Under the pieces are notes generated by a model, which saw nothing but the letters and a program-made list of their open reading frames with translations, made no database searches and had not been told where the DNA came from. A program made the position numbers and the translations under genes. From an uncultured Pelagibacteraceae bacterium (lineage in GTDB: Bacteria > Pseudomonadota > Alphaproteobacteria > Pelagibacterales > Pelagibacteraceae), in NCBI GenBank assembly GCA_913045275.1, contig CAJWPG010000006.1, positions 1-53,058 of the forward strand: a DNA stretch of 53,058 bases, given 5' to 3'. Position 1 is the first letter of the stretch. Each line of letters opens with the position of its first letter. Shown in pieces: positions 1 to 53,058 of the stretch.

Positions 1-2
1 TA

Positions 3-434
3 CCAGGTAGCTATGCTTCATTAGTAACAACTATATTTTTATTCTTTTTATTTCACGTATTTAATTTTTCACCAAATATAGTTTTAATTGGAGTTATAGT
101 TGTATTTATAATTTCTCTTTACGCTGTAAATATTTTTATTAAAGACTTAGATAATAAAGATCCAAAAGAAGTGGTAATTGATGAATTTATAGGACAATCT
201 ATACCTATATGTCTTTATGAAATCGCCCACGAAGGAGCAAAAGAAACCGGTCAAGTATTAACTTTTTATTTCATAATGTTTATTCTATTTAGAATTTTTG
301 ACATCATTAAACCCTACCCTGTTAGCTATTATGATAAAAACTTTAAAAATAGTTTTGGCGTTATTATGGATGATGTCTGTGCTGGATTATATGTTGTTGC
401 TGTTCTTGTTTTATATATGGTGATTACTTCATGA
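3..434 (+). CDS. pgpA: Phosphatidylglycerophosphatase A, 3' part (5' end outside window)
   Basis: The open frame runs in from the left window edge without a start, so only the C-terminal ~143 residues are present. PgpA removes the phosphate from phosphatidylglycerophosphate to make phosphatidylglycerol in the inner membrane. The family signature DPKEVVIDEFIGQ is present, followed by a segment with FRIFDIIKPYP, which matches the conserved FRxFDxxKPxP motif. Hydrophobic stretches lie before the signature and at the very C-terminus (VVAVLVLYMVI), as expected of a membrane enzyme. The stop codon overlaps the start of the next gene as ATGA, suggesting translational coupling. Family assignment is firm; total length cannot be judged. 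Confidence 0.9.
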   Translation, partial: PGSYASLVTTIFLFFLFHVFNFSPNIVLIGVIVVFIISLYAVNIFIKDLDNKDPKEVVIDEFIGQSIPICLYEIAHEGAKETGQVLTFYFIMFILFRIFDIIKPYPVSYYDKNFKNSFGVIMDDVCAGLYVVAVLVLYMVITS

Positions 435-904
435 AAAAACTATCTCAAAAAATAGTTAAATTATTAATTAAAAAGAAGCTAAAAATTTCTTTTGCAGAGT
501 CTTGTACAGGTGGTTTACTTTCAAGTGCAATAACTTCAATTAGTGGTTCTTCAAAGGTTTTTACTCTTGGATTAGTTACTTATTCAAATCAAGAAAAAAT
601 TAACATTCTTAAAGTTCATAAAAGAATAATAATGAAACATGGTGCTGTAAGTTATGAAACTTGTTTATCTATGGTTAAAAATTTAAACAAAATTAGCAAA
701 ACTAATATTTCTGTCTCAATAACTGGTGTTGCTGGACCTAAAGGTGGTACTAAGCAAAAACCTGTTGGTTTAGTCTTTATAGGCATAAAAAAAGGCAACA
801 AAACTTTGGTTAAAAAATGCCTATTCAAAAATAAAAACAGAAACTCAATTCAAAGATCTACGGTGAATAAAGCTTTAAATTTAATTTTAAGTTTTGCTAA
901 ATAG
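431..904 (+). CDS. pncC: Nicotinamide-nucleotide amidohydrolase (CinA C-terminal domain protein)
   Basis: This 157-residue protein is the stand-alone CinA C-terminal domain, without the N-terminal MoaB/COG1058 domain. Such proteins deamidate nicotinamide mononucleotide to nicotinate mononucleotide in the pyridine nucleotide cycle. Family motifs seen are FAESCTGGLLSSAITSISGS near residue 20, GAVSYET in the middle, and SITGVAGPKGGTKQKPVGLV near residue 96. It starts with ATG inside the pgpA stop (ATGA overlap), and pgpA-cinA is a common alphaproteobacterial pair. Its 3' end overlaps the convergent ratA-like gene by 18 bp, so no terminator lies between them. The biochemical role is inferred from the family. 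Confidence 0.9.
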   Translation: MKKLSQKIVKLLIKKKLKISFAESCTGGLLSSAITSISGSSKVFTLGLVTYSNQEKINILKVHKRIIMKHGAVSYETCLSMVKNLNKISKTNISVSITGVAGPKGGTKQKPVGLVFIGIKKGNKTLVKKCLFKNKNRNSIQRSTVNKALNLILSFAK

Positions 905-1336
905 ATCTTCTGCCCTTTTTTGAAAAGCATCAGCTATTTTGTCTAATCCAAACTGGAAAGATTTAGTCATGACTATATTTAAAAAATCATTTTTTAATTC
1001 AAAATCAACTTCAAATGAAATTTCAGTAACTTTGTCTTCTTCTTTAAAATACCATTTATTTTCTAGATATTTTAATGGTCCATCAAGATTAGTTACATAA
1101 ATAGAATCTTTTTTTTTATTAAATTTCACATCACTTTTATAAGTATCTTTAAAAGGCCCTTTTCCAATAGTTAGATCAGCAACTATTAATAATAAGTCAT
1201 CCTTCTCATTTCTTTCATAAACTTTTGAATCTAAACAGAATGGAACAAAATCTGGATATTTTTCTATATCAAGAACAAGATCTATTAACTGTTCTTTTTT
1301 ACATTCGATTAATCGTTTAACTGATGCTTTGGCCAC
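887..1336 (-). CDS. RatA/COQ10-family START-domain protein
   Basis: This 149-residue protein belongs to the polyketide cyclase/START-like family annotated as RatA toxin in E. coli and as COQ10, a ubiquinone-binding protein, in alphaproteobacteria and mitochondria. The N-terminal pattern [15 protein letters not shown] is the hallmark. In this lineage a ubiquinone-chaperone role is likelier than a toxin role, because no RatB-like partner is adjacent and the gene sits behind lipA as in many alphaproteobacteria. The start appears to be GTG (1334-1336), since no in-frame ATG fits. It overlaps lipA by 20 bp and the convergent pncC by 18 bp. The family is secure; the function is inferred. Confidence 0.87.
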
Positions 1337-2267
1337 TAGTCTGATTTATTCTATTTTTTTGAAGAACGGCAAAATCTTCATCGGCATGATAAGAAGATCT
1401 TGTTAGTGGTGATGAAGAAACTAATAAAAATCCTTTTGATACAGCTATTGTTTTTAATTCATCAAATTCTTCAGGTTTGTAATATCTGTCTAGAGGATGA
1501 TGTTTGGCAGAAGGTTGTAAATATTGTCCTATGGTTAAAAAATCAACTTCAGCAGATCTTAAATCATCCATAACTTGTAAAATTTCATCTTTGTTTTCAC
1601 CTAGTCCAACCATTATCCCTGATTTTGTAAAAATATTTTTATTTATCTTTTTTACGTTCTTTAAAAGTTCAACCGAAGCAAAATATCTAGACCCAGGCCG
1701 AACTTGTCTATAAAGTCCTGGTACAGTTTCAATATTATGATTAAAAACATCAGGAGCTGCTTCAACTACTTTTTTATATGACTCACCTTTCCTTAAAAAG
1801 TCAGGTGTAAGCACTTCTATCGTTGTTGAAGAATTTAGTTTTTTTATTTCATTTATTACTTCAAAAAAATGATTAGCACCTCCATCATTAAGGTCATCTC
1901 TATCAACAGATGTAATTACTGCGTGTTTTAAATTTAGCTTTTTAACAGCATTTGCAATTTTATACGATTCGAATGGATCGAGAGATTTAGGTTTTCCAGT
2001 TATTACATCACAAAATGCACAAGCTCTAGTGCATGTGTTGCCCATAATTAAAAAAGTAGCATGTCTCTTGCTCCAACATTCTGTTATATTTGGACAATTT
2101 GCTTCCTGGCATACTGTTGCCAAATTATTTTTGTTAACTATTGTTTTTGTTAAGAAAAATTCTTTACTATTTGAAAGTTTAGATCTTATCCAATCAGGTT
2201 TTTTTTTAATTGGATTTATTGGTTTATTAATTTTTTCAGGATGTCGAGGTCTATTTCTTTTTTCCAT
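1317..2267 (-). CDS. lipA: Lipoyl synthase
   Basis: This radical-SAM enzyme inserts two sulfurs into protein-bound octanoyl groups to form the lipoyl cofactor of 2-oxoacid dehydrogenases and the glycine cleavage system. At 316 residues it is normal length. The auxiliary cluster motif C-x4-C-x5-C is seen at Cys53, Cys58 and Cys64. The radical-SAM motif C-x3-C-x2-C is at Cys79, Cys83 and Cys86. The conserved C-terminal RSSYHA supplies the serine ligand of the auxiliary cluster. It overlaps ftsB upstream by 17 bp and the ratA-like gene downstream by 20 bp. In larger alphaproteobacteria the pyruvate dehydrogenase genes, whose products carry lipoate, usually sit just upstream; here they are absent. 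Confidence 0.97.
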
Positions 2268-2559
2268 TATCTTTTATAATATAAGTAGTCTCACCTTCTT
2301 TTCCAAATAAAAATTTTTCTCTTATTAAAATTTCAATAAAATCTAAATCAATATTATCAGTTAATAGTGAATTTTTATGTTCCAAATTTACTATTTTTTC
2401 GCTGAGTTCTTTTTGATCTATTTCAAGTTTGTTATAAAAATCTTTTTTTTCAAAATAAGAAATTAAACCTCTATTGCCTTCTAACAAATTAAAGAAAAAA
2501 TAAATAATTAGAAATGTTATAATAAGTATGAAGTAATTCTTTTTTAACTTATCTATCAT
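2251..2559 (-). CDS. ftsB: Septum formation initiator FtsB/DivIC family
   Basis: This is a 102-residue single-pass membrane protein. A short basic N-terminus (MIDKLKKN) is followed by a transmembrane helix at about residues 8-26, then a coiled-coil-like stretch rich in Glu, Lys and Leu ([16 protein letters not shown]) and a short C-terminal part. FtsB/DivIC proteins join FtsL and FtsQ in the divisome and help activate septal peptidoglycan synthesis. The position directly after eno (1-bp overlap) is the standard proteobacterial eno-ftsB arrangement and supports a call that sequence alone would leave moderate. It overlaps lipA by 17 bp. Confidence 0.85.
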
Positions 2560-3818
2560 TAAGTAACTTTATTCATTTTAGAAGATTTTCCAAGTTCCTC
2601 TTCTATACGAATAAGTTGATTATATTTTGATACTCTTTCTGATCTGGCTAAAGAGCCAGTCTTAATTTGATTAGAATCGGTTCCAACGGCTAAATCAGCA
2701 ATAAAAGTATCTTCACTATCTCCCGATCTATGTGAAATAATTGTTTTATAGCCAATTAATTGCGCAAATTTAATAACTTCTAAAGTTTCAGTAACTGTTC
2801 CTATTTGGTTTAATTTAATCAATATTGAATTTGCAGATAAATTTAAAAAACCTATTTTCAATCTCTCAAGATTAGTAACAAAAAGGTCGTCTCCAACAAT
2901 TTGGATCTTATTTTTTGTTTTGGTTAAAAATTTAGTCCATGCGGACCAATCATTTTCGCCAAAAGGATCTTCAATAGATTTTATCTTATATTTATTAATT
3001 AAATTGAGATATTTTTTAATTGATTGATCAACTGATATATATTTTTTAGAATGAATTGAATATTTGTTCTTTTTTATTAATTCGTTAGCCGCAACATCAA
3101 GGCATATGGATACTTCTTTTCCGTTTGTAAATCCTGCTTTTTTTATAGCTTGCACTATAAGTCTTAAAGCACTTTCGTTATCACTTATCATTGGAGCAAA
3201 TCCGCCTTCGTCTCCTACTGAAGTTGAGTGACCCATTTTTTTAATAAGAGATCTTAAACTGTTAATTACAAGGAAACATATTCTTACTCCTTCAGCAAAA
3301 GATTTTACATTATCAGGCCTGATCATAAATTCTTGAATACGGAGACCGTTATTTGCATGCGCTCCTCCATTAATTATATTCATTAAAGGATAAGGAAGTT
3401 TAAAATTTTTCTTAACAATAAAACTTTTATAAAGGGGTATCTTTTTAATTTTGGATGATAATTTTTTAACAGCCATTGATATAGCTAGTATAGCATTAGC
3501 ACCTATTTTACTTTTTTGTTTAGTTCCATCTAGTTTTATTAAAATATGATCTATTCTTTCTTGGTTGTGGATATTTTGATTTTTTAATTTTTTAGATATT
3601 TCTTTGTTTATAAAAGAGACAGGTTTAAAAACACTTTTTCCTAAATATTTTTTGTTTGATTTGTCTCTTTTTTCATAAGCTTCATAAGTTCCTGTAGATG
3701 CTCCTGATGGACAAATAGAAGATGCACTTAAATTTTTTGAGAAAACTTCAGCCTCAATCGTTGGGTTTCCTCTACTATCAAAAACTTGTCTTGCTATAAC
3801 TTTGGTGATTTTGCTCAT
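2559..3818 (-). CDS. eno: Enolase
   Basis: Enolase interconverts 2-phosphoglycerate and phosphoenolpyruvate in glycolysis and gluconeogenesis. The 419-residue length is normal. Visible family elements are the mobile loop PSGASTG, the substrate histidine region NGGAHANNGLRIQEFMI, the catalytic glutamate in GDEGGFAP, the metal ligands in LDVAANE, SIEDPFGENDW and GDDLF, the catalytic lysine in ILIKLNQIGT, and SHRSGDSEDTFIADLAVG. The loop and histidine motifs differ slightly from textbook versions, but all catalytic positions appear present. It lies 3 bp after kdsA and overlaps ftsB by one base, so it is part of a tpiA-to-ratA transcription run. Confidence 0.97.
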   Translation of the reverse strand: MSKITKVIARQVFDSRGNPTIEAEVFSKNLSASSICPSGASTGTYEAYEKRDKSNKKYLGKSVFKPVSFINKEISKKLKNQNIHNQERIDHILIKLDGTKQKSKIGANAILAISMAVKKLSSKIKKIPLYKSFIVKKNFKLPYPLMNIINGGAHANNGLRIQEFMIRPDNVKSFAEGVRICFLVINSLRSLIKKMGHSTSVGDEGGFAPMISDNESALRLIVQAIKKAGFTNGKEVSICLDVAANELIKKNKYSIHSKKYISVDQSIKKYLNLINKYKIKSIEDPFGENDWSAWTKFLTKTKNKIQIVGDDLFVTNLERLKIGFLNLSANSILIKLNQIGTVTETLEVIKFAQLIGYKTIISHRSGDSEDTFIADLAVGTDSNQIKTGSLARSERVSKYNQLIRIEEELGKSSKMNKVT

Positions 3819-3821
3819 TAA

Positions 3822-4646
3822 TTATTTTTTAATTAATTTATCAATTTCTACTATTTGATTAATTAATGCGTCCAATTTATTCAATGGAACCATATTAGGT
3901 CCATCTGAAGGTGCATTATCTGGATCTTGGTGAGTTTCTAAAAAAATAGCCGCTACTCCAACTGCTGTAGCTGCTCTAGATAAGTATTCAACAAATTCTC
4001 TTTGACCACCACTTTGTTCTCCTAAGCCTCCAGGTTGTTGGACTGAATGTGTTGCATCAAATACTATTGGATATCCATTTTTTGCCATTATAGGAATTGA
4101 TCTCATATCTGATACTAAAGTGTTATAACCAAAACTTGCACCTCGTTCCGTTACTAAAATATTATCATTACCTGAATCAGATATTTTTTTTGTAACGTAA
4201 ACCATGTCCCATGGTGCTAAAAATTGACCTTTTTTTATATTTATAATTTTATTTGTTTTTGCGGATGCTATTAATAAATCAGTTTGTCTACATAAAAATG
4301 CTGGTATCTGTAAAACATCAATATGAGGCGCTACAACAGAACATTGTTGTTCATTATGCACATCTGTTAGAATTGGAATATTTAATTCTTTTTTAATTTT
4401 ATCAAATACAGGTAAAGATTTTTCTAATCCTGCTCCCCTATTTCCTTTAATACTAGTTCTATTGGCTTTATCAAAAGAAGTTTTATAAATAAATCCAATA
4501 CTATATTTTGATGCAATTTCTTTAATTTTTCCGGCCATGTCCATAGCATGCTGTTCGGTTTCAAGTTGACAAGGACCAGCTATTAAACAAATTCTATTTT
4601 TGTTTGATATTTCTATACCATTACAATTGACTATTTTATTTTCCAT
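3822..4646 (-). CDS. kdsA: 3-deoxy-8-phosphooctulonate (Kdo-8-P) synthase
   Basis: KdsA condenses phosphoenolpyruvate with arabinose 5-phosphate to make Kdo-8-phosphate, precursor of the inner core sugar of lipopolysaccharide. The 274-residue length is typical. Recognisable motifs are AGPCQLET near the N-terminus, YKTSFDKANRTS, GLEKSLPVFDKIK, LTDVH, LQIPAFLCRQTDLL, VFDATHSVQQPGG and the C-terminal HQDPDNAPSDGPNM. The start overlaps the end of pyrG by 11 bp. The pyrG-kdsA pairing is common: CTP made by PyrG is later used to activate Kdo. Its presence, with the lpx genes downstream in the window, indicates a lipid A-Kdo outer membrane. Confidence 0.97.
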   Translation of the reverse strand: MENKIVNCNGIEISNKNRICLIAGPCQLETEQHAMDMAGKIKEIASKYSIGFIYKTSFDKANRTSIKGNRGAGLEKSLPVFDKIKKELNIPILTDVHNEQQCSVVAPHIDVLQIPAFLCRQTDLLIASAKTNKIINIKKGQFLAPWDMVYVTKKISDSGNDNILVTERGASFGYNTLVSDMRSIPIMAKNGYPIVFDATHSVQQPGGLGEQSGGQREFVEYLSRAATAVGVAAIFLETHQDPDNAPSDGPNMVPLNKLDALINQIVEIDKLIKK

Positions 4647-6258
4647 TAAATGATTTTGCTGCCTTAATAAATGAAGAGAATAATGGATGCGGTGATAAAG
4701 GTCTAGATTTAAATTCTGGATGAAATTGAACGCCTATAAACCATGGATGATTTTTAAGCTCTATAATTTCTGGTAAATTATTATCTGGTGACATTCCTGA
4801 AAAAATTAATCCTTTTCTTTCAAATTGATTTTTAAGATTGTTGTTAACTTCATATCTATGTCTATGTCTTTCTTTAATTGAATTTGATTTATAGATTTTT
4901 TTTATGGCAGAATTATTTCTTAATTTAGCCTCATATAAGCCTAATCTCATTGTTCCACCTAAATCTTTATCAGTACCTTTGATAATTTTTCCATCTTTAT
5001 TCCATTCATTAATTAAACCTACCACTGGGTAACAGTTTATATCTAATTCAGTTGAGCCTGCTTTTTTTATTTTTAGTTTGTTTCGTGCATATTCAATAAT
5101 TGCCATTTGCATTCCAAAACATATTCCTAAAAATGGTATTTTTCTTTCTCTAGCATATTTTATTGCAGAAATTTTTCCTTCTGTTCCTCTTTTACCAAAT
5201 CCACCAGGTATTAATAATCCAGAAACATTCTTAAGTTTTTCTGTTATTTGATTGGGTTTTAGCTTGTCAGATTCAATTCGCACCAAATTTACTTTAATTT
5301 TGTTTGAAATGCCTCCATGTGTAAGCGCCTCATCTAAAGATTTATAAGCATCTTTTAAATTTACATATTTTCCAATAATTGCAATATTAATTGTCTTTTT
5401 TGTATTTAAAGTAATTTTTGTAATTTTCTTCCATGGTAATAAATTTGCTCTTTTTTTGGATTTTAATTTAAAATAACTTAAAACTTGTTTATCAAGTTTT
5501 TGATTAAAAAAACTAATTGGTGCTTCGTAAATTGTTCTTACATCAACGGTTTCAATTACATTTTGAATAGGAACATTGCAAAATAAAGATATTTTCTTTC
5601 TTTGATCTAACGGTATTGACTTTTGAGATCTACAAATAATTATGTCTGGCTGAATACCTATACTTCTTAATTCTTTAACCGAATGTTGGGTTGGCTTTGT
5701 TTTTATTTCATCAGAAGATTTCAAAAAAGGAACAAAAGTTAAATGAATAAATAATGTTTTTGATTTTCCATGTTCGTTTGAAAATTGTCTTATTGCTTCA
5801 ACAAATGGAAGACTCTCAATATCTCCTACGGTTCCACCAATTTCGCATATGACAAAATCTTCATTTGAAATATCTTTCTTAATAAATTCTTTAATTCTAT
5901 CTGTAATATGTGGAATTACTTGAACTGTTTTACCAAGATAACCTCCTCTTCTTTCTTTTTTAATTATGTCACTATAAATACGACCTGTTGTAATGTTGTC
6001 AGATTTTTTTGATGATATATTTGTAAATCTTTCATAATGACCTAAATCTAAATCGGTCTCAGCTCCATCGTCTGTTACAAAGACTTCTCCATGTTGAAAA
6101 GGACTCATTGTTCCTGGATCAACATTTAAATATGGATCCATTTTTCTTATTCTAACTTTATAACCTTGTGATTTTAATAAATAGGCTAGCGAAGCTGATG
6201 ATAATCCTTTTCCTAATGATGAAACCACGCCGCCAGTGACAAATATATATCGCGCCAT
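4636..6258 (-). CDS. pyrG: CTP synthase (glutamine hydrolysing)
   Basis: PyrG aminates UTP to CTP using ATP and glutamine. The 540-residue protein has the full two-domain layout. The N-terminal synthetase domain shows GGVVSSLGKG and CEIGGTVGDIESLPF. The C-terminal class I glutamine amidotransferase domain shows PGGFGKRG, the nucleophile Cys380 in GICFGMQ, and His513/Glu515 in GVQFHPEF. ATG is at 6256-6258. An 8-bp perfect inverted repeat lies only two bases upstream of it, in the 40-bp gap after secG, and could affect translation initiation. It overlaps kdsA by 11 bp. The assignment is certain. Confidence 0.98.
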   Translation of the reverse strand: MARYIFVTGGVVSSLGKGLSSASLAYLLKSQGYKVRIRKMDPYLNVDPGTMSPFQHGEVFVTDDGAETDLDLGHYERFTNISSKKSDNITTGRIYSDIIKKERRGGYLGKTVQVIPHITDRIKEFIKKDISNEDFVICEIGGTVGDIESLPFVEAIRQFSNEHGKSKTLFIHLTFVPFLKSSDEIKTKPTQHSVKELRSIGIQPDIIICRSQKSIPLDQRKKISLFCNVPIQNVIETVDVRTIYEAPISFFNQKLDKQVLSYFKLKSKKRANLLPWKKITKITLNTKKTINIAIIGKYVNLKDAYKSLDEALTHGGISNKIKVNLVRIESDKLKPNQITEKLKNVSGLLIPGGFGKRGTEGKISAIKYARERKIPFLGICFGMQMAIIEYARNKLKIKKAGSTELDINCYPVVGLINEWNKDGKIIKGTDKDLGGTMRLGLYEAKLRNNSAIKKIYKSNSIKERHRHRYEVNNNLKNQFERKGLIFSGMSPDNNLPEIIELKNHPWFIGVQFHPEFKSRPLSPHPLFSSFIKAAKSFNGK

Positions 6259-6260
6259 GG

Positions 6261-6283
6261 AATTATGTTATAGCCACATAATT
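6261..6283 (-). promoter_or_regulatory. Perfect inverted repeat (hairpin) abutting the pyrG start
   Basis: AATTATGT at 6261-6268 and ACATAATT at 6276-6283 are perfectly complementary over 8 bp, with a 7-nt loop. In the minus-strand mRNA the stem ends two bases before the pyrG ATG. No uridine run follows it, so it does not look like an intrinsic terminator of secG. It could modulate pyrG translation or simply be a chance AT-rich palindrome. Confidence 0.4.
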
Positions 6284-6298
6284 AAAAAATTAAAAGTA

Positions 6299-6601
6299 TT
6301 AATTTTTATCTTCTGGAACTTTTGGTGCATCATCTGTATTTTTCTCGATTTTATCGATTACAGATATTGTTGGGGTTAATTCACTTCTTGATAGTATTGT
6401 TAAAGTCAAGCTACAAAGTATAAATAACGTTGCAACAATTGCTGTTGCTTTTGTCAAAAAATTACCAGCTGATCTTGAAAACATAAAGTTATCTTGGGAA
6501 ACACCTATACCAAGTGCTCCTCCTTCAGATTTTTGAAACAAAACTAAAATAACCAAAATTATAGCAAGTATTATATTTATAATTAATATTGTATTTTCCA
6601 C
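6299..6601 (-). CDS. secG: Preprotein translocase subunit SecG
   Basis: SecG is the small non-essential subunit of the SecYEG inner-membrane channel. The 100-residue protein has the expected two hydrophobic helices (about residues 3-22 and 52-70), linked by the family motif VLFQKSEGGALGIG. After it come the SRSAGNFLTKATAIVATLF segment and a polar tail. The start codon appears to be GTG (6599-6601). The tpiA-secG-pyrG order is typical of alphaproteobacteria. It lies 5 bp after tpiA, so it is very probably cotranscribed with it. Confidence 0.93.
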   Translation of the reverse strand: MENTILIINIILAIILVILVLFQKSEGGALGIGVSQDNFMFSRSAGNFLTKATAIVATLFILCSLTLTILSRSELTPTISVIDKIEKNTDDAPKVPEDKN

Positions 6602-6606
6602 GAGGT

Positions 6607-7359
6607 CTAATTAATTGATTTTTTTATTATATCAATGAATTTTTTTGCACTTAAAGATGCTCCTCCAATAAGAAAACCATTTATCTCTTTTATTTGAGCT
6701 AGTTCCCTTACATTTTTGGGATTAACAGAACCTCCGTACAATATTTTGGTATTTATTGATTTTTTCAATTTAGCTAAAATTTTTTTAATATTATTTATAT
6801 TTCTACTTAATTCTGAATTTTTAGGAATTATACCCGTGCCAATAGACCAAACAGGTTCATATGCTATTATAATATTTTCAAATTTTTTAGTTCCTTTTAA
6901 GCCTTTAGTTAATTGTTTTTTTAATACTTTGTAAGTGTTTTTTTTTCTCTTCTCAGATAATTTTTCACCAATACAATAAATTATTATTAAATTTTCTTTT
7001 ATCGCTGAGTGTATTTTTTTATTTATAATTAAATCAGATTCTCCAGTATTTCTGTTTTCCGAATGTCCTAAAATAATATATTTTGCTCCAGTAGATTTAA
7101 TTAATTTTGCATTTATAGATCCTGTAAAAGCACCATAATCAGAATTTGAGTGACAGTTCTGAGCTCCTATAGATATATTTGATTTTTTTATATTATCATA
7201 AAAAGTTTTAAGCAAAGTATAAGGTGGACAATATATAATTTTGTGTTTTTTGTATTTTTTGAGTTTTGATAGACTTATTAAAGATGTGGAATTATCAATA
7301 TCCGCTTTATTTCCATACATTTTCCAATTTGCAACAAAATACATATTATTATTTGTCAT
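6607..7359 (-). CDS. tpiA: Triosephosphate isomerase
   Basis: TpiA interconverts dihydroxyacetone phosphate and glyceraldehyde 3-phosphate. The 250-residue length is typical of this TIM-barrel enzyme. Catalytic residues are visible: Lys13 in NWKM, His99 in ILGHSENR and Glu168 in AYEPVWSIGTG. The phosphate-binding GGSVNP and FLIGGASL segments are near the C-terminus. It is the first gene of the minus-strand run tpiA-secG-pyrG-kdsA-eno-ftsB-lipA. Its start faces the ppiD-like gene across a 62-bp divergent gap that must hold both promoters. I could not single out convincing -35/-10 boxes there. Confidence 0.97.
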   Translation of the reverse strand: MTNNNMYFVANWKMYGNKADIDNSTSLISLSKLKKYKKHKIIYCPPYTLLKTFYDNIKKSNISIGAQNCHSNSDYGAFTGSINAKLIKSTGAKYIILGHSENRNTGESDLIINKKIHSAIKENLIIIYCIGEKLSEKRKKNTYKVLKKQLTKGLKGTKKFENIIIAYEPVWSIGTGIIPKNSELSRNINNIKKILAKLKKSINTKILYGGSVNPKNVRELAQIKEINGFLIGGASLSAKKFIDIIKKSIN

Positions 7360-7421
7360 AAAGATTAATTTAATTTATAGGTTTGTTTTTTATAGTTCAA
7401 TAAATAAACAATTTAAAGAAT

Positions 7422-8843
7422 ATGTTAAATAAATTAAGAGGTTTTTCAAATTCAAAATTAGCTGGTGTTTTAATAGCTATAATTATTGTCCCATTTGTAT
7501 TTTGGGGAATGGGTAGTGTTTTTAGCGGAGGCAACACAAATAATATTGCTAAAATAAATAATAAAACTATCTCTACTAAAGATTTTATGAAATACATCAA
7601 TCAAACAAGGATGGATGCCTCATATATAAAAAAAAATATAAATAATAATGTTATAGAAAATGCAATATCTAAAATAGTTTCAATGAAATTGCTTGATATG
7701 GAAATCAATGACTTAAATATTTTGATATCAGATAAAACTTTGGCAAGCAAAATAAAAAATAATGAAATTTTTTTGGATGATAAAAAAAATTTTTCTAGAA
7801 TTAAATATGAAAAATTTTTATTAGAAAATAATTTAGCAGCTCCAGATTTTGAAATAAGATTTAAAAATGAATTACTAAAGAAAAAATTATTTTATTATGT
7901 TGGAGGAGGCATAAAATCTCCTTACTTTTTAAATAACAAGATGTATATTAATAAAACTAAAGAAGTTGAGATTGATTATTTCAATCTAGATACTGTTTAC
8001 GATACAAAAACATCAGAAACAGAAATTGATCAATTTATTAAAGATAATGAAGAAAATCTTAAAGAAGAATTAATAGACTTTTCATATGCTAAAATAACAC
8101 CTTCAAATTTAATTGAAATTGATGAATTTAATAAAGAATTTTTTAAAAAAATTGATGATATTGAGAATAGTATTTTAAATGGATCTAATATCGGAGATAT
8201 ACAAAAAAAATATAATCTAAAATTAGAATATTTTAATAATTATAATAATGATGATGATGAAGATGGAATATTAAAAGAAATTTACAAAAAAAAAAATGAT
8301 GATAAAATTCAATTGATTGATAAAAATGATTATTATCTTCTATTTGAAATCTCCAAGATAGAGAAAATCTTACCTAGTAAAACTGACTTAAATTTTATTA
8401 ACAGAGTAAAAGAAAATTTAGTTCTTAAGAAAAAATATGAATATAACAAAGATTTATTTCAAAAAATTCAGGATAAAAAATTAAATGAAGATGAATTTTT
8501 AAAAATATCAAATGGTGTTCAAAATATACAAAATATAATTATAAGCTCTCTAGACGATGACAAAGTATTCGACAAAGAGTCAATTAAGTTGATCTATTCG
8601 CTACCAATAAATAGTTTTCTTTTAATAACTGATTCTAATAACAAGATATTCCTTGCAAAAATAAATAATATTTTTACTGAAAATTTATCTAAAAATGACA
8701 TTAATAATAAAGAATATTTGGTAAAATCTAATAGTAAAATAATAGATGAAATCTATAGTTCTTATGATTTATCTTTAAATAAAAAATATAAAGTTAAAGT
8801 ATATGAAAATACTTTAGACAGAATAAAAAATAATTTTAAATAA
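7422..8843 (+). CDS. PpiD/SurA-N-like periplasmic chaperone, inner-membrane anchored
   Basis: This 473-residue protein starts with a short cytoplasmic segment and one transmembrane helix (about residues 14-32, LAGVLIAIIIVPFVFWGMG). A periplasmic region follows that begins IAKINNKTISTKDFMKYINQ, which is the SurA-N/PpiD chaperone domain signature. PpiD proteins assist folding of secreted proteins near SecYEG. The usual parvulin rotamase motifs are not recognisable in the middle part, and the protein is shorter than the ~620-residue E. coli PpiD, so it may be a chaperone without isomerase activity. Composition is very Lys/Asn/Ile-rich, with an A11 tract at 8286-8296. Its stop directly abuts the trpE ATG. 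The tpiA/ppiD/trpE neighbourhood is the alphaproteobacterial norm. Confidence 0.8.
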   Translation: MLNKLRGFSNSKLAGVLIAIIIVPFVFWGMGSVFSGGNTNNIAKINNKTISTKDFMKYINQTRMDASYIKKNINNNVIENAISKIVSMKLLDMEINDLNILISDKTLASKIKNNEIFLDDKKNFSRIKYEKFLLENNLAAPDFEIRFKNELLKKKLFYYVGGGIKSPYFLNNKMYINKTKEVEIDYFNLDTVYDTKTSETEIDQFIKDNEENLKEELIDFSYAKITPSNLIEIDEFNKEFFKKIDDIENSILNGSNIGDIQKKYNLKLEYFNNYNNDDDEDGILKEIYKKKNDDKIQLIDKNDYYLLFEISKIEKILPSKTDLNFINRVKENLVLKKKYEYNKDLFQKIQDKKLNEDEFLKISNGVQNIQNIIISSLDDDKVFDKESIKLIYSLPINSFLLITDSNNKIFLAKINNIFTENLSKNDINNKEYLVKSNSKIIDEIYSSYDLSLNKKYKVKVYENTLDRIKNNFK

Positions 8844-10298
8844 ATGCTTAATATAAGCTTAGGCAAGTTCAAATCTGAATATTTAAAAAAAAAAAATCAA
8901 ATTATATATTATTCAATTAAAACTGATGGTGAAAAAGAAATTGAAAATTTGATAAATAATTTTTTAATTGAAAAAAATAGTTTTGTTTTTGAATCTGTTG
9001 AAAAAGGTTTTATAAAAGGAAGATATACAATATTTGGAAGGAATCCTGATAAAATATGGGAATTTAATAATAATAATTGCAAATTATTTTACAAAAATAA
9101 ATCAATAAAACTAAAAGGAAATCCTAAAAAAAATATTGAAAAAATTATTGAAGATTTTAATTTTGATATACCTAAAGGATTACCGTCAATAAGTTCAATT
9201 TTATCAGGTTATTTTTCTTATGACATTATTAGATATATTGAGAAAATTCCAAATAACACAAAAAACGATTTAAATATCCCCGATTCAAGAATTTTAAGAC
9301 CTAGAAATAATATTATTCATGATAACGTTGAAAAAAAATTATATTTTATAGTAAATATTTTTAAAGATGAAAATATAATTGATTTCAATAGAAAATTCTC
9401 TCTAATTAACAAACAAATAGAAGAGTTGGTTTTTTTGGCAAATTATAATTATCCGAATTCACCTCTAAATATTAACAAATTATCAAAAATAAAATCAAAC
9501 ATTTCGAAAAATAGATTTATAAACAATGTTAAAAAAGCAAAAAAATACATTAAAATTGGCGATATTTTTCAAGTTGTTCTAAGCCAAAGATTTGAGTGTA
9601 AATTAACTAAAAAACCAATCGAAATATATAAAAAGCTTAGAAAAACAAATCCTTCTCCCTTTATGTATTTTTTTAATTTCAATGATTTTCAAATTATTGG
9701 GGCTAGCCCCGAAATCTTAGTAAGATTAAGAGATAATAAAATAACAATAAGACCTATTGCTGGAACAAGGCCGAGGGGAAAAAATAAAAAACAAGATCTA
9801 TTTTTTGAAAAAGATTTATTAAATGATAAAAAAGAATTGTCTGAACACTTAATGCTTTTAGATCTTGGAAGAAATGACACTGGTAAAGTATCTAAAATAA
9901 ATTCAGTTAAAGTTACTGAAAGTTTTAAAATTGAAAGATACTCTCATGTGATGCATATAGTATCTAATGTTGAAGGATCTTTTAATAATAAATTTACAAA
10001 ATTTGATACGCTATTATCTGGATTTCCTGCTGGAACAGTTTCTGGGGCACCAAAAATTAGAGCAATGGAAATTATTGATGAATTGGAAAACACTAGAAGA
10101 AAAGTTTATGCTGGCGGAATTGGTTATTTTTCAGCAAATGGTGATTTTGATACATGTATAGCTTTAAGAACGGCAATTTCTAAAAATAATAAATTTTTTG
10201 TTCAATCAGGTGCTGGAATTGTAGCTGATAGCAAACCTATCAATGAGTTTAATGAAACTGTAAATAAAGCTAAGGCTTTAATTAAAGCGTTAGAATAA
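8844..10298 (+). CDS. trpE: Anthranilate synthase component I
   Basis: TrpE converts chorismate to anthranilate with ammonia from TrpG, the first committed step of tryptophan synthesis. The 484-residue chorismate-binding enzyme shows PSPFMYFFNF, GASPEILVR, IRPIAGTRPRG, LMLLDLGRND, ERYSHVMHIVSNVEG and LLSGFPAGTVSGAPKIRAME, all typical of TrpE/PabB-type enzymes. Assignment as TrpE rather than PabB rests on the adjacent trpG-trpD-trpC. The ATG follows the previous stop with no spacer. A 12-A tract at codons 14-18 (8885-8896) is a potential slippage site near the start. No leader peptide or attenuator is visible upstream, so no trp-specific control can be seen. Confidence 0.95.
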   Translation: MLNISLGKFKSEYLKKKNQIIYYSIKTDGEKEIENLINNFLIEKNSFVFESVEKGFIKGRYTIFGRNPDKIWEFNNNNCKLFYKNKSIKLKGNPKKNIEKIIEDFNFDIPKGLPSISSILSGYFSYDIIRYIEKIPNNTKNDLNIPDSRILRPRNNIIHDNVEKKLYFIVNIFKDENIIDFNRKFSLINKQIEELVFLANYNYPNSPLNINKLSKIKSNISKNRFINNVKKAKKYIKIGDIFQVVLSQRFECKLTKKPIEIYKKLRKTNPSPFMYFFNFNDFQIIGASPEILVRLRDNKITIRPIAGTRPRGKNKKQDLFFEKDLLNDKKELSEHLMLLDLGRNDTGKVSKINSVKVTESFKIERYSHVMHIVSNVEGSFNNKFTKFDTLLSGFPAGTVSGAPKIRAMEIIDELENTRRKVYAGGIGYFSANGDFDTCIALRTAISKNNKFFVQSGAGIVADSKPINEFNETVNKAKALIKALE

Positions 10299-10302
10299 CT
10301 TT

Positions 10303-10869
10303 ATGAAAACAATTTTAATTGATAATTATGATAGTTTTACATTTAATCTTTATCACTATTTATCAATATATTCTCATGTAGATGTAATTAGAAATGACAA
10401 GATAGATTCTGTTGAAATAATCAAAAAAAAATACAATAAAATAGTTATATCTCCCGGTCCAGGCTATCCTGACCAAGCTGGAAATTGTCTAAAGATAGTT
10501 AAAAAACTTTACAAGAAAATTCCTATCCTTGGTGTCTGTCTTGGTCATCAAATAATTGGACAAGTTTTTGGATCAAAAATAATTCAAGCAAAAAATCTGG
10601 TTCATGGGAAAACAAGTAAAATAATTTCTAAAAAAAAAGGAATTTTAAAAAATCTCCCTAAAACATTTGAAGCTACTAGATATCACAGCCTTATTGTAGA
10701 TAAGAAAACTTTATCAAAAGACCTGTCAATTACCGCAGAAACTAAAAATGGTACAATCATGGGTATTCAACACAAAAATTATAGTGTTCATGGAGTGCAA
10801 TTTCATCCTGAAAGTATTAAAACGAAATATGGTTTGAAAATTTTAAAAAATTTTATAAAGGAAAAATGA
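10303..10869 (+). CDS. trpG: Anthranilate synthase component II (glutamine amidotransferase)
   Basis: This 188-residue class I glutamine amidotransferase supplies ammonia to TrpE; in many bacteria it also serves PabB. The catalytic triad is visible: Cys79 in GVCLGHQ, and His168 and Glu170 in GVQFHPES. The oxyanion region SPGPGYP lies near residue 50. It begins 4 bp after trpE and its stop overlaps the trpD start as ATGA, so trpEGD are likely translationally coupled. It is a separate gene, not fused to trpD as in some enterobacteria. Confidence 0.95.
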   Translation: MKTILIDNYDSFTFNLYHYLSIYSHVDVIRNDKIDSVEIIKKKYNKIVISPGPGYPDQAGNCLKIVKKLYKKIPILGVCLGHQIIGQVFGSKIIQAKNLVHGKTSKIISKKKGILKNLPKTFEATRYHSLIVDKKTLSKDLSITAETKNGTIMGIQHKNYSVHGVQFHPESIKTKYGLKILKNFIKEK

Positions 10870-11858
10870 ATAAGTTTCTTAAAAAATTACAAAATAAGGA
10901 AAATTTAAATTTTGAAGAGAGTAAAAATGCCTTCGAAATATTAATGGAAGGAAAAGCATCTGATCAAGAAATCTTTGATTTTTTAACACTACTATCGTCA
11001 AAAGGTGAGGTTTCCGACGAAATAGCTGGTGGAGTTCATGTATTAAGAAATAAATCTAAAAGAGTTAATGTTAAAAATTGCTTAGATACTTGTGGAACCG
11101 GTGGTGATGGTAAAAATACACTAAATATATCAACTGCTTCAGCATTACTATTAGCTAGCATGGGAGAGAAAGTTGCTAAACATGGAAATAAGGCTGTTTC
11201 TTCAAAATGTGGATCAGCAGATGTTTTAGAGGCATTAAATATTAAAATTAATTTAGAACCAAATGAAATAGAAGAACAGATAAATAATAATAATTTTGGT
11301 TTTATGTTTGCTCCTAATTATCATAGTGCAATGAAATATGTGGGACCAACAAGAAAAAAAATAGGCAAAAGAACAATATTCAATATGATAGGTCCATTAA
11401 GTAGCCCTGCCCTTGTTGAACGCCAAGTAGTAGGAGTTTTTGATAAAAAATTACTAACAATTTTTGCAAATGCACTAAAAAATTTAAATATTAAATTTGC
11501 TTGGATTATAAATAGTGAAGATGGATTAGATGAAATTTCTCCTTATGCTATAACTAATGTTATTCAATTGAAGAATAACGAAATATCAGATTTAGTAATT
11601 GATCCTAAAGAATTAAATGTGAATGCAGATAAATTTGAAAATTTATTAGGTGATGATGCTCAATTTAACGCTGACAAAATGATTGATATCTTTAAAGGTG
11701 AAGATAACGATTTTTCAAAAGCTGTTTGTTTAAATGCTGCCGCAGGACTAGTTGTTATGGAAAAACAATTTAATTTTAAAGATTCATATAATGAAGCCAG
11801 AGAGTATATTTTAACTGGAAAAACTTACAATCATTTAAAATCATTACAAAATGTCTGA
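10866..11858 (+). CDS. trpD: Anthranilate phosphoribosyltransferase
   Basis: TrpD transfers the phosphoribosyl group from PRPP to anthranilate. The 330-residue protein has the PRPP-binding motif DTCGTGGDGKNTLNIST (about residue 76), the KHGNKAVSSKCGSADVLEAL segment (about residue 104) and the RTIFNMIGPLSSPA motif, all diagnostic of the family. It overlaps trpG by 4 bp and trpC by 8 bp. Length and motif set are normal. Confidence 0.96.
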   Translation: MNKFLKKLQNKENLNFEESKNAFEILMEGKASDQEIFDFLTLLSSKGEVSDEIAGGVHVLRNKSKRVNVKNCLDTCGTGGDGKNTLNISTASALLLASMGEKVAKHGNKAVSSKCGSADVLEALNIKINLEPNEIEEQINNNNFGFMFAPNYHSAMKYVGPTRKKIGKRTIFNMIGPLSSPALVERQVVGVFDKKLLTIFANALKNLNIKFAWIINSEDGLDEISPYAITNVIQLKNNEISDLVIDPKELNVNADKFENLLGDDAQFNADKMIDIFKGEDNDFSKAVCLNAAAGLVVMEKQFNFKDSYNEAREYILTGKTYNHLKSLQNV

Positions 11859-12642
11859 GAATATTTTAAAAAAAATCATAGACAATAAAAAAACCAAAAT
11901 AAATAATCTTAAAAAAGATATTAGTATAGATTTATTATCTCAAAAAATTATAGAAAATAGCACTTTTATAGATTTTAAAAAAAAAATAATAAATAATTAT
12001 AATCAAGATAGAATTTCAATTATTGCAGAAATTAAAAAGGCAAGTCCTTCTGCAGGTGTTATTATTAATGATTACAATCCAGTTGATATAGCAAATATAT
12101 ATAAATCGAATAAAGTAACATGTTTATCTGTTTTAACTGAAGAAGATTTTTTTTTGGGTAGTTTCATTCATTTAAGTAGAATTAAACAAAAAATAGATTT
12201 ACCAATTTTGTGTAAAGATTTTTTCTTTGATAAATTTCAAGTTCATCTTGCCAAAAGCTATGGTGCTGACGCAATTTTAATTATTCTTGCCGGGATCTCT
12301 GAGGATGAAGCTAATCAACTTTATGAAGAGGCATTAAATCTAAATATGACAGTAATAGTTGAAGTGCATACGGTTGAAGAAGCAAAAAAATCACTAAATT
12401 ATACCGAAGCATTAATTGGTATTAACAACAGAAATTTAAAAACATTAAAAACAGATATAAATACAACTTATGATATCTACAATGTATTAATTAACCATGA
12501 TCAACCTTTAATTTCTGAAAGTGGAATTAAGAATAAGGAAGAGTTGTTAGAAATTAAGAACAAAACTAAAATTAAGACTTTTTTAATTGGTGAATCACTT
12601 TTAAAAAACTTAGATAAAAATAATATTTTCTCTGTTTTATAG
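11851..12642 (+). CDS. trpC: Indole-3-glycerol phosphate synthase
   Basis: TrpC closes the indole ring, forming indole-3-glycerol phosphate. The 263-residue stand-alone TIM barrel shows IAEIKKASPSAGVI (catalytic lysine), SVLTEEDFFLGS, LPILCKDFF, GINNRNLKTL and the C-terminal SESGI and FLIGESLL motifs. It is not fused to TrpF. It overlaps trpD by 8 bp and ends the trpEGDC cluster. An 87-bp gap holding the LexA box follows. In larger alphaproteobacteria moaC and moeA usually come next; here lexA follows directly. Confidence 0.96.
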   Translation: MSENILKKIIDNKKTKINNLKKDISIDLLSQKIIENSTFIDFKKKIINNYNQDRISIIAEIKKASPSAGVIINDYNPVDIANIYKSNKVTCLSVLTEEDFFLGSFIHLSRIKQKIDLPILCKDFFFDKFQVHLAKSYGADAILIILAGISEDEANQLYEEALNLNMTVIVEVHTVEEAKKSLNYTEALIGINNRNLKTLKTDINTTYDIYNVLINHDQPLISESGIKNKEELLEIKNKTKIKTFLIGESLLKNLDKNNIFSVL

Positions 12643-12692
12643 TTAATTTAGTACTGTATTTACTGACTTTTTTATCTATTGTTAAAATTATA

Positions 12693-12707
12693 GAACTTTT
12701 GTAGAAC
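12693..12707 (+). promoter_or_regulatory. LexA box (GAAC-N7-GAAC) upstream of lexA
   Basis: GAAC at 12693-12696 and GAAC at 12704-12707 are separated by exactly 7 bases. This is the direct-repeat SOS operator known for alphaproteobacterial LexA (GTTC-N7-GTTC on the other strand). It lies 22 bp before the preferred lexA ATG and overlaps the probable promoter/start region, so it predicts autorepression of lexA. A perfect match to the known consensus in front of the correct gene makes this a strong call, though it is not tested. Confidence 0.85.
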
Positions 12708-12729
12708 ATACATGTACTTAATTTGTTCT

Positions 12730-13413
12730 ATGTTAACAAAAAAACAAAAAAACCTGCTTTTATTTATCAACAAGAAGTTGAGATCTTCTGGGATATCACC
12801 TTCATATGAAGAAATGAAAGATTCATTAAATCTTAAGTCAAAATCAGGAATTCATAGATTGATTAGCGCTTTAGAAGAAAGAGGATTTATTAAAAGACTT
12901 GCTCACAAAGCAAGAGCTTTAGAAGTTGTAAAATTACCTGAAACTGCTTCTGCTAATGATATTTACAATAGTTTTTCTCCCAGTGTCATAAAAGGTGGAT
13001 TGGATGACACAAATTCAAAAAAAAGTGATAGTGGAGATTTGCCTGTTTTAGGAAATATTGCTGCAGGAACTCCTGTTGAAGCTATTCAAAATGAAGTGTC
13101 CAGAATACCTCTGCCAAGTAATGTAGAAAAAAATGGAGAATATTTTGGTTTAAAAGTTCAAGGTGATTCTATGATCGAAGCAGGTATTAAAGATGGCGAT
13201 ACTGTAATTGTAAAAAAGACAGATACTGCAGATAACGGAAAAATTGTAGTAGCATTAATAGATGATCACGAAGCTATGCTAAAAAGAATTAGACGAAAAG
13301 GCAAGACAGTTGCTTTGGAAAGTGCTAATAGAAATTACGAAACAAAAATTTTTGGTCCAGATAGAGTTAAAATTCAAGGAATACTTGTTTCTTTATATAG
13401 AAAATTTCAATAA
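12730..13413 (+). CDS. lexA: SOS repressor LexA
   Basis: LexA represses DNA-damage genes and cleaves itself when stimulated by RecA. I prefer the ATG at 12730 because it gives the alphaproteobacterial N-terminus MLTKKQKNLLLFI. An in-frame ATG at 12712 lies only 4 bp from the LexA box. The resulting 227-residue protein has an N-terminal winged helix (PSYEEMKDSLNLKSKSGIHR), a linker, and a C-terminal S24 peptidase domain. The Ala112-Gly113 cleavage site is in GNIAAG, Ser147 in GDSM, and Lys185 in EAMLKRI. All self-cleavage residues are present. It sits between trpC and gltX, 19 bp before the latter. Confidence 0.96.
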   Translation: MLTKKQKNLLLFINKKLRSSGISPSYEEMKDSLNLKSKSGIHRLISALEERGFIKRLAHKARALEVVKLPETASANDIYNSFSPSVIKGGLDDTNSKKSDSGDLPVLGNIAAGTPVEAIQNEVSRIPLPSNVEKNGEYFGLKVQGDSMIEAGIKDGDTVIVKKTDTADNGKIVVALIDDHEAMLKRIRRKGKTVALESANRNYETKIFGPDRVKIQGILVSLYRKFQ

Positions 13414-13432
13414 AATAGTTTAAACATTTTAG

Positions 13433-14827
13433 ATGTCAAAAGTAGCAACTCGATTTGCTCCATCACCAACAGGTCCATTACATATAGGAGGTGTAAGGAC
13501 AGCTTTATTCAATTGGTTATTTTCAAAAAACCAAGGTGGAAAATTCTATTTAAGAATTGAGGACACGGATAAAGAAAGATCAAAAGATGAATATAAAAAT
13601 CAAATAATTAATTCTTTAAAGTGGATTGGAATAAATCATGATGGCGATGAATATATACAATCGTCAAAAATTAATGATCACATTAAAGTTGCTGAAGAAC
13701 TACTAATAACAGGTAATGCTTATAAATGCTATTGTTCTATTAAAGAAATTGAAGAACAAAAGAAAAGAGCCAAGCAAAGAAAACTTCCTTATACATATAA
13801 TAGAAAGTGTAGAGGTTTAGAAGAAAGTGATTCTAATAAAGATACTAAACCTGTCATTAGGTTTAAGAGTAAAACTGAAGGCATTTCCTCTTTAAACGAT
13901 TTAGTGCAAGGTAATGTGGAAATAGAAAATATTACAATAGAAGATTTTGTAATCTTAAGAAATGATGGAAGCCCTACATATAATCTTTCGGCTTCTGTAG
14001 ATGATCATCAAATGAATATAACTCATATTATTAGAGGCGATGATCATAAAATTAATACATTTAAACAAATTCAAATATATAATGCTATGAAATGGAATCT
14101 ACCTTCTTTTGCACACATACCTCTTATACATACAATAGAAGGTAAAAAACTTTCTAAAAGAGACAATGCTTCAACTTTAGATGACTACTCAAAAATAGGT
14201 ATAATGCCCGATGCTCTAAGAAACTATCTTTTAAGACTTGGGTGGTCTTATAAAGATAAAGAAATATTTACTTTAGACGAAAGTATTAAGTTTTTTAATC
14301 TAGAAGGTATTGGTAAATCTCCTTCAAAATTAGATATGAGCAGAATTTTATCGCTGAATGAGCACTATATTAAAAATATAGATGAAAATGATCTATTTAA
14401 ACATTTAAATGAATATAGCGAATTATGTAAAGAAAAAACTGATCCTAATAAGGAAGAGAAAATAAAAAAATCATTAATATTTCTTAAAAATAAAGCAAAA
14501 ACTTTGGAGGATATTTATAATAATTCACAATATATTATTTTTGACGAAGTCAATTTTAAAGCTGATGATTTAAAACTAATTGATGAAAAGTCAAAAAAAA
14601 TAATATCAGATTTTAATATTGAAATATCTAAACTAGAAGAAATAAAAAAAAATACATTAGAAGCAATAATTAATGATTTGATAAAAAATCATGAAACTAA
14701 TTTTAAAGGTGTTGGTCAACCATTAAGAATAGCACTTACGGGCTCTAAATTTGGACCTGGAATATATGATATAATTATATCTTTAGGAAAAGAAGTTGTT
14801 CAAAAAAGATTAAGCAAGATAATTTAA
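13433..14827 (+). CDS. gltX: Glutamyl-tRNA synthetase
   Basis: GltX charges tRNA with glutamate. The 464-residue class I synthetase has the HIGH-type motif PSPTGPLHIGG (residues 10-20) and the KMSKS-type loop KLSKR at residues 239-243. Other class features are LRIEDTDKERS, CYCS and IIRGDDHKINTFKQIQIY. The C-terminal half carries the helical anticodon-binding domain and is Lys-rich. Many alphaproteobacteria have two GltX paralogues and use GatCAB for Gln-tRNA; whether this copy is discriminating cannot be seen here. The gene ends in an 18-bp convergent overlap with lpxB, where gltA often follows in relatives. Confidence 0.96.
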   Translation: MSKVATRFAPSPTGPLHIGGVRTALFNWLFSKNQGGKFYLRIEDTDKERSKDEYKNQIINSLKWIGINHDGDEYIQSSKINDHIKVAEELLITGNAYKCYCSIKEIEEQKKRAKQRKLPYTYNRKCRGLEESDSNKDTKPVIRFKSKTEGISSLNDLVQGNVEIENITIEDFVILRNDGSPTYNLSASVDDHQMNITHIIRGDDHKINTFKQIQIYNAMKWNLPSFAHIPLIHTIEGKKLSKRDNASTLDDYSKIGIMPDALRNYLLRLGWSYKDKEIFTLDESIKFFNLEGIGKSPSKLDMSRILSLNEHYIKNIDENDLFKHLNEYSELCKEKTDPNKEEKIKKSLIFLKNKAKTLEDIYNNSQYIIFDEVNFKADDLKLIDEKSKKIISDFNIEISKLEEIKKNTLEAIINDLIKNHETNFKGVGQPLRIALTGSKFGPGIYDIIISLGKEVVQKRLSKII

Positions 14828-15943
14828 TAAAATTTTTGAAGCTTCTTCTGAAGATGTTGAAGATGATTTTAAATCATTAATGGTTGACTTTATGTCTGAT
14901 AGTTGTTTTTTAATTAACTCAGGTTTTTTTAAAAAATAAAATACAGATTTAAATATTTCATCTGGATTACAATCTTTCTGAATTAATTCAGGAATAATTT
15001 CTTTATCATTTATAATATTTAACATATTTACAAATTTAATTTTTAAAAATAGCTTAGCTATAAAGAAATTAATAAAATTCATCTTATAGATAATAATAGA
15101 AGGTATATTTAATTTACACACTTCAAGAGAAACTGTACCAGATTTAACAACTGCAAAAATTGATTTTTTTAATATTTCATTTTTTATTTTATCATCTGAG
15201 ATAACTTCAGTATTAGGAATATTTTCTTTATTTAGTAGATTAATTAAATAATTTTTAAGTTTATCAGTGGAATGAAAAATAAAATTAAAATCATTTTCTT
15301 TATCATTCATTTTTTTTATAAATTTAAAAAGTATAGGTGTGAGAATTTTAATTTCACTTTCTCTACTACCTGCAAATAAAGATATATATTTTTTTTTATC
15401 ACTTATGAGATTGTTTAATTGTATATTACTATTAATTTCTTCGTCTAACAGAGGGTGTCCAACAAATGTATTTAAAAGGCTTTCTTTATCAAAATATTTC
15501 TTTTCAAATTTAAATAATAATAAAATATGATCTAGATATTTTTTCATTTTTTTTACTCTACCCTCTCGCCACGCCCAAACTTTTGGCGCAATAAAATGTA
15601 TAGTTTTAATTTTAGGATTTTTTCTTTTTACAATTTTAGAAACTCTTAATGAGAAATCGGGACTATCTACACTAAATAATATATCAGGGTTAAATTTTAT
15701 TATTTCATCTACAGTTTTATAAATTCTATTTCTTATTTTAAAAATATTAAATAAGACACTTGTAAAAGCTATATATGTAATTTCTTTTAAATCAAAAATT
15801 GATTTTATTCCTAAATCATTAAGGTTTGATCCACCAACACACAAATATTCTATATTAGGATTAATCCGTTTAATCTTAGATATTACTGTTGAAGCAAGTT
15901 TGTCTCCTGATGCCTCTCCAGTTAATATGAATATTTTCTTCAT
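14810..15943 (-). CDS. lpxB: Lipid-A-disaccharide synthase
   Basis: LpxB joins UDP-2,3-diacylglucosamine and lipid X to make the lipid A disaccharide at the inner face of the inner membrane. The 377-residue GT-B-like enzyme shows GEASGDKLAS at the N-terminus, SVDSPDFSLRV, HFIAPKVWAWREGRVKKMKK and VGHPLLDE. Variant forms LFAGSRESEI and VKSGTVSLEVC replace the commoner LLPGSR and SGTATLE motifs. It is the last gene of the long rpsB-to-lpxB run and overlaps lpxI upstream by 4 bp. It overlaps the convergent gltX by 18 bp, leaving no terminator between the two. Confidence 0.95.
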   Translation of the reverse strand: MKKIFILTGEASGDKLASTVISKIKRINPNIEYLCVGGSNLNDLGIKSIFDLKEITYIAFTSVLFNIFKIRNRIYKTVDEIIKFNPDILFSVDSPDFSLRVSKIVKRKNPKIKTIHFIAPKVWAWREGRVKKMKKYLDHILLLFKFEKKYFDKESLLNTFVGHPLLDEEINSNIQLNNLISDKKKYISLFAGSRESEIKILTPILFKFIKKMNDKENDFNFIFHSTDKLKNYLINLLNKENIPNTEVISDDKIKNEILKKSIFAVVKSGTVSLEVCKLNIPSIIIYKMNFINFFIAKLFLKIKFVNMLNIINDKEIIPELIQKDCNPDEIFKSVFYFLKKPELIKKQLSDIKSTINDLKSSSTSSEEASKILLNYLA

Positions 15944-16731
15944 TTAACCGTAATAAACATCTTATTATTATTGGCAAAACTTATGCATTTATTTTTATCT
16001 AAAATGATATTTTCCTTTGATTTTAACACAATGCCTTTAATACCCGCCTTTTTACAATCTTTTAATGTTTCCAAACCTACGGTCGGTAAATCTGCTCTAA
16101 GATCTTGTTTTTTCTTTGGAAATTTAACCAACATACCGCCAAAAATTTTTATTTTTTTTATTGTCTGAAGCATCTTTTTTGTTCCACTGGACGTTTCTTT
16201 ACCAATTACTTTGTTATTTCTCAAAACTATACCTTGTGTATGATTGAGTGTATTTAATTTATTTAAATAATTAATACCTTTTTTAATATCCAAAGTTTCA
16301 AATTTACTAGGTTTTAATTTCGCATAATTTCCTTTTGATAAAGTTAATTCAGGATTAAAAAAATTTAATTTTATAACCTTTATTTTATGTTCGGCTAAAA
16401 TCTTAATTAATTCTTTTAATATTGCTGCGTCACCTAATTTTGCAGCTTTTATAATTCTTGGAATGTAATAAATTCCTTTAAGATCAAGTTTAAGTGACGA
16501 AATTTTAGGTTTCTCAATTATTCCAGCAAATAATACTCTATTGCATTTTTTTTCTTTGATTATTTCAAGAATTTTTCCAAATTTTCCTATACTAATAAAA
16601 TAAGAATTTTTATCTTTTTTAAAATTATTATTTTTAGTTAAATCAATTATAAAATATTTTTTTTTCTTTTTTTTTATTTTTTTTAAAATTACTAAAGGTA
16701 AATTTTTACCACCTAGGAATAGTCCTATCAT
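15940..16731 (-). CDS. lpxI: UDP-2,3-diacylglucosamine diphosphatase LpxI
   Basis: LpxI hydrolyses UDP-2,3-diacylglucosamine to lipid X, replacing the LpxH used by gammaproteobacteria. The 263-residue protein starts MIGLFLGGKNLP and carries the DUF1009/LpxI features RVLFAGIIEKP, GDAAILKELIKIL, a QGIVLR segment near residue 165 and DLPTVGLETLKDCKKAGIKG near the C-terminus. Its place between lpxA and lpxB is diagnostic in alphaproteobacteria. A Lys-rich stretch (about residues 17-30) is encoded by consecutive homopolymer runs around 16659-16684. It overlaps lpxA and lpxB by 4 bp each. Confidence 0.93.
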   Translation of the reverse strand: MIGLFLGGKNLPLVILKKIKKKKKKYFIIDLTKNNNFKKDKNSYFISIGKFGKILEIIKEKKCNRVLFAGIIEKPKISSLKLDLKGIYYIPRIIKAAKLGDAAILKELIKILAEHKIKVIKLNFFNPELTLSKGNYAKLKPSKFETLDIKKGINYLNKLNTLNHTQGIVLRNNKVIGKETSSGTKKMLQTIKKIKIFGGMLVKFPKKKQDLRADLPTVGLETLKDCKKAGIKGIVLKSKENIILDKNKCISFANNNKMFITVK

Positions 16732-17513
16732 TTAATATTTTCTGGTACAGAAATAGGTCTTTTTTTATCACTATTAATAAAATTAATTATTTTACTAACA
16801 TATATATTTTTTTTAATTTCTTCATTTAAGTTTTCAATATTTTCTCTAAAGATGGCTGACTTAAATATTTCTTTAAAAGATTGATCCAATATTTTTATAT
16901 GTTCATTTGATATTTTTGCTCTTCTTAAACCAATTAAGTTTAAACCAACCAAATTATTTCTATTGCCTAATGAAAGTCCAAAAGGAATAATATCACTTAA
17001 AACTCCAGTCATTCCACCTACCATTGATAATTCGCCTATTCTTGAAAATTGGTGAATGGCACAACTTCCTCCTATTATTGCGTTATCCTCAATTCTAACA
17101 TGTCCTCCAACTTGGACATTATTTGCTAAAACTATATTATTTCCAACATGGCAATCATGAGCTATATGGGTATAAACCATAATCAAATTATTATTTCCTA
17201 TTTTTGTAATACCTCCGCCACCTTTTGTTCCCGGGTTTATATTTGAATATTCTCTAATTTTATTATTGTTACCAATAATTATAGAATTTTCTTCACCTTC
17301 ATACTTCAAATCTTGAGGGTCAGTTCCAATTGATGCAAATGGAAATATTTCATTTCCCGAACCAATATATGTGTTTCCAACTATATTTACATGAGAGTGT
17401 ATTTTTGTATTGTTTTCAATTTTTACATTTGGTCCAATAATTGAGTAAGGCCCTATTTCAACATTATCTGCTATTTTAGATGCTTCTGATATAATTGCTG
17501 TTTTGTGTATCAC
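16728..17513 (-). CDS. lpxA: UDP-N-acetylglucosamine acyltransferase
   Basis: LpxA transfers a hydroxyacyl chain from ACP to UDP-GlcNAc, the first step of lipid A synthesis. The 261-residue protein is a left-handed beta-helix of hexapeptide repeats with a C-terminal helical part. The catalytic histidine is His119 in THIAHDC, and GNRNNLVGLNLIGLRR is the conserved segment after the helix. The start codon is GTG (17511-17513); an in-frame stop just upstream excludes an earlier start. An AT-rich hairpin ends directly before this GTG. It lies 52 bp after fabZ and overlaps lpxI by 4 bp. Confidence 0.96.
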   Translation of the reverse strand: MIHKTAIISEASKIADNVEIGPYSIIGPNVKIENNTKIHSHVNIVGNTYIGSGNEIFPFASIGTDPQDLKYEGEENSIIIGNNNKIREYSNINPGTKGGGGITKIGNNNLIMVYTHIAHDCHVGNNIVLANNVQVGGHVRIEDNAIIGGSCAIHQFSRIGELSMVGGMTGVLSDIIPFGLSLGNRNNLVGLNLIGLRRAKISNEHIKILDQSFKEIFKSAIFRENIENLNEEIKKNIYVSKIINFINSDKKRPISVPENIK

Positions 17514-17548
17514 TAATTATAATTAACAAAAATTTTGAATTATAGTTA
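17514..17548 (-). promoter_or_regulatory. AT-rich inverted repeat abutting the lpxA GTG start
   Basis: TAATTATAATT (17514-17524) and AATTATAGTTA (17538-17548) pair over 10 of 11 positions. The loop contains a further self-complementary CAAAAATTTTG. In the mRNA the hairpin sits between fabZ and the lpxA GTG codon, touching the latter. It may influence lpxA translation relative to fabZ or be chance in AT-rich DNA. There is no uridine tract, so a terminator is unlikely. Confidence 0.35.
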
Positions 17549-17565
17549 TCAATAAATATTGCTAA

Positions 17566-18015
17566 TTATTTCCTATCAACGATTGTTGCTGCCCATTGAG
17601 CATCGGCCATTTTTTTTTCTCCTACAAATGCTTCACCTTTATATTTCCAAACTCTACCGTGAGATCTGACAGCTTCTATATACAGCTCTAATCTACAATT
17701 TGGTAAAACCGGATTTCTAAACTTAGCTTTTTCTATTGTCATTAAAAAAACTAACTTGTTTTCATATGTAGATTTGTCGATACCATTGGCTGTTAATGCA
17801 GCCGCAGCTTGACCAAAAGCTTCCACTATAAAAACACCTGGCATTACGGGTTCTCCTGGAAAATGACCTTGTACAAAAAAACTATCTTCTTTTACATTTA
17901 CAATAGCTGTTGCAGAATGTAGTTTTTTGATATTTATAAGTTCATCAATTAATAACATAGGTTCTCTATGTGGAAGTAATTCTTTAATTTGTTCTTTATT
18001 TAATTTATCATTCAT
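17566..18015 (-). CDS. fabZ: 3-hydroxyacyl-ACP dehydratase FabZ
   Basis: FabZ dehydrates 3-hydroxyacyl-ACP in fatty-acid elongation and competes with LpxA/LpxD for hydroxyacyl-ACP, which explains its conserved place among lpx genes. The 149-residue hotdog-fold protein starts with KELLPHREPMLLID and has the catalytic pair His51 in GHFPGEPVMPG and Glu65 in VEAFGQAAA. C-terminal strands (FRNPVLPNCRLEL, GRVWKYKGEAFV) match the family. It is 2 bp after lpxD. Confidence 0.96.
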   Translation of the reverse strand: MNDKLNKEQIKELLPHREPMLLIDELINIKKLHSATAIVNVKEDSFFVQGHFPGEPVMPGVFIVEAFGQAAAALTANGIDKSTYENKLVFLMTIEKAKFRNPVLPNCRLELYIEAVRSHGRVWKYKGEAFVGEKKMADAQWAATIVDRK

Positions 18016-18017
18016 AA

Positions 18018-19004
18018 TTATTTATTTTCCATTACAAATTTTTTAATATTTTTTGCAGGATATCCCATAACTTTTGTATTATCAGGTATATTTTTAATAA
18101 CTCCGCTACCACCACCGACTTTAACATTGTTGCCAATTTTTAAATGTCCTGATATGCCTGCTTGTCCACCTATCATAACATTATTGCCAATCGTTGAACT
18201 TCCTGCAAATCCAACCTGGCCTGTGATAATACAATTTTTCCCAATTTTCACGTTATGAGCTATATGAACTTGATTGTCTAAAAAAGAATTATTACCAATT
18301 ATTGTATTGGATAATGAGCCGCGGTCTATTGTATTATTACATCCTACTTCAACATTGTTTCCAATTACGACCATGCCAATATGCGGATATCGTATATTTT
18401 TATTTTTATTAGGAAAAAAACCAAATCCTTTTTTTCCAATAATAGCACCATCAAGTATAGATACATTGTTGCCTATTAATGTTTTTTTTATTATAACGTT
18501 AGATCCAATAATGCAATCGTTTCCAATTCTTACATTGCTTTCAATTATTGAATTATGACCAACTGTAGAATTCTTTCCTATTTTAACATTTTCTCCCAAT
18601 ACTACATTTGATCCAAATTTAACATTTTTATATATATTTTTTTTATCAATATTAATGTATTTATTTTCAAATTGATCATTAAGAGAATTTGGATAAAAAA
18701 ATTCTGTTATTTTAGCTACACTTATCAATACATTATCAACTATAAGTTTTGATTTAAGTTTTGGGAGAAGATGAGATAGTTGCGAAGTTGTTATTATGAA
18801 ATTTGACTTAGTAACTTTTAATAAATCTTTATACTTTGATGAGTGAAAAAACGTAATATCGTTTTTGTTTGCTTGATCCAAATTTTGAATATTGTTAATT
18901 AATACATTTTTATAAGTTTTTTTATTTTTTATATTTAAATATGTTAAAACTTCATGCAAATAAGTTTTTTTTCTTTTTTTAAAGAAAATATTTAAATACT
19001 TCAT
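18018..19004 (-). CDS. lpxD: UDP-3-O-(3-hydroxyacyl)glucosamine N-acyltransferase
   Basis: LpxD adds the second hydroxyacyl chain in lipid A synthesis. The 328-residue protein has an N-terminal uridine-binding domain (residues ~1-110), then hexapeptide repeats forming a left-handed beta-helix. The catalytic histidine is His250 in QVHIAHN. GFGFFPNKNKNIRYPHIG and the C-terminal GGSGVIKNIPDNTKVMGYPA are family signatures. The first 20 residues are very basic. It follows the ompH/skp gene by 1 bp, the standard bamA-skp-lpxD order. Confidence 0.96.
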   Translation of the reverse strand: MKYLNIFFKKRKKTYLHEVLTYLNIKNKKTYKNVLINNIQNLDQANKNDITFFHSSKYKDLLKVTKSNFIITTSQLSHLLPKLKSKLIVDNVLISVAKITEFFYPNSLNDQFENKYINIDKKNIYKNVKFGSNVVLGENVKIGKNSTVGHNSIIESNVRIGNDCIIGSNVIIKKTLIGNNVSILDGAIIGKKGFGFFPNKNKNIRYPHIGMVVIGNNVEVGCNNTIDRGSLSNTIIGNNSFLDNQVHIAHNVKIGKNCIITGQVGFAGSSTIGNNVMIGGQAGISGHLKIGNNVKVGGGSGVIKNIPDNTKVMGYPAKNIKKFVMENK

Positions 19005-19005
19005 G

Positions 19006-19518
19006 TCAAAAATCTATTTTGCTTAACTGACTATTTAGTAATTGCATAATCGAATTTGTAATATCTAAATTTTTTTTAGCTGTTATTATGCTTTTTTTTG
19101 GAAAAACTATAGTTATAGAATTATCTTCCAGATATTTTGAAATTATTGGGTTTAAAGTCTTCAATAATACTTTTGTATATTTTATTTTTTCTTTATCAAT
19201 CTCTTCTTTAAACAATAATTTTTTATTTCTATATTTTTTAATTTCACCTTTTAATATATTAACTTTTTTTTCAAATTCGTTTTTTTCAATTATATTTTTT
19301 TTTTTAATTATATCATTTTCTTTATCTGCCAACTGTTTTTCAATTAATTTAAGTTCATTATTTTTTTTTTCTTTAGTTCTTTGAATATGTTTAGAGATTG
19401 ATTGACCTGCTATAGAGTTGTTTAATATATAATCTATGTCAATATATGCTATTTTATTATCTGCATAGGAATTTTCAAAATTAAAAATAAAAATAAATAA
19501 TAATAATATTTTCTTCAT
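19006..19518 (-). CDS. Periplasmic chaperone of the OmpH/Skp family
   Basis: This 170-residue secreted protein has a cleavable-looking signal peptide (MKKILLLFIFIFNFENSYA), then KIAYIDIDYILNNS, the start typical of OmpH/Skp. A long Lys/Glu-rich helical region (about residues 45-115) would form the tentacle-like coiled coils. Skp holds unfolded outer-membrane proteins in the periplasm for delivery to BamA. Sequence conservation in this family is low, so the call relies on architecture plus position directly between bamA (1-bp gap) and lpxD. Confidence 0.85.
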   Translation of the reverse strand: MKKILLLFIFIFNFENSYADNKIAYIDIDYILNNSIAGQSISKHIQRTKEKKNNELKLIEKQLADKENDIIKKKNIIEKNEFEKKVNILKGEIKKYRNKKLLFKEEIDKEKIKYTKVLLKTLNPIISKYLEDNSITIVFPKKSIITAKKNLDITNSIMQLLNSQLSKIDF

Positions 19519-19519
19519 A

Positions 19520-21778
19520 TTAAAAAGATGTGCCTATCCGGAATCTAAATGATTCAGTTTCGTCCGATTCTGCATCACTAATTGGAATTGCGTATGAAAA
19601 AGATAAAGGGCCAACCACAGTATACCAATTCACAGAGATGCCTGTTGCTGAACGTATTTTATTTGAATCTAACGAACTATCATAATCTACATGCCACAAA
19701 TTTGCTGCATCAATAAATAAATTAAAATCCATATTTTCATTTGCATTAAATAGTTTAGGCAATGTGGTATTAAATGTAACTGCACTACCATAATTTCCAC
19801 CTATGTATTGTGTTCCATCTTTTGGGCCAATAGATCCTGATGCGAACCCTCTCAATCTATAAGCAGGTATATAAACTCTCTTAGAAACTCTAGCATTATC
19901 ATCTATTGAATTAACTGCTTTAAGGTATAATTTACCAGATAAAATTAAACTATCGTTAACAGAGTAATATTTGGATGCTGTTAATGAATTTTCAATAGTT
20001 AGATCTTCTGAATAAATTGGAAATGTTTGAGAAAATTTAGTTACGTACCCATCAGATGGCTGGAAATTTTGATCCAATTTATTTAATGTTATTGAATAAG
20101 ATATCAAATTTTCAAAATAGTCACCTTCTTGTTTTTTCTTTATTGAACTAGCTAAAGATGATGTTTCCAATTTTTCATAATAAGCAGATAGATTAAAGTT
20201 AAAAAACAAATCTTCATATTGTTCAAAACCTGTTCCTAATTTTAATCCAGTTCTGGTTGTTTTAAAACCGCTGCTTGTCATAAAATCTGCGGATGTACTT
20301 TCAATTGTTGTATTAATTGATCTATCCGTATTTCTGAAATTAGGATTAATTACACTAAATTTACCTTTAATTTCATCTTCCGAAAGAGTTAAATTTGTAT
20401 CTAATGTAATTCCTTTGCCTAAATAATTTTTTTCTTTTATACCGACTGTAATTGTTGAGCCGGCGGTTCCTGTGCCGGCACCAGCCATTATTTCTCCAGT
20501 TGCCTTTTCTTCAACGGTAATATTTATAATTTTAGTATTATTTATTGATTTCGAATTAATTACTTCAGAATTTACAGATTTAAATATTCCTTTGGATTTT
20601 ACTTCATTAATTGATTTATTGAATAATATATTATTAAAAGGATCTCCTTCATCTACGATGAATGTATTTCTAATGACTTTTTCTTCTGTAATAAAATTTC
20701 CGAAAATATTAATTCTATCGACATAATATTTTTCACTTTCGTTAAAAAATATATTTACATTAATTTTATTATCATTAACTATTTTTTCTTCATAATTGGC
20801 GTTTATAAAAACAAATTCTTTTTGTAAAGCTGCTTTATCAATTTCATTTATAATTTTTTTTATAGATTTTAATGAATATGCTTTTCCTTTTAATTCATTA
20901 AAAATTTCAAAAAAATTTGAAAAATTTTCTTTTTTATAATTATCAGAAACTTCAAGATTGATATTATTAAAATAATATTTTTTGCCAGAATCAATATTAA
21001 ATGTTAATACAAAATTATTACTATCAACAACTTTTGCTGAAGATGATTTAATCAATGCATTATAGTAACCTTTGTTCTTAAAATAATTTTTTAATAAATT
21101 GATATCTAATTTAATTCTATTTTCATTTAGATATTTATTAGAAGTTATAAATTTCCAAGGTCTATTTTCCTCAGAAACAATTATATTTCTTAATTTATTA
21201 TTTTTAAATATTTTATTTCCTATAAATTTAATTTCACTTATTTTTGCACGTTCTCCTAAATCAAAATTGTAAATTATATTAACAGAATTATTATTGTTAT
21301 CTTGAACTTGAGTTTCAATTTCTGCAAAGTAAAAACCGATATTTCTTACAATGTTTATTAAAGTATTTTTTTGATCACTAACTTTATTTTCTAAGTAAGG
21401 ATATTTTTCAATTTTTTTAGTTATCTTAGATATTACTTTAAGAATTGATTTATTTTTAATTCCATTTATTTTTACAGATTGTATTAAAGGATTTTCTATG
21501 ACATTAATCTTTAGATAACCATTATTAAAACTAATATTAATATCTTTAAAATAATCTGTATCAAATAATTTTTTAAAAATATTATTTAAATCATTTGAGT
21601 TAATATTGTCATTAACACCTAATTCAGAAAATAAAATCACAGTTTCTTTTGCCAAACGATCATTCCCTGAAACTTCAATTTTTTTTATTATTTCAGAAAA
21701 AACTAATTTTGTAGCTGCGAATACAATTAATAATGCAAGAAATATTATTTTTGTAAATAGTGAGTAATTAATTTTCAT
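19520..21778 (-). CDS. bamA: Outer membrane protein assembly factor BamA
   Basis: BamA is the core of the machine that inserts beta-barrel proteins into the outer membrane. The 752-residue protein has a signal peptide or anchor (FLALLIVFAATKLVFSE), POTRA repeats to about residue 420, and a 16-strand barrel. RLRGFASGSIGP is the conserved lid-loop motif (VRGF type). The protein ends FRFRIGTSF, an outer-membrane C-terminal signature with terminal Phe. It abuts dxr directly. The site-2 protease gene rseP, usually located between dxr and bamA, is missing from that place. Confidence 0.96.
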   Translation of the reverse strand: MKINYSLFTKIIFLALLIVFAATKLVFSEIIKKIEVSGNDRLAKETVILFSELGVNDNINSNDLNNIFKKLFDTDYFKDINISFNNGYLKINVIENPLIQSVKINGIKNKSILKVISKITKKIEKYPYLENKVSDQKNTLINIVRNIGFYFAEIETQVQDNNNNSVNIIYNFDLGERAKISEIKFIGNKIFKNNKLRNIIVSEENRPWKFITSNKYLNENRIKLDINLLKNYFKNKGYYNALIKSSSAKVVDSNNFVLTFNIDSGKKYYFNNINLEVSDNYKKENFSNFFEIFNELKGKAYSLKSIKKIINEIDKAALQKEFVFINANYEEKIVNDNKINVNIFFNESEKYYVDRINIFGNFITEEKVIRNTFIVDEGDPFNNILFNKSINEVKSKGIFKSVNSEVINSKSINNTKIINITVEEKATGEIMAGAGTGTAGSTITVGIKEKNYLGKGITLDTNLTLSEDEIKGKFSVINPNFRNTDRSINTTIESTSADFMTSSGFKTTRTGLKLGTGFEQYEDLFFNFNLSAYYEKLETSSLASSIKKKQEGDYFENLISYSITLNKLDQNFQPSDGYVTKFSQTFPIYSEDLTIENSLTASKYYSVNDSLILSGKLYLKAVNSIDDNARVSKRVYIPAYRLRGFASGSIGPKDGTQYIGGNYGSAVTFNTTLPKLFNANENMDFNLFIDAANLWHVDYDSSLDSNKIRSATGISVNWYTVVGPLSFSYAIPISDAESDETESFRFRIGTSF

Positions 21779-22948
21779 TTAATTTAATTTAATTTTGTTT
21801 AAATAATTAATAACCTTTTTTATCATAATTTTTATATCAATTATATTTTTGGGCTTTAATTTATAATATCTCGTAAAATAGGGGATTTTGATCAATTTCA
21901 TTAGGTTAACATTAAGAGAAAGATAATTAATATCTCCTCTTAAATATTTATCAACTAAAACATCATTAATGGATATTAATATAGTTTCAAAATAGCTTTG
22001 TTTATTTGGTACTTTATCTAATAATTTTACTACTGGGAATTTTTTAATATCAGGTTTGATAAAATTTAATCCATTCAGTTTTTCAAATTTTAAATTTCCA
22101 TCTTTATAATTAAAAACATCACTATTTATATACAGTGAATTTATTATTGGTACAGACATATTTGTATCATGTGCTAAAAATTTAACTAATCCATTTTTAA
22201 AATGAACAATTGCATGAATGTATGATTTTGGATGAATAATAATTTTAAATTTACTTATATCTAAATTAAAAATTTTCTTAGCTTCTAAAACTTCAAATAT
22301 TTTATTCATTAAAGTTGCTGAATCTATAGAAATTTTTTTTCCCATTTTCCAATTAGGATGTTTTAAAGCATATTTAGGTTTAATATTATTTATATGAGAT
22401 TTTTTTTTATTCAAAAAAGGTCCTCCTGATGCTGTAAGATATATTCGTTTTACATTCTCGATATTTTGATTTTTTAGAAGTGTCCAAATTGAAAAATGTT
22501 CAGAGTCAATTGGAATAAAATTAGTTTTATTTTTGCGTAAAGCTTTATCAATAAATTGCCATCCACAAATGATCGATTCTTTGTTTGCGATAGCTATAGT
22601 TTTACTAAATTTAATAGCTTCTATTGTCGGTTTTAATCCTGCCAAACCTGATATGGCACACATCGTATAATCAATTTTTTTCTTAAAAATTTTTTGTAAA
22701 TTATCCAGATTGTTATGAACTTTAATTTTACTATTTTTTAATCTTTTTTTTAACTTTAAGTAATGAGGTTCACTTGAAATAAGAATATTTTTAACTTTTA
22801 ATAACTTTACCTGATGCAATATTCTATTTATGTTTTTATTTGTAGTTAATAAAACAATTTCAAAATCATTTTGATTATTTTTAATTATATTAAAAGTAGT
22901 TTTTCCTATAGAACCAGTTGAACCTAATATTGCAATTTTTTTTTTCAT
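21779..22948 (-). CDS. dxr: 1-deoxy-D-xylulose 5-phosphate reductoisomerase
   Basis: Dxr makes 2-C-methyl-D-erythritol 4-phosphate in the MEP isoprenoid pathway. The 389-residue protein has the NADPH-binding start AILGSTGSIGKTTF, IANKES, the metal-binding PIDSEH, LTASGGPF, HPNWKMGKKISIDSATLMNK and the metal-ligand glutamate a few residues later. The segment usually reading LGxPDMRxPI is here LAHDTNMSVPI, a noticeable variant. It lies 9 bp after cdsA; isoprenoid precursors feed UppS two genes upstream. The family call is firm. Confidence 0.95.
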   Translation of the reverse strand: MKKKIAILGSTGSIGKTTFNIIKNNQNDFEIVLLTTNKNINRILHQVKLLKVKNILISSEPHYLKLKKRLKNSKIKVHNNLDNLQKIFKKKIDYTMCAISGLAGLKPTIEAIKFSKTIAIANKESIICGWQFIDKALRKNKTNFIPIDSEHFSIWTLLKNQNIENVKRIYLTASGGPFLNKKKSHINNIKPKYALKHPNWKMGKKISIDSATLMNKIFEVLEAKKIFNLDISKFKIIIHPKSYIHAIVHFKNGLVKFLAHDTNMSVPIINSLYINSDVFNYKDGNLKFEKLNGLNFIKPDIKKFPVVKLLDKVPNKQSYFETILISINDVLVDKYLRGDINYLSLNVNLMKLIKIPYFTRYYKLKPKNIIDIKIMIKKVINYLNKIKLN

Positions 22949-22957
22949 AAATCTAAA

Positions 22958-23608
22958 TTAGAAAATAAAATTTAAAAAAAAATAAGAAAAAGGTAAGGCA
23001 AACAACATGCCATCAGTTCTATCAAGTAAACCACCGTGACCAGGTAAAATAGATCCAGTATTTTTTACTTTTGACTTTCTTTTAAAAAAAGAAACTATAA
23101 AATCACCTATTTGACTAATAGTAGATATCAATAAAACCCAGAAAAATGTATCTTTTCCAAAAGTATGAAGATCGTTATCTATCAAAAATGAGTTTTGTAC
23201 AAAAAAATAAACTAAAATTATTGATAAGAAATATCCACCAATTGAGCCAGCATAAGTTTTGTTTGGACTTATTTTTTTATTTATTTTAGGTCCTTTAAAA
23301 ATTTTACCAAAGACATAACCTCCAATATCTGTTGAAACACATATTAAAATTGTAACTAAAAAAATAAAAAGTTCAGAATCGGTATTACCTCTAAATATAA
23401 TTGTTAAATAGATTGAAATTATCAAAAATATCAAGCCTGGAATTTGGTATGTTTTTTTTTTACTCAAGCTGTGCCACTCATATGCGGTAACAATAAAAAA
23501 AATTGCCATAAAAAATATAAAAAAAAATGAACCTTTAATAATAAAAAAAAGAGCTATTGGAATCAAAATTATTGAACTTAACATTCTTTTTGTAATTTCA
23601 GATCTCAT
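22958..23608 (-). CDS. cdsA: Phosphatidate cytidylyltransferase (short form, variant signature)
   Basis: CdsA makes CDP-diacylglycerol from phosphatidic acid and CTP in the inner membrane. The protein has 216 residues, shorter than the common 260-285. It has several hydrophobic helices and the C-terminal CDS signature with FFKRK, ILPGHGGLLDRTDG. In the signature the acidic residue of the usual KD-x-[GSA] element is Asn183 (codon AAT at 23060-23062), while Asp196 and Asp199 of DRxD are kept. It overlaps uppS by one base. No second cdsA is visible in the window, so this is presumably functional, but the substitution deserves checking. Confidence 0.9.
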   Translation of the reverse strand: MRSEITKRMLSSIILIPIALFFIIKGSFFFIFFMAIFFIVTAYEWHSLSKKKTYQIPGLIFLIISIYLTIIFRGNTDSELFIFLVTILICVSTDIGGYVFGKIFKGPKINKKISPNKTYAGSIGGYFLSIILVYFFVQNSFLIDNDLHTFGKDTFFWVLLISTISQIGDFIVSFFKRKSKVKNTGSILPGHGGLLDRTDGMLFALPFSYFFLNFIF

Positions 23609-24285
23609 TATATATTGCCAAAATTTCTTTTTATTTTTTTAAACTTATCTAGTACATTTTTATAATCTCTTTCATTAAAATCTGGCCACATTTTTTTAAC
23701 AAAAAATATTTCTGAATATGACAGTTGCCATAACAAAAAATTACTAAGTCTATTAGTATTTCCTGTCCTAATTAACAGATCTGGATTTGGAATTCCTTTT
23801 GTGTAAAGAGATTTTGTAACAGAACTTTTGTTAATTTTCATTTTTTTTTCTTTAATTTTTCGTATGGCGTTGACTAATTCATTTTTAGATCCGTAATTTA
23901 ATGCTAAAATTAATAATAATTTTTTATTTTTGTCAGATTTTTTTTGTGCAGATTTTAAACTACTTTGTATTTTTTTTGGAAATTTTTTTAAATCTCCTAT
24001 AATTTTTAATTTGACTCCATTTTTAACTAATTTCTCAATTTTTTCTTTTAGAAAAGATTCTAATAAATTTAACAAAAATTGAATTTCTAGTTTGGGTCTT
24101 TTCCAATTTTCAGTCGAGAAAGCGTATAAAGTTAAATATTTAATATTATTTTTTATCGATGATTTGATAATTTTTTCTACTTTTTTAAGTCCAGTTTTGT
24201 GACCTAAATTTCTTGATTTTTTATTTTTTAAACCCCATCTGCCGTTACCATCCATAATTATGGCTACATGCTTAGGTGAACTCAT
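23608..24285 (-). CDS. uppS: Undecaprenyl diphosphate synthase (isoprenyl transferase)
   Basis: UppS condenses isopentenyl diphosphate units onto farnesyl diphosphate to make the lipid carrier for peptidoglycan and LPS. The 225-residue cis-prenyltransferase has IIMDGNGRWG with the Mg ligand Asp12, GHKTG, YAFSTENWKRP, and RLSNFLLWQLSYSE with Glu192. The usual RT(S/G)GE segment is RTGNT here (residues 173-177), so the conserved Glu is replaced by Thr. It overlaps frr by 4 bp and cdsA by 1 bp. Confidence 0.94.
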   Translation of the reverse strand: MSSPKHVAIIMDGNGRWGLKNKKSRNLGHKTGLKKVEKIIKSSIKNNIKYLTLYAFSTENWKRPKLEIQFLLNLLESFLKEKIEKLVKNGVKLKIIGDLKKFPKKIQSSLKSAQKKSDKNKKLLLILALNYGSKNELVNAIRKIKEKKMKINKSSVTKSLYTKGIPNPDLLIRTGNTNRLSNFLLWQLSYSEIFFVKKMWPDFNERDYKNVLDKFKKIKRNFGNI

Positions 24286-24833
24286 ATTGTCATTATTTCT
24301 TTTTCTTTCGAAATAACTTTTTCATCTATTTGTTTAATATTATTATCAGTAAGATCTTGTATTACCTTTTCATTTATTTTTACATCATCTTCAGATATAT
24401 CTTTATTCTTCAAAAGCTTTTTTAGATCATCATTAGCTTCTCTTCTGATATTTCTAATAGAAATTTTACATTTTTCGCCCATTGATTTAATAATTTTTTT
24501 CATTTCGTTTCTTCGTTCTTCACTTAAATCTGGTACTGGTAATCTTATTAATTGACCATCTATTTGAGGATTTAATCCTAATTCAGATTTTTTTATAGCT
24601 GCATCAATTAAAGAAACGTTATTTAAATCCCAAACTTGGATATTAATAGTCCTTGCTTCTGGTGTTGTTATACTTCCCAATTGATTGATTGGCATTTGTT
24701 GACCGTAAACATCTACTTTTACCAAGTCTAACATACTTACATTAGCTCTTCCTGTTCTTAATGACGATAGTTCCTTAACAAAAACTTCAATTGTTTTTAA
24801 CATTTTATCTTTATAAACACTATCCTTGAACAT
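24282..24833 (-). CDS. frr: Ribosome recycling factor
   Basis: RRF splits post-termination ribosomes together with EF-G. The 183-residue protein has the typical features ELSSLRTGRANVSMLDLVKVD near residue 20, INQLGSITTPEARTINIQVWD, IRLPVPDLSEERRNEM and IRNIRREANDDLKKL. It overlaps tsf by one base and uppS by 4 bp. In most bacteria pyrH (UMP kinase) lies between tsf and frr; here it does not. Confidence 0.97.
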   Translation of the reverse strand: MFKDSVYKDKMLKTIEVFVKELSSLRTGRANVSMLDLVKVDVYGQQMPINQLGSITTPEARTINIQVWDLNNVSLIDAAIKKSELGLNPQIDGQLIRLPVPDLSEERRNEMKKIIKSMGEKCKISIRNIRREANDDLKKLLKNKDISEDDVKINEKVIQDLTDNNIKQIDEKVISKEKEIMTI

Positions 24834-25684
24834 TATTCTCCAATTTTTAATCTAATAAATTCTTTTATCATAATTTCTTTAGTACTTATTTCAGAAATAA
24901 CATCTTTTACTTTTTTCTTAGGTTCCATAACCCAATCTTGTGTCATTAAGCTATTTTCTTCTTTAAATTTATTTATTTTACCTAAACTTATTTTTTTTGC
25001 AATTTCTTCTGGTTTATCTGAATTTTTAAGTTCTTCAGATATCAACTCTTGTTCTTTGTCTATTATTTCTTGTTCTATTTTATCTGATGTTAGAGCTATT
25101 GGATTTGAGGCTGCTATATGCATTGCCAATTGTTTTCCAAATAAATTGATTTTATCAGATTGCTCTTTATTTTCTAAGGATACAATGACTCCTAATTTTG
25201 AAACATTGTTTTTAACTATTGAGTGCTGATATGAGAAATTCCTTGAATTTATATTTTCTATAGTTTTTGTCCTTCCTATTGTTATTTTTTCACCTATTTT
25301 TGCTATCAATGAAACTAGATTTTCATTGACAGTTTTATCATTTTGCATTTTTGTTTTATTTAATTTTTCTATATCTGATGAACATTGATTATTTAACTCA
25401 CTTAATTCTTTTACAAATTTTATAAAATCCTCATTTTTTGCAACAAAATCAGTTTCACAATTAACTTCTAATAATGAAGATTTGTTATCATCACCAGAAA
25501 GTAAAATTACACCTTCTTTAGCATCTCTTGACATTTTTTTTGATGCTTTGGCTATCCCCTTAACTCTTAAATTTTCAACAGCTTTTTCTAAGTTTCCACT
25601 AGATTCTTTGAGAGCTGAATTACAATCTTTATAACCTGCTCCGGTTGATTGTCTTAATTGTTTTATTTTTTCTATATCGCTCAT
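24833..25684 (-). CDS. tsf: Elongation factor Ts
   Basis: EF-Ts recycles EF-Tu by nucleotide exchange. The 283-residue protein has the N-terminal UBA-like domain ([20 protein letters not shown]), the EF-Tu contact motif TDFVAKN (about residue 79), and the C-terminal [17 protein letters not shown] region. Gene order rpsB-tsf is conserved. The gap to rpsB is 29 bp, so cotranscription and shared control by the rpsB leader are likely. Confidence 0.97.
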
Positions 25685-25713
25685 TTTATCTATACTTTTG
25701 TGTTTGGATTAAT

Positions 25714-26502
25714 TTAATTTATGTTTATTTTTTTTTCAGAAGAAACTTCTTTGGTTTCTTTTTTTATTATTTTATCACTGACTGCATATTTTGATTCTTC
25801 TTTTATTTCTTTTGGAAGATCCTTTTTTGCATTATTAATTGTCTCTAATAATAGATTGCAATATAAATCTATAGATCTTCTAGCATCATCATTGCCAGGT
25901 ATCGGAAAATCAATGCCTTCAGGATTGGAGTTGCTGTCTAAAATAGCTACAATAGGAATTCCCAATTTAATTGATTCTTTAATGGCTAGAGATTCGTAGT
26001 TAGTATCAATTACAAATACAAGATCGGGAATTTTTTTCATTTCTGCAATACCCCCTAAAGATCTTTGCAATTTGTCTCTTTGACTACTCATTTTAAGCAA
26101 TTCTTTTTTTGTAAAGCCTCTGTTTTCTGAAGATAAATCTATATCAATATTTTTTAATTTTTTAATTGAATTAGATATAGTTCCCCAATTAGTAAGCATT
26201 CCTCCTAGCCATCTATAATTAACAAAATATTGATCAGTATTTTTTGCTAGTTCGGCAATTGCTTCGGAAGCTTGTTTTTTTGTGGAAATAAATAATATTT
26301 TTCCACCACTTGTTATTGTTGAGTAAACTTTTTCTAAAGCTACTTTTGTTAGCTCTAAAGTTTGAGTTAAATCTATTATGTGAATTGAATCTCTTTTTCC
26401 AAAAATGTACTTTTTCATTTTTGGATTCCATCTTAAAGTTTTATGTCCTAGATGAACTCCAGCTTCTAATAATTGTTCGATTGTTATATTTGGTATCTTC
26501 AT
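25714..26502 (-). CDS. rpsB: 30S ribosomal protein S2
   Basis: S2 is a late-assembling small-subunit protein needed for S1 binding. I place the start at 26502 because it gives MKIPNITIEQLLEAGVHLGH, the usual S2 N-terminus. An upstream in-frame ATG (26562) would add 20 unrelated residues translated from the structured leader. The 262-residue product shows the S2 motifs GHKTLRWNPKMKKYIFG, YRWLGGMLTNW, LGGIAEMKKIPDLVFVID and GIPIVAILDSN. The C-terminal tail is Lys/Glu-rich. It is the first gene of the minus-strand run that ends at lpxB. Confidence 0.97.
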   Translation of the reverse strand: MKIPNITIEQLLEAGVHLGHKTLRWNPKMKKYIFGKRDSIHIIDLTQTLELTKVALEKVYSTITSGGKILFISTKKQASEAIAELAKNTDQYFVNYRWLGGMLTNWGTISNSIKKLKNIDIDLSSENRGFTKKELLKMSSQRDKLQRSLGGIAEMKKIPDLVFVIDTNYESLAIKESIKLGIPIVAILDSNSNPEGIDFPIPGNDDARRSIDLYCNLLLETINNAKKDLPKEIKEESKYAVSDKIIKKETKEVSSEKKININ

Positions 26503-26570
26503 TTTTTTCCCGGTTATGCCACCACAATTATTTCCACTAAAGGACCGGAGGTATAAAACCATAAATTGTG
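26503..26570 (-). promoter_or_regulatory. rpsB leader RNA, probable cis-regulatory structure for ribosomal protein S2
   Basis: The rpsB 5' region is clearly richer in GC than other gaps here. In the mRNA, CCGGT (26548-26544) can pair with ACCGG (26514-26510), closing a loop just before the start codon. CACAATT (26570-26564) can pair with AATTGTG (26529-26523), which would cross the first stem as a pseudoknot. A structured element preceding the S2 gene has been described in Pelagibacter by comparative genomics, and this location fits it. The pairings are read by eye; control by S2 binding is inference. Confidence 0.65.
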
Positions 26571-26626
26571 TGCGTATTAATTTATATTGCTAGATACAAT
26601 TTTATTAAAAAAAAACAAGTATTTTT

Positions 26627-29600
26627 TTAATCTAGTAGTATATTTTCTCTTATTTTTAGCTCATTTATGAGATTATTATCGATGTTTCTCTTATCTTTGA
26701 GAATAAAAGTGTAATTATTATGATTATCAGAAATTTGGAAAGTTATTTTTGTTTTACCATCTTTTCTGCTTAAACTTTTTAATTTTGTAAGTTCTTCTAT
26801 ACTATTAATTTTAAATTTTAATTCATCAAAATTACTATTTATAACTTCTTTTAAAGTAACTATTTTTTTTACATTTATTTTTTTTTGGGTTTTTGCTTCA
26901 TCACTATAATTCTTCATAAGAGTGATCATTAATGAATTTCCTTCAATTAATTTATCTCTATTTAGTTCAAAAATATCTGAAAAAATAAATAATTCAAAAA
27001 CACTGCTTAAATCAGATAATTTTACTATTGCGTAAGAATTACCTTTCTGAGTTTTTTTCTCTTGAACTTTAAGAACAGTACAAGCAATATTTGAACTTAA
27101 AGAATTTCTTTCGTTTTCAAAATAGTCATAATTAACAATATTATATTGATTAAATATAATTTTATATTGGTTTAATGGATGGTCTGAAATAAAAAAACCT
27201 AAAGTTTCAAATTCTTTAGAAAGTTTGGTGTCAAAATTCCAATCATCAATTTTTTCCAAAAAATCGTCATTAGATTTAAATTCGTCATCAAATAAATTGA
27301 TTTGGTTAGTCATTTTATTTTCAAAATTATTTTTTGATTTTAAAATAATATTTGGAATGGAATTAAACAATGATTGTCTATTATCGTTAATTTCATCAAA
27401 TACTCCAGCTCTAACTAATCCTTCCAATTGTAGTTTGTTAATATTTTTTGGATTAACTCTATTTAAAAAATCTGAAATGTTCTTGTACTTTCCGTTTTCT
27501 GTTCTTTCTTTAACTACATTTGAAATAGCTTCATAACCAACATTTTTTATTGCTCCTAATGCATAAAAAAAATCTTTGCCATTTGAAGTAAAATCAGCAA
27601 AACAAGTATTAATGTCTGGACGAATTACATTAATATTTAATCTTTTCAATTCTTCATAAAATTCACTGAGTTTATTTTGATTTGATAATTCCATTGACAT
27701 TGAGGCTGCGAAAAATTCATGCGGATAATAATTTTTTAAGTATGCTGTTTGATAAGCTATAACTGCGTATGCAGCTGCGTGACTTTTATTAAAACCATAT
27801 TCAGCAAATGGTTCTATTTTTAAAAAAATTCCGGCAGAAACTTCTTTACTAATACCGTTTTTATACGCTCCTTCAATAAATCTTTGTTTTTGTTTTTCAA
27901 GTTCAGATCTTTTCTTTTTACCCATTGCTCTTCTTAAAATATCAGCTTCACCTGCGGTAAACCCTGATAGCTCTTGGGCTATTTGCATTACTTGTTCTTG
28001 ATAAATTATAACTCCATAAGTTGGTTTTAATATTACTTCAAGTTTTGGATGTAAATAATCCGGTTCTCTTTTTCCGTGCTTACATTCATTATAAATTGGT
28101 ATATTGTTCATTGGACCAGGTCTATACAAAGCTACCAATGCAATTATATCCTCCAATCTATTTGGTTTCATATTAATCAAGGCATCTTTCATTCCAGAAC
28201 TTTCAAGTTGGAATAGCCCTACTGTTTTGCCTCTTGATAAAAGGTCATATACTTTCTGATCCTCGTAATCAATTTTCTCAATTTTAAAATTAGGATTTTT
28301 TTTGTTAACAATTTTCTGAGATCTATCAATGACTGTAAGAGTTTTTAATCCCAAAAAGTCAAATTTAACCAAACCTGCATTTTCTGCTGAATACATATCA
28401 AATTGTGTTGATGGAAGAAGAAAATCTGCCGAAGTATCTTTGTATAATGGGACGGTATTAGTTAATTTTTTATCAGCAATTACTACTCCGGCTGCATGAG
28501 TTGCTATATTTCGATTTAGACCTTCAAGTTTTAATGATAGTTCAATTAATCTTTCAACTCTTTTATCTTCTTGAATAAGTTTTTGTAATCTTGGTTCAAC
28601 ATTAATACATTCTTGTAATTTTAAAGGTCTAGATGGATCGAAAGGTATCATTTTACATATGCTATCAATAAATCCATATGGTAAACCAAGCACTCTGCCT
28701 ACATCACGAATAACCATTCGTGCCTTTAACTTACCAAAAGTAATAATATGGGCTACACTATCTTTATATTTTTTAGTTAAATATTCGAATACCAAGTCTC
28801 TTTTTTCTTCACAAAAATCAATATCAAAATCAGGCATTGATATTCTGTCTGGGTTTAAAAATCTTTCGAATATTAAATTAAATTTAATTGGATCTATATC
28901 GGTAATTGAAAGACACCACGCTACGAGCGATCCAGCACCTGAACCTCTTCCTGGTCCTACAGGTATATTATTTTTTTTTGCCCATTTTATATAATCAGAA
29001 ACGATTAGAAAATATCCTGCATAGTTCATCTCAGTTATAATTTTTATTTCATGGTTCAGTCTATCATTATATAGTTTGAATTTTTCATTATTATAAAGTT
29101 TCTCTAAATCAATCTCAAATATTGTTTTGAACTTTTCTCTTAAACCTTCTAATGAATTTTTTTCTAAGATTTTATTATTATTTTTATTTTCAGAAGAGAT
29201 GTTTGGAAGAATTGGTTTAGAAGGTAAAGGTCTATAATCACATCTATAAGGTAAAATAAAATTATTCTCTAAAGCTTCAGGAAGATCTTTGAATAATTCT
29301 TTCATCTCATCTGAAGACTTTAAGTAATGTTGGTTTGAAAGTTTCAATCTATTTGTATCATTTATATAAGTTTTTTGACCAATGCACATTAAAGCATCAT
29401 GAGCTTCGTGCATTGACCGATCTAAATAGTAAACTTCATTAGTAGCTATAATTGGTAAATTGTATTTTTTAGAAAGATTAAGATTAAATGTTTCAAATTG
29501 TTTTTCATTTAAATCATTGTGTCTTTGAATTTCAATGTAAAAATTATCAATAAAAGTTTCAGATAATATTTTATAAATATTATCAGCTTCATCGGATAAA

Positions 29601-30037
29601 CCTTTATTGAACAACTTTCCAATAAGACAATTAATTGAACCAGATAAAACAATTATTCCATCATTATTAGCTCTCAAATCATCAAAATTACAATGAGGAT
29701 CGTTAAGATTATCATTATCTAAATATGATTTTGAAGAAAGTTCAATTATATTTTTATAACCATCTTTATCTTTTGCAATTAAAGGTATGAGACCAAAAAA
29801 ATTTTTATATTTAAATAATATTTGAGTACCAATAATTGGTTGAGTTCCTATGGATGATAAATTTTCTGAAAATTCTAATGCGCCTGATAAATTATGAGTA
29901 TCCGAAATACCAACAGATTGAATTTTATTTGCTTTACAAAAATCTTTTAGATTATCAATTTTAATAGCTCCTTCACATATTGAATATTGAGAATGTATTT
30001 TTAAATGATTGTATAATTTGTTAATCGATTCTTGCAT
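26627..30037 (-). CDS. dnaE: DNA polymerase III subunit alpha
   Basis: DnaE is the replicative polymerase subunit. The 1136-residue length fits the DnaE1 group. An N-terminal PHP domain begins HLKIHSQYSICEGAI. The palm shows VGPGRGSGAGSLVAWCL and the catalytic aspartates Asp403/Asp405 in MPDFDIDF, with a third in VKFDFLGLKTL. Further motifs are ALYRPGPM, YQEQVMQIAQ, ILRRAMGKKK and FNKSHAAAYA. The C-terminal part carries the helix-hairpin-helix and OB-fold regions. It overlaps lolD by 17 bp and ends 57 bp before the rpsB leader, after a T-rich stretch. Confidence 0.97.
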   Translation of the reverse strand: MQESINKLYNHLKIHSQYSICEGAIKIDNLKDFCKANKIQSVGISDTHNLSGALEFSENLSSIGTQPIIGTQILFKYKNFFGLIPLIAKDKDGYKNIIELSSKSYLDNDNLNDPHCNFDDLRANNDGIIVLSGSINCLIGKLFNKGLSDEADNIYKILSETFIDNFYIEIQRHNDLNEKQFETFNLNLSKKYNLPIIATNEVYYLDRSMHEAHDALMCIGQKTYINDTNRLKLSNQHYLKSSDEMKELFKDLPEALENNFILPYRCDYRPLPSKPILPNISSENKNNNKILEKNSLEGLREKFKTIFEIDLEKLYNNEKFKLYNDRLNHEIKIITEMNYAGYFLIVSDYIKWAKKNNIPVGPGRGSGAGSLVAWCLSITDIDPIKFNLIFERFLNPDRISMPDFDIDFCEEKRDLVFEYLTKKYKDSVAHIITFGKLKARMVIRDVGRVLGLPYGFIDSICKMIPFDPSRPLKLQECINVEPRLQKLIQEDKRVERLIELSLKLEGLNRNIATHAAGVVIADKKLTNTVPLYKDTSADFLLPSTQFDMYSAENAGLVKFDFLGLKTLTVIDRSQKIVNKKNPNFKIEKIDYEDQKVYDLLSRGKTVGLFQLESSGMKDALINMKPNRLEDIIALVALYRPGPMNNIPIYNECKHGKREPDYLHPKLEVILKPTYGVIIYQEQVMQIAQELSGFTAGEADILRRAMGKKKRSELEKQKQRFIEGAYKNGISKEVSAGIFLKIEPFAEYGFNKSHAAAYAVIAYQTAYLKNYYPHEFFAASMSMELSNQNKLSEFYEELKRLNINVIRPDINTCFADFTSNGKDFFYALGAIKNVGYEAISNVVKERTENGKYKNISDFLNRVNPKNINKLQLEGLVRAGVFDEINDNRQSLFNSIPNIILKSKNNFENKMTNQINLFDDEFKSNDDFLEKIDDWNFDTKLSKEFETLGFFISDHPLNQYKIIFNQYNIVNYDYFENERNSLSSNIACTVLKVQEKKTQKGNSYAIVKLSDLSSVFELFIFSDIFELNRDKLIEGNSLMITLMKNYSDEAKTQKKINVKKIVTLKEVINSNFDELKFKINSIEELTKLKSLSRKDGKTKITFQISDNHNNYTFILKDKRNIDNNLINELKIRENILLD

Positions 30038-30707
30038 TGGTAAATTTTATCTTACCATTAATCATTTGTATTTTACAATCTGCCATATTGGCAAAATATC
30101 TATTATGAGTTGCAAAAATAATTATTCTATTATTATTTTTGAGATTAAATATTATATTAAAAATTTGCTTAGCATTATTAAAGTCCAGGTTACCAGTAGG
30201 TTCGTCTGCTAAAATTATTCCAGGTTGGTTTATTAAAGCTCTTGAAATTGCTATACGTTGATTTTCGCCACCAGATAATTCAGATGGATAATGATTTAAT
30301 CTTGAAGATAATCCAACTTTTTTAATCATTTTTTTTGCTTCAATAATTGATTTAAATTTGTCATTAGTAAGTAAAAGTCTTGGCAAATAAACATTTTCTA
30401 GCGCTGTAAAATCTGACAAAAGATTTTTATCTTGATATATAATACCTATTTTCTCAGATCTTATACTGTCATTTTTAATTTTTTCTTTAAAATTTATTTT
30501 ATTATTTAGAATTTCTATAGAGCCAGTGGAAGGAGTATCAATTAACGACAAAAGATTAAGTAAAGTTGATTTTCCAGATCCAGATGGACCTACTAATGAA
30601 TAAATTTTTCCTTGCTCAAAAGAAAAGTTTAAATCATTCAAGACTTTAATATTTGCATTTGTTGAATATTTTTTAGATATATTTTTAAGAATAATTTTCT
30701 TATTCAT
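30021..30707 (-). CDS. lolD: Lipoprotein-releasing ABC transporter ATPase LolD
   Basis: LolD powers extraction of outer-membrane lipoproteins from the inner membrane. The 228-residue ABC ATPase shows Walker A GPSGSGKST (about residues 40-48), the Q-loop in GIIYQDKNLL, the signature LSGGENQRIAISRAL, Walker B IILADEPTG and the switch histidine in FATHN. Its pairing with the LolC/E-like permease directly upstream (8-bp overlap) separates it from other MacB-type ATPases. It overlaps dnaE by 17 bp. Confidence 0.93.
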   Translation of the reverse strand: MNKKIILKNISKKYSTNANIKVLNDLNFSFEQGKIYSLVGPSGSGKSTLLNLLSLIDTPSTGSIEILNNKINFKEKIKNDSIRSEKIGIIYQDKNLLSDFTALENVYLPRLLLTNDKFKSIIEAKKMIKKVGLSSRLNHYPSELSGGENQRIAISRALINQPGIILADEPTGNLDFNNAKQIFNIIFNLKNNNRIIIFATHNRYFANMADCKIQMINGKIKFTNARID

Positions 30708-31911
30708 ATTTTAAAGTTTTTACTGTGTCTAGTTTTGATGCTTTAAATGCTGGGTAAATAGATACAATTATTGTAGTAAATATTGAGCATATAGAAATTA
30801 AAAATATTGATTGAATATTAATTTCAGACGGCATTGTACTTAAAAAATAAATTTCTTCTGGAAAAAGCGAAATGTTAAAAAGTGAACTTATAAACTCTCT
30901 TATGTTCTCTATATAAATTGAAAATAATGTTCCTATAATTACTCCAAATAGTGTAGCCGAAGTACCTATTATAAACCCTACTAAAAAAAATATTTTTTTA
31001 ATAGAAAAGTTTTGAACACCTATTGATTTTAGAATTCCAATATCTCGTGTTTTATTTTTTACTAAAATGGTCAAGCTAGATATAATATTGAATGCCGCAA
31101 CAATAATAATTAATGATAGAATAATAAACATTACATTTCGCTCAACTTTAAGAGCTGAAAATAATGATTTGTTCATATCTGCCCATGTGTAAACTAATTG
31201 TTCTGGATATAAATTCATCAACGCTATTTTATAATTTTCAATTTTTTGTGGGTTTTTGAAATAAAACTCTAAAAATCTTAGCTCGGCTTCTTTTTCAAAT
31301 AAACTTTCCAGTGACTCTAGATTAATATAAGCAACATTTTCATTATAATCCGACAATCCGCTGTCAAATATTGATATTATTTTAAATGATTCTTGTTTTG
31401 GTAGTGAGCCAACAATTGTTTGAACTCCAGAAGGAGACATTACTGTTATGGTGTCTCCAATGTCTAAGTTAAGATTAAAGCTTAATTCTTGTCCTATAGA
31501 AATTGAATTAACTTTTAAGTTATTATTGCCTATAAATTCTTTGTTTTTAGCAATTTCTAACTTTTTGAAATTTTTTTCCAAATAACCTTTTAGTAAAATT
31601 CCTTTTATATTATTTTTATTTAGAATAACTGCTTCAGCATCATTAGAATAAAGTGACATTAAAACATCTTTTTCTAATTTGATGTCAATGCTTTTATTAT
31701 ATGGTTTAACAACTGCATGAGCATTAAAACCAACTATCTTATTAATGAGTTCAGATCTGAATCCATTCATTACTGACATAACAATAATAAGCACCGCAAC
31801 ACCTAGTGAAATTCCAATAAATGAAAAAATAGAAATTACATTCAAGAATCCATCTTTTTTCCTAGTTTTAAGAAATCTTAAAGTTACTTCTTTTTCTAAC
31901 TGTGTGATCAA
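30700..31911 (-). CDS. lolC: Lipoprotein-releasing ABC transporter permease, LolC/LolE family
   Basis: This 403-residue inner-membrane protein has the LolC/E plan. A TM helix near residues 22-48 is followed by NGFRSELINKIVGFNAHAVV, then a large periplasmic domain to about residue 255. Three more helices (FIILSLIIIVAAFNIISSL, VGFIIGTSATLFGVIIG and one near the C-terminus) surround RDIGILKSIG. Only one permease gene is present, as in alphaproteobacteria where a homodimeric LolF-like protein replaces LolC plus LolE. The start codon appears to be TTG (31909-31911), overlapping the proS TGA. It overlaps lolD by 8 bp. Confidence 0.9.
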   Translation of the reverse strand: MITQLEKEVTLRFLKTRKKDGFLNVISIFSFIGISLGVAVLIIVMSVMNGFRSELINKIVGFNAHAVVKPYNKSIDIKLEKDVLMSLYSNDAEAVILNKNNIKGILLKGYLEKNFKKLEIAKNKEFIGNNNLKVNSISIGQELSFNLNLDIGDTITVMSPSGVQTIVGSLPKQESFKIISIFDSGLSDYNENVAYINLESLESLFEKEAELRFLEFYFKNPQKIENYKIALMNLYPEQLVYTWADMNKSLFSALKVERNVMFIILSLIIIVAAFNIISSLTILVKNKTRDIGILKSIGVQNFSIKKIFFLVGFIIGTSATLFGVIIGTLFSIYIENIREFISSLFNISLFPEEIYFLSTMPSEINIQSIFLISICSIFTTIIVSIYPAFKASKLDTVKTLKYE

Positions 31912-33236
31912 TTTGATTTAGCTTTATTTATTTTTGAGACTATTTCTTCTATTTTAAGATTCTGAGATTCTTTTCCGATTTCTTTAAACTCAAAATTATC
32001 ACCTTCGCTTTTTCTTCCGATTATTAATTGATAAGGAATACCAATTAAATTAAATTTCTTTATTTTTCCTGATATATTTTCATCAGTATCATCAATTATT
32101 GCATCAATATTATTAGATTTTAATTGATCAAATATCTTATTCGATTTTTCTAAATTTGAACTATCATTCTTACTTATCATCGGAATTATTGCACAATCAT
32201 ATGGTGATACTGATAAAGGCCATTTCATTATTTCATTTTTATCATCGTATTTAGCTTCAATTATGGCACCAACTAGTCTTGAAACTCCTATTCCATAAGA
32301 TCCCATTTTAACAAATTCTTTTTTTCCATTAAAATCAACAGAAGCATTCATTGGTTTTGAATACTTATCACCAAAATAAAAAATATGACCAACTTCAATA
32401 CCTTTTGTTTTAACTCTATATTCTCTAAGAACTTTTTTTTCAAATTCATCCTTATTAAATTTTTCATCTGTAACTGAATAATAATTTTCATAATTATCTC
32501 TAAGTTTTTGTAAAGATGATTTTTCAAGGGCTGTTGAGCTGTAATCAACATCAAATATTTTTTTATCCGTATAAATTTTACTTTCACCGGTATCTGCTAA
32601 AATTATAAATTCATGAGAAAGATTTCCACCAATTGGACCTGTGTCTGCAGCCATTGGTATGGCAGATAAATTCAATCTTTTAAAAGTTCTCAAATAAGAT
32701 AAAAAAAATTTATTGTAAGAAAAAAAAGCATCTTCATCTGTTAAATCAAAAGAATATGCATCTTTCATATAAAATTCTCTACATCTCATAATTCCAAAAC
32801 GAGGTCTAAGTTCATCTCTAAATTTCCATTGAATATGATATAAAAGCTGAGGTAATGATTTATAAGATTTTATACTTGATCTGAATATTTCTGTTATTAG
32901 CTCTTCATTAGTGGGACCGTAAAGCATTTCTCTATTCTGACGATCTTTAATTCTGAGCATCTCTTCTCCATAATCATCATATCTTCCGCTTTCTTTCCAA
33001 ATTTTCGAAGATTGAATTGTTGGCATTAAAATTTCTTGAACTCCTACTCTGTCCTGTTCATCTCTAACAATTTGTTCAATTTTTTTCATAACTTTAAAAC
33101 CTAATGGTAGCCATGAATAAATTCCTGCTGACGATTGTTTGATCATTCCGACTCTTAACATTAATTGGTGAGATTTAATTTTAGCTTCAGTCGGATTATT
33201 TTTTAGAATAGGTATAAATGATTTTGAAAAATACAT
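31908..33236 (-). CDS. proS: Prolyl-tRNA synthetase (short alphaproteobacterial form)
   Basis: ProS charges tRNA-Pro. The 442-residue protein lacks the ~180-residue editing insertion found in E. coli ProS, matching the short form typical of alphaproteobacteria and mitochondria. Class II motifs are seen: RVGMIKQSSAGIYSWLPLG, QEILMPTIQSS, PTNEELITEIFR, IQWKFRDELRPRFGIMRCRE and GIGVSRLVGAI. A remnant of the insertion (AADTGPIGGNLSHEF) is present. A 130-bp gap precedes it, the largest in the window, with a TATAAT-like box on its strand. Confidence 0.96.
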   Translation of the reverse strand: MYFSKSFIPILKNNPTEAKIKSHQLMLRVGMIKQSSAGIYSWLPLGFKVMKKIEQIVRDEQDRVGVQEILMPTIQSSKIWKESGRYDDYGEEMLRIKDRQNREMLYGPTNEELITEIFRSSIKSYKSLPQLLYHIQWKFRDELRPRFGIMRCREFYMKDAYSFDLTDEDAFFSYNKFFLSYLRTFKRLNLSAIPMAADTGPIGGNLSHEFIILADTGESKIYTDKKIFDVDYSSTALEKSSLQKLRDNYENYYSVTDEKFNKDEFEKKVLREYRVKTKGIEVGHIFYFGDKYSKPMNASVDFNGKKEFVKMGSYGIGVSRLVGAIIEAKYDDKNEIMKWPLSVSPYDCAIIPMISKNDSSNLEKSNKIFDQLKSNNIDAIIDDTDENISGKIKKFNLIGIPYQLIIGRKSEGDNFEFKEIGKESQNLKIEEIVSKINKAKSN

Positions 33237-33366
33237 TAAATTTACATGTTCTTTAAGTTAAATATTCATATTTTACTAACTAATATATGATTATAAAAAT
33301 TATTAATGTAATTAAAGTAGAATTAAGTAATTTTCTTTAACATTTTAGAGTTTTTTAGCGTTTCTT
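33237..33366 (-). promoter_or_regulatory. Largest intergenic gap; probable proS promoter region
   Basis: This 130-bp stretch between the RNase J gene and proS is almost pure AT and codes for nothing of note. On the minus strand a perfect TATAAT occurs at 33295-33290, about 53 bp upstream of the proS ATG, but the matching -35 region is poor (CTTTAA). No GC-rich hairpin with a T-run is visible to terminate the upstream nuo/rnj transcript. In many alphaproteobacteria other genes sit at this position. Confidence 0.35.
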
Positions 33367-35025
33367 CTATATTCTCACTAAATTAATATTAGCTAAAGGT
33401 CTTTTTCCAGTCTTTTGTTTTGTAAATTTCCTACAAGTGCTTTTTAAAGCATCTATTAAATTAGTTTCTTGTTTTTTATTGTTTAAAGAAAATGCTTTAA
33501 CGGTTTTTTCTATTTCATCTTCAAGGCCAATTTGAAATTCTTCTTTTTCATAAATTGGCAGACCTCTAAAAGTTAACAATGGTCTATTATGAATATTACC
33601 TTTTGGTGTAATTAAAATAGTTGCTTCGATAAATCCATTTGCTGCAACATTTTTCCTTTCTTTAATTGATTGTGAGTCTTCTTCAACACTTATTGATCCA
33701 TCGACATAAATTCTTCCATTTGGAGCTTTATCATAAACTTCGGGTTTTTTTCCTGGATATAATCTTACAATATCGCCATTCTCCACTTTAATTGGATAAG
33801 GAACTTGCATTTCTTTGGCAAAATTAATGTGTTCTAGCATATGTCTATGTTCACCATGAACGGGGATCACAGATTTTGGTTTTATCCAGTTATACATGTC
33901 CCTAAGATCTTCTCTATTTGGATGTCCAGAAACATGAATATAATCAGTTTCTTCGGATATAACTTCTATGCCTTCTTTAACTAATTGATTATGTAATTTG
34001 TAAAGTTTTTTCTCATTTCCAGGAATTATTTTTGAAGAAAAAATAACTGCATCACCCTTTTCAATAAACACGTCGGGGTGAGTATAATTTGATATTCTGT
34101 TCATAGCACCCATCGGCTCACCTTGGCTACCTGTACAAAGATAAACTATTTTATTCCTCGAAATATTTTTTGCATCTCTTGCATCTAAAGGTTCAATTAC
34201 ATTATTTAAGTATCCACATTGTTTTGCAGCTTTATATATTCTATGCATTGATCTACCAACTAAAACAATTTGTCTTCCAACTTTTTTAGCACAGTAGAAA
34301 ACCGATTCCATTCTCGCAACATTTGATGCGAATGATGTAACGATAACTCTTTTATTAAGTCTCTCCATAACTTTAAGCATATTTTTTCTTACATCTAATT
34401 CGGAGCCGGCTCTGCCCGCGCTAAATACATTGGTAGAGTCACAAATCATTGCGATCACTCCTTCTTTTCCAATTTCTTTAAGTCTTTTTGAATTAATATT
34501 TTCTCCTATTAATGGGTCTGGATCACATTTCCAATCTCCTGTGTGCAATATGTTGCCCACTGGAGTTTCTATTTTTAAACCATTGGGTTCTAAGATTGAA
34601 TGAGTCAGTGTTACAAATTCTATTTTAAAAGGATCTAAATTTAGAGTGCTATTTAAATCAACTATTTTTAAATAACCTGTTATATCAATTTTTTTTTCTT
34701 TAAATTTTTCACTTATTAAAACTGATGTAAAAGGAGTTGCGTACATTTTACATTTAAGTTTAGGCCAAATATGAGCTATTGCTCCAATATGATCTTCATG
34801 TGCATGAGTTAAAACTATCCCTAATAGATCATCTTTTTTATCAATTATAAATCCTGGATCGGGATATATTAAATCTATTCCTGGAATGCTATCATCTGCA
34901 AAAGTTACTCCTATATCAACTATAATCCATTTTTGATTTTCTAATTTTCCATAAGCAAACAAATTCATGTTCATGCCTATTTCTCCAGATCCACCTAATG
35001 GACAAAAAATTAGTTCTTCTTTCAT
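33367..35025 (-). CDS. rnj: Ribonuclease J
   Basis: RNase J is a metallo-beta-lactamase-fold ribonuclease with 5'-exo and endo activity, used for mRNA and rRNA maturation in alphaproteobacteria. The 552-residue protein has the metal-binding HAHEDH (His74, His76, Asp78, His79), HTGDWKCDPDP, CDSTNVFSAGRAGSE, the beta-CASP segment TSFASNVARMES, STGSQGEP-type CTGSQGEPMGAM, SGHPNREDL and PVHGEHRHMLEH. It ends the nuo-birA-coaX-rnj run; the coaX ATG-side gene is immediately upstream with no gap. Confidence 0.95.
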   Translation of the reverse strand: MKEELIFCPLGGSGEIGMNMNLFAYGKLENQKWIIVDIGVTFADDSIPGIDLIYPDPGFIIDKKDDLLGIVLTHAHEDHIGAIAHIWPKLKCKMYATPFTSVLISEKFKEKKIDITGYLKIVDLNSTLNLDPFKIEFVTLTHSILEPNGLKIETPVGNILHTGDWKCDPDPLIGENINSKRLKEIGKEGVIAMICDSTNVFSAGRAGSELDVRKNMLKVMERLNKRVIVTSFASNVARMESVFYCAKKVGRQIVLVGRSMHRIYKAAKQCGYLNNVIEPLDARDAKNISRNKIVYLCTGSQGEPMGAMNRISNYTHPDVFIEKGDAVIFSSKIIPGNEKKLYKLHNQLVKEGIEVISEETDYIHVSGHPNREDLRDMYNWIKPKSVIPVHGEHRHMLEHINFAKEMQVPYPIKVENGDIVRLYPGKKPEVYDKAPNGRIYVDGSISVEEDSQSIKERKNVAANGFIEATILITPKGNIHNRPLLTFRGLPIYEKEEFQIGLEDEIEKTVKAFSLNNKKQETNLIDALKSTCRKFTKQKTGKRPLANINLVRI

Positions 35026-35772
35026 TTATTTAGATAATACAGCAGCTTTTAATACACCGTTTATAGTTAAATCTTTTTTAATTATTGTCTTTCTTTTAAT
35101 TGAATTCTTGAACAAGTATGAATATCCGCCAGTTAGAATTATATTAAATGATTTACCGGTTTGTTTAATAATCATTTTAATAATATTGTCAATTAATCCA
35201 GAATAACCATGATAAAATCCAGCTCTAATTGCAGAAGAAGTGTTTTTTCCAATAACTCGTTTTATTTTTTTAAGTTTAATTTTAGGTATCAAAGATGCTT
35301 TGTCGGATAAAGTATTTAAAGATAATTTAACACCTGGTGCAAGAATACCACCAATATAATTATTTTTAATAACAACATCAAAATTTGTTGCAGTTCCAAA
35401 ATCAACAACAATAAAATTTCTTTTTTTATCAATAACTGATATAGCATTAGCTAATCTGTCTGAACCAATTTGGTTTTTATTTACTTTTATTTTTAATAAA
35501 TTGTTTAATTTTAATTTTTTCAATTCAATACATTTTATTTTTATCGACCGTTCAATAAATTTTTTAATATTTTTGTAGGCTATTGGTACAACAGAGCTAA
35601 TTAAAACTTTTTTTATTTTTGATTTATATTTTTTTATAAATTTAAGGTTTTTTGATAAATAGTTTTTATTTAATAAAATTGTTTTAAGACGTTTTTTTTT
35701 TATTAATTTCATATTTCTATTAAACAAACAGATTTTTACATCCGAGTTTCCTATATCTCCAATTAAATACAT
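35026..35772 (-). CDS. coaX: Type III pantothenate kinase
   Basis: CoaX phosphorylates pantothenate, the first step of coenzyme A synthesis. The ATG at 35772 gives a 248-residue protein starting MYLIGDIGNSDVKICLFN, with the family DxGN phosphate loop right at the N-terminus. An earlier in-frame ATG (35805) would add 11 Lys/Asn residues and overlap birA, so it is less likely. Other motifs are IGSDRLANAI, VVDFGTATNFDVV, GGILAPGVKLSLNTL and the C-terminal ILTGGYS. Location between birA and rnj is common in alphaproteobacteria. Confidence 0.93.
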   Translation of the reverse strand: MYLIGDIGNSDVKICLFNRNMKLIKKKRLKTILLNKNYLSKNLKFIKKYKSKIKKVLISSVVPIAYKNIKKFIERSIKIKCIELKKLKLNNLLKIKVNKNQIGSDRLANAISVIDKKRNFIVVDFGTATNFDVVIKNNYIGGILAPGVKLSLNTLSDKASLIPKIKLKKIKRVIGKNTSSAIRAGFYHGYSGLIDNIIKMIIKQTGKSFNIILTGGYSYLFKNSIKRKTIIKKDLTINGVLKAAVLSK

Positions 35773-35782
35773 TTTATTATTT

Positions 35783-36298
35783 TTAACCTTTGTATTTTTT
35801 TTCAAAATTTAATTTAATATTATTTATTATTTTTATTTTATTAATTTTTTTTTTACTATATTTATTTAAATAAGTTGTTGGGTAATTTAATATATTAGGA
35901 CTGCTAATTATATTGATTCCAATCCCTACAATCAGATATTTATGGTTATTTTGATATATTATTTCTTGCAAAATTCCACAAACTTTTTTTTTACCAATTA
36001 AAATATCATTTGGTAATTTAATATTTATTTTTTTTGTTACTTGATTTGAGATTATTTTTTTTAATATTGACAAATTTGTAGTAGTTATTTTTTTTAAAGA
36101 AAATTTACTATTAATTTGAAAAAAAATTGAAATAAATATGTTTCCTTTATTTGAGATCCACTTATTTGCTCTTTGGCCTTTTCCTTTAGTTTGAATTTCT
36201 GCTGATATTATTCCATTATCATTTCCACAGTTAATTAGTCTTATAGCTGTGTTATTAGTGCTTTTTACTTTTTTGTATAAGAATCTTTTTAGTTTCAT
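35783..36298 (-). CDS. birA: Biotin-[acetyl-CoA-carboxylase] ligase, minimal catalytic-domain form
   Basis: BirA attaches biotin to the carrier domain of biotin-dependent carboxylases. This protein has only 171 residues. There is no N-terminal helix-turn-helix, so it is no repressor, and the C-terminal SH3-like domain is missing or residual. Catalytic-domain motifs are VKSTNNTA, TKGKGQRANKW (biotin loop, residues 37-47; a variant of GRGRxGRxW), KLPNDILIGKKKVCGIL (variant of KWPND, with the catalytic Lys at about 105) and VGIGINI. It overlaps nuoN by one base. The family is secure, the reduction notable. Confidence 0.88.
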   Translation of the reverse strand: MKLKRFLYKKVKSTNNTAIRLINCGNDNGIISAEIQTKGKGQRANKWISNKGNIFISIFFQINSKFSLKKITTTNLSILKKIISNQVTKKINIKLPNDILIGKKKVCGILQEIIYQNNHKYLIVGIGINIISSPNILNYPTTYLNKYSKKKINKIKIINNIKLNFEKKYKG

Positions 36299-37713
36299 TA
36301 AATAATATTTATTTTAGAAATTATTTCAGTTAATCCGCTAGGATAGATAAAATAACCTATAATAAATATTGTAGATAAAATTAATGTTAATTTTAGTCCA
36401 ATATGATGATTTTTTTCATACATTTCTTTTTCTGGATCAAAGTAAATAATTTTAATTATTCTTAAGTAATAAAACGCAGCCACAACAGTTGATAGCAAAC
36501 CTATAACAGCAAGAAAATACATTGATTGTTCAACTACTGCCATAAAGATATAAAATTTTGCAAAAAAACCTGCAAGCGGTGGAATTCCTGCTAAAGAAAA
36601 AAGTATTACTAGCAATGAAAAAGCAAGTATTGGGTGGTTTTTTGATAATCCCGATAGATCTTCAATTTTTTCATAATAAATTTCATTTCGTCTAAGCATA
36701 AACAAGCAACTAAAAAATGCCAAATTCATCACAAGATAAATTGTCATATATGTTATTGAACTTTGAATTCCTGCATTAGTACCAACAGATAGGCCAGCTA
36801 AAGCGTATCCCATGTGTCCTATTGAACTATAGGCTACTAAACGTTTTAAATTAGTTTGACCAATTGCTGCTACAGCGCCAAATATCATTGATGCTATTGA
36901 CAAAAATATTATTATCATTTGCCATTGATCACTCATATTTGCAAAAGGCACATATAAAAATCTAATAAATACAGTTAATGCTGCTATTTTTGGAAGTATT
37001 GCAAAAAATATCGTCACAGAAGTTGGAGATCCTTGATAAACATCTGGAGCCCACATATGAAATGGTACTGCTGAAATTTTAAATGCTAGACCTACTAGAA
37101 TAAAAACAATACCAAATGTTAAACCATACTCTGTTTTGTTAGAATTAATTAATATTTCATTAAAATTAGTTGTTTCAGCAAAACCATAGACTAATGAACA
37201 TCCATACAATAATAATCCTGAAGATAGAGCACTTAAAATAAAGTATTTTAAACCTGACTCTGTTGATAATAAGTTATCTCTATTAAATGAAGCTAAAACA
37301 TAAAGAGCTAACGATTGAAGCTCCAAACCCATATAAAATACAATTAGATCATTGGAACTTATCATTACCATCATTCCTAGAATTGCACAAAGCACCAAAA
37401 CTGGATATTCTATTTTATTTATTTTGCTGATTTGTAGATATTTTGATGAAGTTAACATAACAAAAATTCCTGAAGCGATCATAATTATTTTCATAAAATT
37501 AGATAAATTATCTATTTTATAACTTTCATTAAATAATGAGATCTCGGAAATCGAATTTAAATTATACACAAAGGCTAAAAGAATAACCAAGCTTATAGTT
37601 GTTAAGTTATAAATTAATGAGGAACTTTTTTTTTTGAAAACTCCAATTATTAAAAATAACATTATTGCTATAGAAATAAAAATTTCCGGTAATATTAAAT
37701 TAAGATTTTCCAT
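36298..37713 (-). CDS. nuoN: NADH-quinone oxidoreductase subunit N
   Basis: NuoN is one of the three antiporter-like proton-pumping subunits of complex I. The 471-residue protein has about 14 hydrophobic helices. Family segments include YMGLELQSLALYVLASF with the functional glutamate, SGLKYFILSALSSGLLLYG, FKISAVPFHMWAPDVYQGSP (with Lys/His residues of the proton path) and LVAYSSIGHMGYALAG. It is the last nuo gene and overlaps nuoM by one base and birA by one base. Confidence 0.96.
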   Translation of the reverse strand: MENLNLILPEIFISIAIMLFLIIGVFKKKSSSLIYNLTTISLVILLAFVYNLNSISEISLFNESYKIDNLSNFMKIIMIASGIFVMLTSSKYLQISKINKIEYPVLVLCAILGMMVMISSNDLIVFYMGLELQSLALYVLASFNRDNLLSTESGLKYFILSALSSGLLLYGCSLVYGFAETTNFNEILINSNKTEYGLTFGIVFILVGLAFKISAVPFHMWAPDVYQGSPTSVTIFFAILPKIAALTVFIRFLYVPFANMSDQWQMIIIFLSIASMIFGAVAAIGQTNLKRLVAYSSIGHMGYALAGLSVGTNAGIQSSITYMTIYLVMNLAFFSCLFMLRRNEIYYEKIEDLSGLSKNHPILAFSLLVILFSLAGIPPLAGFFAKFYIFMAVVEQSMYFLAVIGLLSTVVAAFYYLRIIKIIYFDPEKEMYEKNHHIGLKLTLILSTIFIIGYFIYPSGLTEIISKINII

Positions 37714-39209
37714 TAATTTTTATATGCTAAATTGGTTTGGATATTTGTATTATATATATCTAAAAGATTTCCTACTGAGACTTCAATAGAATTAATTAAT
37801 GGTTCAGGATAAAAGCCAAAGAAAATTATAGGAATAACCAAACTAAAAAGAATTAAAATTTCAAATTTTTTTAAATCAATCATTGATTTTATTTCATTGT
37901 TTATTATTTCGCCAAAAATAATTCTTTTATAAAGCCATAACATATAAGCGGCTCCTAAAATAACGCCTAAACTAGCTATAGTAGCTACCAAAAAACTTTT
38001 CTTAAATGTTCCCATTAATATTAAGAATTCTCCAACAAAACCACTAGTGCCTGGGAGTCCAATAGCTCCTAATGTAAATACCATAAATACGATCGCATAT
38101 TTCGGCATTATTTGTACCAGGCCGCCATATTTATTAATTATTCTAGTATGATGTCTTTCATAAACAACTCCAACACATAAGAATAATGCCGCTGAAACAA
38201 GTCCATGACTAATCATTTGAAATATACTTCCTTCAATGCCTTGTTGAGTCATTGTAAATATTCCTAGTGTAACAAAACCCATATGTGCAACAGATGAATA
38301 TGCGATGAGTTTCTTCATATCTTCTTGCATTAAAGCTACTAAGGAAGTGTAAATTATTGCAACCAAACTCAAAAAATATATTAATGGTACAAAATAATCT
38401 GAAGCTAAAGGAAACAGTCCTAAAGAAAATCTAATGAATCCATAGCCAGCCATTTTAAGTAATATAGCTGCCAAAAGTACCGATCCTGCAGTTGGCGCTT
38501 CAACATGAGCATCGGGTAACCATGTGTGGACTGGCCACATAGGTGTTTTTACAGCAAATGAACTGAAGAAAGCTAACCATAATAAATTTTGATAATTCGA
38601 ATCTATTCCAATTTCATATAATTTTTCAACATCGGTTGTTCCTGTTATCCAATAAATGGAAATAATCGCAATTAACATTAAAACAGATCCCAACAAGGTA
38701 TATAAAAAAAATTTAAATGCTGAGTAAACTCGTCTTTCACCTCCCCATATACCAATAATTAAAAACATTGGTATTAAGCCTGCTTCAAAAAATAGATAAA
38801 ATACTATTAAATCGAGAGAACAAAAAACTCCTATCATAAATGTTTCCATTAACAATATAGCTATTAAAAAATCTTTTAATCTTTTTTTAATAGTAGCGTT
38901 TACAGAAATAATACAAATTGGAGTAATGAAAGTGGTTAAAATAATAAATAAAATAGAAATACCATCTATGCCAACTTTATAATCAACAAAACCTAACAGC
39001 CATTCTCTATTCTCAACAAATTGAAATTCAACTGAATTTTTGTCAAAAATATACCATAAGTAAATTGAAAGAATAAAATTTGCTATTGATATAAATAAAG
39101 AAAGGTATTTGCTTGCTTGATATTTTTCACTAGAAGATCTAACAAAAAAAATAAAGAGAGCTCCTATTGTTGGTAACAAAATTAATGATGATAAAATTGG
39201 AAAATTCAT
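37713..39209 (-). CDS. nuoM: NADH-quinone oxidoreductase subunit M
   Basis: NuoM is the second antiporter-like proton-pumping subunit of complex I. The 498-residue, 14-helix protein shows the conserved glutamate helix LIVFYLFFEAGLIPMFLIIGIWGG and AFKFFLYTLLGS. It also has the channel motifs KTPMWPVHTWLPDAHVEAPT and LIAYSSVAHMGF. It overlaps nuoL and nuoN by one base each (TAATG-type junctions), which suggests coupled translation of the pumping module. Confidence 0.97.
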   Translation of the reverse strand: MNFPILSSLILLPTIGALFIFFVRSSSEKYQASKYLSLFISIANFILSIYLWYIFDKNSVEFQFVENREWLLGFVDYKVGIDGISILFIILTTFITPICIISVNATIKKRLKDFLIAILLMETFMIGVFCSLDLIVFYLFFEAGLIPMFLIIGIWGGERRVYSAFKFFLYTLLGSVLMLIAIISIYWITGTTDVEKLYEIGIDSNYQNLLWLAFFSSFAVKTPMWPVHTWLPDAHVEAPTAGSVLLAAILLKMAGYGFIRFSLGLFPLASDYFVPLIYFLSLVAIIYTSLVALMQEDMKKLIAYSSVAHMGFVTLGIFTMTQQGIEGSIFQMISHGLVSAALFLCVGVVYERHHTRIINKYGGLVQIMPKYAIVFMVFTLGAIGLPGTSGFVGEFLILMGTFKKSFLVATIASLGVILGAAYMLWLYKRIIFGEIINNEIKSMIDLKKFEILILFSLVIPIIFFGFYPEPLINSIEVSVGNLLDIYNTNIQTNLAYKN

Positions 39210-41122
39210 TATTTCAGCAATAATAAAGTTAGAAGAATGGAAAAGCCTATAAGCATTACAAATGCATATTGATAAATGTACCCACTTTGAAATTTAACAG
39301 CTTTTAAAGAAAAATACTTAATTAGTTCTGATATGCCATCAGGTCCAAATTTGTCTATTATTGAAACATCAATTTTTTTCCAAAAAAAATAACCTATTTT
39401 TTTTGATGGTTTGACAAAAATATAGTCATAAAGTTCATCGAAGTACCATTTATTTTTTAAAAATAGATAAAGTGGTTTGTTTGAATTTACAATTGAATGA
39501 ACAATCTTTTTGTTTTTTATAAATAAGTAAAAAGCCAATGGTATAGATATAATAACTAAAACTGGTGTTAAAAACATAAACCAAATTGGAGGATGATCTT
39601 TGCTTAATGGAGCTAAAAATTTAATAGAACTAGACCAAAATTCATAAGAGGTTTCTTGACCAATAAACAAATCTTTAAATAAAATACCTGCAAAAATTGC
39701 ACCTAAAGCCAATATTATCAATGGCACAAGCATTACCATTGGGGACTCATGCACAGTATCTATTTTTATTTTTGAATTATTATAACTTCCATGAAATGTT
39801 TTAAATATTAACCTCCAAGAATAAATTGAAGTTAATAAAGCAGTAAAAACACCTATGCTGGACGCATACAATCCAAGATTATTTCCTCTTAAAAAAGCAA
39901 ATTCAATTATTGCATCTTTTGAATAAAAACCTGAAAGAAATGGAAACCCAGTTAAAGCTAGCGTTCCAATAATCATTAATGCATAAGTATAAGGTAGCTT
40001 TTTCCATACTCCACCCATTTGATTAATGTCTTGTTCATCATTAAATGAATGTATTACTGAACCAGATCCTAAAAATAATAAAGCTTTAAAAAAAGCATGT
40101 GTAAATAAATGAAACATAGCAACATTGTAAGCTCCAACTCCAGCCGCAAAAAACATGTATCCAAGTTGACTACATGTTGAATAAGCAATAATTTTTTTTA
40201 TATCTGTTTGTACCAAAGCAACACTAGCAGCAAAAAAAGCTGTAGCCATACCTACTATTGTTATTATTGATAATGCTAATTCTGAATATTCATAAATTGG
40301 AGAACATCTAACCACCAAAAAAACTCCAGCAGTTACCATTGTTGCGGCATGTATTAAAGCAGATACTGGTGTGGGACCTTCCATAGCATCAGGAAGCCAA
40401 GTATGAAGAAAAATCTGAGCAGATTTTCCCATGGCTCCTAGAAACAAAAGTAAACAAATCAAGTCAACAGCATTTATATTAATGCCTATGAAAACTAATT
40501 CTTTATCTAGTATCTCTGGAATTTTTTGAAAAACTTCATTGTAATTTACAGTTCCAAAAATGTAAAAAATTAAAAATATTCCTAAAGCAAAACCAAAATC
40601 TCCTACTCTATTAACTAGAAAAGCTTTTATAGCGGCTGCGTTAGCACTTTGTTTTTTAAACCAAAAACCAATTAAAAAATATGAACATAATCCAACACCT
40701 TCCCATCCAAAAAATAATTGAATAAAATTGTCTGAAGTTACTAAAGTTAACATGGCAAAAGTAAACAATGATAAATACGACATAAATCTAGGTTTATGAG
40801 AATCGTGAGACATATATCCAATTGAATAAATATGTACTAATGATGATATCATTGTAACCACTACCAGCATTACAGATGATAAAGCGTCTACATTAATAGA
40901 CCAATTTGCATTTAAAGATCCTGAATTAATCCAAGTTGCGATTATTAAATTATTAACATAACCCTCATTTACTACTTTATAAAAAATGACCAAAGAAAGT
41001 ATCGCAGAAATAGATACAAATAAACTTGTTAAGATTTGAGATATCTTATCTCCAATTAATTTTCCAAAAAAACCGGAAATAATAGAAGCAAACAAAGGTA
41101 AAAATAATATTAAATATTCCAT
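39209..41122 (-). CDS. nuoL: NADH-quinone oxidoreductase subunit L
   Basis: NuoL is the distal antiporter-like proton pump of complex I with the long lateral helix. The 637-residue protein is typical. Motifs are IQLFFGWEGVGLCSYFLIGFW (conserved Glu), KAFLVNRVGDFGFALG, GKSAQIFLHTWLPDAMEGPT, VSALIHAATMVTAGVFLV and IAYSTCSQLGYMF. The C-terminal ~100 residues contain the amphipathic connecting helix and a final membrane anchor (YAFVMLIGFSILLTLLLLK). It lies 1 bp after nuoK. Confidence 0.97.
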   Translation of the reverse strand: MEYLILFLPLFASIISGFFGKLIGDKISQILTSLFVSISAILSLVIFYKVVNEGYVNNLIIATWINSGSLNANWSINVDALSSVMLVVVTMISSLVHIYSIGYMSHDSHKPRFMSYLSLFTFAMLTLVTSDNFIQLFFGWEGVGLCSYFLIGFWFKKQSANAAAIKAFLVNRVGDFGFALGIFLIFYIFGTVNYNEVFQKIPEILDKELVFIGININAVDLICLLLFLGAMGKSAQIFLHTWLPDAMEGPTPVSALIHAATMVTAGVFLVVRCSPIYEYSELALSIITIVGMATAFFAASVALVQTDIKKIIAYSTCSQLGYMFFAAGVGAYNVAMFHLFTHAFFKALLFLGSGSVIHSFNDEQDINQMGGVWKKLPYTYALMIIGTLALTGFPFLSGFYSKDAIIEFAFLRGNNLGLYASSIGVFTALLTSIYSWRLIFKTFHGSYNNSKIKIDTVHESPMVMLVPLIILALGAIFAGILFKDLFIGQETSYEFWSSSIKFLAPLSKDHPPIWFMFLTPVLVIISIPLAFYLFIKNKKIVHSIVNSNKPLYLFLKNKWYFDELYDYIFVKPSKKIGYFFWKKIDVSIIDKFGPDGISELIKYFSLKAVKFQSGYIYQYAFVMLIGFSILLTLLLLK

Positions 41123-41123
41123 T

Positions 41124-41435
41124 CTATCCTTTTAGCTCGTGAATTTCTTCAACTCTTACTGTTCCTGAGTTTCTATAATAAACAACTATTATTGCTAAAC
41201 CAATAGCGGCCTCTGCAGCTGCAACTGTTAAAATAAATAGTGTAAAAATTTGTCCACTTAAATCATTAATAAAAATAGAAAATGACACTAAGTTTATATT
41301 TACTGCAAGAAGCATCAACTCAATGCTCATTAAAATTACAATTATATTTTTTCTGTTAAGAAAAATTCCAACTATACCTATAGTAAATATTATTGCGGCT
41401 AATGTTAAATAATGACCAAGACCAATGCTAAACAT
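41124..41435 (-). CDS. nuoK: NADH-quinone oxidoreductase subunit K
   Basis: This 103-residue, three-helix subunit contributes the E-channel glutamates that link quinone chemistry to proton pumping. Helix 2 contains [17 protein letters not shown] with one conserved Glu, and helix 3 contains [16 protein letters not shown] with the other. It overlaps nuoJ by 8 bp and precedes nuoL by one base. Confidence 0.96.
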
Positions 41436-42060
41436 CTATTTTAATCCCTTTATTACTCTCTACTTCAACTAATTCTACACCATCTTTTTTTTCTCTAGAT
41501 ATCTGCTTAAAATAACTTTGTCTTCTTACTCCTGATCTTTCTCTAAAAGTTAATACAATTGCTCCTATCATGGCTACTAAAAGAATCATTCCAGACAATT
41601 GAAATAAGTGAATATAATCAGTGTAAATTACATTGCCTAATGATTGGGTATTAGTTATGGTTGAATTAATTTCAATGGAAATTGAATCAACCAAATCAGG
41701 TTTATATTTCCAACCACCAATAACAATAATTAACTCAAAAAATATAATTAAACTCACCAACAAACCTATTGGAATATGAGCGCTACTATCTCGAGAAGTA
41801 AACCATTCATTCTTTTGCTGGGCTACATTAAGCATCATAACTACAAATAAAAATAAAATAGCCACAGCTCCCACATAAACAATAAGCATTATCATGCCTA
41901 AAAATTCAGCACCAATCATAATGAATAAACAAGATATGCTTATAAAATCCAAAATCAAAAAGAAGACAGAATGGACTGTATTTTTTGACGCCACAACCAT
42001 AATGGCCGAGAAGATTGCTATAAAAGAAAAAATATAAAATATTATTGTATGCACTATCAT
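41428..42060 (-). CDS. nuoJ: NADH-quinone oxidoreductase subunit J
   Basis: NuoJ is a five-helix membrane subunit near the quinone cavity. I choose the ATG at 42060, giving 210 residues starting [19 protein letters not shown], 4 bp after the nuoI stop. An earlier in-frame ATG (42126) would overlap nuoI by 62 bp and add a polar segment out of keeping with the family. The conserved helix with the pi-bulge region is seen in [23 protein letters not shown]. The C-terminal tail is long and charged. It overlaps nuoK by 8 bp. Confidence 0.93.
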
Positions 42061-42064
42061 ATAA

Positions 42065-42550
42065 TTATCTATGAGAACTGTCGGCATTAATGTTTGACGC
42101 CAAAACACTTTCCCATCTATCTCCATTTTCTAAAAGTTTTTCTTTATTATAATAAAGTTCTTCTCTTGTTTCTGTTGCAAATTCAAAATTTGGACTTTGT
42201 ACAATCGCATCTACTGGACATGCTTGTTCGCACAAACCACAATAAATACATTTAAGCATATCAATATCGTATCTAACAGCTTTTCTACTACCATCTTTTC
42301 TTTCTTTTGATTCTATAGTTATTGCTTGGGCTGGACAAATAGCTTCACACAATTTACAAGCAATACATCTTTCTTCTCCGTTTGGATATCTTCTTAGGGC
42401 ATGTTCTCCTCTTGATCTTGGACTTAAAGATCCCTTTTCAAAAGGATAATTAATTGTTTTTTTAGGCTTAAATGTTTCTTTAATAGCGATAACTAAACCT
42501 GACAAAAAATCTATCATAAACAAAGTTTTAAAAAATCTATATATATTCAT
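42065..42550 (-). CDS. nuoI: NADH-quinone oxidoreductase subunit I
   Basis: NuoI carries the two [4Fe-4S] clusters N6a and N6b that pass electrons from NuoG to NuoB. The 161-residue protein has two full ferredoxin motifs: Cys62, Cys65, Cys68 and Cys72 in [12 protein letters not shown], and Cys101, Cys104, Cys107 and Cys111 in [32 protein letters not shown] is a typical lead-in. An amphipathic helix at the N-terminus anchors it to the membrane. It is 1 bp after nuoH. Confidence 0.97.
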
Positions 42551-42551
42551 T

Positions 42552-43553
42552 TTATTTCACTGGTAATAAATCAAAGTACATTAAATAACTGGCTGTCAAG
42601 ACAACCCAAATTAAAGAGAATGGAAGAAAAATTTTCCATCCTAGTTTCATTAATTGATCGTATCTATATCTTGGCACTATAGCTTTCACTAAAGAAAACA
42701 GTACAAATAAAAATAATATTTTAAATATTAACCATAATGGACTTGGTATTACATTGAATGGAAATAGATCAATTGGTGACAACCATCCACCTAAAAATAA
42801 AATTGAACCCATTGCACACATAAGTAAAATGTTTGCGTATTCCCCTAACATAAACATTGTAAACATCATTCCAGAATATTCAGTTTGGTATCCAGCAACC
42901 AATTCAGCTTCAGCTTCTGGTAAATCAAAAGGAGGTCTATTAGTTTCTGCCAATGCCGAAATAAAAAAAATAACAAACATGGGAAACAAAGGAATAACGT
43001 ACCACAAATCTTTCTGGGCCATTACAATTTCATTCAAGTTTAACGAGCCAACACATAATAATACATTGATAATTATGATTCCTATTGAGACTTCATATGA
43101 AATCATTTGAGCTGCAGATCTTATGGAACCCAAAAAAGGATATTTTGAGTTTGAGGCCCAGCCTCCCATTATTATTCCGTACACTCCTAGTGATGAAACA
43201 GCAAAAAGATAAAGAATACCAACATTTATATTGGCTAAAACTAACGTTTCACTAAATGGTATTACCGCCCAAGCAACCAGTCCTAAAGTCATAGTTACAA
43301 TGGGAGCTAAAATAAAAATTATTTTATTTGAACTTGCTGGAATTATGATTTCTTTAAAAATATATTTTAATGCATCAGCAAAAGGTTGGAGTAAACCAAA
43401 AGGTCCAACAACATTTGGACCTCTTCTTTTTTGAACAAAAGCCCATATTCTTCTATCAAGCCAAACAATCATGGCTACAGATACTAAGACTGGTACCAGT
43501 AAAAATAAAATTTTATATATTTCAGATAGCAAAATTGTTAAATATTCTAACAT
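42552..43553 (-). CDS. nuoH: NADH-quinone oxidoreductase subunit H
   Basis: NuoH forms much of the quinone-binding chamber and links the peripheral arm to the pump. The 333-residue protein has about eight membrane helices. Conserved segments are [56 protein letters not shown] and [20 protein letters not shown] (acidic loop). It overlaps nuoG by one base. Confidence 0.97.
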
Positions 43554-45583
43554 TATCCATTCGTTCCCGTTTTTTTAACATTTGTTATTAAATTTTTACA
43601 TTCAGTCATAGTTTTAGAGGCTCTGGCTATTGAATTAGAATGGTAATAATCTAAATCATCAATATAAATTTTTTCTTCAATAAATTTATATTTTGGAATA
43701 TTAAAATATTTTTTATCTTTATGTAAATTTAGATAATTTAGCATTGAGTTTGTCAACTCATCTTTATTAGAATATAAATGTTTTCTTTTTAATAAAGCTG
43801 ACAACTCATTAATAATTTGCCAATCTTCTTTTGCTTCTCCCGGAGGGTATGATGCTTTATATGCTTTTTGAATTTTTCCTTCTAAGCTTGTAAAATATCC
43901 ATCTTGTTCTGTGTAAGCTGCACCAGGTAAAATAATATCCGCCATATTAGCTCCTCGATCACCATGACTTCCTACATATATTATATATTCATTTTTTTTT
44001 TTAAATTTTAAGTTTTCTTGTCCAAATAAAAATATTACATCAATTTCATTATTTTTTATTCTTTCTAGAGTAATATTTTTTTCATTTTTTGAACTTAAAA
44101 TTTCAAGATCATATGATCCTACAGTGGATGCATTATTTGATAATATATTTAAAGCATTCCAATCTTTATTTATTTTATTATTTGCTGTTAAATATTTCTT
44201 TAATTCTTCAAAGATGTAAGATGCTGAATTTAATTTAAATATAGATTGGCCAATTATAAACATTGGTTTTTGTGATTTGTTAATTTTTTCAGATAATTTA
44301 TGTGTATTATTAACAATATCATTAATTGTTTTTGTAGAATTATCTAATAGTGAATAAGGATATGTAAGATCTCCTACTTCGCCTATAGAAAAAATATCAA
44401 TATTATTATTTATTTGAGCTTTTCTAATTCTTGAATTTAAAATAGTAGCTTCGTATCTTGGATTTGTTCCTATTAAAATAATAAGATCTGTTTCTTCAAT
44501 TCCTTCAATTTTTGAATTAAATATATAGTTGCTTCTATTACTTGAATTAACATAATAATTTTCAGTTCTCGAATCTAAATTTTTTGATTTAATAGTTTTT
44601 TCAAAAAATTCTTTAATTGCATATAATGTTTCCATGTTTGTCATATCGCCTGTAATACCTGCTATTTTATCTGAAGAAGTTTTTGAAATTTTCTCAAAAA
44701 TTTTATTATAAGTTTCTTTCCAAGAGATTTTTTCAAACTTGTTTTTTCTTTTTTCGTATGGAGTGTCTAATCTCTGATTTTTCAAACCATCACAAGCATG
44801 TCTTGTTTTATCTGAAATCCATTCTTCATTAATTTTTTCATTATTTCTAGGTAAAACCCTTTTTACTTCCCAACCGTATGTATCTATTCTAATATTAGAT
44901 CCTACAGCGTCCATAACATCGATAGTTTCAGTTTTTTTTAACTCCCACGGTCTAGCTTCGAAAACGTATGGCTTTGAGGTCAACGCACCAACAGGGCATA
45001 AATCAACTACATTAGCTGACATTTCTGACCTCATTGTTTGTTCAAGGTAAGTTGTGATCTGCATATTTTCACCTCTTCCAATTGCCCCTAGTTCTGGAAC
45101 TCCAGCTATTTCAGTTGCAAATCTTATACATCTAGTGCAATGAATACATCTAGTCATTTGAGTTTTTACCAATGGACCCATATATTTTTCGGGTACATGT
45201 CTTTTGTTTTCATTAAATCTTGATTTATCAATTCCATAAAACATAGATTGATCTTGCAAATCACATTCACCTCCTTGATCGCACACTGGACAATCAAGAG
45301 GATGATTTGCTAATAAAAATTCCATTACTCCTTTTCTAGATTTTTTTATTTTTTCAGTATTTGTTTTAATTACCATACCATCCACAGCCGGCATTGCGCA
45401 TGATGCTATAGGTTTAGGTGATTTTTCCATTTCCACTAAACACATTCGACAATTTCCTGCTATAGAAAGTTTTTCATGGTAGCAAAATCTTGGAATTTCG
45501 ACTCCTGCTTGTTCGCAAGCTTGGAGGACTGTTAAGCCTTCTTCTACTTCGATATCTATTTCATTAACTTTTAACTTAAGCAT
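43553..45583 (-). CDS. nuoG: NADH-quinone oxidoreductase subunit G
   Basis: NuoG is the large electron-transfer subunit. I prefer the ATG at 45583, which gives [16 protein letters not shown] and only an 8-bp overlap with nuoF; an earlier ATG at 45610 adds nine residues. The 676-residue protein has a [2Fe-2S] site (Cys34, Cys45, Cys48, Cys62), the His94/Cys98/Cys101/Cys107 [4Fe-4S] N5 site and the N4 site (Cys146, Cys149, Cys152, Cys196). A molybdopterin-oxidoreductase-like domain lacking an obvious cofactor follows. C-terminal motifs are [17 protein letters not shown] and LEGKIQ. Confidence 0.95.
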
Positions 45584-46907
45584 TTTCTTTTTCCAAAAGA
45601 TGTTGATCAACTAAATAAGGAACATTTTTTTGTTTTTTAATTACAGGATCAAATTTATTCCTTTCAAATATTTCATCTCTAAAATTTCTTAATAAGGCTT
45701 GAATTGGCCAAGCAGATCCTTCTCCAAATGCACATATAGTATGACCTTCTATTTGTTTTGTAACATCCATTAACATATCCACTTCATCTCTAGTTGCTTC
45801 ACCTTTTGCCATTCTTTCAAGCATTCTCCACATCCAACCTGCTCCTTCTCTGCAAGGAGTGCATTGACCACAGCTTTCATGTTTATAGAATCTGGCGATT
45901 CTAGCCATACACTTAATTATATCCTGATCATTATTAATAACGACTATACCTGCGGTTCCAAGTCCTGTTTTATTTTCTACACAATCATCAAAATCCATTT
46001 TAATAGTATCGCATTTACTTTTTGGTAATAATGGCATTGAAGAACCTCCTGGTATTACAGCTTTCAAATTGTCCCATCCTCCAACAACACCACCTGCATG
46101 TTTTTGAATTAATTCTTTTAAAGTAATTCCCATCTCTTCTTCTACGTTACACGGGTTATTTACATTACCGGATATGCAATATATTTTTGTTCCAGTATTT
46201 TTTGGTCTTCCTAATGAAGCAAACCATTTCGCACCTCTTCTTAAAATAGTAGGAACTACTGAAATTGTTTCAACATTATTAATTATTGTTGGACATCCAT
46301 ATAAACCAATCAATGCTGGAAATGGCGGTTTTAACCTTGGCTGCCCTTTTTTTCCTTCTATACTTTCTAAGAGAGCTGTTTCTTCGCCACATATATAAGC
46401 TCCCGCTCCATAGTGGATATAAATATCAAAATCCCAATCTGTACCAGATGCATTTTTTCCTAATAAACCATTTTCATAAGCTTCATCTATTGCATTTTTA
46501 AGTTTTTGTCCTTCATTATAATATTCACCTCTTATGTAGATATAACAAGCGTGAGCATTAACAGCATATGAAGCTATCAAGCATCCTTCGATTAATTTAT
46601 GGGGTTCGAACCTTAAGATGTCTCTATCTTTACACGTTCCTGGTTCAGATTCATCAGCATTAATTACAAGATAATGAGGTCTTGAACCTATTTCTTTTGG
46701 AGCAAATGACCATTTTAGTCCAGTTGGAAAACCAGCTCCGCCTCTTCCACGAAGTTCTGAAGATTTAATTTCATTTATTATCCAGTTTCTTCCTTTTTCA
46801 CATATTTCTTTTGTGTCTTTCCAATCTCCTCTGTTTTTCGCTGAGCTAAAATCTGCTCCAAGATCATTATACAAATTTTGAAATATTCGATCTTTGTCTT
46901 CAAGCAT
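45576..46907 (-). CDS. nuoF: NADH-quinone oxidoreductase subunit F
   Basis: NuoF binds NADH and FMN and holds cluster N3, so it is the electron entry point. The 443-residue protein has the FMN loop [15 protein letters not shown] (residues 54-68), the NADH-binding [25 protein letters not shown], and the N3 cysteines in [12 protein letters not shown] plus a later Cys in HTICAFGEG. It overlaps nuoE by 8 bp and nuoG by 8 bp. Confidence 0.97.
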
Positions 46908-47508
46908 TTTTGTTTCCTAATAAAGTTTTTCTTATGTTTTCTGGTTCTGAACTTGTTCTGCCTCTATAAGAACCTGGTTTAGGTGTTTCATTTACGTTAA
47001 TTTTATCAATTATTTTTTCTAATTTTTCAGGATCTAAATCTTCAAAATAATTTTCATTAATTTGTATCATTGGAGCATTAACACACGCACCTAGACATTC
47101 CACTTCCATCCAAGATGATTTTCCATTTTTGGAAATCTTGCTTTCATTTTTTGAAATTTTCTTTTTACATACGTCTACTAATTTGTAAGCACCTCTAATC
47201 ATACACGGTGTTGTTGTACAAATTTGAAAAAAATAATCACCAACAGGTGCTAGATTATACATTGTATAAAAAGTAGCTACTTCGTAAACTTTTATATAAG
47301 GCATGGTTAAAAACTTAGCTATATATTTCATGGCTGCTAATGGTACCCAATTATTGTTCTGTCTTTGAGAAATATACAAAAGAGCCATTACAGCACTTTG
47401 TTGTTTTCCTTCAGGATAATTTGAAATAATTTTTTTTGCTAGCTCAAGATTTTTTTTGTTAAATTCAAATTTGTCAGGTTGTTCTTTAGCTATTTTTTTA
47501 AAACTCAT
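46900..47508 (-). CDS. nuoE: NADH-quinone oxidoreductase subunit E
   Basis: NuoE holds the [2Fe-2S] cluster N1a. The 202-residue thioredoxin-like protein has the four ligands Cys97 and Cys102 (CTTTPC) and Cys138 and Cys142 ([10 protein letters not shown]). The N-terminal helical part includes [20 protein letters not shown] and [12 protein letters not shown]. The C-terminal [14 protein letters not shown] tail is a feature of alphaproteobacterial and mitochondrial homologues. It overlaps nuoD by 4 bp and nuoF by 8 bp. Confidence 0.96.
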
Positions 47509-48680
47509 CGATCAACCTCACCAAAAACAATATCCATTGATCCAAGCACAGCAGGAACATCTGCCAACATATGTCCTTTAATTAAGTAATCCATAGCTTG
47601 TAAATGTGAAAATCCTGGAGCTCTAATCTTACATTTGTATGGTTTGTTTGAGCCATCGGAAACCAAGTATATACCAAACTCCCCCTTTGGGGCTTCTACT
47701 GCAGTATAGATTTCATCTTTGTCAACTCTATATCCTTCAGTAAATAGTTTAAAATGATGGATTAAAGCTTCCATGGATTGTTTTATTTCTTTTTTTTTTG
47801 GAGGACTTATTTTTCCATCTTCAGTTTTAATTGGTCCTTTGGGTAAATTTATTAAACATTGATTAATTATGTTTACACTTTCTCTCATTTCTTCAATTCT
47901 ACATAGATATCGATCATAACAATCGCCATTTTTACCTATAGGAATTTTAAATTTTACTTGTTCGTAACAATCGTATGGTTGAGATTTTCTTAAGTCCCAA
48001 GCTACACCAGATCCTCTAAGCATCACTCCAGAAAATGAATAATCTAAAGCATCTTGTTTAGATACAATACCGATATCAACATTTCTTTGTTTGAAAATTC
48101 TATTATCAGTTAATAAAGTTTCAAGATCATCAATAATTTTCGGAAATTTTATACAAAAATCAGAAATGTCATTATCAAGACCTGTAGGCAAGTCTTGATA
48201 TACGCCACCAGGTCTAAAATAATTAGCATGCAATCTCGATCCTGAAACTCTTTCATAAAATCCCATTAGCGTTTCTCTTTCTTCAAAACCCCAAAGTGTT
48301 GGAGTTAAAGCACCAACATCCATTGCTTGAGTTGTAACATTTAATATGTGGCTAAGTATTCTTCCTATTTCACAAAAAATTACTCTTATAAATTGAGCTC
48401 TTAAAGGAACTTTTATTTTTAAAATTTTTTCTATTGCTAATGCAAACGCATGTTCTTGGTTCATGGGTGCGACGTAATCAAGTCTATCAAAATAAGGAAT
48501 TGCTTGTGAATATGTTTTATGTTCAATCAGTTTTTCTGTTCCTCTATGCAACAATCCTATATGTGGGTCAGCTTTTTCAACTACTTCACCATCTAATTGT
48601 AATATTAATCTTAAAACTCCATGCGCCGCTGGATGTTGTGGTCCAAAATTAAGATTTAATTTTTTTGTTTCTTTTTTCAT
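47505..48680 (-). CDS. nuoD: NADH-quinone oxidoreductase subunit D
   Basis: NuoD forms the quinone-reduction site with NuoB and descends from the hydrogenase large subunit. The 391-residue protein starts with the conserved [16 protein letters not shown] (quinone-site histidine) and continues with [44 protein letters not shown] and [18 protein letters not shown]. The C-terminus [12 protein letters not shown] is the family ending. It is separate from nuoC and overlaps it by one base. Confidence 0.97.
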
Positions 48681-49270
48681 TAATCTTTTGATTGATCTTT
48701 AATATATTTAGTTCCTTCCCAAGGGCTTTCATAATCAAAATTTCTATAATTTTGTTCCAATTTAACTTTTTCATAGATAACTTTTTTTTCATCTTCACTA
48801 TATCGAACTTCATTATAGCCTGTTAAAGGAAAATCTTTTCTTAGAGGATAACCTTTAAAATTATAGTCTGTAAGTATTCTTCTTAAATCAGGATGATTAT
48901 TAAATTCAATGCCATACATATCAAAAACTTCTCTTTCCATCCAATTGGCAGAAGGGAAAATTGAAGTTAAAGATGTAACGAATTCATTTTCTTTAATAAA
49001 TAAATTAAGAATTAATCTTTGATTTTTTTCATGACTTAAAAAAAGATATACCATTTTAAATCTTCTATCTTTTTCAGGATAATCTACAGCTGTTATATCT
49101 ATTAATTGATTAAATTTTGTATTTGAATTAGTTTTTAAAAATAAAATAACATCTAATAAATCTTTATCATTTATTGATAGATAAATTTGATTATGATTTA
49201 TTTTTGAACTTAATACTTTGGTAGTAAGTTCCGAATTAATTTTTTTTTCAAGATCTTCTAAATTTTTCAT
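48680..49270 (-). CDS. nuoC: NADH-quinone oxidoreductase subunit C
   Basis: NuoC is a structural subunit of the peripheral arm. The 196-residue protein has the 30-kDa-subunit signature [20 protein letters not shown], then [20 protein letters not shown]. It ends with an ESPWEGTKY motif. The N-terminal half is more divergent. It lies 6 bp after nuoB and overlaps nuoD by one base; it is not fused to nuoD as in E. coli. Confidence 0.96.
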
Positions 49271-49276
49271 TATCTT

Positions 49277-49798
49277 TTATCTATCAAAAGAACCTTTGTT
49301 TCTAATTTTTTTTTGCAATTGCATTATCCCATAAAGCAAAGCTTCTGCAGAAGGTGGGCATCCAGGAACATAAATATCAACAGGTACAACTCTATCGCAT
49401 CCCCTCACCACTGAATAAGAATAATGATAGTAACCTCCCCCGTTCGCACAACTGCCCATAGATATTACGTATCTTGGTTCTGGCATTTGATCATAAACTT
49501 TTCTTAGAGCTGGAGCCATTTTATTTGTTAAAGTGCCTGCAACTATCATAACATCAGATTGTCTAGGAGATGCTCTGGGCGCTGCTCCAAACCTCTCAAG
49601 GTCATATCTTGGCATTGATGTATGCATCATTTCAACTGCACAACATGCCAAGCCGAATGTCATCCAATGTAGAGATCCAGCTCTTGACCAATTAATTAGA
49701 TTTTCCAATGATGTTGTTATGAAACCATTATCACTAAAATTTTGAGATAATTGTTTAAACTCTTCTGGAATTTTTTCATTTTTATTTTCTAAATTCAT
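49277..49798 (-). CDS. nuoB: NADH-quinone oxidoreductase subunit B
   Basis: NuoB carries the terminal [4Fe-4S] cluster N2 that reduces quinone. The 173-residue protein has the unusual tandem cysteines Cys52-Cys53 in [12 protein letters not shown], plus Cys117 in [16 protein letters not shown] and Cys147 in [11 protein letters not shown]. The arginine-rich [15 protein letters not shown] segment is also conserved. The N-terminus lacks a clear membrane anchor. It is 1 bp after nuoA. Confidence 0.97.
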
Positions 49799-49799
49799 A

Positions 49800-50168
49800 T
49801 TACTCCCAATCTAAAGCGCCTTTTTTCCATTCATAAATAAAACCAATTGTTAATATAAATAAAAAAATCATCATAGAAACGAAGCCAAATAAACCTATTT
49901 GTCCAAGTGAGATTGCCCAAGGAAATAAAAAAGCTATCTCTAAATCAAAAATAATAAATAGAATTGCAACTAAATAAAATCTCACATCAAATTCCATTCT
50001 TGAATCATTAAATGGTTCAAATCCACATTCATAAGCAGAGAGTTTTTCTGGATCTGGTTTTTTTGGTGATGCCAAATAATTTATTGCTACAAAAAAGATA
50101 CTCAACCCAAGTGCTATTATCAAAAATAGAATTATAGGTAGATAATCTTTTAAAAAATCCTCAAGCAT
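49800..50168 (-). CDS. nuoA: NADH-quinone oxidoreductase subunit A
   Basis: NuoA is a three-helix membrane subunit at the junction of the arms. The 122-residue protein has helix 1 at about residues 9-31, the conserved loop [23 protein letters not shown] (including the loop cysteine), then [23 protein letters not shown] with conserved acidic residues, and a C-terminal WKKGALDWE. It is the first gene of the 14-gene operon, 79 bp downstream of tRNA-Asp, with a probable promoter in that gap. Confidence 0.96.
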
Positions 50169-50187
50169 TTGAATCTATATACCAGCT

Positions 50188-50218
50188 ATTATAACATCTA
50201 AAAGAGCAGATAAGTCAC
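50188..50218 (-). promoter_or_regulatory. Candidate promoter of the nuo operon
   Basis: On the minus strand a perfect TATAAT lies at 50193-50188 and a GTGACT, sharing the TGAC core of TTGACA, at 50218-50213. The spacing is 19 bp, somewhat long. Transcription would begin about 10-15 bp before the nuoA ATG, giving a very short leader. It is a by-eye match in AT-rich DNA, supported by its place in the only gap before the operon. Confidence 0.35.
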
Positions 50219-50247
50219 ATATATTATGTATTTTCTAATTCAAAAGA

Positions 50248-50324
50248 TGGCGGGAGTGAAGGGACTCGAACCCTCGGCCCCGTGCGTGACAGGCACGTGC
50301 TCTAACCAACTGAGCTACACCCCC
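50248..50324 (-). tRNA. tRNA-Asp (anticodon GTC)
   Basis: Read on the minus strand, the sequence starts GGGGGTGTAGCTCAG and folds into a standard cloverleaf. A 7-bp acceptor stem (one G-U pair) is followed by a D-arm with AGCTCAGTTGGTTAGAGC and an anticodon stem CGTGC/GCACG enclosing loop CTGTCAC, so the anticodon is GTC for aspartate. The T-arm contains GGTTCGAGTCC. Discriminator G and the CCA end are encoded (TGG at 50248-50250). It lies 6 bp downstream of tRNA-Val, so the two are probably cotranscribed. Confidence 0.97.
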
Positions 50325-50330
50325 TAATTT

Positions 50331-50406
50331 TGGTGGGCAGTAAAGGACTCGAACCTTTGACCCCCTCGGTGTAAACGAGATGCTCTACCAACTGAGCTAA
50401 CCGCCC
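50331..50406 (-). tRNA. tRNA-Val (anticodon TAC)
   Basis: On the minus strand the gene starts GGGCGGTTAGCTCAG. The D-arm AGCTCAGTTGGTAGAGC is followed by anticodon stem TCTCG/CGAGG (last pair G-G-type wobble tolerated at the outer edge) around loop TTTACAC, giving anticodon TAC for valine. The T-arm is AAAGGTTCGAGTCCTTT, and the CCA end is encoded at 50331-50333. It sits 48 bp downstream of lon. The lon/tRNA-Val/tRNA-Asp/nuoA order is familiar from other alphaproteobacteria. Confidence 0.97.
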
Positions 50407-50454
50407 AAAATCTTGGTACTAATACATCAACAAATTAATAATGTAAATTGTTTA

Positions 50455-52842
50455 TTACTGAATGCTAGCCTGAGATTTGTCGTCTTTTTTAGATTCAGAT
50501 ATTTTTTCTACTTCTGTCCATTCAACAGGTTTAAGTTCTTTTATTAAAGCTATTTTTATAACTTCGTCTGCACTTTCAACAGGAATAATTTTAATATCTT
50601 CTCTTACTTTTTTAGGAATATCTACTAGATCTTTTTCATTATCTTTAGGTATTAATACTTTTTTTACTCCGGCTCTATGGGCTGCTAATAATTTTTCTTT
50701 TAGTCCACCAATAGATAGTACTTGTCCAGTAACAGTTACTTCGCCTGTCATAGCAATCTCTCTATTAACAGGTATGTTTGTAATAGATGAAACTATTGAA
50801 GTTACCATTGCAATTCCAGCTGAAGGACCATCTTTGGGAGTTGCTCCTTCTGGAACATGAATATGAAAATCTTTTTTTTCAAAAATAGGAGGAATAATTC
50901 CATATTCTAAACTTTTTGATCTAACAAATGATTTTGCAGCTTTTACAGATTCCTGCATAACATCACCTAGTTTACCAGTAATTTGCATTCTTCCTTTTCC
51001 AGGCATATTAACTGTTTCAACTTTTAAAATTTCTCCTCCAAATTCTGTCCAAGCTAAGCCAATTACAATACCTATTTTGTCTTCTGCTTCTAATTCTCCA
51101 AATTTAAATTTTTTAACTCCCAAAAAGTTAGAAATATTTTTATCATTAACCTCTACACTTTTTTCTTCTTCATTAACTACCTTTTTAACCACTTTTCTAG
51201 TAATTTTAGAAATTTCTCTTTCTAAATTTCTAACACCTGACTCTCTAGTATAATTTCTAATTATCTCTTTAATTGTTCCATCTATTAAATTCAATTCTCC
51301 ATCTTTAATGCCGTTGTTTTTTATCTGTTTAGGTAATAAAAATTTATCGGCTATATTAATTTTTTCATCTTCTGTGTATCCAGGTATTCTAATAACTTCC
51401 ATTCTATCAAGTAAAGGTGGTAAAATATTAAGAGTGTTTGCCGTTGTTACAAACATTACATCTGACAAATCATAGTCAACTTCTAAATAATGATCATTGA
51501 ATGTAGTATTTTGTTCTGGGTCTAATGCTTCTAATAATGCTGAGGAAGGGTCTCCTCTATAATCATTTCCAACTTTATCTATTTCATCAAGTAAAAAAAG
51601 AGGATTTTTAGTTCCTGCTTTTTTCATCATTTGAATAATTTTACCAGGAAGCGAACCTATATAAGTTCTTCTATGACCTCTTATCTCAGCTTCATCTCTA
51701 ACTCCACCAAGTGACATTCTAATAAACTGTCTATTAGTAGCTTTGGCAATAGATTTTCCTAAAGAAGTTTTTCCTACTCCAGGAGGTCCTATCAAACATA
51801 AAATTGGACCTTTGATTTTTTCCATTCTTTTTTGAACGGCTAAAAATTCAATTATTCTTTCTTTAATTTTTTCTAAACCATAATGATCTTCATCAAGAAT
51901 TTTTAATGCTTTATTTAGATTAATATCTATCTTATCTTTTTTATACCAAGGAATATCTATCATCCAATCAAGGTAGTTTCTTACTACTGTTGCTTCAGCA
52001 GACATGGGACTCATGTTATTTAATTTTTTTAACTCTGACATACATTTTTTCTCAACTTCTTTTGGCATTTTTGATTTTTGAATTGATTTTTTTAAATTAG
52101 TTGTTTCATCTTTGCCATCTTCAATTTCTCCAAGTTCTTTTTGAATAGCTTTTAATTGTTCATTTAAATAATATTCTCTTTGAGTTTTCTCCATTTGAGT
52201 TTTGACTCTGCCACGGATTCTTTTTTCAACTCCAATAATACTTGTTTCATTTTCCATTATTTTAATAATGCTATTTAGTCTCTTTTTTACATCTAGAGTT
52301 TCAAATATCTGTTGTTTCTCTGAAATTGTACAATTTAAGTGAGATGCAATGTTATCTGCTATTTTAGAAGGATCTTTAAGTTGCTTAATATTGTTTATTG
52401 TCTCCGTAGAAATCTTTTTATTTATAGAAGTGAGTTTTTCCAATCTTCTGACTGCAGTTAATGCTAAAGGTAAAAGATCTTCATCTTTTATAAATGCTTC
52501 TTTTAGATATTCAAATGAACACGAGATAAATTTTTCATCATCTTTAAAATCGATAATTTTTACTCTTTTAATTCCTTCTACCAAAACTTTAACTGTTCCA
52601 TCTGGTAACTTCAATAACTGTAAAATATTACTCTCACAACCATAAGAAAACATATCATTCTTTTTAGGGTCGTCTACTTCTGAATTTTTTTGAGTAACAA
52701 GAACTATCTTCTTGTTTCCTTTCATGGTTTCGTTTAACGCAGTAATTGACTTATCTCTACCGACGAATAAAGGAATAACCATACTTGGAAATACAACAAT
52801 ATCTCTTAAGGGTAATAACGGTTGTGTAATTTTAACTTCCAT
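50455..52842 (-). CDS. lon: ATP-dependent protease Lon
   Basis: Lon degrades misfolded and short-lived regulatory proteins in the cytoplasm. The 795-residue protein has the N-terminal substrate-binding LON domain (LPLLPLRDIVVFPSMVIPL onward), a coiled central region (KTQMEKTQREYYLNEQLKAI), and an AAA+ module with Walker A GPPGVGKTS and Walker B-type FLLDEIDKVG. The C-terminal protease domain has the Ser674 (DGPSAG) and Lys717 (GGLKEKLLAAHRAG) dyad. It follows clpX with 61 bp between; a TATAAT-like box at 52863-52858 on its strand may be its promoter. Confidence 0.98.
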   Translation of the reverse strand: MEVKITQPLLPLRDIVVFPSMVIPLFVGRDKSITALNETMKGNKKIVLVTQKNSEVDDPKKNDMFSYGCESNILQLLKLPDGTVKVLVEGIKRVKIIDFKDDEKFISCSFEYLKEAFIKDEDLLPLALTAVRRLEKLTSINKKISTETINNIKQLKDPSKIADNIASHLNCTISEKQQIFETLDVKKRLNSIIKIMENETSIIGVEKRIRGRVKTQMEKTQREYYLNEQLKAIQKELGEIEDGKDETTNLKKSIQKSKMPKEVEKKCMSELKKLNNMSPMSAEATVVRNYLDWMIDIPWYKKDKIDINLNKALKILDEDHYGLEKIKERIIEFLAVQKRMEKIKGPILCLIGPPGVGKTSLGKSIAKATNRQFIRMSLGGVRDEAEIRGHRRTYIGSLPGKIIQMMKKAGTKNPLFLLDEIDKVGNDYRGDPSSALLEALDPEQNTTFNDHYLEVDYDLSDVMFVTTANTLNILPPLLDRMEVIRIPGYTEDEKINIADKFLLPKQIKNNGIKDGELNLIDGTIKEIIRNYTRESGVRNLEREISKITRKVVKKVVNEEEKSVEVNDKNISNFLGVKKFKFGELEAEDKIGIVIGLAWTEFGGEILKVETVNMPGKGRMQITGKLGDVMQESVKAAKSFVRSKSLEYGIIPPIFEKKDFHIHVPEGATPKDGPSAGIAMVTSIVSSITNIPVNREIAMTGEVTVTGQVLSIGGLKEKLLAAHRAGVKKVLIPKDNEKDLVDIPKKVREDIKIIPVESADEVIKIALIKELKPVEWTEVEKISESKKDDKSQASIQ

Positions 52843-52857
52843 GTGACAAATATGGTT

Positions 52858-52863
52858 ATTATA
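52858..52863 (-). promoter_or_regulatory. Possible -10 box for lon
   Basis: The minus strand reads TATAAT here, 16-21 bp upstream of the lon ATG in the 61-bp clpX-lon gap. No good -35 is visible at 16-18 bp spacing, and no heat-shock-type -35 is evident either. It is a weak call in AT-rich DNA. Confidence 0.25.
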
Positions 52864-52903
52864 ATCTATATTGCAATAGAAAATAAAACCTTATTAACTG
52901 TTT

Positions 52904-53058
52904 TTATGCGACTGAAGTTTTATCTAGTTTTGCTTTGTTCTTAGAATGTACGATTATAGGCTGAGAAGTTCCTTTTACTGCGCCTGTATCAATAATTATT
53001 TCTTCTATGTTTTCTTGACTTGGTAAATCAAACATAGTTTTTAGCAATATATTTTCAA
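52904..53058 (-). CDS. clpX: ATP-dependent Clp protease ATP-binding subunit ClpX, C-terminal end
   Basis: Only the last 50 codons and a partial codon are in the window; the rest lies beyond the right edge. The translation contains ENILLKTMFDLPSQENIEE and GAVKGTSQPIIVHSKN and ends LDKTSVA before TAA (52904-52906). This matches the C-terminal subdomain of ClpX, the unfoldase that feeds proteins to ClpP. Position directly upstream of lon in the same direction is the standard clpP-clpX-lon order, which supports the call despite the short fragment. Confidence 0.88.
   Translation of the reverse strand, partial: ENILLKTMFDLPSQENIEEIIIDTGAVKGTSQPIIVHSKNKAKLDKTSVA

Follow-up and report, generated by a model that had tools for sequence, protein, structure and literature searches.

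The leader of rpsB in a SAR11 genome is very probably a copy of the rpsB motif (RF01815) whose pseudoknot, when closed by ribosomal protein S2, would sit over the 30S loading site and thereby repress rpsB, and tsf by coupling. The leader lies on the minus strand of a 53,058-nt stretch of DNA from an uncultured Pelagibacteraceae bacterium (referred to here as the window). Its sequence, conservation, covariation, and position were observed, and repression by S2 is taken from E. coli; from these we infer S2 binding, the site of binding, and steric blocking in SAR11. The observation of a structured leader is confirmed, and the element is already known, in the very lineage of its first description.

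A sequence-only reading of the window had pointed to two pairings in this leader, CACAATT (26570-26564) with AATTGTG (26529-26523) and CCGGT (26548-26544) with ACCGG (26514-26510), interleaved in A-B-A'-B' order. All four arms were found on the minus strand at exactly these positions, their order is correct, and 7 bases separate the last arm, ACCGG, from the rpsB ATG (26502-26500), as that reading held. Both pairings stood; what it missed were the three outer pairs of P1 and the hairpins P2 and P3 (Table 1). The three outer pairs lie beyond the bulged A of P1 and join 26574-26572 with 26520-26522. By eye, a U-G pair between U26549 and G26509 could be added to the pseudoknot. The second gene of the unit is one that we take to be tsf from the look of its product.

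Table 1. Features of the rpsB leader and the genes that follow it, in window coordinates.
Feature	Position	Strand	Basis
Promoter-like pair: TTGTTT (26618-26613), 16-nt spacer, TATCTA (26596-26591)	26591..26618	-	Conserved spacing
P1 5' arm: CGC, bulged A (26571), CACAATT	26564..26574	-	RF01815 alignment, covariation
P2 hairpin: GGU (26560-26558) with ACC (26552-26550), 3 pairs	26550..26560	-	RF01815 alignment, fold; covariation alignment
J2-3, the pseudoknot 5' strand: CCGGU	26544..26548	-	Alignment, conservation; published as J2-3
P3 hairpin: CC (26543-26542) with GG (26535-26534), 2 pairs	26534..26543	-	Structure in leader alignment
P1 3' arm: AATTGTG then GTG, inside the conserved GUGGNGG box	26520..26529	-	RF01815 alignment, covariation
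Pseudoknot 3' strand: ACCGG, 7 nt before AUG	26510..26514	-	Sequence, conservation
rpsB (ribosomal protein S2), ATG 26502-26500	25714..26502	-	Translation, S2 protein matches
tsf (EF-Ts; presumed name), second gene of the unit	24833..25684	-	Translation

How does this leader relate to the published element? The rpsB motif was first described in 'Cand. Pelagibacter ubique' (Meyer 2009, PMC2704228), which agrees with the statement in the sequence-only reading that a cis-regulatory structure ahead of the S2 gene is known from Pelagibacter. The pairing itself had been offered as that reading's own, but it consists of the published P1 helix and the published pseudoknot, in which J2-3 pairs with the 3' extension and which the authors, in the part of the paper on 'Cand. 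P. ubique', state to be previously unidentified (PMC2704228). The comparison with the published model that had been suggested was run: when every Rfam family was searched for at a relaxed threshold, RF01815 (rpsB) aligned over its full model length to 26493-26574 with 34.0 bits (E 4.8e-5). The window leader shares with the published motif its position directly 5' of rpsB, a long P1 with a bulged A, a three-stem junction carrying P2 and P3 (which may be very short; here three and two pairs), and the five-pair pseudoknot that joins J2-3 to the 3' extension. The neighbor is also shared, as dnaE is listed upstream in P. ubique (table in PMC2704228) and a loose DnaE-type motif was found upstream in 70 of the 75 loci tested. 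No structural difference from RF01815 was found in the window leader; the RF01815 consensus has AGgAgA after the pseudoknot strand, which the window leader does not.

The score of 34.0 bits is below the RF01815 gathering score of 40 bits, and default Rfam annotation therefore misses the leader. At gathering scores, the scan of the window returned two tRNAs and nothing else, and RF00127 (t44) went unmatched between 26300 and 26800 at E up to 10. In the window's own genome (83% complete), a single RF01815 match was present at E up to 10, and it is located before rpsB. When relatives were included, a match at E up to 1 was present in 42 of 101 genomes; the gathering cut-off was passed in none of the 101. 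Genomes with no RF01815 match at the limits used numbered 59 of the 101 and 87 of 241 for the class, and incomplete genomes together with strict filters may explain part of these. We take the sub-threshold score to reflect a limit of the curated cut-off and not a lack of kinship, since SAR11 is where the motif was first described and its structural features are present. On a strict reading, the leader may be called a 'homologue below threshold' of RF01815.

Evidence for the structure comes from related leaders that were chosen through the S2 protein rather than the RNA. Of 570 matches in an S2 protein search, the best 80 were kept; all come from Pelagibacteraceae, Pelagibacterales, or Pelagibacter records, which places the window in SAR11. 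One locus (L105) was excluded as its leader lies off the contig, and the motif precedes the S2 start in all 79 remaining loci. An alignment of 60 SAR11 leaders comprised the window and 59 of these loci; among the 20 loci outside it, 18 have a leader identical to an aligned row, and L081 and L089 do not. In the alignment, 96.2% of cells were paired, compared with 30.8-52.8% when the structure was slid by 1-3 columns. Cells changed on both sides of a pair numbered 40 against a shuffle mean of 11.9, and such changes occurred at five of the ten P1 pairs and one of the five pseudoknot pairs. P2 (96.1% of cells paired) and P3 (95.0%) showed no both-side change in this alignment, and further pair types were no more numerous than in shuffles (13 vs 11.9; 119 of 500 shuffles reach 13). 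The innermost P1 pair was unpaired in 24 of the 60 rows and the second outer P1 pair in 7. One row (L098) is out of register by a single column in J2-3, and this misalignment adds unpaired cells; when read directly, the row pairs.

Across all 79 SAR11 leaders the pseudoknot pairs, as CCGGT/ACCGG in 77 and CCTGT/ACAGG in 2, so the double change within SAR11 is at only one of its five pairs and possibly reflects one event. Among the 62 distinct SAR11 leaders, P1 positions 5-10 are paired in every one, and the pair beside the outermost is formed in 55 and is G-U in 54. Covariation in both helices had been proposed as a check, and double changes were found in P1 as well as in the pseudoknot; covariation thus supports both helices.

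P1 and the pseudoknot extend to other alphaproteobacteria. The Rfam matches were covered in part, by 30 + 30 loci and 80 further stretches, and a further 108 leaders (11 from the genus, family, and order, and 97 outside the order) were compared. The pseudoknot is unbroken in all 108, although its conservation at the class level is biased upward because the model used to find class leaders contains the pseudoknot letters and the 5' strand was identified from its similarity to TCCGGTG. It reads CCGGT/ACCGG in 105 leaders (three were read by eye after the pattern missed them), CTGGT/ACCAG in two other alphaproteobacteria of one genus, and CCGGT/ACTGG, with one G-U, in one. The count of TCCGGTG copies was other than one in 23 class-level leaders, of which 2 were miscounted and do hold it. 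The 30 loci of the 101-genome search were scanned for strand letters only and stand outside the 108. Two weak matches (L148 and L149), in which no leader followed by an rpsB start was seen, look like part of another gene and were dropped before the class counts. In the 97 leaders outside the order, P1 positions 6-11 are paired in 83 to 96, with varied standard pairs exchanged, and the P1 pair beside the outermost is formed in 4 and is usually a mismatch. Four leaders from another family of the order (L143-L146) have GUGGAUG instead of GUGGUGG and an unchanged CCGGT/ACCGG pseudoknot; by eye, their P1 register seems shifted, with CACAGC opposite GCTGTG in three of the four.

The leader had been described as GC-rich, and indeed 26503-26574 has 40.3% GC compared with 26.8% for the window, a content that 4.2% of 72-nt windows equal or exceed. 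When the leader was shuffled with its dinucleotides preserved, perfect interleaved pairing of 5 bp (at least 4 of them GC) with 7 bp arose in 35 of 4000 shuffles. Among 5888 tiles of 72 nt taken from the window, such GC-rich interleaved pairing occurred in 2, and the rpsB leader is one of the two. When GC is not demanded, interleaved pairing is common (253 of 4000 shuffles and 698 of 5888 tiles), and pseudoknot topology alone therefore proves little. The minimum free energy structure of the leader contains P1, P2, and P3; its energy is -12.3 kcal/mol (z = +0.86), and 162 of 200 shuffles fold equally well or better. In other words, the strong support for the structure is the comparative evidence, and folding energy adds none.

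Upstream of P1, TTG and GTA spaced 21-22 nt apart are present in 69 of 79 leaders (the window and 78 loci, with L062 and L105 omitted), compared with a mean of 1.0 and a maximum of 4 in 200 rounds of a mono-shuffle control, a contrast that relatedness inflates. The distance between this pair and P1 varies from 17 to 28 nt. The pair looks like the -35 and -10 elements of a promoter, and it predicts a transcription start near 26584, about ten bases before P1. A start downstream of 26564, which would leave the first arm out of the RNA, was thus not indicated, as the putative promoter lies upstream of that arm. A plain sigma-70 consensus scan gave three sites, which is the chance number, and none of them is at the conserved pair.

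The order rpsB-tsf in the window is the same as in E. coli. Within window 24282-25684, tsf is followed directly by frr, and pyrH (UMP kinase) is absent there, unlike E. coli, in which pyrH follows tsf. In an order-mate (G061), pyrH is located 1.6 kb after the rpsB leader (308 bits). The TIGR02075 cut-off for pyrH was reached in none of 78 family genomes (the window's own and 77 requested at a completeness of at least 85%), and the frames that hold the weak TIGR02075 matches are, at 282-425 aa, too long for pyrH. If pyrH is absent from the family, another enzyme would have to make UDP from UMP; a limited literature search found nothing on this point.

What does the leader do? In E. coli, free S2, helped by S1, represses rpsB-tsf through the leader, and a conserved bulge in the upstream helix is needed for this repression, according to the account of rpsB in PMC10931766. 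The E. coli leader is matched by RF00127 (t44) with 83.5 bits, and RF01815 is not among its matches at E up to 1. This S2 operator and the window leader have in common a P1 with a bulged A and the GUGGNGGCAUAAC box; seven P1 pairs match, and the E. coli box reads GUGGAGGCAUAAC. By eye, the E. coli leader also forms a five-pair pseudoknot, with the strands GGGGT/ACCCC, and it too is followed by rpsB-tsf. The two differ above P1, where the t44 model has a single nested arm with GGGU unpaired whereas the window leader has the P2/P3 junction. They also differ in the distance to the AUG, before which the pseudoknot strand ends at 24 nt in E. coli and at 7 nt in the window. The conserved bulge of the upstream helix is present as A26571, in the same layout as in E. 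coli, and it presumably corresponds to the bulge whose deletion was studied in E. coli.

Because the leader anatomy is shared with E. coli, S2-dependent translational autorepression of rpsB-tsf is most likely at work in SAR11 as well. The earlier suggestion that S2 may bind the leader and exert control was right in kind, as regulation by S2 is reported for E. coli (PMC10931766), and for SAR11 it would hold by analogy. In the proposed mechanism, the leader would adopt a compact P1/P2/P3 three-way junction in which the J2-3 strand is base-paired to the stretch immediately 3' of P1. Free S2 in excess of the need of 30S assembly would then bind the leader (in E. coli, with the help of S1), most likely at the end of P1 that carries the bulged A and the GUGGNGG box. 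Bound S2 would keep the pseudoknot closed, and the closed pseudoknot would physically cover the 30S loading place in SAR11, repressing rpsB and, by coupling, tsf. The closed form would block 30S loading because the 3' strand of the pseudoknot occupies -12 to -8 relative to the AUG (window numbering), usually with no Shine-Dalgarno core in between.

The linker between the pseudoknot strand and the AUG is 6-10 nt long in all 62 distinct SAR11 leaders, and it holds a Shine-Dalgarno core in two of them. By comparison, 76 of the 97 other alphaproteobacterial leaders have a linker of 14-20 nt before the next ATG, and a core is present in 86 of the 97, with the caveat that longer linkers leave more room for a chance core. 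AAGG is retained in the 10-nt linker of L147, a relative that belongs to a different genus of this family. The scarcity of cores is not special to rpsB and may follow the genome, because it is seen throughout the window, where cores precede 9 of 46 ORFs compared with 5 of 46 in a shifted control (starts taken mechanically). It is conceivable, though we hold this tentatively, that the S2 operator of SAR11 has shifted into the ribosome binding site. The 3' strand of the pseudoknot would then occupy the Shine-Dalgarno position, and S2 would act by direct occlusion, unlike in E. coli. Steric blocking is not simply transferable from E. coli, because PMC10931766 places the E. coli ribosome binding site outside the operator and for that reason calls the mechanism unclear. 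An analogy is offered by the mycobacterial rpsO (S15) operator, in which a pseudoknot just upstream of the initiation site is suggested to block ribosome binding (PMC10931766); it involves another protein and another RNA, and the likeness is one of mechanism only.

Other explanations of the leader have to be weighed. The sequence-only reading had allowed either a pseudoknot or two mutually exclusive folds. A switch between P1 and the CCGGU/ACCGG helix is suggested by the interleaving of the two helices and by U26544, for which the pseudoknot and an additional P3 pair compete. However, P1 and the pseudoknot helix have no base in common, both are retained together (the pseudoknot in 79 of 79 leaders and P1 positions 5-10 in 62 of 62 distinct ones), and the published model, as described in PMC2704228, has both together. 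Since the two helices are kept together with double changes, the pseudoknot is favored, and exclusive folds are quite unlikely. It is extremely improbable that the leader is no RNA element and is instead the beginning of a longer S2 coding sequence, which would start 20 codons upstream at an ATG in the same frame (26562). That frame is open in the window, and it is open over 26 codons in 4 of the 79 SAR11 loci. In 73 of the 79, however, an in-frame stop lies within 20 codons before the S2 start (four codons before it in 57 of those), and the sequence changes follow base pairing. Given these stops in the frames of relatives, the ATG at 26562 was rejected as an unlikely S2 start.

A further possibility is that the conserved leader works constitutively in SAR11, as a translation enhancer, an S1 landing site, or an mRNA stabilizer, with no feedback by S2. 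Pseudoknots are described as high-affinity S1 targets in PMC10931766, and help with initiation would be useful, as the window ORFs are mostly without a Shine-Dalgarno core. In addition, a limited literature search found no test of S2 feedback in Alphaproteobacteria. However, the core of the SAR11 leader (the bulge, P1, the GUGGNGG box, and the pseudoknot) is common to the E. coli leader, for which S2 feedback has been demonstrated, and a constitutive role is therefore unlikely. Repression of rpsB by S2 through an RF01815 leader remains the preferred reading.

For SAR11, this means that the rpsB element is hidden by the RF01815 gathering cut-off in the lineage in which it was first described. 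The layout of the SAR11 leader, with its short linker and rare Shine-Dalgarno core, is possibly new. Because the operator and the ribosome site nearly coincide in it and a Shine-Dalgarno core is rare, the SAR11 leader would be a simple place for testing occlusion.
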